From the NCBI GenBank assembly GCA_015227615.1, contig JAALGZ010000051.1, forward strand, positions 62,001 through 126,000: DNA of 64,000 nt. The letters run 5' to 3'. A program made the translations under genes and the position numbers. Shown piece after piece: positions 1-64,000 of the stretch. Within the stretch, counting starts at the first letter, position 1, and every line of letters starts with the position of its first letter. The stretch comes from Labyrinthula sp. Ha. Its lineage: Eukaryota > Sar > Bigyra > Labyrinthulida > Labyrinthulaceae. The notes under the pieces are model-generated. The model did not search any database and had not been told where the DNA came from. It saw only the letters and a program-made list of their open reading frames with translations.

Positions 1-6
1 GTTTAG

Positions 7-1292
7 CCAATATGTATATTGATATGGCCTCTATAGCAGGTCTGGCCAAATACACTGGCGGTCACTCACACATGTATGCAGAATCAGACCTGCAAACCGC
101 GTTTGCTAGTGACCTAGAAAGGTCTTTAACTCGAGAGACGGGTTGGGAAGGTGTAATGCGAGTACGGGGCTCGTCAAATATTTCAATTAAGGCTATTTAT
201 GGTTCATTCTTATTAAGAGGCAAAGATTTGATGGCGTTACCAACTACTAATGCTGATGCATCTTTTGCGGTAGAGTTTGGTTTTCCATCACAAAAGAATG
301 AAAAAGGTTCAGACGGTGCACAGTTTGTCAATCCTTCTACTTTGACACGTCCTGTTATAATTCAAACTGCACTTCTTTACACAAACTCAGACGGCGAACG
401 AAGAATACGTGTTCTAACAAGCATTGTACCTATTTCTAACTCTATGGAGCAACTCTATGGACAGTTAAGACCTTCCAATGTTGACTCGGTTGTGAACTTG
501 TTTGCCAAAAAAGGAGTAGAAATAGTTAATAATAGTGGACTAGAGGATCTTAGACGAAAACTACAACTTCAACTCGTCGAATTTGTTCGAGGATACAAAA
601 CTGTTGCTAAGAAAATAGGTGAAACTAACAATGGCCCTGCAAACTCGGGGCCAACACCGGGGGCTCAGCCTCCAGCTGTTAATGGAAACGGACCGGCACC
701 TACTGGGCCCAAAGTTGAGTTAATGTTACCAAAGTCCATGGCTAATATGCCCTTGACTTTTCTCGCTATGATCAAAAGTTCTGGTTTCAGAGGTGGGAAG
801 GAAATAACCTTGGATGAACGAGTTGCTTGGCTCGATGTGTTGTCTCGAATGTCAAATTACGACGCAAAACTGTTATATGAACCAATTATCTACGGATGTT
901 TGGCAAATGATTCGTCGAAGCTAACACTTCAGAAACTCAAGGCGACAGCTCGGTGTTTGCGCACCGATTCCGTTGTTCTATTTATGAATGGTGTTGTTGA
1001 TCTAATTTGGATTGGAGCTAAAGCAGTAAAGTTTGCAAAGTTGGGGCAAGTGAAAGCGTTGATGGAGAAGAAGATGAAAGAGTTTCAAGATGAGAGACTT
1101 AAAAAACTGGAAGTCAACGGCGATTACCCACGGGTAAGAATCATACACGAAGGTTCCCGGGAGGACATGCGAATTTTTAGGCCAATGATGTTTCTAGATC
1201 GTCAGAACTTTAATGGCGGCAGCACGACGTATGAAGAATTTCTTCAAACCTTGTTGGATCATAGTAAGACAAACAACAGATTTAGGAGGTAA
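7..1292 (+). CDS. SEC24: Sec24, COPII coat cargo-binding subunit, C-terminal part (5' end outside window)
   Basis: Sec24 pairs with Sec23 in the inner COPII coat and selects cargo for vesicles leaving the ER. The visible part starts at the end of the trunk domain (YIDMASIAGLAKYTGG, matching the Sec24 'Y-D-A-...-TGG' block). It continues through the beta-sandwich (Y-S-GERRIRVLT region), the helical domain (SGFRGGKEITLDERV, typical of Sec24) and a gelsolin-like C-terminus. A Gly/Pro/Asn-rich linker of about 30 residues (codons near 630-715) interrupts the helical part and looks lineage-specific. The window opens with GTTTAG, which fits the 3' end of a short intron like those found elsewhere here. 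The exon would then start at base 7, and the ATG at 12 is not the real start. Stop is TAA. Function rests on family recognition and is secure. Confidence 0.93.
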
Positions 1293-3514
1293 CTTTACTG
1301 CTAATGTATCTACACTGCTTTCACTTAACTTTTGATCTCCTTAACAACGAGTGCGGCCTTCCAGAAAAGCACGTATACTTTTTTACCTCTGTCGTGTTCA
1401 GGTTTAGGAGTTGGCTAAACTTTTTTTGCAAAAACAACAACTAAGCGACTCAAGCTTCATTACTCCAATGTGCGTTTGAAACCAAGGGAACAGGAAAGAA
1501 GGGGTGCTTATATAGAAAATATACTACAAGTTAACGGAGACAGCAGTGAAATGAATCTATATCGAGTATAAATGCGCTTGGTGAGTAATACATTAAAACA
1601 CTCTTAAGAGTCTTCCAAAGCAAAAATAAAAGTCAAAACAAGATACTCCCTGATCTGCTTATCATATGAGACACTACTGCGTGCTGGAGTAATTGCTATT
1701 AGAAAGTACTACTACTCGGAATCTCGTTTGTCAACAAGATGGCCCATGAAAATGTTTGATAGCATCCAGATTTCGACAACAGGTTGATAAGGATTCAGGT
1801 TTAGGTATACTTTCTATTTCCACTGAAAGAAAATGTTTTCAATACCTTAACCTGAGCAAGAACTATGTTTGTAGAAAGTTTCGTGAAAGCTTCGACCACG
1901 TTCTGGGGCAATAGTTTAAACCTGGTCCACTTGAGTTAAAATGGTTCAACTCAGTTTATGCTCTCGAATATGACATTATCTTCCACCTTTGATATTCCTT
2001 TCTACCTGCTTCATTGCCCAGGAGTTCTAGAGTGCAGAGTAACAACCTCAATATGACCAATTACAGTTCATCTAGTGAATTACCACTCTATGCACTCCTC
2101 AATTAGAATTTACAAAAAATGAAAGGAGAGTTTTGTGCAGATTCTGCTAGAAAGAGAAGGTAATTTAGCATATTTGTTATGACCAAATTCAGGAACTATT
2201 CAATGCCAAGAAAAATAATCAGGACAAAGTCAATGTAAATGAATGAAAAACTCTAATACTACACAAGGAAAAAATAAGCTTTCATCATCACCCTCTATTC
2301 GTGGCGATGAAGTTTCTTGTTTTTGTGTTTGTCCAATAATGTTTTCCTATTTTTTTAAATTGCTTGCTTGGTTAGTTTATTAGAAAATTTACCTGTGGAG
2401 GATTGAAAACCGAATAAAGTTTCCAAGAAATCTGTTAAGTCGTTGCAACATTAATCTAATATGAATTTTCTAGTGGATATTCAGAAGAAGCGTAAATTTT
2501 CCTCTAGATGCGTTCCTAAAAAGCTCAAGAGCTAAAAACTAAGAACGTCATATGTATTATGATTGTATATTCACTCCAAGTCTTCACAGAGTTTGGGTTC
2601 CATATATTGTTTCTATCCATCTTCATGCCTTTATAGCTCTCTATATCGCCAATTTTCTTCCAAGAGAAGGAGTTTTTGAAGCTCTTATTCTAGACTCAAA
2701 CACAATATTTATTTGAATCTTATTTTTTTGTCACTATTTCTACTGAAGTAAGTCTAAGCAGGTGATTCACGAAGTTGAATTCGAGAACTTTAGCAAGATA
2801 TGAAAAATATGCTTTTCACGTATAATCCTTTTGACACTTTAGATAAAATTCTTTGCTCATTTGTTGGTACCGCATAAACAGTGGACTTTATCTACAGATG
2901 AACACAGAAGCAAAGCTTGCTGAAACAAATATTATGGAAACATATATTTTCTAAGAGAATAATGTGTATTTAGTTTCACTTGTTGCAGTTCAAACAAAAA
3001 AGAATAGGTTCTTGTATTATAAATACAACAAGTTGTAATAGATTCCGAATTGAAGGGCTTTAAAGGAGGACGTGTAGCTCTGGAAACAGATTAGAAAATC
3101 AATGTTCCTATAGCTTGTTAGTAAGCTCAGAAAGAATTTAGTTGGAAGAAGTATTCCTTTGCGTATTGTTTTCAAAGCTTATTCTTGAATCAAAATTTTG
3201 CATTCTTATTTGAAGTAAGAAAATGCACAATAGTTATACTTGATATGTCATAAAAAAGTTTATCTATGGGCAATGCTTTAAAATAAAACTGATGACATTA
3301 TTGTTTTAGACTATGTAATTGAACAACCTGTATATTTTTTTGTTGCGTTTCAGTTTTTCATATAACTAATCTCAATATTACATAGTAGTGAACAAACTGC
3401 TCTTTTCCAGGCTCATTGCACTATTGAACCAATATTAAATCTTACGATTTTCTTCTGCCTTAAAAAGAAAACATAAAAACTAATTACGAAATAAAATTAT
3501 ATTACTAAAAAGTA
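1293..3514. other. Intergenic, 2.2 kb, nothing recognised
   Basis: AT-rich sequence between Sec24 and the minus-strand membrane protein gene. No open frame of convincing length or composition, no RNA gene and no obvious repeat was seen. It must contain the 3' flanks of both genes, which converge here. Confidence 0.6.
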
Positions 3515-4525
3515 TTACTCTTCTTTATTCAATGCCATCGAACGTTGAAAAGATAAAAATCCGATAAGTGATAAGTCCTGGTAAATATTTGCAAGTATGA
3601 TATTATCAACTAAAACATTTTTTAACTCTATATCCTCACTGTTTATCAAACTGTCTGGATCTACAAAAATCAATAGTGCAGCAATGGTATCCACGACAGT
3701 AATAATACTTAATCCAACAAATGTCTTTGACATACCTGGTATAAACTTTCCTGAACGCACTTCATATGCAGTTTTATAAAATCCACTTATTGTAAAAGCG
3801 AAGAAACGAAACCACGCATAGTAAAAATCACTTGTATAAACACTTTCTCCCAATCTTTCTATATCACCAAATGCAATAAGTGAGAAGTTAAATGCTAAAT
3901 TTACAATAGCAAAAACAACGAGTGCAGACAATGTAACTAAATTCACGCCATATCCAACCCTAATTAAAGAAGTTTCTATCAGTTTCAAAGTGTTTATGAT
4001 TAAACAAATGATCAAGAGAGTTGATTGACCAGCGACACGTGGATTCTGTGTATGTTCTATGAACAAAATAACCAGAACGAAACTTGTCAATCCTTCAAAT
4101 ATCAAATCAGCAACTGAATGGAGAACAAGAGGAAAACCAAATTGAACTGAAGGATGTGTTTTTTGCATCGCCTTTATACTATACTTTTCTTTCCAACCAA
4201 AGCGAGAGCCAAGAAGCAGGTTCAGGAGAAATGTCAGGGGGGACAGGTCTGAGTAGTATTGACAGAGAGCACAAAATCTGAGGATCGTAGCAATAGAAAA
4301 ACCAAGTGTGAAGAGAAAGAGAAATTCCCCATTTCCTTTTTCAGCTTCGTCGATGTAGATTACAAGAGCGAGGAGTTGTACAATCGTGTTTATGATGGAA
4401 GCAACGGAGACTACCATAACAGCGCTATCTCGAAGGTGTTCATCAGAATCATTTTGATTGAGATAATTGTTGAATATTCTTGCAGACACGTAAGCTCTTC
4501 CTGATCCTTCACTTGGCACAAACAT
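3515..4525 (-). CDS. Multi-pass membrane protein, unknown function
   Basis: A 336-residue protein beginning at an ATG (4523-4525). It has about eight hydrophobic segments, roughly at residues 35-58, 68-88, 95-107, 130-155, 168-185, 193-218, 268-290 and 305-325. The N-terminus (about 30 residues) and the C-terminus (ends NKEE) are polar. I recognise no family motif; the even spread of helices would fit a transporter or a receptor-like integral protein. The open frame is uninterrupted despite the AT-rich setting, which argues that it is real. No close neighbour: the nearest genes are Sec24, 2.2 kb away and convergent, and the split membrane-protein gene 8 kb away. Several plus-strand open frames in this stretch are only its shadows. 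Confidence 0.75.
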   Translation of the reverse strand: MFVPSEGSGRAYVSARIFNNYLNQNDSDEHLRDSAVMVVSVASIINTIVQLLALVIYIDEAEKGNGEFLFLFTLGFSIATILRFCALCQYYSDLSPLTFLLNLLLGSRFGWKEKYSIKAMQKTHPSVQFGFPLVLHSVADLIFEGLTSFVLVILFIEHTQNPRVAGQSTLLIICLIINTLKLIETSLIRVGYGVNLVTLSALVVFAIVNLAFNFSLIAFGDIERLGESVYTSDFYYAWFRFFAFTISGFYKTAYEVRSGKFIPGMSKTFVGLSIITVVDTIAALLIFVDPDSLINSEDIELKNVLVDNIILANIYQDLSLIGFLSFQRSMALNKEE

Positions 4526-7500
4526 TCTTTCTGGAACTTGAGTTAACTGGTATTGTTGAAACTGCAGGTGTTAACCGAAGCTAGCTGATAACTCTCAATC
4601 TATATTCTATTAGTAGCTGGCTTGAACCGGTAAAGATGACTTAAATGAACATCAATAAACTAACTTACCGTAGAACTTGGATATAAGATGAGTTATATAC
4701 CTTATTAAGATGTATATATTGTTTACCAAATGAAGTTGACGTTTGAAGAACAAATATCAAAACTCAAATCATGTTATCAAAATTTTATAGTTTTGACATT
4801 TTGTTGATGCTTTGATATTTCTCAAATGATGTTTGAGTTTTTGATTTATAAAAATTCGTCAAATGATATTTGGGCCGCGTCGCTAAACGCCAAATAGGCT
4901 AGATACTTTTTTATTCAATTTTTGCGCCGTATGAAAACCATGAGAAATGGACTACATGTTCCGGGAATATCCTGAGAATATATAGATTCATGAACGTATA
5001 TCCAAGGAAGGGGCGTTGCCTACAATGTACTTATTGAAATTAAGTGCTGAGACGAATGAACTTGTGGGCCACATAACCTAAATATCAAGTGATACTCATG
5101 ATTTCATGATAACTCACTCAAAGTAAAATCAAAGTCCTCAAAGCTCGTTTGATGTATCATGCTAATATCAAACGGAACCCCTATTACCAAGAATGCCAAG
5201 TTTAATTGCATAAAGGAATGTCTCTTTTTTACGGTGACAACCAGATTCAGGCCTCAATTCAAAGGAATATCTAATACCCCATATTTGGTGCACTCCCTTG
5301 TATAAGGTTCTTTTGCTAACCCTCCAGTGCTACCAAACCAGCGTAGAATCTCAAATGTTCTTTCTGAAGGATTACTTTCTCATTCATTGGTACTTTCACA
5401 ATTCGACGTACTAGTACACTCTGTAACAAAAATGGCTGCACTTTATGCAAATACTCTTCTCCCATTAGACCTAAGAAGTTTATTAATTTTTTTCATTAAT
5501 TCATGTCGCCCTTCAAGATATCCTGTGCATCAGTTACTAATTGTTGCTGGGTCTACCTTTTCTTATCAATCAAGTTTCTGTAAAACTTTAGTATTGTTCA
5601 ACAAATCAGTATTTTATTTCAATTATTTTTCATAATGATTCACATACACGTAGCTTCATGTGTTCACCTTTAATACTTATTTTTGCAATAGCATTCAATG
5701 AGTTTGAGCTGGGTGTCGAGCTTTGACTCCTCTGAATTCAGATTTTCCTTGTTTAAACAGAGATAATAAACTAAATACGCTATAAATATTACCTGATAAC
5801 TTTCAAATTAATGTCTTTTTATTCTTAACATTGCAGTTGTTTAATTTGCTGTTAATGTGGGCGTAGAGTAAATAAGATTGATCTGAGAGATATTGAGGCA
5901 TCTTAAACCCCAAATCACCCAAGCCGAGTTTTCGAGCAATGCCGAATCCGTAAAACTTTTGTATGAAACTCAAAGTTTTCAGTTAATTAATCAATAATAT
6001 TCGAAGTGTCTTCGTTTTGTTCTTTTTCTGCAACCATTTCTGCTAATAATATATACCTCTAGTTTCATTTCTTTTTCACTTTGATTTTTTCTGCCTTAAA
6101 AAGACGTCACAAACCATAACCTAATTTTATATTTGTTGCACCTCTTCTGCACTGTTTCTCAAGAAATTATTACCTTGATCTGCCAATTTTTAGTTGGTTG
6201 AGATTTTGGTCATAGTATTTAATTCGTTCCTTTCTCCAACTAGCTAAATAAGTATAAAGTTCTTATTTATAAGTAAAATTAAAAATAATACTATTTAATA
6301 GCTACATTGCGGCTTCTTTCAGCTTGGACTTGAGCAAATGACATTTCAACAGTGCTTTGGATACCGTAACGGTTTGGTATTTTGTTGCTTCTATTTTTAG
6401 AAAAACTAAGACCACCGATGCACTACTTAAAATCCTGAGCCACTTAGTTAGACCGAGATTTCCCATCAAAATTAATCTTTGTACGCCATTAGTTTAACTC
6501 TTTCTGTACCATAAGCTGGAAAAATCCTTACTGTTAAATATTTGTCTTTCAAAGGTACTAACCATAGTGCGATAAACTTTCAGCTTACAACAATATGCAT
6601 AGAACGGGGTTTTATTTGAATTTTTTTCATCTTAAATGAAGTAACTTCCAGTGTTTAATAACTTGTTCAATATATATTTGATACCTTTTATGCGCTCAAC
6701 GTCATGATTTTGACTTATAACCAAGAATCTATTGATAGCGCATATTTTCTGGCATCTATAAACCTTTAATCTAGAAAATATTCAGTCAATATATTTTTGA
6801 AGTAGCTTAGAATTCCCGGTTGATTGGTCAGTCAGGTTTTGATAGAACCATTTGAAATAGGATATATCAAACCTTTTGCAATTTTGAGAGTTTCTAACTG
6901 TAGCTTGTGGTTAAGATAATTTTTTTATACTAAGATTCTGAAGTTTCATGTACCATTCATCTAAGAACAACCATACTGGTTTATTCGGCTGGAAAATTTT
7001 ATGTCAAAATCTTTTCTAGACTTTAGGATAAATGAACATATGTTTCAAGATTCTTAAAGAAAATCACTCGGGTATTATATAACATCTTCTCCTCTATGAA
7101 CATACATTGAAATTATGTATTGCACCAGCAAAGTGAAAAGGATACTATCAAGCATTTTTAGAGAATATTGAAATGATCTAAGACCTTCTGGGTTCTTTTT
7201 GGTTAAACATTTGTTCTGATACTGTCACAAGTCTTCGTATGCTGTCATAAATGATAGTTTCTTGCCATCTTCTTCCATATACAACCATAGCTTCAATAAC
7301 TTACTTTAATATACAGCCATGGTAGCTAAGATGAACGTGGGCATTAAAATCAAAAAAAATATTTTTCTAATTCGGTATTGTCCTTTTTGCATAACTGTAA
7401 ATAGCTAATATCAAGTTGAGAAATATTCTTATCCTAGAATAAAGAAGCGAATTCTTATTCTATGGATATTAGGTTTATAGTCTTAACCGGTTTTATTGAA

Positions 7501-10500
7501 CTGTGCTTATAATATTTTCAACGTGGTGCTAATTCATCCACTTGTCACACACCTCAAGGCTAATCTTACTTGGCTTGCCGAGTTAATCTCCAGTTAAGCC
7601 ATTTAGATGAATTATTAGCTAGATTACTTAAGATGAGGAAGAATCATCTATGGTAATCTCCGTATCTATCTATCTTCTTTATTCATCTCTTAACTCTATT
7701 GGTATCTCAGGGCTGTCAGTATCATGGTGCATCTAGCTTTTCTGTGTGTATATATCCAACTTATCTTATGGCTTGCTCCTGATTATAAACATTATATTAC
7801 CTTGCAAAATAAAGGAAGTAGTGCAATATATTGAATTTTATTTTATAGATTGAAACTAGAGAAAATAGCTCACAAAAGAATGAGAAGATGGTTAAGAAGT
7901 TTAACACAGTTTTCAAGCTGAGAACGACTCCTCCTATAACCGCACTTGTATAGAAAAAAGGCTGAGTTAACCAAAAATGTCTTGTTTGGTTCGTTTGTTT
8001 TATTTTCCTTGTAGGTTGCATGGATAGCTTTTTTTATGATCCTTCAATTCTAGTTACCGTTATTACATTCGCTTTTTAAACATATAAGTTCCCGAACTAT
8101 ATATACTGATAGTTATATTTTAATTTGTATCCCTTGCAAAATTTTTCAGGTGTCTTTGTTATGAAACTAACAACTTTTAGAACCTATGTGAATCCATATT
8201 CAAAATATTTGACCAATATTATTAATCAAACATTAATTGGCCACAGGTGCCAAGCTAGGAAAGTATATTATGGGAATGGAAATATGTAACGTCAAATACA
8301 AGAACATCTATAAGCAGTCTATCAAATGAAGCATATTTATAAGATTAATGAAGCATAAATATTAATCATACTTAAAACTCCAAATGAGATAGTAAATGTT
8401 AGAATTTCTAATGGTTTTCCGCAGAGCATTTTAAATGGGGAAATAAGTGACATCATACTCTTCAAAATACGTAATTTCATTATAACTCAAAATAATGACA
8501 GGAACTGAGGGTGTGCAAAAATTCATCTTGTAGAAACTTATATATTTGAAATATACCTAAGATTTAATATAATTTTATCTCAATCTTCCTATAACCAAAT
8601 CTAAGAAGCTGGTGATAATAATGAAGTAGGTTGACTTCCCGTTCACCTTCTAAAGACCCTGACAGAATAAGGGTTAATAGTCATTAATGCCCTTCATATC
8701 ATTGGCACAAAGATCGATAAATAGAATACACCGATTCATAATAATGTTCATGGAGCTATGTTTTTCAATGAGCTAATGCAAAGTGAAATATAGAAATCAG
8801 ATGAAATGTCAAAATTTTCTGGAGCTTGAAATATAGTAATTTTAATATGATACGGCAAACTGTATTTAAGAAGAAATTAATCATTTAGATTTCAGATATA
8901 AACTTAATTGATGCGATAAATCTTGTTGAATATGCAACATTGTATATTCACCTTTTCTTTGGAAAGTCCGAATTATAGAAAAGACATTAAACCGCAATGC
9001 CAACTTTTTTTACATAGAAGGGGATCTTAAATCTATCTATCTATTCTTTAGCAGTTACTTAATCAATCATTAATCCAATTTTGAAATTCAAGCTCAAGTT
9101 ATTCAAGCACAATAATTTTTACATATAGTTTATTCTCAACTTCTTTCCGTATGCGTTATTATTTACCTTAGAAAAAATGAAATGTTTATAAATAGTTTAT
9201 GTCTTCTCTCACTCTTGTATTCATTATTTACTAAGAAATATAATTTTTACGGTAAAGCAACCTGGACACAAACTTTGGGGTACTGTTCTGTTTAATTTCT
9301 TTAAATACGAATATATATATATTGCCACTTTTAAAATTCCTACCAATTCTCCCACAAAAGGTAGCAAAGAAGTTTGTATTCTTTGTAAAATACCTTAGGT
9401 CTAAGACCATACTTCGTAGCTGTTGTCAATAATGCAATAGCCCTTCATCCTGTTTCTGCTGAGTCGTAGATTTGTATTCTATTGAGTCTAACGTTGGCAC
9501 TATATCGCTGGATGCCATTTTGGAAGGATAATTGGTTTGATTTAAAATCTCTTCAAGTGATCCCTATACTTCTTAGCTCATTTTTTGTGCATTTTTGAGA
9601 CTTACTGCATATTTTTCAAACTCCAATTGAATTTTTATTTTAGTTTTACTCGACAAAATTGCTTTCTAATACCCAAAACTATAGTCATCCGGTCACGTTA
9701 TACTTAATAACCAGACTGGATTTAGTTCAATGTATATGAGCTTGAAGTTACATGTACTTCATTAAAAAATTCGCTCTTCTCCCGAGAGTTTTAAAACCGT
9801 CGGATTAATAAAAAAATTCATGCCTTGTGTGAGCAAGTATGTTCTTGCTGTGTTATATAAACAGGTTATGGGCAAACTATGAAGACTGATACTTGCCTCT
9901 GGTAGGACTAATAATCTACATTGTTAAGAAATTTCATAATTATTCAATCTATATGTACAAAAACGATAGCTTTGTTTATCAATCTATTTTTGGTTCAGAA
10001 AAAGTTAAGTCAAATCCCGTAAGAAAAAAATAAAATTAGAATGACCAAGAATAACTTAGCCAAGGTATAGTTAATAGTCATTCGATATAAAACCGTATTC
10101 CGATGGTCTGTTATTTCCATTAAAAAAACACAGCTCAATTCTTAAAGTACATTGTGGGTAAGAATACTGCAGGTGATATGTAAGAATATATTCCCTATTA
10201 AACCTCTTGATGCTAGGATTCTGCAACTCTTAGTTAACTAAATAATCCATTGTACGTCTTAGTGTCACTGCTTAATATTTTTGCTGAAAATTTTAACCTT
10301 AAGAATTTTAATATGGATGCAGCTAGATAAAAGTTTTATTTATATATTCTATGCATATTATTTTTGCACTTAGCCTTTTCTAACGTCTGCTAAGCTCTTT
10401 TGGGCGAGATTTCAAAATATTGAATCATTGAAATATATGTTATCTTGTAAATTATAATTACTATTAATTTCATAATCAAGTTATGGAATAATATCAAACC

Positions 10501-12879
10501 CTTAAGCGCAAGAAATTTAGTTCCAAAGGTCAAGACAATTTTTTGTCATCATAAGTAATAAATTTAACCTCTTAACGTAAATATCTTTGACTGAAATTTC
10601 TATCAAAAGCATAAAGTTTTTCTAGAGGGTATCATATCTAACCATATTTTTTGATCTCAGAGTTTACCTTTCTTGCTGCTAATTGCTAGAGAAAAAAATA
10701 TTGTACTACCACATTGCTTCCTTCTTATATGCTATGTATTTTAGTTTCTTGTATAATATGGGTTGATTCTGACTTAACTCTGCACAGTTGCAATGGAAAA
10801 AATCTGTCAAGGGAGTTATCAGTAAGAACGCTCCGAGAGAAATTAAATACAATTTTATTTTATACAATTTTTTTTTTATTTTTTTCTTGTTTTGGAGCAT
10901 TTTTCTATACGCTAAGTATGTGTTTATTTTCTTAATGCTCACCATGATATACACTTGAAAATATATATAGCTTTATATATTGCACCTCCCTGTGCTTGAC
11001 TCTTGAGGAAAACTTGCTCTCTAAGTGGATTGAATGTATGCTTATGAGTCACGGATTTAAAGTATTAACTAGGAATTTGGCACCGATAGACCATATACAC
11101 ATATTTTAATACCATTAAACTGTATGTAAGATGGAAGTAAGGTCTCTAATGCAAATAAAATTCCTTTTTCTCTTTTAAAGGGGGAGGTTAATTGAAATAA
11201 ATTTGGTTCGCTACATGAATGATAATATGGTTTCCTTCCTGAATGGCCGCAAAACTTAATAACCTAAAAATTTAAATACTAAGTATCTATCTTTAGAAGC
11301 ATCAAAATGATGTTTATGCAACAGATTTAACCCCCCCACTCATCTATGGATTAATTAAATTTAGGATCTTGCTTGACAAAGGAGTTGTACTTAGATATTA
11401 TGGAGTTTAATGGGACGAGAGGGCATCACTGCAGAAGAGCTTGTTAAAATAAACAGCAGTAATATTGATGAAACTAGAACAGAGTCACAAAATATTCTTG
11501 TGACTTCATCCTGGAAGAAATCTAGTAATAATAAAGTAGGAAACCTGAATATAGCGAGGTTGAAAGCTATTGACAATACTTTCATTTGTGATGAAAGCGA
11601 AGAAAATGTCTCGGCGTGATTAGGATCAAATAAAGCACAGGTCCAAGGTATAGTCTCCACAGTGCCTGAATTTTTATCAATCCAAACTATCATTGTGTCT
11701 TCTAAACGTCTTTTCAGCCATAGTGGTTAACATTATAATGGGAAAAGCAAAATTACTGCAGAAAATTTTATGACAAAGATGGAGCTTGGCATGTGAACAG
11801 GATTCTTTGCAGAGCAAGGTACAGAAAAATTTGACTATAGGTTCGTTAATTTGGTTATTCGTGCCGTTGATAGAGATTCTGCGGAGATTTTTTTTCCAAA
11901 TAAGATTTAAACACAATAGTCTATACTATATCTTTCTCCTAAGCAAAGTCTCGTGCCTAAGGGAGCAATTAAGGTGAAATATTCTCGTTTCAACTCAAGT
12001 AATGAATAAATCATGTCAAAACTGCACCCAACTTATTTAAACTGCACGTGACCTATTTAATAAAAAGTTATTATCTTGTTACTCAATCTAAGCTCAGCAA
12101 TTCTCTGAGCATCCCTGTTCACACTCTTCTACACATGTGGTGTCCTCAGTTACTGAAACTTAAGGAAAACAATAGAAAAACATTTCTTGTTCTAGATCTA
12201 CAAGATTCTCCTACTTTTAGACATTTCTAGACACGTTTTTTTTTCAAGACTTGTTGTTTGGTTCTCGAAATTTCATTTTTTTGGGAAATCAAAAAAACGG
12301 AAGTTGGCGAATTGTTTGACCACAGATTATTTCTTTAGTCCCTTCTCGATTCTCACCAGAATCCCAATAGTATTCTCAGCTCTTACTCGTTTCTCGGAAG
12401 TTCTCGACAAAGCCCATTTCCCGACTCCTGAATCCCAGTCATGGTCCCAGCTTTCTTACGCGCAACATACGAGGTCTCATTTTACGTGCAAGTTTCTTTA
12501 CTGAAAAAGGCTTAACGGTATTCTTAACAACGAGAAAAACTCAAAGAAGAATATAAATAACATTAAGAGAAAATATTCATGGTATATTTATGGTATTGCA
12601 GTACCGATATTTGCTCTATGGCTTCCTGGTGATACGAATATACCAGTAACCTGTCAAAAGAACCAAACTAAACCAGGAGAGATGATTTTTTAGTTTGGGA
12701 GTTGATGTACAGTGTTAGCAAGAATTTAGTATTTTGCAGTTCTTAGCAATACTTATGGTGAAAGTTTTATATGCAATCTAGAACCTAGCTTCCGCTTGGA
12801 ATATTGTTGTTGCATCACGTGCAAGTCACATTCAAAGAACCTGGCTACGAAAGTAGCAAACTATCTACCAAAACGAAAC
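4526..12879. other. Gene-poor stretch, 8.3 kb
   Basis: Very AT-rich, with homopolymer runs and only short open frames on either strand. Around 4755-4850 an imperfect inverted repeat is built from ATCAAAACTCAAATCAT and a near-complement. At 11.39-11.98 kb several 60-100 codon frames overlap on both strands. One on the plus strand (11410-11619) has a protein-like composition, but nothing in it is recognisable. I see no RNA gene or complete mobile element. Confidence 0.5.
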
Positions 12880-14787
12880 ATGCTAATTCGAGTCATTCTT
12901 CTGAACTTACTTTTTGTTTTTGATTTTGCATATTCGAGTGTCCAAGTTCCTTTTATTACGGGAAATTTTACTTTTATAGCAACCAGATATTCAAACTTTA
13001 TTGGGGACTTTGATGAAAAGTGCTCCATCATAGCTCCAATGGTCAAACTAACCCCAGGAGAAAACTTATGTGATCTAGATACAATCCAAATAAATGTAAC
13101 CGTACAAGTTCTGATAACTTTTATAATATTGAACTTTGATTGTTTTGAAGAAGTGGCTTATGAGAATGTGATCAAACTTGGTGATATTGCCGTTGTAGAT
13201 GCCGTTGGTTCGCCACCTGGAACTTTTCACAGCGTTCATAATCTCGGACAGAAGTTTAAGCAAGGTGATTTTTCTTTTCTTCAAGTTTACACTGAATTGT
13301 TCGGAACGTTTGGACTTGAAGGAATCAGCCCTGTCTTTGATTTTTTGAATGGAACGCCTATTGTTATACAAGGATGTGCGGATACAAACTTGTTTATCCA
13401 TTGCTTTGAGACATATCAAATAGTGTATTCCGTATTCACCCTTGTTGCCTTGTTTGGTATTTTTATTGGATACCAAGCAGCAAAAAGGGTAACTTGGACT
13501 GCCTCAAGTCTTCCAAGAATAGTGCTTATTGGGTATGAATCACTGTTTTTATTTGTTACTGCAATTGTATTATTCTTTGGATTAGAGCTCAGACCAGCTA
13601 AAAACTTATTAGATGGTCATACTATTTCAGCACAATCCAAAGATATTTTGGGGATTGTCCAGCTAATAGGAAACATCCATGTGTCTTTGTTAAATGCAAT
13701 TTATTGGAACGCATTACGAAAAGGGTGTTTTTCACAAGATTCCAAGTCAGCTAAATATTGGAGAAAACATTTTTTTGTCTCCCTGGCAACTTTTTGCGGC
13801 TCTTTTAATCTTATCTGTTACTATTGGACTTGTTCATGTCGTTGATAATTTTTATCGAGGAGAGATTGAAATATTTAAAAGGTTGTTACAATTTGATATA
13901 TCTGTTGATATAGTTTGTGGATCTGTTATGTTTTTGACTATGTTGCAGTTTATTCTATCATTAAGAAAGTTTTACCAAACTCCAATAGTAGTTTTTTCTT
14001 TTCAATGGAAGAAGGATGTAGTGATAAGTTAAAATTTCTATGTAAAACTCTCAAAAACATTATGAAAGGAAACTATATATCATCAAATATTACAGCACAG
14101 GGAACAAACAATATATCTGTAGTTAGCGAGAGACTTATTAACTTACCATTACATCTTTCAAGATGGCCTATTCTCTACGTGATTATTATGGTAGTGTGTT
14201 CTTGTTTTCTTTTATTTGGATTTTTTTTCAAAAATTGTCAATAGGCTTGCTTCAAGATGATCCAAATATGTGCAGGGGGTTCTCATTTTTGGTTGATTAT
14301 ATTTGCACAAAAATATTTACTTCATATTGCAAAATCATTGGACTCGCTGGTCCTTTGAGAAAAGCACAGAAGGAGGAAGAATGCGCTCCAAAAGAGTTTT
14401 CTAGCAATCAGATCACGTTCTCCACTAGCGAGATCTTTAAGAAGAACCCAAATATAAGACCACCTATATCCCCCTACCAGGATATCCAGTAATTGGACAA
14501 TATATATAGAAAGAGATGAGGTAAATAGAGGCGCTAGTACTGATCAACCTTTTGGAAATATGCCTTCTGATTTAAGTTACATCGATACAGTGCTGAAACC
14601 AAGTCCGGGCAGGGGATTTGAAAAAAAGGGATCTTCAGTTTCATGGAATAAAGCAAGAGATAGAAGAGTTTCTCGGATAAGTATGGTGAATTCACCTGTT
14701 ATGCCGATGGGAGGTAGATCATTCAAGATGGTCAACAAGAACAAAAATCTATTTACGAAATATAATGCTGATACTTCCAATGAATGA
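12880..14787 (+). CDS. Receptor-like multi-pass membrane protein, split by probable tiny introns
   Basis: The first ATG (12880) opens directly on a signal peptide (MLIRVILLNLLFVFDFAYSS). An extracytoplasmic region of about 140 residues follows with several Cys and NxS/T sites, then six or seven hydrophobic helices and a polar Ser/Arg-rich tail ending NADTSNE. This plan resembles a seven-helix receptor, but I recognise no family. Coding continues in four successive frame segments (to about 13.73, 13.97, 14.2 and 14.49 kb, then to 14787). Candidate GT..AG introns that restore the frame are 13725-13746 (22 nt), 13969-13988 (20 nt), one of uncertain extent ending at 14244, and 14489-14528 (40 nt). 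Proven introns elsewhere in the window are 27-30 nt, so these boundaries are tentative. Decay into a pseudogene or base-calling indels at homopolymers are the alternatives. Confidence 0.6.
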
Positions 14788-17700
14788 TTCGCTTAAGTTA
14801 ATATTTGAAACATTTTTAGCGATATTGTTTATAAATCCTGTTTCATATTCTGGAGGAGAAAATTTCTGTAGTCATAGTAAAAAAAAACACATTGAACTAT
14901 GTTAAAGGTACGGTATCTAGTACAAAGAAAAATTGTAGGCAGATTTGCGAGGAGTTTTACAAGCGCAAATTAAAGCATCGGTCTATATTCGAACCTTTTT
15001 GAACACGTATGCAGGTGTTATTCTTTTTACTTGTTGATGGGAGCAGAATATGTAATGAAGTACTTAAATCATTCGCCTAAGTGATGCCCACAATGAGTTT
15101 TTCAAATGGGGGAAGGGATAAAGTCAAAACTGTTCTTATTGTAATTGCGACTTAAAATAACTGCAGGCAGAGGGAGAAGAAATATTCGTTAGTGCGTGTT
15201 TACTTCAAGGCATTGTGCACAAAAACAGAATACAACTTTCAATTCTGGCTTGGAAAAGAGAGCTTGGAATTAGCTTTTATGAAAGAAGCTCAAAATTTAC
15301 TGTTATTACGTTTAAGAATTCGTGGATGTGAAAGTGTAGGGACAAGTTGCCACAACTATGTGGCGATACAAGCTTAGTTCAGAAGAGTGTCTTTTCCCCT
15401 AACTGAGATAAACCTTCCATTATAAACTATGTCAAGGCAAATGAGGTATTTGAGAAGGTGCCATCTTATTTTCTCATTTGAAATAACTCAACTGGCTTCT
15501 TAATATGAAAAGGTTAAAGAATAGTCAAGTAAATTGAGAACCTAAATTCTTGATAATGAATGTTGTGAACACATCATTACAAAAAAATTAAAAGTATGAA
15601 TCTAGCTGTTAACTGTGTTTTTTGCAAATTCAAATTACTGAGATTAAAGTCATCGTACGAGAAAGAAAAAAAATGTTCTAAAGCTATATTCAGACCAATT
15701 GTAATTGGAATTGCACTTTACTGCTTGCTACTTTTTTTTGACCTCTTGTTTCGGTTGCTTATGTGTGGTTTGCCTGGATTTATCGCGACGGAAAGCATTT
15801 GTAACTATGAACAGCTTGCTTTGTGAGTAATTCGCTAAATTTCATCACTCACCAAAGCTGCATAGGCTGTAAAATAGTTAACTGATATATATAGCTTATG
15901 GAAAGGCAATTATACCCCTTCAATAACTATTAACATCAACGAAAACTCCTGGCTATTCTAATTTTACGGATTACTTTTTATCAGTATCATCATTCTGAAG
16001 TATGTATGCTAAATAAACAAAATCTCTCCATATAAATTTATTACGAAATTATCACCTTAATTTTAGATTAAAATATTCTAAGCCTGCTTCGATGGAGGTA
16101 TTCCCCATCTTGGAAGCAAGAAAATAATATGTGGTAGAGTTCGGGTAAGATTCTTAACGAGAAGCAGAAATTTAGCATTACAGGCTATTATCGCTCCCCT
16201 GCTCATACAATTTCATAATACTTCAGATCCATTGTTTCTATTGGCTCATTAATTATTTACTTTATCTTGCCCCACTGGTACACCTATGCCTTCAAGTTCC
16301 AAGTATTGTGTAGTATTTTATCTGATCGTAGTTGCATTCTGTCGCCCTGATGTCATGGTTGGGCTTATTTCCTATGGAATATCAATTCTTAATCAAGAGT
16401 GATAGTAATTTATTAATATCTAGTTATAGAATCAAGCATTGATGTGAATATTTCAAGAGAAGGTACAACCCTTACAAGCTAAGACACTATATTGGTTGTA
16501 TGAGAAAGTTATGATAGAATTGCCGTAACTAATTACGAAGATTCGTAAGAGAAATCATATTTAGTAACGAGATTGAACAATTCATAATCAACCCACAATA
16601 GTTTAATAATGCCTTATATACTCTTCCACAAGTTTTCTTAACATTTAATAGATTATATGTTGTATTTTCTTATGAAGAAGTGATTTTGAATTTAATATTT
16701 TAAAGCTCAAGGTGGATATTTCCTTTTAGGTTCCATTACATTTATCAAAAGAAAAAGTTTGCAGACTCTATTATTGCAAAATAAATGAAACTTAGATACC
16801 AACTTCCCTCCTTTATAGTAGATTATTATAATTATTATTTAATTAGGAAATATAGTAATAAAGTCACATTCAAGTGTAGGAATATACAGCATTGAAAATG
16901 ATATTATATGAACTAAATAAATACCTTGGAATTTGGTTGGAATCATTGCTCTAGGTTAGATAAAATGGATAGAAAACTCAATAATATGCACTTTTCTTTT
17001 GTTGGCAAGTGTTACCAGTATAATTAATTCTGAAAATGTCGGTAAATTCAGCGTCAGATATCTCAAGAGTAAAAACAGAAAAAGAGTAATATTTTATTAT
17101 TAGATTTGTATAAATAGGAACAAGAAGTCTAGAGCTTAGGTAAAAAGAATTGTATAGATATAGACATGGTTGGATAATGAACACTAGTCTGTGAAACAAA
17201 ATTCAGTGATTAAACGGCAAATTCTCTGTCTTTGTTTCATTATTAAATAATAACTATATTAATGTTTTGATGAGATCTATGAAGCGCTAAGTTTCTAGTT
17301 TTTTTGGCTCCTTTTCATAACTGGTCAAACAAGAAGAATATATATAATTTAAAAAGATTGATATCTCTAGAGCCATTTTTTTCTACCTTTAGACTAAGGG
17401 TTTCACTGTGTTATTATTTGCAAATTAAATTAGGTGTCTTTCATTTAGAAATGTGATACAACTGGGCAAACTCTTAAATGGGATAATAGGTAAAGGTGTA
17501 AGAAAATTTTCCCATGTGTTGCTTGAATTCTTGTGACTCTCAGTGGATTGGGGAAAATGCGTTCTTGAGCAACAGTTTAAGATAACACTCATAACCATCT
17601 TCGCAAATATTGTCAAGTGATTACAACATGTTATTGTATCGCATAGGTAAAATGGTAACATAAGTTGGTGTTATTAAGCGTGAGAAACTAGCAAGTTCTT

Positions 17701-20700
17701 ATTAATTATAGATCTTTGTATTACTTTCCCCAAGCTTCTTGATTAATAATAAGTTCAATAACCTCCCGTCTGCACACGACTCCCATATCTAAAATCAGTA
17801 TCAAAGCAATTCCAAGGGTCCTACTACACAATAATAGAGGCCTGAACTCGAGAAAATTATTGAATATAGCAATATAAGTTCTCCTGATAAGTTTAATACA
17901 TTTCTATTTAATATGGTGTATTTCTATAGACGCAGCTGTATTACTTAAGCTTTGTATCATAGTATTCAATGGGTGGCTTCAAGGCACCATAGAGTATACG
18001 GTACATTAAAACTACGTGACATTATTAACGTGAAGCTAAATTAAAGAAGAATAGCGGAAATGAATTAACCAGTAACCTTCATAGAGTTTGCTCCTCTGCC
18101 CCCTGCAACAAAATTAGAGTTCTACCTGCTTAGAAGCATCAAAATGTTATGCTAGAGACATTTTAATTTTAACTTACGACAACCTAACCGTTAAATAATT
18201 CTTTGTTCGAAACTGATGTTAATTTTGAAGCTCAATGAATCATAATAACTGAGCTCAATTGGACAAGAGGAATGTATTCAAAACATAAATTCAGTGAATC
18301 AATATACAAACTGACTAGATAAAATATTAACATTTCATAAATACTTGAATACTCGGTTTCTCTGTAAAAAAGCGTTATACAACTTATTGAATTTTTTATG
18401 GCGAATCTTGGATAATAATAATGTGTCAACCAGATACATATTTATAGAAAATCATAAAAATCTTTTAATAATATTCAAAATACCATAATTGGCTTGGGAA
18501 CTTTTCTAGGGCTGAAAGTTAACAATAAATTAAGAAATCATTCATATACTAGCCAACATAGCTTAAGTTGCTCTTAAAATCAAAGATTCTCAAATCTCAT
18601 AGCTGGAATGTTGCAATTATCAGATGAAGTTTAAATATATTAACTCAAGGCCTTTCTATAAAATTATAACAATAAAATTTCATCTGAAACTTTTTGTTGA
18701 AAATATAGTTTAAATGGTATATTGAAATACTTTCTTATGATCCAGGCAAATTATAAAATAAAAGGCATCATCTTTCAACTTAATATATTAAAAAAATCTT
18801 AGCTACTTATTTAAATCAACCAAGCCTTACTTTCAAGTTGTTTTTTCAAGCAATTTAGTTTTTTCCTCTAAGGTTTTCAAGCAAAATAATAGCAAGACAG
18901 CAAATTTGAGGACATCTTTCACAAACCATTCGTTCTATAGCAATGTGGAAAATCTTCATGACTGCTTTTTTTAGCTAAATGAAACTTTATGGGTATATTA
19001 TGGTTAAAAATACCATTAATTATTACTATGGGTTACTGTTTTTGACCTGGTGTTGAATACTCTTACAATTATCAAGAACCAATATTTACTGGGGCCAGAG
19101 GCACGGGATCCACGGATGCAGAAAGAATTCAATTCCAAAAGATTTTAATCTAATAACCACTTTGAGTGCCTATTAATAATGTCTAAGCATCAACCATTAT
19201 CAAAATTACCCTTCATCAATCAATTCTGCTTTGGATTATGTATATCATTTTGAAATTTGCGATATATAGATATGTTGCTAATAGTATATGATCTAATCTT
19301 AGGAGTGAGGATTGAATTTGATCATATGTATATTTGCCACATTCTTCACATTCTATAATATGAAATTCACAATAGTTCACCTTTTTTCAGAGTGTGTATA
19401 TGTGAATAACTCAACATATATTCTTAATTAAAATACAGGCATGAATATCAGGTAGATTGATTTCTAACACACATATACCCAACATGCTCGGAAGATTCGT
19501 GTTGCAAAATTTTTTGCAACTATTCATAAATAAAAGATAAGAATAAAGTATCAAGCTATGAAAGTTTAAGCGAGAGCTTTTCAAACAAGAGCGAAACTAG
19601 CCCAATTAAATAGTTTAAATATGAGGACACCGGAGTCCAGGAATATAGGGGTATAGAGAAGAATCTAGCTACATCGATAAGGACAAAATATATATAGTAA
19701 ATATTTACTGGATCGACCTAACAAGAGAGAAGTAGAAAAATCTACTGCAATGACACATGATTATAACAAGTTTAATGGTGGTCAGTTTTTTTAGTTTAAT
19801 AGAGTTGAGAAACACAGAAAAATGAAACAACTATAGCAAAACAGCGCCAAGAAAATGATAGTATAACTTCAAGGTTTACATTTGTTTTAGATGAGGAGAC
19901 ACCTTCCAATAAAATAAATTGAATTTGAGAACTTAAGAAAATCTTGTAGTCTGACATTGAAAATATAGAACATTGTGAATATGGTATATATATGCATCAG
20001 AAATACAACTGTGAAACATGATTAAGATGTTAGGAAAAAAACATAATAAATTTAAATTGACATGAGAATTTTTTAACACGAAAATATAACATAGAATAGG
20101 CATCCGATTTCAGTTAGGGATTCTTTGTCAAAGTGAGATATGGTCAACCTCTCCACGTTTTGCACCTAAAGAAAAGGTTATAGCACATTTAGTCGGTATC
20201 AGCACATTGAGAAATTACTTATTATTTCTTGAATCCTGATTAAAAAATGTTTCAGTTCTGATCGAGGGGATAGACAGTTAGAAATTATAGTACATTTTTC
20301 GGACCCTGCGAATAGATCGAACAAAAAGTGTAAGAAAAAAACTTATATCGAGTACAAAGTCAGTACAACTAATATGCATCCACCGCTCAAAGATCGCTTT
20401 CAATACACCGATGTTCACACAAATTATCTCCCGAAAGTTATAAGCTCCTAAGACAAGATGAATATTAGATCTATTCACTCTCGTCATGACATCACTTGAA
20501 CTTTACCACGTGCCAAGTTTTATTACCATTGATACAATCTAAGAACAGTAATATATATGGTATAGTGGTTGAAAATTAAGTCAATTGTCTCTAACTTAAA
20601 TTTATCTATTTTACAGATGAACTTAGCACATTTATTTTAAATTCATCCTAACCTAAAATAAAGTACTGGCTAAATGGGTGGTGTAGTGGGCAATGACGCA

Positions 20701-23700
20701 TTGTTGACTTCATATTCAAATATTTTTGGTAAAAGTCTATGGCCAACCATAATTATGGCATTTAGAACCTCTAAATATAATTAAAAATTTTACAATTGTC
20801 GCAGCAGTCACATTTTTGTCTTGGTGGGTGAAACCTTAGGGCTTATATATGTCCAACAGATGGCTTCCTGTAGCAAGAGACTTAACGAGGGCTCTCTTAC
20901 TGTTCTAAAATAAGACCTTCAATTTCTATAGTCTGGAAAAAACTAAAATGAAGCGCTCTATGCTACAAGAAAAATAACCAAATCCAAGTTGTCATATACA
21001 TATATTCGTGTGCACAGAGTAAATTGACACAACGTTGATTCATTTGGGCTAGTACCAACAGTTTCGCATTTCAATGGTACTGCACCATAGGATGAATTCC
21101 CGTGCTAATAAAGCTTCGCAGAGAAAGATGAGTGACGTCATTGTTAAAGCCAATAAACATGCAGAAAATGAAGCAAAGCAAAGGTTTTAATAATTAAAAT
21201 ACCGGTCTTGAACTTGTTAGCTGACTCTGTTCTATGGGTTCTCATTCATAAATAGTTATTACCTACACTTCATAGAACCCTCTTCATTTTGAATTATAAT
21301 CTGGATGGGTAGAAAATTCCAAAGAAAAATGTTTTCTTGATATTTCACTTAAAGCAAGAAAGAGCTAAGAATATTATGGAAATTCTTTTATGAATGAAGA
21401 AAGAATTTAGGAAATAACCCAACCTTCAATGATCTTTGAGTTTACCTAATTTAATTTAACGAAGAATGACAATTCTTGAACCAATCAACAGCCTTGAAAA
21501 AATAACATATCTAGAAACGCCAAAAATTAATAGAATCTTATATAGTTGAAAAAAGAAAGTATTTTCTCTTGTTTCCCGTAAATTCTACTAAGTCAAACTC
21601 TTGCAGTTGAATATGAGTATGAAATGATATGTTTACAGAGATAATGGGCTTCGATTGAGAACAAATGGTACAACTTATTAGTAGACAAATCCCCTCTTGT
21701 TTAGTTAGGTTAAGTAGATCTTTAACATGCTGGATTGCTTACTTGAGCTTAAACGTGATATTTTTTCGTAATAAGTGCCTCTTAAGGCTATGGCTCTAAT
21801 TAGGGATAAGATCTAGCATAAATTATAATATTAAAATATTAATTGTGAAAATAGTACTTCGCGAAAGCTCCTTGTAAATAAATATTACTAAGATTTATCC
21901 TTTGCATAGGTTGCTTGTATTGACAGAAAGACCAATATCTATAAAATATTAGAATATAATGGCAAAATTAATAGGCAAAACTTCAAATAAGTTAAGCTTA
22001 GAGTTAGGATATTTCTTATTATCTTTGAAAAATAGTATCGCTAAGATTATAAAATTTACGCTTGGGTAATTAATGTTTAATATATTTAACTTTAAGAAAA
22101 ATAAATATTTTTACCTTGAATATACCAGAAATACCTCTTATACAAGCTCTTTCTTAGGAAAATAAAAAAACACATTTGAAGTAGCTGAAATAACATTGTG
22201 AACAAAGTATATTAGGTTTTAATATCCTTTAATTGGTGAAAGCTAAAAAATATATAGTAGCTTCATACAATATGAAAGATATTTATATATTTGAAGGTAA
22301 CAACAACCTTAACCTTTTTCTTCTTTAAGTTTTCGGAATCTGTTCTAAGATAATGTCATTGGACAAGCTCGTCATATTTGGATAATTAAAAGTTCACTTT
22401 TGGCCATTTTTAAGTTGAGTTTTAAACCAAGTTAAACTAATTAAGGAAAGTATTGTTGATATTAATAAATAGTATTTTGGGGTTTATTTGAACAGAGCTC
22501 CAGAGAATTTTATAAGATCAATATCACATAGAGATAGTCATTAATCAGTTTTTTACCTGGTGCTACCCATTCAGGAATATTTTACATTTAAGAGTATCCT
22601 ATTCCAGAGTGTCTAAGACCTTGGAAATAGATTACATTGTTAGAAGGTCTATGCAGAAGTATTCAATTCTAGAATAAATTTGTATCTAGGTCTAAATTTA
22701 TCTGTTCCTTCGACTGGTTTGACTTGTAAAGCTCTATACGAATACTCCTCTATACATCATACATAGTGAAGTTGAAAAATCAATATTTTACCCAATATCA
22801 ACTTTCATTTAAAGTAACTAAAAAATTCCTCAAAAACTATTTTAAATTTAATAGCCCTTGTTTTTAGTTGTGGATGATGGTCCTAAACAAAAGTTTGTAG
22901 GGCTATAGGAAAGTAAGAGACTTCATATTTTGAAATGTGTACATTTTCAACACTTGAAGCTGTTTAGGAAAATTCAGTTCAGTCATCACATACTTGATGA
23001 GATATAGTACGTTTTATCGAGCTGTTAAGAATAACTCATTTTGCAAAATTAATAGCTACTTTTATAACTTTAGTACAACAAACTAATCTAAGGTATTTAA
23101 AGATTGAGTGATAGAAGCTACTCTCTAGTACAACATATGGGATGCACATTCTCAAACGGTTTCATAAAGTAGAATCTATGACCAGAAGCATCTCCCCTAT
23201 GCTCTTCAAGCAGCATATTTGCTCTCAACGTAGCAGATACAATTATTCCTATATCGTCCGAGGTAATTATGGTTTTCATTTATTTCGTCGGCTGTCAAAT
23301 TTTATTTGAAGCTCTCTCTTGGAAGCTATGAACTGGGTATATGTCTTGCAATAAAGTATTCTCTCATAATTTAACAAGCGCTTAAAGGTGTGCCAAGTGA
23401 CACAAATATTATCTGTGTTTGCCTTTACGTGCTCCTGCATGAATCTTCCATAAACCTTATAATATTTTCTAAAGCCCTTGGTGTTTAAGAGCATATTACT
23501 TGGCCAAAGAGTATTTCATTTCTATGTTCGTGTTGGCATATCTTACTACATAGGGTCATTCATCACTTTGCGAAGTGTAAATGAGAAGAAATAGATAATA
23601 AAGAAGAGCTGTCAGAAACAGCAGATTGTTTATAAAGCACGATAGCAATAAAGTATATAGTTGAGTCCTGCAAGTAACCAATTTTCATTTGGTGGTATAT

Positions 23701-26700
23701 TTTAGTAGCGGTTTAGCGGGAGCTACCACGGAAATCTTATTTGCAGTTCCCGATAACTATATTGTATATCTATGCTGTTACTGACTTTAAAAGTAAAAAC
23801 TAGATCTTTGTGGCTCCTACGGGCTTGTTTACAGTAAGGACACGGTAGACGGAACAAATTAAACTCATAAATAATCAAAGGTGTTCCAGTATGTATATTT
23901 TGACTCTCGCAAGTAATTACTTGAAACTTTCAGTTCGGAAGTGACAATCCGCCAATAAATCTAGAAGAATCCACGGCTCAGCATAAGAAATCTAAATCAA
24001 AAGGTAGTATTTATTCTTGGAGAACTAAGACTACTAAGCTAGGCTTATTTTTTCTTGCGTTCGCCCCTATCACCAAACTAGATCCATACTGGGGATGCTC
24101 ACCTACAATCACGAATTCATAGAATAGTGATAGTTCAAAATCTTGAATTCTCAATCAGGAATGTTGGCAATAATTTAATCCTCGATCTAGAATCAAGAAT
24201 GGACACAATTCTCAAGATTGCAGACTTCACAGATTTTGAATATTTACTATCACCTCTTTGGAAAATCTTCCCGAAACTTGTTCAATACATGAATGACAGG
24301 GATTACTTAAATATTCAAATTGTTTTGAGGCCCAGTGCTCTGATTAAAGCGTTATCTCGCAATAATTTTTCATCTTCGAAAAGGTTTAAACCTCATATTA
24401 AGAAAACCAATAACCTTTTACAAGAGTGGAAAGCTCTGGATAATTTGGCGCGAATCTAGAACTATCAATAATCTTGACAGAGAGTTAAGAATGAAGTGCC
24501 CAGAATCGAGCTGGAATGGAAGGCGCCACTAAAATGTGACTTGTAAAATTCTAACTGGAGATTTTAAAGAAACCTGCTTAATCTCGAGTGAGAAACTCTG
24601 ATGTTATTGACTTTCATTTGCAAAAGACTATTAAAGTAGAAGGACATTAGCAATGACTCTAATCTCGAAATTTTACATGCATTATGACAGTCAACAAGTC
24701 CTGATGCGTTTACAATGTTAACTGAATCTCCATTGAAAACAACTTGGTCTTGAGTTTCTAGGCTTTGTTTCAGTCATTTAGGCAAATTATTTTGCAACAA
24801 GTAGTAGAACAATAGAATTTATCCACAGCTTCCTTTTGCGCGTTTTTTCCATGAGATAACTATATTTCCGGAGTTGTTTCAATGCTTATATAGTTTCCCC
24901 AACTTCAGAGATAGAGGGAAACGATGCTTTTCTTCTTCGTTGGTGGGTCTCTATTTGATTTGGTGGTGGTCCTTCATAAAGAGGTTCAAAATAACAAGGT
25001 TGAAGATTAGCTCACTAAGAGATTTATAAAGTGTGGGCTAAAAGCTTACTGCAAGACTAAGATGTGAATTGTAACCACAATGATTCCCATGCACCTCTCT
25101 CTCCGCGCAAGATATATAGTATCATTAATATCTCCCGACGTGGCGACAAACCTACTCTCTTCATAATCATTGAAGATTCAGACTCCAAAGTTAGACAGGA
25201 GAAGGCTATTTTCAATTGTTATTATGGGTGGACGAAGGGTGATGTCGATAAGAGGAAGTAGGACCCTCAGCAAGAAACTGCTGCCTCCTGTCGAAAAAAG
25301 TGATTCTTGCAACAGATTATTTATGATTCAGGGTTTCGAATTAATCAAGTTGCCCCTAACAGACTCTGAAAATTCTAATAGCGTCAGAAAACTGAAAGGG
25401 TCAGCAAAACCCCCCTATAGTTGACACCTATCATGAATACTTCTGTCTGTCCCAGTGGCATGTAAGTTTTCTGCTAAAACTCCGACAAGTAACTAATTTC
25501 GTCTTCTAGAAAATAATGCCTTCTAAAATGGGCGTAATTGAAATCCCTTTGTCAGTTGGGCTAGCTGCACAGGGTGTTGTTTCTAGAATTTTACTATGGT
25601 TATACCTTACATATCTCAAGTTTATGGGCAGCAGAGAGGGAAAACAAGTCTGGTTAATTTTTCTCTAGAAAAAAATAATACAATCTCTGAACCCAAGTAG
25701 TAAAGATTTTTCTTTTTTTTCTGCCCAGTCTTTAAGTTTTAATATGGTAGCTATGCAACTGAGATACTTGTGCACTTTAAGTGATTACTAGAGTTGTTAA
25801 GACCTATTTACCTCAATTAAGTGACTAAATATAATTATGAGTTCTAATCAGCTATTGACGATAGCGTCTATTCATGTTTATCTTGCCAGGTTCCCAATAT
25901 CTGACATACATTTTGGGCTGAAGAACGCGACCCCTCATATTAACATTCAAGGACTTTGTTTGCAACCTAAACAAAACTCACTATGTAGTTTTTCGTCTTA
26001 TAAAGTTAACATAAAATTATCTCAAGTAAGACTTTTTGGTGTAAAACAAGTCATATATTTCGAAACAGACATGTTTTTTTTGGCAAAGAGAATTTAGATT
26101 TGAGAATGATATATATGGTTTCTTAACGAAATAAAATTCTGTGATAATACCATCTCATAACGGTATGAGTTATTAGTGGTAATACCGCGATACAACTTTG
26201 TTTAAATATCTCTACCGATTTTTCGTTTTATAGTGTAAAATAGCCTAAATTACAAGAACATGTGCAATTTCTTTTTGAGAAACTATGCCATGGAATTTAC
26301 ACGAAAGAGATATGTAAATTCAAATTGTCCTATTAAGTCATTCTTGTACTGTTAAGATTCTTTTTTATATTGTATATTAACCTTACTGGAAAATTGATGA
26401 ATTGACAAACTATTCCAGTTTCACGCTATATTACTTGTGCTTTACCTCTATTAATTCCCAATCTGTCCTCTTTGGGTGTTAACTCGACTTACTTTGCCTA
26501 GCAAGATCCTCGCAAATCAGAAAAATAAACTCCTAGTATGTTAACCACTATAGTTAACATTAAACATCATTGTTAATGGAATTTAATAATTGGTAATTAT
26601 AAAATCAGGATTTGAGTTAACTGGCATGTGCTGTCCCGGAATGTGAAGAGTGCTGTATTCGCAGTTTTGTGGGAGGGAAGAAACTAACCGCAGGGAAACT

Positions 26701-26769
26701 GCAGAAGTTATAGTTTTCTCAGCTGGGATATACGAAACGTACAAGCAAAATAGAAATCATAACTAAATA
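14788..26769. other. Gene desert, 12 kb
   Basis: The longest stretch without a convincing gene. It is strongly AT-rich with many stops in all frames. Small open frames at 15596-15826 (one hydrophobic segment), 24127-24459 and 25064-25424 have somewhat protein-like composition, but no motif, no clear start context and no continuation that I can follow. They could be decayed genes or exons of genes split by very short introns. No tRNA, rRNA, LTR or long repeat was seen. Confidence 0.5.
24127..24459 (+). CDS. Possible small or decayed gene, unknown
   Basis: An open frame of 110 codons without homopolymer bias and with alternating charged and hydrophobic residues, ending ALDNLARI. This is longer than most chance frames in this desert. 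I recognise no family, the nearest gene is more than 2 kb away, and the start codon (GTG) is not a normal eukaryotic one, so if real this is an internal exon or a remnant. Chance remains likely. Confidence 0.15.
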   Translation: MIVQNLEFSIRNVGNNLILDLESRMDTILKIADFTDFEYLLSPLWKIFPKLVQYMNDRDYLNIQIVLRPSALIKALSRNNFSSSKRFKPHIKKTNNLLQEWKALDNLARI

Positions 26770-27930
26770 ATGAAATCACTAGAAAAAGCAGTCTCAGACA
26801 GATCTCTTGGAACAACCTCTACATTCTCCTCGGTATCAGCTTTCTCAAGAAGAACTTTGGGATCGAGAAGAAGCTTCTCTACAAAGAAGTTCAGAGTTTA
26901 TCGACCTAGAACTTCAGCAGTAGAAATTGTGGGCGTGAACAATGAACTTAGTGATTATTCCGAACAGACATCTGAGTCAACCAAACAGTACCTTGACTCT
27001 CTTCATAATCTGGAGCGAGATCGAGTCTCACTCTGGTACTCTAAAACACTCTCTAATGTATCTCTTGGACTTGGGCGAAAGATTCGCACTCTTAAAAGAT
27101 CGGACACACAAAATCTTATTTCAGAAGAACCAAGAGAAGGTTCTATCTCGCTAGATTGGTATGAGCCAAAAATACGCTCCAGTGAAACTGTTTGCCTCTT
27201 TGTTCCTGGGTTACAGGCAAGAAATTATTACGGAGGCACAATTCATAGAATAGGCGACGTGGTCAACTCAGCTGGGATGAGGCTCGCTGTCCTTCCTTCA
27301 ACATCGGATGTCTTTTCCTCCCGGATTCAAACAAACCATCTCTCTACTGCTTTAAAGAGTCTTTCCGGAAAACCTGTGGTTCTTATAGGACACTGTCTCG
27401 GTGGTGTTAATATCCTGAAATACCTTATCCAACAAAGATTTCAGCCAAAGAGTTATATCCGTGGAGTTTACTTAATATCTTCCCCGGTGGAGCCTTTGAA
27501 GTGCATTGAAGCCTTGGAAAGAAAGTTTTTTGGAAGAATGTTGTCACGGTACCTTACTCATAAATCTCAAATATTCTCCGACAAAAAGTTTAAGAAACCA
27601 TGTAAATTATCGAAGACAATAAACTATGCTTCAGAAAGTTTTCGATATCAGGATATTAATATGGAGGATTTTAATTTTATGAAAACTTTGGAAACAATGG
27701 AGTACGAACTTGATTTCAGTTTTCCTGTAATTTTCTTTTCTGTCAAAGATGACATCTTGTGGTCTGAAGAGATGTACGCTGCGGTCGATTCTTTCACTAA
27801 ACTACATCAGAATTTTGTTCATATCAAAGCTTCACTTGGGGGTCATAACTCCTTCGCAACAAGAAAAACTTCTTTCCACTCCTTCTCTGAACGAAGCTTA
27901 GGTACGTTTCTCGAAATAATAGCCAAATAA
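26770..27930 (+). CDS. Alpha/beta hydrolase with a Cys nucleophile, YheT/ABHD3- or PhaC-like
   Basis: A 386-residue alpha/beta-hydrolase fold protein. Residues 1-50 are rich in Ser, Arg and Thr with few acids, so they may be an organelle-targeting presequence; 50-120 are a linker. The hydrolase core shows an oxyanion-type loop (LFVPGLQA, about 143-150), a nucleophile elbow GHCLGG (207-212) with Cys209, an acidic residue (D327 or D328 in VKDDILW) and a histidine in GGHNSF (His359). Order and spacing match YheT/ABHD1-3 lipases. In those the nucleophile is normally Ser; Cys at this place is known in PHA synthases and dienelactone hydrolases. Substrate is unknown: an acyl ester, thioester or lactone is plausible. 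Start is the first ATG of an uninterrupted frame. It lies 174 bp upstream of the GST-kappa start on the same strand. Confidence 0.8.
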   Translation: MKSLEKAVSDRSLGTTSTFSSVSAFSRRTLGSRRSFSTKKFRVYRPRTSAVEIVGVNNELSDYSEQTSESTKQYLDSLHNLERDRVSLWYSKTLSNVSLGLGRKIRTLKRSDTQNLISEEPREGSISLDWYEPKIRSSETVCLFVPGLQARNYYGGTIHRIGDVVNSAGMRLAVLPSTSDVFSSRIQTNHLSTALKSLSGKPVVLIGHCLGGVNILKYLIQQRFQPKSYIRGVYLISSPVEPLKCIEALERKFFGRMLSRYLTHKSQIFSDKKFKKPCKLSKTINYASESFRYQDINMEDFNFMKTLETMEYELDFSFPVIFFSVKDDILWSEEMYAAVDSFTKLHQNFVHIKASLGGHNSFATRKTSFHSFSERSLGTFLEIIAK

Positions 27931-28104
27931 AATTCCCAGTACTTGACTTATTTACCTGTAATTATTTTGTACATTTCGTAAGTTTAAATTAATGTTTTTG
28001 TTGAATTTTTATTCTTAACGTTTAAATAACTGTGCTTCAAGTTTATTAATATGTGTAATTTAACGGTTAAAAATACCAGAAGATCGGAGAAAAGATACAA
28101 TAAA

Positions 28105-28797
28105 ATGAGAATTCAGTATTTTTTCGATGTAATCTCACCATATACTGCCTTTAGCACGCATTTTTTGCATAGATATAAATCAATTTGGAATTACGAACTA
28201 GTTTATTCTCCTGTTCTTCTTGGTGGAGTTATGAAACTTGCAAAAAACGTTCCTCCGGGCGCTAACGCGCTAAAGTTTGATTACATGCTGCACGAGCTAA
28301 GTCCAAACATGCTATGCAAACAATTTGACTATCCCATGTTGAATTTTCCAAATAACTTTTTTGAAGCAGCAAAAAATGTTAAGGTCTATCAAAGGGCTAT
28401 TCTAGCTGTTCAGGAACTAGAAAGTGATAAACTGGAGGAAGTCGTCAACACTCTGACTTCAGCAGTTTTTCAAAACAGTAAGTTTAGAAACGAGAATAAC
28501 AATCTAATCTTGAATGAAACAACGCTCCTAAGTGCTTTGAACTCAACCAGTTTAGATGGAAAAAGTATTAGTGAAATCATGAATCTTGTAAATTCAGAGC
28601 TAGTGAAGAAAAAGTTGATTGAGAACACAAGTCTTGCAGTGAAGAAAGGAATGTTTGGCGCTCCAACTATGCTTATTAGCGATGAGAAAATACAAGCAAA
28701 ACCTTTATTTATTTTTGGTTCAGATAGATTTGAACTTGTTGCCAAAATTTTTGATAAGCCTTATTTTGGAACAAATCCCATTCAAAAAGAACTTTAA
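28105..28797 (+). CDS. GSTK1: Kappa-class glutathione S-transferase (DsbA-like thioredoxin fold)
   Basis: The start at 28105 (MRIQYFFDVISPY) is chosen because GST-kappa proteins begin just before the first beta strand. An ATG at 28051 would add 18 residues, which could act as a leader. Recognisable features are FDVISPYTAF with the SPY active-site Ser, the KLAKNVPPGANALK loop typical of GSTK1, an alpha-helical insertion, the cis-Pro motif GAPTM and the C-terminal FGSDRFELVA block that contacts glutathione. Length (230 residues) is normal. The family conjugates glutathione in mitochondria or peroxisomes and is related to bacterial 2-hydroxychromene-2-carboxylate isomerase. The C-terminus is KEL, which is not a clear peroxisomal signal. 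Its stop lies 9 bp from the convergent Zn2Cys6 gene. Confidence 0.9.
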   Translation: MRIQYFFDVISPYTAFSTHFLHRYKSIWNYELVYSPVLLGGVMKLAKNVPPGANALKFDYMLHELSPNMLCKQFDYPMLNFPNNFFEAAKNVKVYQRAILAVQELESDKLEEVVNTLTSAVFQNSKFRNENNNLILNETTLLSALNSTSLDGKSISEIMNLVNSELVKKKLIENTSLAVKKGMFGAPTMLISDEKIQAKPLFIFGSDRFELVAKIFDKPYFGTNPIQKEL

Positions 28798-28806
28798 CCG
28801 TTTAAT

Positions 28807-29901
28807 TTATATTTCACAAGGAGTAAAATATAATCGAACTTCTGCCAGATATTTTGTTGAAGAAACAAGCTCTCTCATAAGTGCAGATACTTGAAAGGGC
28901 TTCCACTCTCCAGAATGAGTTTCAAGCTTCATAATTAGGGAGCAAGGAAGCACAACACTCCAGGGTTCACTCTTATTTTCGCGTAGTTTCATGTTGTTCA
29001 TCTTGATCTGTGACTCAAAAGCCTTTAAGTAAGTGTTGATTACATCTTCGGATGTTAGAAAAGATAAGATGTTTGCGCCAAATTGGAGGAAAGATTGTAC
29101 GCTCCCTGTTAATTCAACTTTGAGAAACTCTGATCCAAATCCAAAGTACTCTTCAAACGTTTGATTAACCTCAAAATGTGGCGCCAAGCACCTCTCAAAC
29201 TCACTAGTTTGTTCAATCCAGTAGACACGAGCAAACGCTTTTGATTTTTGCAAATTTTGAGGTAACGGATATAAGAAAGGTTTTTCAAAAGAAAAAAACA
29301 CCTTTTCTAACTGGGAATCGTTAGCATGCGGGTAGTCTTTTTCGTTCCGCATAATACGAACAATTTCTCGTTTATTCATGCCGTTTTTATCGAGAATCCT
29401 TTTGTACTGTTGAGATATTGGAGAAACATCGATATGTTGAAGGGTAGCTTTTTTCAGAAAGTTTGTTACGGTTGAAAGTAATTTCGCAGCAAGATAAGTT
29501 TCGATTTTTGCGCAAGGTGCAAGAATAAAGTTGTCGTAGTTTTCAGCCAAGGAAGTCACACAGTGTTCTGTTATACGCCAAGCCCATTCAACTGAAACAG
29601 ATCTTCTGTTAAACACGTTGAATATTTTCATTTCAGAAAGGGATTGAGGAAAGAATAGATCTGTCAACATGTTTTTTTCAGTGCCAGAGAAATTAACCTG
29701 TGGGACTATTGTTTTACGGGATTTCTTACCCCTTTTCTTAGATACTTCATATGAACAGATAGACTTTAATTTATGACATCGGGAGCAAGTTGGTTTCATG
29801 CTATCGCACTTTTTCTTCAAAGTAACGCATCTTGTACACGATCTTCGCAGTTTAATTGGAGCAGTGATCTCTTCTTCTTCTGAAAAGGTCAATAATTCCA
29901 T
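28807..29901 (-). CDS. Zn2Cys6 binuclear-cluster transcription factor with PAS-like C-terminus
   Basis: A 364-residue protein. Six Cys (22, 25, 32, 39, 42, 49) have the spacing CX2CX6CX6CX2CX6C with basic residues between them, which is the fungal-type Zn2Cys6 DNA-binding cluster. A basic tail (KKRGKKSRK) follows and can serve as a nuclear signal. The middle is helical and unrecognised. Residues about 230-330 (FERCLAPHFEVNQTFEEYFGFG onward) look like a PAS fold, as in the fungal AcuK/ERT1 group of carbon-metabolism regulators. Dimerisation is usually by a coiled coil after the cluster, and none is evident here. The target is unknown. Start is the first ATG. It converges on the GST-kappa gene and its promoter faces an inverted-repeat element whose arm contains TCCGGA. 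Confidence 0.85.
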   Translation of the reverse strand: MELLTFSEEEEITAPIKLRRSCTRCVTLKKKCDSMKPTCSRCHKLKSICSYEVSKKRGKKSRKTIVPQVNFSGTEKNMLTDLFFPQSLSEMKIFNVFNRRSVSVEWAWRITEHCVTSLAENYDNFILAPCAKIETYLAAKLLSTVTNFLKKATLQHIDVSPISQQYKRILDKNGMNKREIVRIMRNEKDYPHANDSQLEKVFFSFEKPFLYPLPQNLQKSKAFARVYWIEQTSEFERCLAPHFEVNQTFEEYFGFGSEFLKVELTGSVQSFLQFGANILSFLTSEDVINTYLKAFESQIKMNNMKLRENKSEPWSVVLPCSLIMKLETHSGEWKPFQVSALMRELVSSTKYLAEVRLYFTPCEI

Positions 29902-30349
29902 GAATAAGTAGCTATATTTAAAATTGATATCCCTTTTGATTTTTTAACAGCAGATATATCCTTGGTAAGGCTAGTAAGAATAATTATTTGAATTTGGGAA
30001 TATAATGCCAACTTTTGTTCCGATTTTTCTTAGAATATCATTGGTTAAAGGAAAGAGAACTACCAATTATTTTGTTTTTAGCTTCCTTTTTGATGCCAAG
30101 GTGAGCAATCGGGCTCGGATTTTTTGACTCCGGAGTCGGATACTCCTCGCGATCTCATTGGTCAGATCGATTTCCCAAAAGTTTTTTTCATCATACTTCG
30201 TCTGAATAATCGATGCGCAGAACAATAATTTCCAATACTTAGACAAAAAAGAGAGGGGGCTGGGAATAAAGTTAAGTGTAGTAGAAGATAAAAAATAAAT
30301 ATTAATAGTTAACAAACAATAAAATCTGAAGTTGCCTCACCCTAGCGTA

Positions 30350-30374
30350 GCGGGGAGCCTTTCATGCTCCCCGC
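30350..30374. repeat. GC-rich perfect hairpin
   Basis: GCGGGGAGC and its exact complement GCTCCCCGC flank a 7-base loop. The hairpin sits in a 90-bp GC-rich island (30331-30420) inside otherwise AT-rich DNA. Just downstream, ACTCGGCCCT occurs twice. It lies inside the inverted-repeat element. Confidence 0.75.
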
Positions 30375-30769
30375 GCCTTTAAAAATGGCCCCCATGACTC
30401 GGCCCTCCCTCCCCACTCGGCCCTCGATGAAGATAAGGATGAATTTAATTTTTTTTCCATAGCTTGAACACAGAAACATTAAAATATATGTGGAAGTTAA
30501 TAAATAAATATATGAACTGACATAATTAGAGGTTTAAGACTAATAATTTTGAAAACTGGAACTCAGAAGATTTAGATTTTTGTTAAAATTAAAATTTAAA
30601 AATTAAGTGGATTCGTCATCCAATCTAGGTGCAAGTTTTTTTATCCAAAGTAGCTTTCTTTTTTTTTTGAAATATTTATCCTTGGGCCTCATCCCTTTCT
30701 TTCCAATAATCTTGAACCTTGACTTTTACCTTAGATAAATCCTCCATTTTCAACCCTCTGAGCAGCACT

Positions 30770-30829
30770 AAATCTTGTAAATTCTTGTTAAATCTTGTAT
30801 ATTCTTGCCAAATCTTGTAAATTATTGTG
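30770..30829. repeat. Tandem repeat, 3 x 20 bp
   Basis: Three adjacent 20-bp units beginning AAATCTTGTAAATTCTTG, with one to four differences between units. They sit in the interior of the inverted-repeat element. No function is apparent; such minisatellites are common inside MITEs. Confidence 0.8.
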
Positions 30830-30997
30830 TTTTTGGGGTACTAGCTTCATTCCGTTCTATTTTTTATCATGCAACTGTCAGATTTCAAATTTTTTATTTT
30901 GATTTTGCTGGTTTGTTTTTTTCAAAAAAAATTTTTGGGTAATTAAAAATTCGGCCAATGAAATTTAGGAGTATCTGACTCCGGAGTCATAAAATCC

Positions 30998-33900
30998 TAT
31001 TCGTGAGCAAGCTCTTGTATCTAATGTTTAATTACTGGACCTGTGAAAAAGTTGATGTTATATGGGGCCAATACTGGAGTCTGCGTGTGTTTCATAAAAT
31101 CTTCCAAGCTGGGAGGGTAGATTTGGTACTAATGTAAAAGCGCTAAACGTTTAATTCGTTTTGTTTGCTTACCAAATTTACCTTTTTCGGACTGTGAAGA
31201 CTTAATGTTGTCTTACATAAGAATTAAAATCCAATGATTGTTGTTGTCAGTTTATGCCTTGGTTAAAAATGCTTTGTTTCCTCCAGAAACGCAAATATTA
31301 GGTTATAACAATGTAAAAGTATACCTATTAATTACTGGAGAAATATAGTACATTCTCGTAACAAATATATTTTTAAACGCAGTTTTGCTTCTCCAACAGT
31401 ACTCACTGTACATACAGTCATAGGTATATTCAAAATAAGCAAGTTTTTTATATCGATAAAGTGTATATAAGTCGAGACATAAGAATATCACAGTTCAGCT
31501 TTCATCATTATTGTTACTATGTGTAAGGCAAATATTTTGTTTCAAGTTAAAGTCCAAGCTAATGTTAACTATTAAATTGCTCAGAAAGTATCTTTATTGG
31601 TAACAATCGTTAAGACATTCTACCGGGAAATCCACTTCCCCCTTGCTTGATAGAACAGCTTTGTGTCATTCCTATCTTAGTGAAATCACCCAATTTTTTG
31701 AAGGAATACTCAGCGACAACTAGAATGTAAGTTGCAAGAAAGTTGTGAACAATAAATAGCATGGCTTTGTGTGCTCTTATTAAGATCATTCTAAGGATAT
31801 GCTCTATAATCGGGTTTTGAATCCATGAATTTGATGAATGTAACAGTGTTATCAGGTATCAAGTTCTAGTGCTGTTCTTACATGAAGTTTTTTAATGCAC
31901 TAGAAAGTGTGGTAAAGAAAAGAAAAAGAAGCGAATCAATGGCGGTTACAAGTGATCTGAACGATAGAGTGGTCATCAAAGCATCTATGGAAGAGAACTA
32001 GATAATCTCTTTAGATAGAATTAACACTCACCTTAGTCTATTCTCTAGCTTTGTAAAATTGAATGGCATTCATTCCATTGACCAACTGGCAGTTATAGGA
32101 AAGATAAAGTGTAGGAAAAACACAAAATTTGCATCTAAATCCTCTGTTAGGGTCCATAGAAAATAAATCATGTACTGTGGCCAAACTGTAGGTCCCTAAT
32201 ACACCTTAAGATTCATAGAAATATCGTGGTTAATATCCATAATAGCCACAGCTTCAATCATATACCCCTGTTAGCGGCAGCGCACATATCCCTGATAGAA
32301 ATTTCCACATCCAACCAACGCAGGCTAGAAGAAACAGACCTCCTCGTTAATAATACATTAGTTACTGTAGTCGACGTTGAGGTGGAACTAGTCCAGGGAA
32401 AACAGCCTACAAACTGCCATAACTTAGAATATCTCTTGAAAATATGCAACGAGGTTACATCTGAGCATATAAATAAAAAATAAACAGGGCCCCCAGGATT
32501 TTTGACTTCTGAACCAGCCAAAATACTACCATATAAGAGGAGGAACAACTATGTCTAGCATTGACTTAAGATTCTAGCAAAATGCAAAATTCATGGTAGC
32601 CGACTAGCAAAACAGCTGCTTCAGTTCTTGTACGTGAAATTCAATAATAATACCAAAGTCTGCTTGTGAGAGGAACACAGTGATATAAGAAGAATATATG
32701 CTCAATTCGAGTAGATTAAGGTAAGGAACAGGAGGATATTGCTGAAAAGAGGATAAAATCCCTAGCTGGATTAAATATCATTACTGAATGCCTTGAACAA
32801 GAGCCGGGCAGATCAGAGCCGAAAACTGTACCTTTGAAAATTTGAGACAACACTGCTGTCCATCCATATTCAAACCTCCTTTAGCAAAAAAGTTGGATTT
32901 GACACATCAGCTATGAAAAGCGCCTTGGGCATCATCAAGGTAGTTGACAATAACAACGTTCCAGAACCTAGTCTATTAACAACTTTACTTCTCAAATTCT
33001 GTGAAGTAACTAGCAAAACTATGACCAGAACAATATTATAAATCCTTCTAAAGAGCATTTATACCTGAATTGCTAAGAAGTTATTTAAATTCAGGATAAT
33101 GTAAATATTCAATAGTAAATGAAGCCACGACGGACTTTTACCGTATCTACCAAAAACATACCTGGATTCTAGATTTATAATTTTATAAAAAGTGTTGATA
33201 AAATATTCAGCCCAACAGTTGAGATCCTGTTAGACTAGTATTTATGTTTTGAGGAACGAAGACTCGATATTAATAAAATAGAAATATCAAATACGATTAT
33301 AAAAGAACCATTGAAGTTTTACCTCAAAATATTATTTAATTGTTTTTGCAAAATATTAGACAACATACAGTTTCCCAATCTAAAGCTTCCGTTAGTTTAG
33401 TGCTATGGTATAATTGCCTTGCTCTGAGGTTTGCTATAAATCGGCTTGCTATATTAAGACACATTTACTGCAAACCAATAAACTTGAACCAAAAAATTAA
33501 GGTTGAAGCTGCTATAAAGTTAGTATGAAGCTTTCTACAAGCACACCAACTATAATTTCTATGGATAGCAACGCTAATTTATGAGAAAAATAGAGATTAA
33601 TCCATTGAAAAAGATTGTTGTAAAAATATTGATCTAAATTATGGTACTTTATAAGACCAGTTGCTTAAATTGTCCCCTTTATTCTCTACCTAAGCTAAAA
33701 CTTTAGGAAAGTAAAGAGTACATGTATTGAAAAACTACGCTTTATAGAACATCTCTTAGATAATTATGGCTTACTTACTACGTAGTTGTACTTTTTCAAT
33801 CAAACATATTGAATATAGTCCTTTTAAAGTAGTTTTATTATCAATAAAACAATGTTTTTCTAAAACCAAATCTAGAAAAAGCCAAGATGCACTTAAAAAT

Positions 33901-36900
33901 CATAGACTTGATTTTCTATAGCGTATTTTGAGCAACCTCATAAGTCAAACGATGATATATCTTTTGTACCAAATTGCTATAAATAAATTCATGCTGAAGT
34001 TTAAATCATTTATCATGGCAGCTGATAGTTATATAACAGACCAAAAGTCTGAGACAGACATGGGTTATAACTTTGATATATGTTGAAACAAAGATTACAT
34101 TCAAATTCCAATGTAAAACAAAGCACAATCATAGAAACAACGGAGAGTTCTAACGTGGGTACACGGTATAAATTATCTTCAAGTGGTAATAGCCACATAG
34201 GCAACGGGTCCTGATGTCATCGAAAAAAAGCAATTTTTTATAAATAAAGGCCGATATATTTGATTTTGAAATAGGATCAGTATCATAACCAAAAAAATCC
34301 CGAGAGAGCAATAATAAATGTAACCATTCTGTTAAAAATGCGAAATTAACCAGATGATTTTTCTCTAAAGCCTTCTTAAAGTCTCCAGAAAGTAGCGGTT
34401 GTTTGAATAACAACATTGAATATTAAAAATTAGCAATATAAATCTCAATCCTTAGAATAGTGAGAAAAAGCAAGGTAGGTGCAATATGAGCACGCGAAAA
34501 TCCACAGAAAAATAACTCAAAAGCATAAATAAGGTAATAGAATATAGACAACTCCTCAAAAAGAAAAAAAAACTATTTTCAACACTCGGGTAGATTGAAT
34601 AGAAGCCCAGTCGATAACAAATCGATATTACCTATGGCACAGGGAACGAATACAAGAAATTGTCAAAAGATGTCACCATAATAGTTAGATCAATTATTAC
34701 CACCACCCTGTTTCTCTTGAACAGAGTCAAGTACAGCTCCGAAGTATAGCAAGTTTAGGGAAAATATTAGAATATCTCAAAAAAGCTACCTTAAGAACAC
34801 CTGAACTCACACACATTTCTTTTCATAAGTTTGAACCTACATGATATATCAACTCCCACGAAGTTTTGAGTCAATGTATCACTTGAAGTGGCTAAAGCAA
34901 GCAAGTTATACTTTGGCATGAAGTATTATATTTGTAAATTAGAAAAAATGTATAGGTGGATTGTTTTAGTTGGTAATTTTTATAAATATTCGTACTTTAT
35001 CCGTGTTTACTACAAAAAAATCTATCCCCCAGGTGTAAAAGGAAAATGGTTGAAAATCGTTACAATCAAGATCAAACTTCACACCCATCATGTTTTCAGC
35101 ACTTTGACATACCTCCCAAAATTGTTTCGTCTGATATACTCTTAAGAATCCTTGGCTCAACAGAGTTTTCCACTCCTTATACAGCGTCATCATTTGTCAT
35201 TCTAGAATTAAACCATCAAGCCAAAACTGTCAGATCGTTCCGCGGAACCTAATCAATTTTGGAAATCTCATTAAGAAATAATATCAGACCACATGGACTC
35301 CTTGAAGAAACTAACATGATTTCAACGCTCCTTAATCCATATTAACCACATGTCTGACCCACCTTTTGACAAATGAACTATCGAACTTGAATACTTGGAT
35401 TAGTTTTTATAAGAAACCTATATCGCAAGCGATTTAAACTTTTATAGTAACAAAACAAAGAAGTTATCATACAAACTGGATTCTTATACTGTCAAGTTAA
35501 AATTTCTAAGCACTATGCCAGGATTTGCTCTATATTCTTGCTGTTCAATTAGCATAAATGTTAACCTTCAATAATACCCAAAACATGCTTATAAACCACG
35601 GATTTTTTTTCCAAACGATTGGTTGTTACCTGGGACGACATTTAATTCCCTTTGATATGGAATAATGATAACACAATCAGTGCAAATATTATAGATAGCT
35701 GTAGAAAGCAAAAAGAACAAAAACCATGGTCTAAGTAAAATCATATGACCAAATTGACCTCTAAACTAATGGGGAAATATGTTTTTATCCTCTTACCTTA
35801 AGCAGGGCATTAAATATAGTTTGCTCTTTTATTTAATTTCCCAACATTAATTAACCTCATTAATTTAGTCTTCCTCACATACCATTTGACAGAATGTTAC
35901 ATCTGCGAAACTATAGACGGATACCAAAATTAATAATTTCCAGGTTGCTGCTACAATATCAGCTTGATTTTGAAAAATTTCAGATAAAGAAATGATAATT
36001 ATAAGAATGGCTATCCATTACGAACAATATTTACAACTTAGGCTGGAGATATGCCGAAGCCAATTGGAAAACTACATCCTCGCAAATAAGAGCACGACAC
36101 AGTGAAAGAACCATAGAATTTATTTATTTAAAGTCCATAAACGGTCTACCTGGTATCAAAATATGACATAATAGGGTTATATGGCTTGTTTTACGCATAA
36201 TTTAATAGAGATGAATAGGAAACGGACATAACTTAATATCAAAGCCCAGAAACTTTACCTACTAAAGCTATTTCTTAAGTTATGTAAACTTTAACAACAA
36301 ATATGTTAATAAGATCGTTGGGGAGTGACACTACTATTGACCAAATGTTGGTAATTGTATCTAAAATTATTACTTTTAAATTTTGAGTTCTGACAATAGA
36401 ACAAAAAAAATAATAAAAAATTATGCAAGCATTTGAACAAGTATGGAACGGATAAAATAAAAAACGGTTTCCATTGCACCAATCATATATACCACTAATA
36501 GCATATACCAGAAGAAAATATCTAAGTGAATTTAAATACCAATACTGAACTGAAGGGCCGTAAAAGAATCAGAAGCTACTTCACAAGGAGGTAGCTTTAC
36601 TCACGTTATGGTTAACTAGCAATAGAAGAGGTAAATAATTCTGAGAATCAAATAACAAAGGTCTGAAACCTCATATTATATTAGTGCCAGAACAGCATGT
36701 CCACTATTGATGAATTTCTACTTTTATAATGGGTTTTAGTTGCATAGATTAAGGTTATAAGCCACACTGGCTTCATCAGTTTCTTTGTCAGCTGGTAAAT
36801 AACTTTTTTGCCTGCTCCCTAGCTGATGAATACTACAGTAACTGTATTTAGTAAATTCCCTGTGGATCAAATAGAGTAGCAACTTAGCTCAAATATTAAC

Positions 36901-37754
36901 CGTTCTTTTTTCATATTAGTATTCCTACTATAAGCTTAGATTACTTGTTTGAAACTCCGTTGGCTAATAACTACTTGGATTGTGACCTTTAGCCGATTAA
37001 TTCTGGTTCCTTTATATGGAAGGATGACTTGTTAAACTGTTATTAACCTGACTTGAGCTAATTGAAACTTTAATCCTCTTGCGAATAATTTGTTCATAGT
37101 TTTCTTAGTCTTGGTCTTCTTGATCAAAGCACTATTGGTGGTTTACCTTTAAGAAACTCTGGTTTCGAACTTTTACTTATTTGCAACATTGTATTGATTA
37201 ATGATTATTCAACTGATATAACTTAAAATAGTCTTACAATTTATGACTATTATTCTAAGTTTTAATACCTTTTTTCTCAAATGTCACATACTAACAGGGT
37301 GTTCGAGTAGCCTTTCATACATAACCTAGTAGCACTATCTTATCTATACTTCAAATTGGGAGGTAAATACAGTATTTAATATTAATATTTGCTAAAATCG
37401 TTAGTTAATAATCCAAAAATCTGAGGAATAATTTAATGTTTAAGGACTGTGACCTTACTAAGAATATTATAATAAGTTCATCCTCCAACTTCCTTTAGCC
37501 ATTCTCTTGAAGGAGCATCTAAAGGAACTACTTTGAATTCTAGTGAAGACAAAAAGGAAATATTGTACCTTCTGAGGTTCTAATGTAGTTTATAAATATA
37601 ATCTCTCTTACTCACCATCGTTAATGAATTTGTGATATTGGGAGTTGTGCCAAGAAAACCATATTTGGGTCTATTCTCTTGAAACATATCAACGCAAAAT
37701 CAATAGTACATTACCCCAAAATGAAGTTAAGACTAGAGTGAGAATTGAAGATAC
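30998..37754. other. Gene desert, 6.8 kb
   Basis: AT-rich with no convincing gene. The part from about 31.9 to 33.1 kb is less T-rich and carries short frames of protein-like composition on both strands (for example 32226-32483 plus), which may be a decayed gene, but no motif could be recognised. No RNA gene or complete mobile element was seen. Confidence 0.5.
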
Positions 37755-38807
37755 ATGAAGCAAGTGACTAATCGATATTTTGTAGCCTCGTTCATACTGA
37801 TTGCTTATCTTATGCTTTTATTCGCACGTAATTTAAATCAAGACAAGCCAAATACTCTGTTGTCTGAAACTTTAAGTTTCCACGTTCCTAATTCTTCGAC
37901 TATTGAAAGAAATGACCAAAAAGTTAATACTTCTACAAGACTAAAAACCGAAGAAAATTTTATTGCGAACAAATCTGCATATGATAAAAATACCTTGTTC
38001 ATGTTCAGTGAACTAGTTTCAGAATATAGAAGTTACAATGTGGAACATGTTTTGGAAACTTTTCTACCTTCTCTCCTGAATCAACCATTCTATGTGGAAG
38101 AGAGAACACATGTAGAACTCCTCCCACTATTTAACACCATTGACGAATCTTCCTTTTTTGAAGCCATATCTTTCTTTAAAAATCAAAAGCTTTTCATTAC
38201 GAAATACGATGAGGCACGCTGTGTGTCTTATTCAGTTCTTGCAAAAGTCTTACGCATAGTTTCATTTATAGAGAAACTGAAGAACTTCTCAAGTTTTAAT
38301 TTCATGGTATTGTTTAACTCTGGAAAAAATCATTACGCTCTTGATCTTTCTGAAAAACACACTGTTAAAGATCTGTTAGAAAATTTAATTGACGAAGAAA
38401 CCAGATCTATTGAAGTTAAGAGTACGTTTGATGTTGGTCTACTTGAAGAAGATATGTTTTCCTTTTTATCATCACGATTTCAGGTTAAGAAATTAAAAAG
38501 TTTGGACAAAAAATTAATCCCAAAGCTTCGAAAAATGGAGGAAGAATTTCGTCACGATAGGTTAACCCAGAAGAGGTTTCAATTTGGGGCAAATGCGAAT
38601 AAAGCTAATAATTTGTTCTATAGACAGCAACATGAAAAAGACTTTTTCTTGGAAGCATTTGTAGCTTCACTCAATCTTTGCACTTTATCCAGAGGAAAAT
38701 ATTGTTATATTAGTCATAAAGTCCATCATGGACATACACTCATACACACTTACGGATTAGAACTGGACAATAATGATTACCTTTCCTTGGGTGTTGCTCT
38801 AGTATAA
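37755..38807 (+). CDS. Signal-anchored (type II) protein, unknown function
   Basis: A 350-residue protein from the first ATG. One hydrophobic helix at residues 8-25 (YFVASFILIAYLMLLFA) is preceded by positive charges and followed by a long soluble part, so it is probably a type II anchor with the bulk in the ER/Golgi lumen or outside. The soluble part has several NxS/T sites near the membrane, a charged helical stretch (about 250-290) and a conserved-looking C-terminal block (GKYCYISHKVHHGHTLIH, then ELDNNDYLSLG). I recognise no family. The stop codon overlaps the end of the convergent GOLD-domain gene by 9 bp. Confidence 0.7.
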   Translation: MKQVTNRYFVASFILIAYLMLLFARNLNQDKPNTLLSETLSFHVPNSSTIERNDQKVNTSTRLKTEENFIANKSAYDKNTLFMFSELVSEYRSYNVEHVLETFLPSLLNQPFYVEERTHVELLPLFNTIDESSFFEAISFFKNQKLFITKYDEARCVSYSVLAKVLRIVSFIEKLKNFSSFNFMVLFNSGKNHYALDLSEKHTVKDLLENLIDEETRSIEVKSTFDVGLLEEDMFSFLSSRFQVKKLKSLDKKLIPKLRKMEEEFRHDRLTQKRFQFGANANKANNLFYRQQHEKDFFLEAFVASLNLCTLSRGKYCYISHKVHHGHTLIHTYGLELDNNDYLSLGVALV

Positions 38808-41728
38808 TATGTTCGCATAAAAAGAGATTTCTTTTTTTGTAAGAAAACTGTACCTGTTGTCAAACTGAAACGTAACCTCTGCAGGTCTAGTTCCAAAGTT
38901 AGTCACGTAGCCAGATACAACTTCTCCGCCTTTAGTTTCTTCTCTTTCTACTTGTCTGATTGTTTTGGAATGTTTATTTTTTTCACAAAGGAACACATTC
39001 AGTATAAAATCATTTTTTAAATGATTCTTTTTTGTTAACTTCGTTTGGTATTTGAGCATTTGTCCTGGTTGCAGTTCTCTTGAGACTGAGTATATTTGTC
39101 CAGCCTTTATTCTAAAAACTTGAGACTCAGCTTTTCCTTTTTCATTAACATTTCTAATTAGTTTATTCAGAAGAATCATTGCTTCTTGAGTAAGTAATTT
39201 TTTGTCAAATATTTTATTCTTCTTAAAAAATGTAAGAAGCTCTCTTAAGTCCTTTTCTTTTCCATCTATTATCTTCATTGTAGAAATAATACTATTCTCT
39301 TGCAGATCTAAGAATGCTGTGTATAAATCAAATAGGATCAAACTCAGTTCACAGTCTTTTCTTTTTGCATCTACTGAAATGCTCCGCTTATGCTGATCTT
39401 TGGTACATTCAATTGCATATTTGATCCAGTCTCTAGCTATTTGACTAGCCTTCAAAGTTTCTGTGTTTAGACCCTGCTTCTTCACGAAATATTCTTGACG
39501 AGTAACTAAAATCTGCACCAACACAACCCAAGTCAACGTAGAATGCATATTAATCAAAGTGGCAACTAAAGAGCAAAAAACTTTTTCATTATCTATCATT
39601 CTATAAATTGTACCCTTGGATCTCCAGCATAATCGAAATAATAGCATTCCAAAAGGATTATATCCAGAAAACTCTGTTTGATGAAACGAAACTATTGATC
39701 CTCCAATTGATGACGCAAAAGAAGCCGCTGTATTAGACCTAAATAGAGCTGAGCTTTGGCTACCTGTCAAACTAGGAGACGCAGGCTCCAATCGCTGACC
39801 CAGCAAACTATTCTTCAACCCACCTTCAATCTCTTGATTGATTGTATCGTGAGTCAGGTACATTTGCTGATTAGCATTAAGTTGCTGTAGCATCATATCG
39901 TATTCTCTCTTATCCACAAGAATTTGAGCCGCCCCAGCCTCGGTGTCTTGAATTAAATGTTCATAATTGGCTCGATTCCAACTGTGCTCCAGGTACAAAG
40001 CAGACGCCAAATTGTCTACATGGTTCTTACTTTGAAGCTGATGTTGTACTTTCATCAGCTGATCCTCGATCGCACTTGTAATGTATGCACTAACCGATCC
40101 TTGCTTCTTCTCTTTTTTGTAAGCTCGTGCTGCCTTACGCATTGCTACTAGCATAGAATCTAACTTGGAAGCAAAATAATAAGGCGATTCATTAGGGTTC
40201 AGTTGCTTAGGCGCCTCAGGTTCCTTTGTTTCAGATATGTCTGAAGAAGCAGTATCATCACCATCAACTTCAAATCCACCAAACTGAAAAATTTGTTGTG
40301 AGTCGGATCCTGGTTTTCCTCCTATTTCAAAATATACTCCTTCTTCAAAAGGAGGTGAACTAGGATCACTAACTGTCCTTGGACCAATAGTCCCAAACAT
40401 ATCAACGGGTTTTGGTATGTCCTTGTAGCGTTTTATATACTTCGCCGGCTGATCCATTAATGTCAGAACTCTATCGAAAGGATTACTCTTGTGTTGTAGG
40501 TGGACAGCATAGCACATGGCGCTCATCGTATAAGCCGTAGTTATCTCCTCATTCTTGAATATTTTAGCTAGTTTGTCAATTTTTTTGTCATCAAAGGCTT
40601 CTGCAAAGTTCTTGCCAGCCAAATCAAACTTCAAATTCTCCAAATACTTCATCCCAAGGATAGAATAAAACGTCGCACGGACAAAAGCTGCTTCTTTAAT
40701 GATTAGTTTAGTTACTCCAGGTTTCTGGAGATCCTCCAGAATCTCAATTGCTTGTTTCCCATCGTTCAAGTGATGTGAATAAACCACAGTTGTCAAAGGT
40801 GAAGTACTTGTAAATTCATATAAAATTCTTACAAACTTCCTTATTTTCACATTTGGCTTTGGACTTGTTGACAGTGTGCTCAAATAATGCAGCAAGAGTA
40901 TCAAGGCTGGAGTTGTCGGCAATTTCAACCCCAGGTCGTTTTCTATCGGCAAGCAGAGCACTTCAATTAAATTTTCTGGGAAATTTTCATCTTTTAAATC
41001 ATTGCTGCTAATAAAATAAACGGATATAAATTGCTTTGCTGAGTTAGGAATAAATGAAAAATGAAAAAGACAAGAAAAAATGACTTTCAAACTGAGGTAG
41101 AGATGATACTCGAGAACAAGAACAGAGACTCTTGATGAGGTTTTCAAATCATCAGCTGTTGGATGATAGTCCTTAAAGTAACTCCTTAACTTCATGAAGT
41201 TATAAAACGCCGCAACGAGTTCTTTTGATGTTTGCAAATGGTTTCCGACCGAAAAGTGAATTAACCCAGAAAGAAGTTCTGTCAGAGAAGAAACTGCGTA
41301 GTTCAACTTCATATTCTTTTCCCTTTTCAGTAAGGAGGATGCAGTTGCACTCAATTCCTTAACTAAGCTTAATCGAGCTAGAGTTTCGTGAAACTCTTCT
41401 TTGTCAAAAAGCATGATTGCCTTCTGGAAAGAAACAGCTGCGTATACGAGAGCTCGAAAACACGATAGATCATCTTTATATTTGACAGCTTTGGATTTTC
41501 CAACGTAGGTAAATAACTTTCTGTTAGGCGAAGTCATCTTTTCCTTTCCCTTTATGTTGAATTGCTTCCCCAGAAGAGCAACTGTGCTAAGGAGTTACGA
41601 TGAACTAAATAATACGCTTGCTTCAAATGTCGAAGAGCAAGGGCTTCAGCTTCATGAACTTTGCATAGGAGCATAACCTTGAGTACCGAAGTAAGTGAAA
41701 TCACGTCGTCTTGCAAGCAGGAAAACAT
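38799..41728 (-). CDS. Large helical-repeat protein with C-terminal GOLD domain (TTC39/IML2-like N-terminus?)
   Basis: Two exons, 41728-41616 and 41586-38799, joined over a 29-nt intron, give about 966 residues. Start is the ATG at 41726-41728; the frame stays open upstream without an ATG. The N-terminal half is made of paired helices (LSCFRALVYAAVSFQKAIMLF, then SSLTELLSGLIHFSVGN) that recall TPR proteins of the TTC39/IML2 type, with moderate certainty only. A Ser/Pro/acidic linker lies around residues 430-500, followed by more helices. The last 120 residues match a GOLD domain: IKAGQIYSVSRELQPGQ, then alternating strands, ending with the typical FQFDNRYSFLTKKEISFYAN. GOLD domains mediate protein contacts at Golgi, endosome or lipid-transfer sites, so a membrane-traffic or lipid role is inferred. 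It overlaps the convergent upstream neighbour by 9 bp. Confidence 0.75.
41587..41615 (-). other. Intron, 29 nt (GOLD-domain gene)
   Basis: On the minus strand GTATTATTTAG...TCCTTAG. Removing it joins ...LRHLKQA to TVALLGKQFNIKGKEKM in one frame, continuing into the long exon. Without it both exons run into stops. Length and sequence match the introns in the peptidase and peroxidase genes at 60-61.6 kb. Confidence 0.85.
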
Positions 41729-43933
41729 GCTTTGTCGTGGTTGTTGTTCTTCCTCTTGTTTGTTTCTTTTTCTCAGTTGATGACGTGGCAGTGTGTAATA
41801 GTTACTTCTCTGTGTCGACAAAGAATACCAAGAATTGAATGGAGAGATACAAAATCTAGTTATATAATGACAAATGCTATTAGTATTGAGAAAGTCAAAG
41901 AAAGGGAAATATAAGTTCGTGGAATTAAGTTCGAGTAGATACTGCTGGTAGGACGATGATTACAGCTAGGGAAAAGTCGAAATAACCTTTTGAGTTCTCG
42001 ATCTGTTGCGTCAATACTTTGGTTGTCTTATCGCCTTTACACTTTGAAAATGTTTTTTGAAAGAAGTTAGCTCATTTAGGAAATTTGTCGCCCTATAAAG
42101 CATATGAAAGCGCCTTAAAAGGAAAACAATTCGGTTTCTGGTCGAGGTTAAGGTAAAGGTTTAATTACCCTTGCATATCAACACTGCCTATTTGTTAGTA
42201 TTAATAGCTGCTATGTTGCATAGTCACTGCAGAGAGGTCCCTTCTGATCACGGCCTTGATTCCCTAAGCCATCTCAATAAGAAACTCTGTCATTGTTTAT
42301 ATTGTGAAAACAATTTGTAGCATGTCCAGTTTGAGCACTTTTACAATCCCAAGAAAGAATACAAAACCACCAAAATGGCATACAAGGTTCTGAACCCACA
42401 ACGACCTCACCTGTCGATCAAAGTGCCAATTGAGGTTCATATATTCTTAAATATAATGAAATTTATTTTCCGTACGACCGAAATGTGTTCTTCGTCTTTA
42501 GGTTGCCGGGTTCTAGCTTTTCGCTCCTTTGCTTGTCATCTTCACCTAAAGATAAGATGTTGCAACAATCTCCAACTACTGCTTCTATTTTTTTCTCACA
42601 CATCTCTTTGTCATTTAACCCTATTGGCTTTGCAGCTCTAGATACTAACCCATGCAAACAATTTCTATGCTCAATTCACCAACGCGTTCACTCTACAGTC
42701 TCTGAAGACGCTGTTGGAGGCAAATGAACATAAGATTTTTTCGACTGTCGCCTGAAAACTAGAGCAAACATAGCTTTCACTAATGATTAATACAAACATA
42801 CAAAATTTAGGTGATTGTTTTTGTACAAAGCGTATCGCCTCTTGCAGGCAAATTGAGAAGCTTAGGTTATTTAGTTTCAGTTAAATAGCTTAATTGATTT
42901 AAGTAACTGGAATTGAAAGGTTTGGTTTAAGTCATCTTAGTACTTTGAGCTAAGAAGTTTCCCTTAAACCGATATACTAAGTACATGAAAATCATAGTGT
43001 TTTTTATGGTAAGCTTCAAAAAAAAATTTAGTTTATTTAGTTTAAATTTATAACATTAATTTTTAGTTTGTGGTAACCAAATATTAAAAAGGAAACCAAT
43101 AGGCACGAAGTAAAGTTCAATGGTTAAAGTATACTTAACAAGAATTCTTGTTGCTCCGATACAAACTTACATAGATACGTTTCATCAATATTTCATAGTG
43201 CACAAGCTGGCACTAGAAAAAATATATTTATTCGTCCAAACTGTGGACTATTTTCCAATTGTTTTCTACAGTTTCTTCATTTCTTGCCAAGAACTTAAAC
43301 TTTGACACTTAGCGGAATTCATAGTTCTGGTTTCGAAAAAGATGAGGGGTATCTAGACCCTTGGCCATGTGACAAGAATATCACTTGAGTCATTATGATA
43401 CATAAGAAAATTCAAATATCATTTGAAGAATGTTAAACTCTGAAAAAAAACTCAATGATATTAATAAAAACTTTATATTATGAAAAAATTTCCTAAAGTC
43501 TACCCTAGTTAAAATTATAACTCTACTGCTGCATAAAAAATAACTTTATTTACAAGAATGTTATATTACTTACTTAGAATCAAAATAAAACTCCTACAGT
43601 GAATAGAGGAATATCCATACTTCTTGCGTCGTCTAGGATGAAAATTTTGGGCAATAAAGTATCCTTCATTAATGATTATATTACTTCAATATAGGTTAAG
43701 GGGCTTAGTTAAATTGACCAATCTAATTACGGAGAATTTCCAACAATATGCCACACCTTTTAATCCTTAACCCATTTTTTTTTCACATGTGTCTTTGCCC
43801 GCAATTCAACCCAATTTCCAGGAAGAAAAACAATGGGCCACATAGCCCAATCTAGTCAAATAAAATCAACGAATAAATTTCCTTCCCCGAATATAAAATA
43901 TAAACGTAGCCGAAAAGAAAAAGATAACGCAAG
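41729..43933. other. Intergenic, 2.2 kb, with one doubtful small frame
   Basis: Divergent promoter region between the GOLD-domain gene (minus) and the class I peroxidase (plus). A minus-strand frame at 42463-42657 (64 codons, charged, ending NTFRSYGK) has unusually protein-like composition, and the surrounding 350 bp are richer in GC than the flanks. I cannot show that it is a gene. The rest is AT-rich and featureless. Confidence 0.5.
42463..42657 (-). CDS. Doubtful small protein, unknown
   Basis: A 64-codon ATG-started frame with a balanced amino-acid mix (MCEKKIEAVVGDCCNILSLG in the middle) in a locally GC-richer patch. No motif, signal peptide or membrane helix. A plus-strand frame overlaps it, so one of the two is a shadow. 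It may be one exon of a split gene or chance. Confidence 0.2.
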   Translation of the reverse strand: MHGLVSRAAKPIGLNDKEMCEKKIEAVVGDCCNILSLGEDDKQRSEKLEPGNLKTKNTFRSYGK

Positions 43934-45499
43934 ATGGGAAATAAAACAAGCACAAAACCCAAAACATCAAATAAAATGGCAATCGATTACGATGCTGTGC
44001 GAAAAGATCTCGTAGAGTTAATGTCAAACCCTGACTGGGACGACGGGTCATACGCTCCAGGATTCATTCGCTTGGGTTGGCATTCAAGTGGCACTTATAA
44101 CGATGCAGACAAGACAGGAGGAAGCAGTGGAGCAGGTATGAGGTTTGAAGATGGTGTTGAAAACCAAGATCCTGAGAATAAAGGACTGTCAGATTATTTT
44201 AAGATCCTCCAGCCTGTTTATGAAAAGTACAAGGGACAAGGATTAACAGTAAGCGATTTATGGATCCTTGCTGCTTACGTGGCATTAGAGGTAACAGATG
44301 GTCCAAAAATAGAGTTTGCACCTGGAAGGAAAGATGTGGAGAAAAAAGATGCAATAAAACCAGGTAGATTACCTGAAGCTGAGCACGGTTTAATCTCCTG
44401 GGAGGATGGGCAGAAAGATGGTCATCTGGATGAAGAAGGAAGGATCAAGGGATGGGAAAAACTGGCGGATCATATAAGGCAAACATTTCATAGAATGGGG
44501 TTTGAGGATAGAGAAATTGTCGCTTTGATGAGCGGAGGACATGTTTATGGTCGTTGTCATCCTCATTACAGCGGATACGCGGGAGCTTGGGTCGAACAAC
44601 CTGTTAAGTTTAGCAATGAATACGCTGCTGATATGATAGAAGACGAATGGATGTACGTACAGCATGATACGAAGGTTGATGGAGTCCTTGTACCTGAGGA
44701 AACAAGACCCATAGAGGGGAAGAGGCAATACATGGGTTCTTGGAAACCAGTTGCTGCTGAAGAGCTTCTGGTGGGGTCATTTTCTCCGAAAGAGTATCCA
44801 ATTGGACAATATAAGATTACTACTGGGTGGATTAATGTGCGCAGAAGTTTGGATAAAGAGAGTTATGTAATTGACCAGCCTGAAAGAGATGCAGTGTTTA
44901 ATGTGATTTGTGTGAGACAATTTGGACAGGGAGTTAGAGGACAACTTGAAGTTGGTGGATGGGTAAGTATTGTATCTAGTGATGGAACAGAAAAAATGCT
45001 TGAGCGAGTTGGAGATCTGGAGCTTAACGGGGGAAGATTTAGGCTGCTGGAAGAAGGCAGGAATTTATTCAAGAAGGCATCTAATGCGCCAACGGTTGTT
45101 GGTGGAGATTTGCAAGGATTAGAAGAAGGCGGTGTTGAAATCGGTTCTGTATTGGAGATTAGTGAATTTAAGGTGTTGAACGAAGAGGAAGGAAGTAAAG
45201 TTGAGATCTGGGGAAAACTTGACGATGACAAGTGGGTTTTGATGGTTGATCCGACGAATGGAGGATTATTTGAAAAGATAAAAGAAGGGTATAATGATGA
45301 ACCAAGAAAATCTGTGAAGAAGATCCAGGTGAAGAATCAAATGATGCTTCCAGCAGATATGGTTTTGCTTTGGGATGAAAAGTTCAAATCTGTTCTTCAA
45401 GAATATGCAGAAGACGAAGAACTGTTGAAAAAAGAGTTTGGTGAAGCATATAAGAAACTCACCGAGCTTGGTGTTGCTGTCTGTCCTGTAGCACATTAG
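43934..45499 (+). CDS. Class I haem peroxidase (CcP/APX-like) interrupted by two SH3-like modules
   Basis: A single-exon protein of 521 residues. Class I peroxidases reduce H2O2 using cytochrome c or ascorbate. Distal residues Arg46, Trp49 and His50 lie in FIRLGWHSSGTY. The proximal helix MSGGHVYGRCH carries His203, with Trp219 in GAW (the CcP Trp191 position) and FSNEY after it. The domain's last part, MMLPADMVLLWDEKF with Asp475 (the CcP Asp235 position) and KKLTELGV, appears only at 470-514. Between them, residues about 245-465 form an insertion with two related beta-rich modules. The first (290-359: GQYKITTGWINVRR, then VRGQLEVGGWVSI) and the weaker second (about 386-449) resemble SH3-like 'GWvSl' repeats. 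The start MGNKTS fits N-myristoylation; a second Met at 15 could be used instead. The CcP-type Trp favours cytochrome c as donor, but this is inferred. Confidence 0.88.
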   Translation: MGNKTSTKPKTSNKMAIDYDAVRKDLVELMSNPDWDDGSYAPGFIRLGWHSSGTYNDADKTGGSSGAGMRFEDGVENQDPENKGLSDYFKILQPVYEKYKGQGLTVSDLWILAAYVALEVTDGPKIEFAPGRKDVEKKDAIKPGRLPEAEHGLISWEDGQKDGHLDEEGRIKGWEKLADHIRQTFHRMGFEDREIVALMSGGHVYGRCHPHYSGYAGAWVEQPVKFSNEYAADMIEDEWMYVQHDTKVDGVLVPEETRPIEGKRQYMGSWKPVAAEELLVGSFSPKEYPIGQYKITTGWINVRRSLDKESYVIDQPERDAVFNVICVRQFGQGVRGQLEVGGWVSIVSSDGTEKMLERVGDLELNGGRFRLLEEGRNLFKKASNAPTVVGGDLQGLEEGGVEIGSVLEISEFKVLNEEEGSKVEIWGKLDDDKWVLMVDPTNGGLFEKIKEGYNDEPRKSVKKIQVKNQMMLPADMVLLWDEKFKSVLQEYAEDEELLKKEFGEAYKKLTELGVAVCPVAH

Positions 45500-45584
45500 A
45501 AAAAGAATCCAATAGAGGGAATTAAGTTGTCATGTACAAACAAAAAAACATAGCTACTCAGTTAATTGTAGCATAAATCTTTGT

Positions 45585-46589
45585 TTAACGTTGCTTTTCT
45601 TCTTTTTTATATATAGTATTCCTACCCCGGTCAACAACTTTCCATTTGTTAGGTGCAGTCGAAACGAATCTGTCAGCTTTTTGCTTGAGCAATACATTTT
45701 CATCTGTCGCTGCGGAAAAGGCATTAAGGATTGGACCCGGATCGAGATTTTCTTCAAGAGCAAGAAGCTGTGTAAATATTCTACTAAGAGAAGCAGCTTG
45801 ACTAAACCCAATGCCTTCAAAGGAAAGTTTACTCAATGAGTTATTCCCTACAAGTAGTTCTGAGAGAAGAAAAATTGAGGCATCATTTCTATACAGAACA
45901 TTTTCAAGGCCTATAGTAAAGTTTTTTAAATATAAAAAAACGTTCGAGGCAAGAATAGATATTAAAAGAAATAAGAAGCTATGATGTTTCCCTTCAAGAA
46001 TAGATATACTTAGAGCTGTTAATGAACTGAAACTTGAAAGAGTAGATATAACTTTTCCACTGTAAAGGCAAGTGTAACCACTGTAAATCTGAATAAACCT
46101 AAAGTTAGATTTAGTTTCACGTAAGAAAAATCCTATTTCTTTTTTAAGAGTTTTAGCTAAAGACATTGGAGTGTAAAATTTAGTCAAACTGGTTTGAGGC
46201 TTCAAAGCATCCAAAAATATTTCACTCACTCCTCGAACAATAATATCATTTTTACATATCATATTAACCTGGGGGATATCAGTAATCTTTTCAAATAGTT
46301 TATAAAGTAAGTTATTGAAATATTTTCTAATTTTTTTCTTGTCTAAAGTTTCAAAATAGTAAGAAATTGACAACTTCTTACTCGGGTATTTTTCAATTAG
46401 TTTCAACACATTAGAAACTAGTTCATCAATTTGACAGAAAGAGAAAAAAATTGGAAGTTCGGGTTTTTTTGAGTTATTTACAGCATATAGTGAAGACTGT
46501 GGATATAAATCCACAGTTGTGTTCATTTCTTTAAAATTTACATGTACCCGAACTTCACGCATTCTCTCTTTATTTCCTTGAGATTCCAT
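45585..46589 (-). CDS. Leucine-rich unknown protein
   Basis: A 334-residue protein from an ATG at 46587-46589. The N-terminal 90 residues are mixed alpha/beta. Residues about 185-275 contain leucine-rich segments (SSLTALSISILEG, NSLSKLSFEGIGF) with spacing like ribonuclease-inhibitor-type LRRs, but the repeats are few and irregular. No signal peptide; one hydrophobic stretch (HSFLFLLISILASNVFLYL) could be a buried LRR or a membrane helix. The C-terminus is basic and ends KKEEKQR. It converges on the peroxidase gene (85 bp between stops). The LTR retrotransposon begins 87 bp upstream of its start, so its promoter region has been displaced or partly replaced. Confidence 0.6.
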   Translation of the reverse strand: MESQGNKERMREVRVHVNFKEMNTTVDLYPQSSLYAVNNSKKPELPIFFSFCQIDELVSNVLKLIEKYPSKKLSISYYFETLDKKKIRKYFNNLLYKLFEKITDIPQVNMICKNDIIVRGVSEIFLDALKPQTSLTKFYTPMSLAKTLKKEIGFFLRETKSNFRFIQIYSGYTCLYSGKVISTLSSFSSLTALSISILEGKHHSFLFLLISILASNVFLYLKNFTIGLENVLYRNDASIFLLSELLVGNNSLSKLSFEGIGFSQAASLSRIFTQLLALEENLDPGPILNAFSAATDENVLLKQKADRFVSTAPNKWKVVDRGRNTIYKKEEKQR

Positions 46590-46676
46590 GAAGAAGAACT
46601 TTTATTTTGGATAAATCGAAAAAATTCAAACTGTTATTATGATGTGGGTGCCTAGACGGATTGGTCTATTGAGCTC

Positions 46677-47118
46677 TGTAGAGTAAAAGATGTGAAAACA
46701 CTCGTATTGAGATACAAGAAGCTGTATTTCAATTTTCAAATTTGTCCGAATTTGTATTTTGATTAATTGAAGTGATGACGTGGAATGATGTATATGTAAC
46801 ACAGAGAAAAATATGATAAGTTAATGGAAGCTAACGGTAAGGATGAAAATACATAAGAAAAAATACATAATAGGAGATAAAAAGAATTGAAAAAATACAG
46901 TAAAGAAAAGTAACTCTAGTTTAGGAGTCAGTTTAGTTTGTTCGTTAACCTTTAAGCAGACACTATTTAGCAAAAAACTATATAGAAAAAGAGTTAGTGT
47001 CGCCTTTTTCCTGAAGAATTTAAGCGAGAAATTACGCATAAAAAATTAGACTAAGAAGAACAAATTTAAAAGCAGAACACATTTAAAGTAAAAGCAGAAA
47101 CCTTAAAAGCACTCTATA
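46677..47118 (+). repeat. 5' LTR
   Basis: 442 bp, beginning TGTAGAG and ending CTCTATA. It matches 54174-54615 over its full length with no length difference. It should carry the element's promoter. The end could be one base earlier if the target duplication is 5 bp. Confidence 0.93.
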
Positions 47119-47159
47119 TTGAATTCAATAAGTTTAAACGTGCTAGAATAATAAAAAAT

Positions 47160-50100
47160 ATGACTGAAGAAAATAGTAATAATGTACCAAGAGTTAACAT
47201 CGGGGCTCGTGAGCTTCGATTTATTGAAGAAACCCGTAGGTCTCTGGGCCTACCAGCAACAGAAGAGAAGGAAAATAACAACGAAGGGGACCAAGTAGAA
47301 AACGAAGACCAAATGCAGGACGATGGGAATCCAACCCAGGATCTAGTAGAAAATACACCAACAACAACACAATCAGACGGTAACCCTAGGGATAATAGTA
47401 ATGAAGATCCATTCCAAACACCAACTGGAAACCAAGAAGAGATGAGGATGATCTCTCAAAGAGACTTCAATAATCTAATGAGCAGTTTGGTGGGTTTAAG
47501 GAGGGAAGTTGAAAGGAACAGGAGTTTGTCTAGCAGGGTAGTTACAGCCACCCCAAGGCGTGCAGCATCAACTAGAACTGAAATATTAACCGACAACATC
47601 CCTCTGACTTTTAGCTCCACAACTGAATCAAGTGAAAGTGATGGAACCAACGTTAATCCAAGAGAAGGAATTTCTATGTCTCCACGATCTCGAAGAATGG
47701 AAAGAAAGGCCAGACTTCGTGAGGAAAGATATAAGGATAAACCCATCCTAAAAACTCTTGACCCATCAGAAGTAACTAAATTTATATCAGAATTTGATAT
47801 CTACGAAACGACTGTAATCCATCAAAGATTCGCGTTGCCCTCAGCAGACCTAAACCTGAACTTAAGTAATGAAGTCAAGGTAGATCTAGTCGAAGAGGGA
47901 TACGACATGAGGGATCAAGCTAAAATAATTAAATACTTGAGAAAGATCAAAAGGAATGAAGATAAGAGTAGATCAAAGGTAGTGATCAGAGAAATAGATA
48001 ATCTGGTTTGGAAAAATACAGGTAGTCCATCAGCGTCAATGAGCGAATTTATTAAATCAACAGATAAGATTTTGAGAGGAATAACCTTTTCCAACAAAAG
48101 TATGGAAAAGGAATTGTGCCTAAAAATAATTAAAAGATTACCTATAGAATTTGGAAGTGCAAGGGCGAAAGAACGTCAAACAGAAGAAGGGTGGAAGACT
48201 TACAAGTCTTTAAAAAAGGGATTGAGAAAAGCTGCTTTGTCCATTTCAACATGGGACATTCAAAGTCCGGCCCTTCAACATCAAAAATTTAGTAAGTCAA
48301 GAAAGAATACCTCAGAATCTAATAATAGTCAATCTAGGAGATCAGGATCACAATATGTATCTAGAAATTCAAGTGAAGTAAAAATCATTGTCCTACAAAC
48401 TGGACATAAAAAACATATTGTACCCCGCTCATGGCCAATAGAGAAGCGCCGGAAATATTCTCGAGACAATAATCTTTGCGGTTATTGCTTCACTGAGGGC
48501 CATCATGCAGCACAATGTCCAGTATTAAGAAGGAAAGAAAGTGATCAGAACAGAAATACTAGAGATCAAGACAGGCCAGATAGAAATACAAATCTACAAA
48601 GAAGCCAAAGTAATGTTGCACCTCAAGTGAATCAAATTTCTTCATCGGAAAATAAAACATCGGGAGACAATAACGATAAAAATAATAATAATAAAGAAGG
48701 AGAAGTAAAAGAAGAGTCAGAGATAGAAATATCGGCTAATAATTTAGATCCCGTTGATTTTCCAGAAATGTATGTGTTGGAGGTAAGTAATAGAAATGAA
48801 GTAAATGAGGTGGTAGTTGGTAGTGATGTGGAACCTTTGAGTATGGAGTGGGATGAAGATTTTGAATCGGAACATGCGACTCGTAGCATGTATAGGGATG
48901 AGATTTCGGATGAAATTATTGAAGGTGAACATGAGGTTGTTTCTACGTCAAGCAAACCTTATATTGAAACCCCAGAAATGCAGGAAGTCCTAAAAAATAA
49001 AATAAGAGAAAAAATTAGTGAGCTAGTAGAAAATAATATTGTTGAACCAAACCAAGCAGATGATCTTGAAGAAGTAATGGTTAGAAATAAAGATGCATTT
49101 GCCTTCAAAGAAGCCAAGTGTGACTTTAATTTACTAACTCCGATGCAAGTGAAGATTAAATCAGACTGCGAATCCTTTACTGCCAAGCCATATCCTATGA
49201 AAAAACAAGTGTTAGAGGAGCTAAAAATAAAAATACAGGAGTTGTTGGACATGGGAATGGTATATAGGGAACCTAACCCTTTCTTCTCAAGTCCAGTTAT
49301 GATGCTTCCCAAGCCTAAAAGACCAACTGACTTTAGGATGGTCGTCGACCTAAGAAGGGTGAATAAAAATTGTTTACCGACGGGTTTGGGATTGCCAGAT
49401 CTAGAAGCTCAACTTGGCTGGCTTAAGGGGAACGAAGAGTGGTTTGGATCCTTCGATGGTTTGTCTGGATTTGATTATTTGCGTTTAGATCCATCATCCA
49501 GTAAATACTTCGGCATGGTCACTCCAATCGGAACCTACTGCATGACAATGTCACCGCAGGGATTCCGAAATACTCCTCAAGTTTACCAAGAAAGGTTAGT
49601 AAACGAAGTATTAAATGGATCAGAAGTGGGAGGACTGTTCGGAAATGGCGCTCTACAATGGTTGGATGATACATTATTATATCACCAAACCTTTTCTGGG
49701 TATTTGCAACTTCTTGAACAGTTCCTAAAAAATTGTATTAAAGTAAAATTCAAACTTAATTTGGACAAATGTGATATCTTAAGAAAGAAAGTTAAATGGT
49801 GTGGTCATGTAATCGAAGGCGGTCATTGGGGGTATGACGAAAATTATTTTTCAAAAATTACTAAAATGCCAAGACCTGGAAATCTGGGCCATTTGTATGA
49901 TGTAGTTTACGTTTCTACATGGCTGTCAGATACCATTCCAGGTCTTTCAGAAAGTAAGAGTTATTTGAATTCCAGGATGCGTGAAATCGAAGGAATAATA
50001 GCAGAGAATAGAGGTAAAAGAATAAATAAAGATGCAAGAAAAAGAATTAGTATAGCCGAATTTTGGACAGATAAAGATCAAGCAGAATATGCAAAGTTTT

Positions 50101-53100
50101 TGAAAAATATAGAAAATTGTAAGCATAAGAGAATGAAAATGTTTGAGGCGGAAAGTCAGGTTGCTATTTTTGCAGATGCAAGTAATAATTATTGGTCCAG
50201 TGTAGTTGCTTTATATGTATCTGATGGATGGGAACCCGTGTTCTTTGTAAGTGGAGAGTTTACTCAATCTTCAAAATTTTGGTCCATGACAGATAAGGAA
50301 ATCTATCCTATCATTAGGACTTTAAAAAGATATAGATTTTTATTGATAAATATATCAAAAGAGATAAAAATATTTACAGATCATCTAAATATAAAATACT
50401 TGATGACTGGAAAGAGAGATGTAAAACAATCAACATTTGGAAGAATCCAAAGATGGATCTTAACCATCCAAGAATTTAATATTGTTTTTTATCATATTCC
50501 TGGTAATAGAAATGTTTTAGCAGACCTCCTAACCCGTTGGGGATATTTAGGAGCAACTTCCACTTCTAGTCCGGAGAAGATTTTAATTAAAGACACAAAT
50601 AATTGGACTCTGACTTGGAAAGGGATAAAGTTTTCAGTAGAGGAGAAAGAAATTGATTTAGAAAAGAAAAAGATAAGCAATATAAATAAAGATGATCAAG
50701 AACCCTCAATGATTAATGCTGTAGAAAATGAAGTTGAAAATTGGCGATTTGACCCAGCTAATATTCAATTTGTTAGAGACAGGGTAGGTAAAAACTTTCC
50801 TAAAAGGAGAACCGAATGGGAAGATTTATCGTCAAGAGAATTAAAACAAATCCAAAAAAGAGATAAAGTAAACCAAAAAAGAGGATCAAGAATAAATAAG
50901 CAGGGCTTGATTGTCAATAAAGAAGGTAAGATTTTAATTCACTTTCAGCATCTGGAGAAGTTTATAGTTTTAGCTCATAATATATCAAATCATGGTAGTA
51001 ATGACGAAGTGATAAGACTTCTAAAAAATTTCGAATTTATTGAAGTAAATAAATCACAAATTCATCAATTGGTAAGAAAATTAAAGAAATATTGCCTTCA
51101 TTGCGACAAGGATATAAAACTGGAACGAAGATTTTATAAAGAAATACCGCACGCAGTGAATGAAAATGAGCTTTTGTTACACTCAGATTTCCTTAAAATA
51201 TATGACGGATATCTTCTTGTTCTAGTAGAGGATGTATCAAGGAAAGTAATGATGGTTCATGATAAGTCAGCTAGTGCTCATGTGGTCGTAAAAGCACTCG
51301 TCAAATGGAGAGCTGAAAATGGAATACCACCGTCGTTTAAATTATCAACAGACAATGGTTCACATTTCAGTAACCAAATTATCAGAGAATTTAATAAAAT
51401 TTATGGAGGCCAACACCACTTTTCAGTGGTATACTCTCCATGGAGTAACGGCTCTGTGGAAGTCATGAACCGTTTCATATTAAGAAATCTGCGTCAAATG
51501 TGCAGCGAATATAATCTGCCCTATGAACAATGGCCAGAACTAATTGATATTGTAGCAGATACCATAAATAATACCCCTACGAGGCAAGGGTATACACCAA
51601 ACGAATTAACTTCAATCTTTGGCAAGAAAAATGAGTTGGCAGCTATAGAAGAAGGTAGCATTAAATTGATGCCTCTAGTAAGAAATAATGAATTAATAAT
51701 ACCAAATGATGCAGAGAAATTTGTAAATAATTGTAAGATCCTAGTAAGTACAATTGAAGAAAAGAGAAAGAAAATAATGCCTTTAATTGAAAAGGACCGA
51801 AAAACTCAAAGAGATTATATCAATAGAAAATTCAAGATGTCTCATGTGCAATTTGCACCTGGGGATTTTGTTTTAATGAGCAATGTAGGAACACCCCGAA
51901 ATAAATCAAAGTTGCAATTGAGGTGGAATGGTCCATATGTAGTTGAAGAAATCTTAGGATCAACTACCTATAAAATAAGGGCTTTGGATGGAAAAATCCA
52001 CGTAGCGCATGTTCAACGTCTTAGTTTATACGAAGCGCAACCTACAGACTTTGAGGTCACATCTGAAATAAAGAAAGCCTTTTATTATAACCAAGGCATC
52101 TATGAGGTTCATCGTCTATTAGATATCCGAAGGTCAACTGGAGGATTTGAAATATTAGTTTGGTGGAAAGGATTTCCCAAACAAGAAGCCAACTGGCAAA
52201 ATTTTGATCTACTGCTTCAAGATATTCCAAAAACTTTGGAAAAGTATATAAATAAACATAAATATGATAGTAATGATTTTATAGCAGCTTGGAATGTTTT
52301 GAGGCATAAATTAGATTTGCCTGTAGAAGCTGAAGTAAATTTTCTGAGAGAAGCTGTTCATAGTAGTGAAGTAACATGGACAACAGATTTTTGGAAAGTG
52401 ATATCTTATCCTCAGCATCTAAAATTATTAAACGACCATGTGTATCCCGGTCTTAGCAGATCAAAAGGCTGGAACCAATTTGAGAAAGAAGTGATGCAAA
52501 AATGTATCTTCGTCTTTGGTCTAGGCAAGTGGGAACCAATAATAAAAGAAGGCTATCTGCCAGGAAAAACTCGTTCGCAGCTAGTAGAATTTGTAAAAAC
52601 GTCGATTGGAAGTCAAAGACTTTATGAATTTCACGGTTTGAAAATAGATCTGAACATTCTAAAAAAGTACAATGATAGTAAGAATAGTGTAATCAGGAGG
52701 AATGGAGTAATTATAAATACAGGAAAAGAATTATCAAAATCTGATTTGAAGAAGATTCGCAAGGAAGTTTGGAAACAATTATATAGTAAGCAGAATTTCA
52801 AAATAACTCAAGAGATGATACCATTGTTAGGAATAAAAGAAATTTCAAATTCAAAATTGAGCCTTCAAGATATTAGTAAAGTGATCAAGAGAGGTGAGAA
52901 AAAAGCTAAGAGATCATCAGTGCCGGAAATATGTGAAATAAAATACACCAATAATCGACATTTGAATTTGGAAATAAAAGGTGAAATACACTCTGTTTTA
53001 TTAGACAGCGGAGCTTGGCGAAGCTGTGTTGGAGAAAATTTAATCCAAGGATATCAAATCATTTCAGGAGATCTAGAACATCAGAAAATGTTGCAATGTA

Positions 53101-54146
53101 AGAGCGTGTCAGGTAATATAATAGAAGTACTTGGATATGTAGTGATAAACTGCACTTTGAAAGGAGAAAAGATATGTGTGAGAATGAATAAAATGAGATT
53201 CTATGTCTTGAAATGTAACACGAACAAATTTATATTAGGAGAAGATTGGTTGAGAAAAATGAATATAGATCCAATAAAAAAGCTTGAAGAGAAGTGTGAG
53301 AAAAGAGATAATAAAATAAGCATAAATGAAGTAAATAAAGAAGAAAAGAAAGAAAAGTTGATTGAATGGAGAGAATTATATGAATCGGAAATTGAAAAAA
53401 TATATCGGCGTAAGAAGTATAGAGATGATCTGTCAAGTAAATTGAAGGATAAATCATCAACGGTTAGGTGGGTACCATATGGCAATATAGAAGATTCATT
53501 TTTTACAATAGAAATTGATAATAAAGAAGAATATAGAGATCTTATACTCTGGAAACAGCCAGAAAACAGCAAACTGAAAATTGCTAATATTCTTGATCAA
53601 AATCTGACAGCTTTCGGTAAGTTTGGAGTTTTGTTAATAGATCCACCTTGGAATAATCAAGCGTCTGGTAGCCCTACTAGGGGACTTACAATTCATTATC
53701 CTACTTTGACAGATTCGCAATTATTAAAAATCAATTTTGGAACTTTAGTTGAAGAAGGGATAGCTGCTTTATGGATCACCAACAATAAATTTGAAGTAGG
53801 AAGGAATATTTTATCACGCAACGGGTTCAGAATAGTTGAATACATGGTTTGGTGTAAGAAAACTGCTGCAGGAAGGATCCATCCAAGCCAAGGTCAATAT
53901 CTGCGGCATTCCAAAGAAATTCTTTTGTTAGCGGTAAAAGGAAGACCATTGTTATCTAAGCAGCGTAGTTCGGATGTTATTATATCTAGAATCTTACAGC
54001 AGTCCAGAAAACCACGTGAGGTATACGATTTGTTAGAAAAATTGGCACCAGGGGTGAGGAAAATGGAAATATTTGGTAGATTTTGGAATTGTAGAAGTGG
54101 ATGGTGGACTTTTTCGGGTCCATATGAGTGGAAAGAGGAAGTTTGA
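47160..54146 (+). CDS. Retrotransposon Gag-Pol polyprotein with C-terminal MT-A70 adenine methyltransferase
   Basis: One frame of 2328 codons starting 41 bp after the LTR. Gag is about 1-480, with a CX2CX4HX4C zinc knuckle at 440-453. Reverse transcriptase is about 690-880 (LDD core near 835), RNase H starts near 1000 (FADAS), and integrase has an HHCC finger near 1272-1315 and a D1343-D1398-E1434 triad. A chromodomain lies near 1645-1705 (YEVHRLLDIR...VWWKGF...NW). A Myb/SANT-like segment is near 1767-1815 (FGLGKWEPIIKEGYLPGKT). A retropepsin-like protease with DSGA is near 1949. The MT-A70 domain, about 2140-2325, has DPPW at 2161-2164, HYPTLTDSQLL, ALWITNNKFEVGRN and KMEIFGR, closest by eye to the METTL3/METTL14 group. 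MT-A70 enzymes methylate adenine N6 in RNA or DNA. Gag and Pol are fused in one frame without a shift. Confidence 0.93.
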   Translation: MTEENSNNVPRVNIGARELRFIEETRRSLGLPATEEKENNNEGDQVENEDQMQDDGNPTQDLVENTPTTTQSDGNPRDNSNEDPFQTPTGNQEEMRMISQRDFNNLMSSLVGLRREVERNRSLSSRVVTATPRRAASTRTEILTDNIPLTFSSTTESSESDGTNVNPREGISMSPRSRRMERKARLREERYKDKPILKTLDPSEVTKFISEFDIYETTVIHQRFALPSADLNLNLSNEVKVDLVEEGYDMRDQAKIIKYLRKIKRNEDKSRSKVVIREIDNLVWKNTGSPSASMSEFIKSTDKILRGITFSNKSMEKELCLKIIKRLPIEFGSARAKERQTEEGWKTYKSLKKGLRKAALSISTWDIQSPALQHQKFSKSRKNTSESNNSQSRRSGSQYVSRNSSEVKIIVLQTGHKKHIVPRSWPIEKRRKYSRDNNLCGYCFTEGHHAAQCPVLRRKESDQNRNTRDQDRPDRNTNLQRSQSNVAPQVNQISSSENKTSGDNNDKNNNNKEGEVKEESEIEISANNLDPVDFPEMYVLEVSNRNEVNEVVVGSDVEPLSMEWDEDFESEHATRSMYRDEISDEIIEGEHEVVSTSSKPYIETPEMQEVLKNKIREKISELVENNIVEPNQADDLEEVMVRNKDAFAFKEAKCDFNLLTPMQVKIKSDCESFTAKPYPMKKQVLEELKIKIQELLDMGMVYREPNPFFSSPVMMLPKPKRPTDFRMVVDLRRVNKNCLPTGLGLPDLEAQLGWLKGNEEWFGSFDGLSGFDYLRLDPSSSKYFGMVTPIGTYCMTMSPQGFRNTPQVYQERLVNEVLNGSEVGGLFGNGALQWLDDTLLYHQTFSGYLQLLEQFLKNCIKVKFKLNLDKCDILRKKVKWCGHVIEGGHWGYDENYFSKITKMPRPGNLGHLYDVVYVSTWLSDTIPGLSESKSYLNSRMREIEGIIAENRGKRINKDARKRISIAEFWTDKDQAEYAKFLKNIENCKHKRMKMFEAESQVAIFADASNNYWSSVVALYVSDGWEPVFFVSGEFTQSSKFWSMTDKEIYPIIRTLKRYRFLLINISKEIKIFTDHLNIKYLMTGKRDVKQSTFGRIQRWILTIQEFNIVFYHIPGNRNVLADLLTRWGYLGATSTSSPEKILIKDTNNWTLTWKGIKFSVEEKEIDLEKKKISNINKDDQEPSMINAVENEVENWRFDPANIQFVRDRVGKNFPKRRTEWEDLSSRELKQIQKRDKVNQKRGSRINKQGLIVNKEGKILIHFQHLEKFIVLAHNISNHGSNDEVIRLLKNFEFIEVNKSQIHQLVRKLKKYCLHCDKDIKLERRFYKEIPHAVNENELLLHSDFLKIYDGYLLVLVEDVSRKVMMVHDKSASAHVVVKALVKWRAENGIPPSFKLSTDNGSHFSNQIIREFNKIYGGQHHFSVVYSPWSNGSVEVMNRFILRNLRQMCSEYNLPYEQWPELIDIVADTINNTPTRQGYTPNELTSIFGKKNELAAIEEGSIKLMPLVRNNELIIPNDAEKFVNNCKILVSTIEEKRKKIMPLIEKDRKTQRDYINRKFKMSHVQFAPGDFVLMSNVGTPRNKSKLQLRWNGPYVVEEILGSTTYKIRALDGKIHVAHVQRLSLYEAQPTDFEVTSEIKKAFYYNQGIYEVHRLLDIRRSTGGFEILVWWKGFPKQEANWQNFDLLLQDIPKTLEKYINKHKYDSNDFIAAWNVLRHKLDLPVEAEVNFLREAVHSSEVTWTTDFWKVISYPQHLKLLNDHVYPGLSRSKGWNQFEKEVMQKCIFVFGLGKWEPIIKEGYLPGKTRSQLVEFVKTSIGSQRLYEFHGLKIDLNILKKYNDSKNSVIRRNGVIINTGKELSKSDLKKIRKEVWKQLYSKQNFKITQEMIPLLGIKEISNSKLSLQDISKVIKRGEKKAKRSSVPEICEIKYTNNRHLNLEIKGEIHSVLLDSGAWRSCVGENLIQGYQIISGDLEHQKMLQCKSVSGNIIEVLGYVVINCTLKGEKICVRMNKMRFYVLKCNTNKFILGEDWLRKMNIDPIKKLEEKCEKRDNKISINEVNKEEKKEKLIEWRELYESEIEKIYRRKKYRDDLSSKLKDKSSTVRWVPYGNIEDSFFTIEIDNKEEYRDLILWKQPENSKLKIANILDQNLTAFGKFGVLLIDPPWNNQASGSPTRGLTIHYPTLTDSQLLKINFGTLVEEGIAALWITNNKFEVGRNILSRNGFRIVEYMVWCKKTAAGRIHPSQGQYLRHSKEILLLAVKGRPLLSKQRSSDVIISRILQQSRKPREVYDLLEKLAPGVRKMEIFGRFWNCRSGWWTFSGPYEWKEEV

Positions 54147-54161
54147 TGTCACTCGTGTCTT

Positions 54162-54173
54162 AGAAGAAGGTAG
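54162..54173 (+). other. Polypurine tract of the retrotransposon
   Basis: AGAAGAAGGTAG directly precedes the 3' LTR. A purine-rich run here primes plus-strand DNA synthesis in LTR elements. It lies 15 bp after the polyprotein stop codon. Confidence 0.7.
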
Positions 54174-54615
54174 TGTAGAGTAAAAGATGTGAAAACACTC
54201 GTATTGAGATACAAGAAGCTGTATTTCAATTTTCAAATTTGTCCGAATTTGTATTTTGATTAATTGAAGTGATGACGTGGAATGATGTAAATGTAACACA
54301 GAGAAAAATATGACAAATTAATGGAAGCTAACGGTAAGGATGAAAATACATAAGAAAAAATACATAATAGGAGATAAAAAGAGTTGAAAAAATACAGTAA
54401 AGAAAAGTAACTCTAGATTAGGAGTCAGTTTAGTTTGTTCGTTAACCTTTAAGCAGACACTATTTAGCAATAAACTATATAGAAAAGGAGTTAGTGTCGC
54501 CTTTTTCCTGAAGAATTTAAGTGAGAAATTACGCATAAAAAATTAGACTAAGAAGAAAAAATTTAAAAGCAGAATACATTTAAAGTAAAAGCAGAAACCT
54601 TAGAAGCACTCTATA
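54174..54615 (+). repeat. 3' LTR
   Basis: 442 bp, the partner of 46677-47118. Flanked on the right by GCTC, the target-site duplication. Confidence 0.93.
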
Positions 54616-57494
54616 GCTCACTTCTTGATGATGTATATTGAAGTTTCAATATAAAGTTAGAACCAGAAATTTGATCCAGGGTAATCCCATATTAAGCTTC
54701 ATGTTCAGCTTCCATCTACGCTCTAATGATGTTTGACTTAAGGTTTAATTGGAAAAAAATATCAACCTATAAGCTAGCGAAGATCTTACTATCATGTTCA
54801 CATAAGAAAATTTTATATCTCTCTTTGAAGTGAATAGGATGGAAACCTGGTCCTGGAAGTTTACTCGTCGAAAAATAGAAGCATTATAAAGAAGAAGGAG
54901 TGATGAAGAAAATGAAGGTTCAATGGCACTCTAATTCCGTGTCGTTTTAATTGTTACCCTGCGTGTTTTATCTTAGCTTTGCAAAAATAGCTGTCTGGAT
55001 CCATTTCTAAGGCTACTTTATTGTTTCTCACCGGGGTCCTCTTGTGATGTTATACTTGCGTTTGAATCCATTTCTATAAGGAGGTAGGTATTATTTTTTG
55101 TTCATCAATGGCTTTTCGAGGATTCTACCTTAACTTCCAAGCCATATTAAGTTGGTAATCTAGGTGGATTGCGGTATTATTGAATCTAGATTGCCGTGTA
55201 GCTGTGTTCTTCAAATTTTTAGACATTTCACTGGTTCAAATATTGATCCTTAAAAAATGAAAAATATATTATTTCTATTCTACCTGTTGGTTTTAGATAC
55301 TTTAACAGTTGAATTTTTGTGTCTTTCCTTCTATAAGACTGTAATAATCTTACTTGAATTTATTTTCGGTTGTGATTTACATTTCTTTGCGTTCTTGAAG
55401 GATCTTATTCTTACATTGAATGGTTGATAACAGGGCCATCAAAATAGAAAGATTTTGGTACAAATCTCTGCATTGAAGAGACTGATATTTTTGTTCATAA
55501 TTCAGTGATATTTCGAGTATCTTTTCTCAAAACAAATCTTTTGTTTCTGATTTAATGCGGGCAAGACTTCAACTAATGTCTCTTGTCTACAAGTCAGATA
55601 CCTAATAGTTAACTTAAGGATCATCCTTTGCTGATATAACTTTTGCATAGGCGTCTATAACTACATATTATAATATACTTTTCTTTCAGCTCTTCTACAT
55701 AGTCTACAGTTGATTAGAATTATTATTGGATTTTGTACAGTAACAAACAACAGAACCCGTGTCTATCCCTGCACGTTGCAGTTAAATTCAGAGTGAAGTC
55801 AAATAATAAAACAACCAATACCATTCACATATCTACTTCCTTTTTCCTAGTTTTATTTTAACCTAAAAAATTTACATGGCTAGGTCGCTGAAAACGGTTA
55901 GTTCTAGTTTATAAAAAAACTAAGAACAAGAAAACAAGAAACTATTTTCGATGAAATAACATTGAAGGGTTAAAGTCATTTACCTAAATCGTTTTGTATA
56001 TTTCGGTTTCCTAAAGAAATATATAGAGAGAGAGAGAATTACTGTATACATATATATCTTTATCAATAGGGGCTAAGACCATTTTATACATCAAATATGA
56101 TAGTCTATTCTCAAAAAGTATCTTAGATTTCCTGGGAATATTATTGAAGATTCTAGTGATCTTATCTAAAATTATCGAGAACGAAGCGACATGTATATTG
56201 CTCTGATAGAGAACAGACTCATGAAAATTTTCAAAGAACATCTATATCACCCTGGTTCTAGAAAATTTATGGCTAAGGTACTCTGCAACATAGGAAAAGA
56301 ATACAAGACTTGGGGCTTCTTTTGTGGTGATCATCAATATGTTCACTCTTGAATTTAGCATTACATATTTCTGTTTCTTCGTTTTGAGGAAGGTTATGTT
56401 CTGGTTGGTACAAACCAGAACAAAGAGTAAAGGGTAACTTCTCACCAAAAGTGTTGAATAAATATTATACATAAAGATATTTTATGCCACGGATGTCAAT
56501 CCGGTCTATTTAACTAAAAATGATATAACTTGTTTTGTGACCACAGCTTCGATAATTAGTAATGTTGTACATTAGTATTGCAAAAAAAATCTATAAAGCC
56601 TGTGAAAAAAATCTGATTGCTTTATAGTTTTTAGAAATATCATCAAATGACAACAACCAATGAAGAGCGACCGTACATTTTGATTTGAAACATAGATGAT
56701 GTACAATGATATCATAGTTGCTTAGACTCTGTCAATCTAACATTGTGGTGAGGATTGAAATATATCAATGTTTTCCAGACATATGACGTACATTATATTT
56801 TTATTCTTTGTGACAGCTTGAGAAAGAAAAAGGCTCTCGGTATAAATAGAGCTACACAGTTAGTAGCTGTTGAAAAACCATGCTTTGTTAAGCGAAGTTG
56901 TCAAGAGTAATAGTATAAGCTCGTTCTACTATATCAATGGATATGTGTTTAGAATTCATAATTTCTTTCTTTTTTATGTTTGTGTTTACGATTTAAACAA
57001 TCTTTTAGCTTTGTATTCTAAACTTGGGAAACAAAATTTTCAAATTTCAAATATAGTCAGAGTGCTCTAGAATGCTGCTGTTCGAGAACACAGAGTGTTT
57101 AACTATAGAATAGGTTACTAAATAAGAAAGACGGCGTTTGTTGGTTGCATATACTAGGCAGTTAATATCTTTTCAGCATTATTACGTGGTAAGTGAAAAT
57201 ATGTATAGAAAATGGGAACAGGTGCTGGGCGTTGCTTTTGAATTTAAATCATAAATCATATTACTTGATTCAACTTACTAGAGACTTATACCTTGAGGTT
57301 AAGAAAGGAGATTGCCTGCCACAATGTAAATTACTCCATTAAGAAATATAAGATCCGAGTTTTGATTCACAGAGGTAACTTAACATATTAACCTTTTTAT
57401 GGAACGAATATGTAAAATACAGTAATACCCTAAGACTTCCAATGATCTACAGGTCTGTAAAAGTCAATTATTAACTGAAAAAAATACTTAATGA

Positions 57495-57543
57495 AAAAAC
57501 ATATCACAAGCAAAAACATATCACAAGCAAAAACATATCACAA
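57495..57543. repeat. Tandem repeat, about 3 x 17 bp
   Basis: Three adjacent copies of AAAAACATATCACAAGC, the last one ending differently (CAATG). There are no spacers, so this is a minisatellite, not a CRISPR array. Confidence 0.85.
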
Positions 57544-59352
57544 TGATTTGGCATCGTATTTGATAATCCAAAATCTTGTAGCTTTTTTGAACTCTCCTTG
57601 CTTAGTATATTCAATAATGTAGATGAAATATGGCTCTTATACGAGCCCCTTGTTTTTTTTCATATGGCGTAAGCCCCTAAGCAAACCCTGAAGAAATGGA
57701 TTATGTCATGGTAAAGATCCGGACTTGATAGCAAATCTTTAGAATCAAATAATTCTTATTTTGACTCTGACAAGCAATAAGAAATCGAGGATTTTTTCTC
57801 CTTTCAAGTTATTTGGAATTTAGTGAATATTTAAACTATTTTACAGGGAGGATGAGCAATATAGGTTTTGACCTAATAATGCTAAAATATTAATTTAATT
57901 CTTGCACCGCATAGAAACCCTCCAAGAACGGGGCACATGGTAGGAGACTAATCTTGTTGTGGAGTATATCCGGTCCTATGAGAGTAACTTAAAGTTTTTC
58001 AACACTGCTCAAGAATTAACTAATAATTTTTAGTAATTTAGTCTAGAGTCATCTGGTTCGTTTGCTGTTGATAAAAAAATTAGCTAGAATCAACAAGAAT
58101 GTCTAGTGAATGATCAGAGTTAATCAACTAGAAAGCTTTGATGAAAGATCATGATGATGTAACATCCAAAAGTCCAGTTCTGTATCTGTTTTAATCGATG
58201 ATTCTGGGTTGCTTGATGTATTGAGGCTTAAAGTTGTACTGCAAACCAGGTGTTACATTATTACTTAGTTTGAATGAACCAAATTCTTATATCATGTCTG
58301 TGGTATGAGTAAAACTTCAGAATTCCTTCAGGACTGAGGACTCTAATTCTTGTAAGATAAAATTTCTCGATTCGAAACAGGGAAAATATTATAAACTTGC
58401 TAAGAAAACGTCTATGTGTTTTAGTAAACAGTGATTCTAGTTATCCAGGACATATTACTTACTGACAAGATTCTTGAATCAGGGAAATAGCTTCAATTGC
58501 AGATTTGAGGCCTTAAGAATAAAACAAATTAAGATCCGATGATTTTATCGATATCATCTTGACTTATGCTGTAACATTCAATAAACCACATTAAACTGAT
58601 GAACACTCTGAAAAACACGTAGTCTATTAAATACGTGGGTTGTACAGGAAGCTTCATTTGATAAAAAAATGAGATAGTATTGATTCTAAACCATTAGCAC
58701 GTGTATGTTAAATCAAACCCTTTGTAACTAAGCAACTAAATTATCATAAGCTCTGCGATGTAACTTTGAGGAGAAAGAATCCCAGTTTCTGTGTTAATCC
58801 CACCCTTTGTAGCGGAAATACACCCTTGGGCTCATGAGCCCTTATGTATAGTGGTTTACTTAGAGCTCGTATTAGAGACACTAGGTTTGAATATTATATT
58901 ATGCTGGTCCATGTAGTTCATATATGGATGGAAGTGCAGCCGAATTTTGCTAACGACGTGGCTAAGGTAAGGAAATACCATTACAAAAGCCCAAAGTGTT
59001 TCTCACGTACAGAAGTCTATTATTTCTACAAAACCCAAAATATAGTTTGATAATGTTTTTTTAAGATAATCTTAACAAGGTTCCTCATTCCCCTGTGTGT
59101 TTCACCGTTATATATCTATTTCAGTGGTTGGCGTACATATAGTATGTTCTTTACAGTACAGAAACGACACAGGACGAAAATATCTACTCCTTTTCGTACA
59201 AAAATGGGTATTATTTCACAATTATTATAAATATAGTTGATATTAAGATAACAAGCGGCAGTGGATAAAAGGGTTGAATCAGAATTTTACGACAAGAAAG
59301 CGCACCTAAAGTGCAAGAAGAAATCAGGACAGGTCGGACAGTCTACATCAAT

Positions 59353-59370
59353 ATGGCTTTACCACAGTAA
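59353..59370 (+). promoter_or_regulatory. Upstream mini-frame (MALPQ-stop) before the SohB-type gene
   Basis: ATG GCT TTA CCA CAG TAA ends 9 nt before the main ATG at 59380. If the mRNA starts upstream of it, the mini-frame could reduce translation of the main frame. The transcript start is unknown, so this is only a possibility. Confidence 0.25.
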
Positions 59371-59379
59371 CCTGGTAAA

Positions 59380-61027
59380 ATGCAGTTTAGTGGGAAAGAC
59401 TTCGGGTATACTTTTCTGACCCAAGAAGATGTAGATGAACTTCAGCAAACCCAAATAGCTGTTAATATAGAAGCAGGGGAGGTTGCAGATGATGAAGCTA
59501 TCCCCCCACCGAAGCCTTCAAGGCACCTTTCGCTCAAATCCATTGCGACTGACAAGATTAAACCAGAAGAATTCAGCTTTTCCAAGCACGAAGCCCTTCC
59601 TTCATATCGTAAACCTCGAAAGAAACCAGAATCAGCTGACGTTGAAGGTAGTTCAAGACTTTTGGTATCTATTTTCTGCTGCTGTTCCTGTCTTACTATA
59701 TTTTCGTTCATCCCAGGTATCTTTCTAAGAGCAATCGTTTCTGAAGAGGCCTTTGATGTACCCCAGGATAAAGAAAACAATCTGATAATTGCCGCCACTT
59801 CGCTGCTTTTCATTTCTTTGTTTTTTTTTCTTTGCTGTATATGTACATGCTGCACACTTTGTTTAAAATCTTGTTGCGTTGACTCCTTTACACGTGCAGA
59901 ATCTTCTCTTTCTGAATCTCCTTCAACACCATCTATCGAATTTAAACGACTAAATGGCGAATGGGAAAGTTCTAGAAAAAGCTTAAATAAAGAAAGGATA
60001 AATATTGTAGAGCATGTAGCTAGAAAAAATTCTGGCTTAAACACCAAACTAAGAGCGCACAAGAAGAGAATTCAGAAAGCGCTGAAAAAAAAAGAGTTGA
60101 ATGAGTCCAAGGAACTAGTTGATGACATAAAGGATAAACTTAGTTCTAAGTGGTCTCCCGAAAAGATATCTCAAAACATGAGACCCACTTGTTTTGTTAT
60201 TGATTTTCACGGAGATATGCAGATTTCTGAAATGGATGCATTTAGAGAAAGAATCTCCGCTGTGATATCATTGGGAGTTGAAAAAGTTGATATTGTGGTT
60301 GTAAAAGTAACCTCACCAGGTGGATCAGTGAGCGCTTACGGGTTAGCTGGTATTTATTTGCTCTTGCTTAAGTTTAGCATCTCAGCTTGTGCGAATTAAG
60401 AATGCAAAGATGAAGTTGATTGTGGCCGTTGATTCAGTGGCAGCCTCTGGTGGATACATGATGGCGTCAGTTGCAGATGAAATTTGGGGTTATTTTTCTT
60501 CTGTTCTTATCTTTAGCGGCACCTTTTGCTATGGTTGGATCTATTGGAGTTATTACAATTATTCCAAATGTTGACAGATTGCTCAAGAGTCATAAAATAG
60601 ACACAAATGTAATTACCGCAGGAAAGTACAAGAGCACAGTTTCTTTTGTTGGAGAAGTTACTGGTAGACCTTATTTTGTTCCTTATTGTTAGAATCTGGA
60701 AAGAAGAAGGTGAAGGATGAGTTGGAATCTATACACGTTATCTTTAAGGAGCACATCGTATTAAACAGGCCGCAGCTCTCGGATACAATAGAGCAGATTG
60801 CTACTGGTGAAGTTTTTCTTGCAGTAGAAGCTAAGAAATTGAACTTAGTCGATGAAGTAGGAACAAGTGATGATTTGCTAATTAGTCTTTCAAAGGATTA
60901 CGAGGTGATTGAACTGCAAGAGAAGAAAGATTGGATGAAAGGTCTAAAGGGAAAGTTTGGGGCCAGTATGAAACAAATTAGAAGCTCCTTTGCCGAAGTA
61001 ATAAAGCCAGAGACGTATGCAGTTTAG
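59380..61027 (+). CDS. sohB-like: SohB-type signal peptide peptidase, S49 family
   Basis: Four exons (59380-60349, 60378-60488, 60517-60663, 60693-61027) give 520 residues. S49 peptidases use a Ser-Lys dyad to cut peptides within or near membranes. Splicing yields VAVDSVAASGGYMMA with Ser347 and TAGKYK with Lys399, 52 residues apart as in the short SppA/SohB enzymes. TSPGGSVSAYGLAASQLVRIK and WAAPFAMVGSIGV are further family blocks, and each is whole only after intron removal. The N-terminal 90 residues are polar and Pro/Ser-rich. Two hydrophobic Cys-rich segments (about 94-120 with CCCSC, and 135-162 with CCICTCC) probably form a membrane hairpin; 190-265 are basic and helical. Eukaryotic SohB-like enzymes are usually thought to be of bacterial or plastid origin. 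The glutathione peroxidase gene starts 91 bp downstream. Confidence 0.9.
60350..60377 (+). other. Intron, 28 nt (SohB-type gene, first)
   Basis: GTATTTATTTGC...AAGTTTAG. Its removal joins GLA to ASQLVRIKNAK, restoring the conserved S49 block. Confidence 0.92.
60489..60516 (+). other. Intron, 28 nt (SohB-type gene, second)
   Basis: GTTATTTTTC...ATCTTTAG. Its removal gives ADEIWAAPFAMVGSIG, matching the family's APxAxxGSIG block. Confidence 0.92.
60664..60692 (+). other. Intron, 29 nt (SohB-type gene, third)
   Basis: GTAGACCTTA...ATTGTTAG. Its removal gives GEVTESGKKKVKDELESIH, matching the family's GENTEEGREKF-type segment. Confidence 0.92.
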
Positions 61028-61118
61028 AGGCGCCTTTAAGTTTTCTTTTTGTACGCAGTGTTTTGTTTACTACGTTTTCACTTCTTCACCTTGTATACAT
61101 ACATAAGAAGTAATCCCA

Positions 61119-61831
61119 ATGGCGCATTACTGCAGATATCATATGGTTAGGAGAAATAAGGGCAAAAAGAAGGCTTCTGGATATGCAGTGCCGGTTGCTT
61201 TATTCGTGCTGTCGGTGGCTTTTATCATCTCAAATTTTATCTCTTCCGGGCTATATTCAATAACACTTAATGATATTTACGGAAACCCTATTGATTTGGG
61301 TAGATTTCAAGGGAAAGTTATTCTCTTCACGAATGTTGCTTCGTTTTGCGGTTATACTCAAAGCTCCTACAAGTATTTTATTCGGTATAATTTTTATTAT
61401 AGCCAATTAAATAAAATCCATTCTCTTTTCAACTCTCGAGGGCTGGAAATAGTTGCTTCACCAGTAAGTTTCTAAGTTTACTTAGCATTTAGTGCAATCA
61501 GTTTGGACACCAAGAACCTGGATCTAGTCAAGTAAACAACAGGAAAAATCATTTTTAGGAAATAAACGAGTTTGTGCGTGGTGAAAAAGGCTCAAAGTTT
61601 ATACTTACTGAAAAGTTGAATGTGAAGAACTCGGTTGAAGGGAAGCAACACGAACTGTACCAGTTTTTGACCACCTCAAACTTTGATTATTCAGGAGAAG
61701 TTAAGTGGAATTTCGAATATTTTCTATTAAACCCTAATGGGGAGGTTACGGGACGTTGGTCTACTGGTACTGATCTTCTTTCTATTGAGGTAATCTCTAA
61801 AATCGAGCTAGAACTAGGAAACATTAATTAA
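61119..61831 (+). CDS. GPX: Membrane-anchored glutathione peroxidase (Cys type)
   Basis: Four exons (61119-61372, 61403-61463, 61493-61531, 61559-61831) give 208 residues. GPX enzymes reduce peroxides with glutathione or thioredoxin. Peroxidatic Cys77 lies in NVASFCGYT. After splicing, CNQFGHQEPG carries Gln112, and KWNFEYFL carries Trp168 and Asn169; together they form the catalytic tetrad. It is a Cys enzyme, not a selenoprotein: codon 77 is TGC. The N-terminus is basic (RRNKGKKK) and then hydrophobic (about 22-45), a signal anchor, so the enzyme is probably tethered to a membrane. The resolving Cys of thioredoxin-dependent GPX (CxRF) is absent at its usual place (GSKF); Cys106 is the only other candidate in the core. 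It lies 91 bp downstream of the SohB-type gene on the same strand. Confidence 0.93.
61373..61402 (+). other. Intron, 30 nt (GPX, first)
   Basis: GTATTTTATTCGG...TATTATAG. It is in frame and has no stop, so unspliced translation would carry ten extra residues. Splicing gives SSYNQLNKIH, matching the GPX YxxLNxLH helix. Confidence 0.88.
61464..61492 (+). other. Intron, 29 nt (GPX, second)
   Basis: GTAAGTTTCT...GCATTTAG. Its removal gives EIVASPCNQFG, the family's FPCNQFG block. An earlier AG would give 22 nt but breaks the frame. Confidence 0.95.
61532..61558 (+). other. Intron, 27 nt (GPX, third)
   Basis: GTAAACAACAGG...ATTTTTAG. Its removal joins QEPGSSQ to EINEFVR, as in other GPX proteins. 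The preceding exon is only 39 nt. Confidence 0.95.
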
Positions 61832-64000
61832 GTACTCCATTGCGATTCACTCATACTTTTCTCAAAATGTTTTTTTATTCAAATGATATTCTTCATTAAC
61901 AACATTTCTGAAAGGGTTTCTAGTAAAGATTAGGGAGCTTGAAACTACTCTCGAAAGAATTACAACAGAGTTATACCCATAGAAGAGAAATCTCATTGCC
62001 TCCGCTATAGCGTGTAACAATGAAAAAGTTAGTACTTGGTGGTTAAACTGGTACATTAATGGGTATATCTAGTTTTTTGCACTAGTTTTATTGTAGTGAT
62101 ACATAATAATACGGTATGTTTTAGCCAATGCACAGCAAGTGGTAATACCTCCCAGATTAAAAACAGCCTTCTTTTCCTCAGGTAAGAAGCTTATATAAGA
62201 TTCAGGAATCTTGGTAAGTATTTAACTAATAAAAAAATTTAAATTAATTTTTCTGCGTTTTGTTTTACTGAATATCGTCAAGGGACTTTAAGCATTAATC
62301 AAAAGAAAACTTGGGCAATGTGTTCTAACAATTCATCCTTAGTATAAATTGGTGTTGTCGGAACTTTCAGTAAGTGTCAAGGTCTTAATAACCTTTAAAA
62401 CTTTCCTTTGTGGCCTCATCTCATTTTAAGATGGAGCAAAACAAAAATGAAAAGGAAAGAAGGGACTGTACATGCCTACCAAAAAGAAGCGATTTAAGAG
62501 ATGAACATTCGCCCCTTGGACTTAAGAGACGTATGTAGAATTTGGGAAGAGTCGAGGTCGAGACTGGTCTCTCTAGCCCTGAGATGCATAATCATATTCA
62601 TCCCCCGTCTCTTTTGTTGGATAAGATAACCCCAAATTATAAGTTCATCAGTTGCTCTGTTTTCTCTGAGAATTTAAAATAGGTTTCTTAGGTAGTAATT
62701 TACTTGTATTTTTTTACTAAGTGTAATGCTATTGGATCAAAGTCAATCATTACGATCGAGTTCATCATAGTTCGATGCGAGTTGATGTACTCTCCGTAAC
62801 AAGTTCAACCAAGATGTAACAAACATTTTCTTTTTTTTTGGGACTACGAAATGTCACTTGCAGCTCTACGAATTTTCTTACATCCTAATTAGTGGAGCTA
62901 TTTAATATGAAAATACCAAAATTTTGATATTATCAATAATAATTTAGAGCTATATCATTTCTTGAAATTATAATATTTCTCAAGAGCCGGTGAGTAGTTA
63001 CGTTTTAGTTTATCTAATTTTCTTCGCCGACTTGGCCAAAGAGGTTATTTAACAAAGAAAATTTTTCTATACATTATTAAAGCACAATAAATTCTGTACT
63101 AAAACCCAGCTACCCATTTCAGCATTGTCCTGTATATGAGCCATATATTCGGGAAAATAACGGATTAGTCGATGTGCATTTCTTGTAGGAAATTTTTAGA
63201 ATGAAAAGAAGCTAAGTGCATGAGCCGGGGCTTGGCATCTAATATAGTAACAACGATATGTACATTTCTCCTGCCTGAGTAAAAAAATATCGGGTGCGAG
63301 ATTAGATAAAACTCTGCTAAACAGTTGGGTAGAAGTTTTGGACAACTCGCCACGTGCTAAAGCTATGCTCATCATAATTTTAGATTCTGTTCGAGATGGG
63401 TGTGCAATTTGCCAATCTCACTCAATCTTTCTAAGAACGTCAAATGTAGGTTCCGGTTAATAATGTGAACTTCGAATAGCTCCACCAATTCTAAGTTTTA
63501 TAGTTACGAGAAGATGAATTGGTAACTCAGATCTGAAAGGCTGGAATTACTCCTGAAGATGGTGATTAACAACAGCCGCAGAGGTTTTTGTTGATTTAAC
63601 AGGACAGAAGTATATCTGTGACCACCAATTGAAAGCCATCTGAACTCATCAGAACCTATTCTTGTCTATTAAGAGATAAACTCTCCAAGGTATAGTAGTT
63701 ATCAAGAAAATTAATACAATTTGTAGCTAGCAAGACTTTGTTTCTTGTATTCATCGGCATCTATGTGTTTCGTTCACAATGAATGCCAAAATGTGTTAAT
63801 TATAAATTAAGAATCAAGATTCAATTCATATAGGAACTTAATTCATCTTTATGAAGTTCAAAACAGCAACAATTACTTTCAAGATAACAAAATCATAAGA
63901 TTTCATATTATTGCAGAATACCATTTATATTGAAGAAAACATGTATGTGCCATCAAATATTTGAGATATGATCTCAATTGTAAAAAATTCAAATCTCTTG
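61832..64000. other. Intergenic, 2.2 kb to window end, nothing recognised
   Basis: AT-rich with short unsupported frames on both strands. No RNA gene, repeat or start of a recognisable gene was seen up to the window edge. Confidence 0.5.

Follow-up and report, generated by a model that had tools for sequence, protein, structure and literature searches.

The polyprotein of a Ty3/gypsy LTR retrotransposon in Labyrinthula sp. Ha carries, behind its integrase and chromodomain, two neighboring parts that each match one subunit of the ciliate N6-methyladenine (6mA) writer, and the element thus encodes homologues of two subunits of that machine: a p1-like Myb domain and an MT-A70 domain. We propose that a clade of gypsy elements took up the AMT1/MTA1 catalytic domain together with the p1 DNA-binding domain, and that the resulting module probably binds DNA, uses SAM and writes 6mA. 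Every step of this proposal beyond homology we infer from sequence. The element lies in a window of 64,000 nucleotides, the whole stretch of contig JAALGZ010000051.1 that was analyzed, and its features are collected in the table below. The Pfam matches along its single frame of 2328 codons, which is free of stops, follow the order RT, RNase H, integrase and chromodomain. The initial annotation had read the frame encoding RT, RNase H and integrase as running on into an adenine methyltransferase, and the open frame and its Pfam domains bear this out. The PF05063 (MT-A70) profile, to which that reading had been referred, matches strongly (E=3.7e-31, 108.8 bits against a cut-off of 23.9, profile positions 1-168 of 172), and the DPPW that begins at residue 2161 has the form (D/N)PP(W/F/Y) that characterizes the MT-A70 family. 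The polyprotein stop codon is 27 nt from the 3' LTR, the LTRs are 97.5% identical over 442 nt (BLASTN self-comparison), and a script found GCTC on both outer flanks as a 4-bp target duplication. For the chromodomain, PF00385 scores 22.8 bits on the whole protein, under its cut-off of 25.1, and 28.4 bits, over the cut-off, on the segment alone; several whole-protein scans of these polyproteins leave the chromodomain under the Pfam cut-off, and ten of ten segments match at E up to 10.

Features of the window element (window coordinates)
Feature	Residues	Position	Strand	Basis and details
5' LTR		46677..47118	+	442 nt, TGTAGA...TCTATA, GCTC at 46673-46676 before; BLASTN self-comparison
Polyprotein frame	2328 aa	47160..54146	+	
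CCHC zinc knuckle, gag part	440-453	48477..48518	+	Scripted motif search
Reverse transcriptase	719-885	49314..49814	+	PF00078, E=1e-13
RNase H	998-1106	50151..50477	+	PF17917, E=9.9e-19
Integrase core	1343-1427	51186..51440	+	PF00665, E=2.2e-8
Chromodomain	1648-1698	52101..52253	+	PF00385
Myb/homeobox-like p1-homologous domain	1768-1856	52461..52727	+	PDB sequence search, profile A2
Aspartic protease-like region after integrase	1936-2032	52965..53255	+	LLDSGA at 1947; weak
MT-A70 N6-adenine methyltransferase domain	2155-2317	53622..54110	+	PF05063; DPPW 53640-53651
3' LTR		54174..54615	+	GCTC at 54616-54619 after; BLASTN self-comparison

What is the Myb-like domain that sits between the chromodomain and the MT-A70 domain? 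Its best sequence match in the PDB is p1 of the Tetrahymena MTA1 complex, and the match spans p1 residues 21-111 or 21-126 only. Profile A2 retrieves p1 first (7.5e-21), followed among the Myb chains by p2/AMTP2 (8.8e-6) and SNAPC4 (1.7e-5); HP1-like chains are matched through the chromodomain part of the profile. Similarly, the single window sequence gives 5.5e-17 for p1, 0.015 for p2 and 0.17 or worse for other chains, and L029 gives 1e-17 for p1, with telomere Myb domains following from 3.2e-4. P0034, a polyprotein encoded on a 10,933-bp ENA contig, gives 3e-10 for p1 and 1.2e-5 for p2, with no other chain below 1. In each of the three, kinship to p1 exceeds that to the other solved Myb domains. 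A W, a GxG and a PxK are invariant in the stretch between the chromodomain and the MT-A70 domain in all ten aligned rows, P0034 included, and Pfam calls a Myb domain in four of the ten at E up to 10. In the genome, 150 of 318 p1-like candidates were scored, and 113 of these hits are followed on the same strand, at 496-1089 nt, by a listed MT-A70 domain; one has it upstream and none has it on the opposite strand. Another 37 are without a listed MT-A70 within 2.5 kb, and these include the two best hits, which are free-standing host genes. Likewise, L026 retrieved 42 polyproteins, and of these the p1 query matches 11 of the 12 in the MT-A70 clade and none of the 30 others; the twelfth, P0027, ends inside the region when read by eye. 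From a tree of the Myb domains (20 named rows dropped, mostly near-copies), which has three starred branches and a distant outgroup, we draw no inference.

How might a retrotransposon use such a pair? In AMT1-bearing eukaryotes, the 6mA that AMT1 deposits is a mark of genes that are expressed, AMT1 depends on p1 and p2 for its function, and MTA9 (AMT6/7) is described as required in one passage and as dispensable elsewhere (PMC12695648; citations here and below refer to the accessible parts of each source). Similarly, p1 and p2 are required for the activity of the MTA1 complex, and its 6mA disfavors nucleosomes in vitro (PMC9852454). The MT-A70 and p1-like domains lie behind the integrase and chromodomain in one polyprotein, and we propose that the polyprotein and its integrase would deliver the chromodomain together with these two domains to DNA. 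The covalent p1-AMT1 pair may be a compact solution, and the module would write 6mA on the element's new DNA copy and on nearby chromatin. Since 6mA marks expressed genes and disfavors nucleosomes, 6mA on a new copy would favor its expression; the mark might keep new insertions open to transcription or make them look like active host DNA. Methylation of element DNA is the most likely activity of the module as predicted from its domains, and the arrangement suggests an element that brings its own chromatin mark. A broader reading, which we hold tentatively, is that these elements may form a self-marking class, in which a gypsy element captured AMT1 and p1 once, long ago, coupled them to a chromodomain reader and writes the mark of active genes on its own insertions; hundreds of copies may then shape much of the host's 6mA.

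The same module could instead mark the fresh cDNA or the integration complex, guarding it against nucleases or a host attack on unmethylated DNA, or steering integration. The MT-A70 domain shares one polyprotein with the integrase and chromodomain, so it would be present in the particle and the pre-integration complex, and all ten of the aligned rows spanning chromodomain and Myb-like domain come from polyproteins that also have MT-A70. We know of no eukaryotic system that spares 6mA-bearing DNA, which counts against marking of the cDNA, and we regard this use as unlikely.

Is the substrate of the MT-A70 domain DNA or RNA? The initial annotation had named RNA, cDNA and target chromatin as candidates. 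The top relatives of the domain are Tetrahymena MTA1/AMT1, a DNA 6mA writer, and METTL3, whose scores lie close together (2.9e-31 and 1.4e-30), and in fold comparison MTA1 and METTL3 tie. Both results would suit an enzyme that, like METTL3, methylates the element's RNA (m6A) and alters its stability, translation or packaging. The phylogeny for which the initial annotation had called gave a divided answer: the best tree joins the element domains with AMT1 (93/91, not starred), and METTL3 kinship is not rejected by the AU test (p-AU 0.276), so the tree favors AMT1 kinship without deciding against METTL3. Of 39 distinct domains the tree contains 32 (31 from elements, one from the host), with near-copies left out and partial domains dropped earlier. 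Nine of its rows labeled as retroelement (L031-L038, L046) come from 1-kb stretches in which MT-A70 is unpaired with an RT hit, and six of the nine have a p1-like match upstream. Further evidence against an RNA substrate comes from the residues that follow DPPW, which read PxRG in 31 of the 34 element rows (counted by eye), as in MTA1 and the host AMT1; METTL3 lacks this stretch. The adjoining domain is p1-like, and p1 is a DNA-binding partner of MTA1 (PMC9852454). The host AMT1 gene itself is a free-standing frame of 327 aa (C91, L050), which scores 3.7e-73 against MTA1 and 8.9e-36 against METTL3. When the genome was queried with METTL3 and METTL14, this gene came first (43% and 31%) and the elements next; no METTL3 or METTL14 exon was seen with these queries, and as introns could hide one, absence of the two genes from the host is likely rather than certain. 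An AMT1-type rather than METTL3-type catalytic part is favored but not proved, and the AMT1-favoring tree and the p1-homologous second domain, on which the initial annotation is silent, together lean toward a DNA substrate. We consider methylation of the element's RNA improbable.

Does the element's MT-A70 domain still act as an enzyme? It might be a non-catalytic part that binds DNA or a partner in the manner of METTL14 or MTA9, for example a decoy that binds the host p1 or MTA9. Across 34 element domains the four positions of DPPW are kept to different degrees (D in 33, the first P in 32, the second P in 29 and W in 28), with DPAW and DPPY in four rows each and DLPF, DAPW, DPLW, DPPG and NPPW in one each. 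DPAW occurs in a family whose LTRs are 96.5-99.8% identical. Among the SAM contacts, taken from MTA1 numbering (PMC9852454), R357 is kept in all 34 rows and N360 in 32, and at the position of D182 there is a D in 23 rows and an N in eight. The window's family has N here, and its C-terminal NE pair is likewise not retained (by eye). Parts of DPPW or of the other SAM contacts are thus lost in several families, some of which may be inactive given their altered catalytic motifs. Against a general loss of catalysis stand the D of DPPW, R357 and N360, with the counts just given, and the window and L020 both have an intact DPPW. These two copies are the sole informative close pair (dS 0.23 across the frame); their dN/dS of 0.066 for MT-A70 is near the 0.045 of the RT, and the values for the integrase and for the comparison overall are 0.037 and 0.092. 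Two other comparisons, both at dS 0.03, hold too few changes to show constraint: window against L017 gives 0.265 for MT-A70, and L023 against L021 gives 0.838 for MT-A70 and 0.797 for the RT. For most of the more distant pairs, silent sites are saturated. A non-catalytic role for the domain as a whole appears distinctly improbable, and we retain a DNA-methylating enzyme as the preferred reading.

The fusion is not peculiar to the window. We searched the genome, 50.84 Mb in 153 contigs, in six frames with PF05063; 150 of 354 candidates were scored, all 150 lie above the cut-off, and many belong to open frames 1700-2660 codons long. About 240 distinct MT-A70 places are listed in all, the host AMT1 gene included; this number joins the listed rows of two queries with nine further rows of a third, so that fragments may inflate it and rows beyond those listed may make it an undercount. 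A set of 144 merged gypsy RT hits was drawn from the best 150 scored of 514, and 125 of them have an MT-A70 domain 1-6 kb downstream on the same strand, two have one upstream and none has one on the opposite strand. In the control, the top 100 of 150 scored Copia RT rows, no hit has MT-A70 downstream and one has it within 6 kb on either strand. Of the 150 RT hits, 52 were at first without a listed MT-A70, and the two of these that were read both carry the domain; after further searches 19 of the 144 are without one, of which three lie at contig starts and eight have a p1-like match downstream. We read 19 long stretches (the window and L012-L029), picked for their MT-A70 or RT. LTR pairs flank the MT-A70 domain in 14 of these; the repeats of L022, L024 and L026 are short, truncated or of another kind, and none are present in L021 and L025, which lie where their contigs begin. 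A 4-bp target duplication is present in nine of the 14 LTR-paired copies, compared with 16 of 84 control pairings that combine ends from different copies. In L020 the LTRs are identical over 443 nt and the frame is 2363 codons from stop to stop, which makes it probable that this element transposed recently and already contained the domain. Thus, the search for the same fusion in other copies, on which the initial annotation had made its reading depend, found the domain at the same place rather than missing, and its claim that the element has an MT-A70-type domain of its own, a predicted enzyme, extends to many families. Chance, contamination and a neighboring gene are ruled out as its source by the LTR-bounded copies. 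An artefact, either an assembly error or the host AMT1 gene beside an unrelated element, is scarcely credible: nothing was found in its favor, LTR pairs enclose the domain in 14 copies, each on another contig or at another place, a search with the window's own end gave one match, P0001 from another dataset, 98% identical over the queried end, and P0034, also from another dataset, is a distant relative with the same domains.

Was the MT-A70 domain acquired once or repeatedly? In a tree with 16 RTs from polyproteins that lack the domain, the 22 RTs from MT-bearing elements group together as a single clade (99/98, starred); the 16 were hand-chosen from 30 polyproteins without MT-A70, and none of P0023-P0033 is included. 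P0034 falls inside the MT-bearing clade, and the two nearest relatives in the tree, P0035 and P0036, lack MT-A70 and stop close to the chromodomain. Distances between the RTs match those between the MT-A70 domains across the 22 elements (Mantel r=0.91, p=0.0001; Spearman 0.68). In the MT tree a single clade of these MT-A70 domains is not rejected (p=0.408), and this tree by itself does not decide between single and repeated capture. The monophyly of the RTs and the matching distances favor a single capture, and the sequences would fit one old uptake followed by common descent. Among the 42 polyproteins found with L026, all MT-A70 rows except P0034 are from EukProt; these presumably come from the same species, and P0023 and L026 show no difference over the query. 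Capture from a phage was considered and rejected: identity is 28-29% for the ten phage records listed (of 73), and the bacterial rows form a separate starred group in the MT tree. Viral contigs scanned with P0034 and with the window domain gave no relative. The top row of the BFVD fold library is a phage IME4-like methylase, which shows the fold only, and a PHROGs match to a phage DNA methyltransferase family reaches 5.8e-29, so profile scores by themselves do not exclude a viral source.

The retroelement methylases described in PMC5890265 and PMC3537659 are cytosine DNMTs or Dam-like enzymes, and the present element has counterparts of both a catalytic and a DNA-binding subunit of the eukaryotic 6mA machine. 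For example, retrotransposons of Symbiodinium and Klebsormidium are likewise many-copy polyproteins with a DNA methyltransferase, in Klebsormidium the carrier is a gypsy element, and the RT and methyltransferase trees of the Symbiodinium elements are congruent; their enzyme is a cytosine-5 DNMT, whereas the window element has an adenine-N6 MT-A70 domain with a p1-type domain (PMC5890265). Similarly, DIRS-type retrotransposons carry an adenine methylase domain, Dam-like or N6-adenine, which is called inactive in the ALOG-bearing class; they combine it with a tyrosine recombinase, in contrast to the integrase, chromodomain, LTRs and MT-A70 of the window element (PMC5890265, PMC3537659). Among the 11 Pfam families listed for the window element the integrase core is found and a tyrosine recombinase is absent, which sets it apart from DIRS. 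The ciliate MTA1/AMT1 complex consists of MTA1, MTA9, p1 and p2, and its catalytic and p1-type domains are homologous by sequence to those of the element (PMC9852454); here, however, both parts stand in one retroelement polyprotein with a chromodomain, and counterparts of MTA9 and p2 were not seen in that polyprotein. Finally, chromoviruses, the Ty3/gypsy elements with a chromodomain, share the order of RT, RNase H, integrase and chromodomain. Unlike them, the present elements continue past the chromodomain with the p1-like and MT-A70 parts, and part of the group has a protease-like region after the integrase. In the open PMC literature, with subscription journals mostly outside it, no title or abstract opening among the matches listed describes MT-A70 in a retroelement, nor do the accessible parts of PMC12695648 and PMC6338049 mention it; the sole match for MT-A70 with retrotransposon and integrase is a rotifer 4mC paper (PMC8885841).

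One MT-A70 lineage, carried by a retrotransposon, has come to occupy about 240 listed places. Elements that write 6mA would serve as a natural experiment, which makes the disputed effect of 6mA on transposons testable, and the predicted fused enzyme of AMT1-p1 type is offered for biochemistry. The host also has free-standing p1-like frames, one of 227 aa (C100, L065) and one of 384 aa with an Agenet match (C1, L066). Judged by its signatures, the 18S rRNA of the host looks stramenopile-like. NCBIfam assigned no family to any of the four proteins searched. Finally, we note that the position of the protease differs among the elements. With Pfam, no protease was matched in L015 or L023. In one layout (L026, L027) the protease precedes the RT, and in a second (the window, L012, L028, L029) a protease-like match lies between the p1-like and MT-A70 parts. 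In the window this match is below the cut-off (PF13975, 14.7 bits against 28.2), and among elements of the second layout it rises above a Pfam cut-off in L029 alone (PF00077, 21.7 bits against 20.7).

Certain families of the element carry a non-canonical motif at the catalytic position of the MT-A70 domain, reading DPAW, DLPF, DAPW, DPLW or DPPG (host stretches L001-L004, L042, L045, L033 and L023; L001-L004 are the same loci as L012-L015, which were read as long stretches, or kin of these). In the DPAW family the motif change coexists with LTR identity of up to 99.8%. The families with altered motifs may have lost catalysis, or their role as a partner may have changed.

A protease-like match lies downstream of the integrase and chromodomain parts in the window element and in the host stretches L012, L028 and L029, and it exceeds the cut-off solely in L029. 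In two other stretches, L026 and L027, the protease-like match occupies the usual site, N-terminal of RT. The post-integrase order is unusual, and it might release the MT-A70 part through self-cleavage. By eye, the YxDD that is usual in the RT box is replaced by WLDD or WIDD in the window element and its relatives, and by WVDD in P0035 and P0036, relatives lacking MT-A70.

Coordinates of the protease-like match and of neighbouring and other features
Feature	Location	Assignment or period	Position
Protease-like match	window 52965-53255		3' of integrase and chromodomain parts
521-aa frame	window 43934-45499	haem peroxidase, PF00141, E=2.6e-31	upstream of element
Tandem array	L010 1-5526	near 176 bp (from self-match offsets)	upstream of 18S gene, 10-kb rDNA contig

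Six-frame searches of the whole host genome found AMT1 and p1 but revealed no conspicuous exon of METTL3 or METTL14, though introns could hide one from such searches. The host has two p1-like frames; in one, the free-standing L066 (C1:1284467), an Agenet match over the cut-off lies C-terminal of the p1 region and may connect the 6mA machinery with histone marks.
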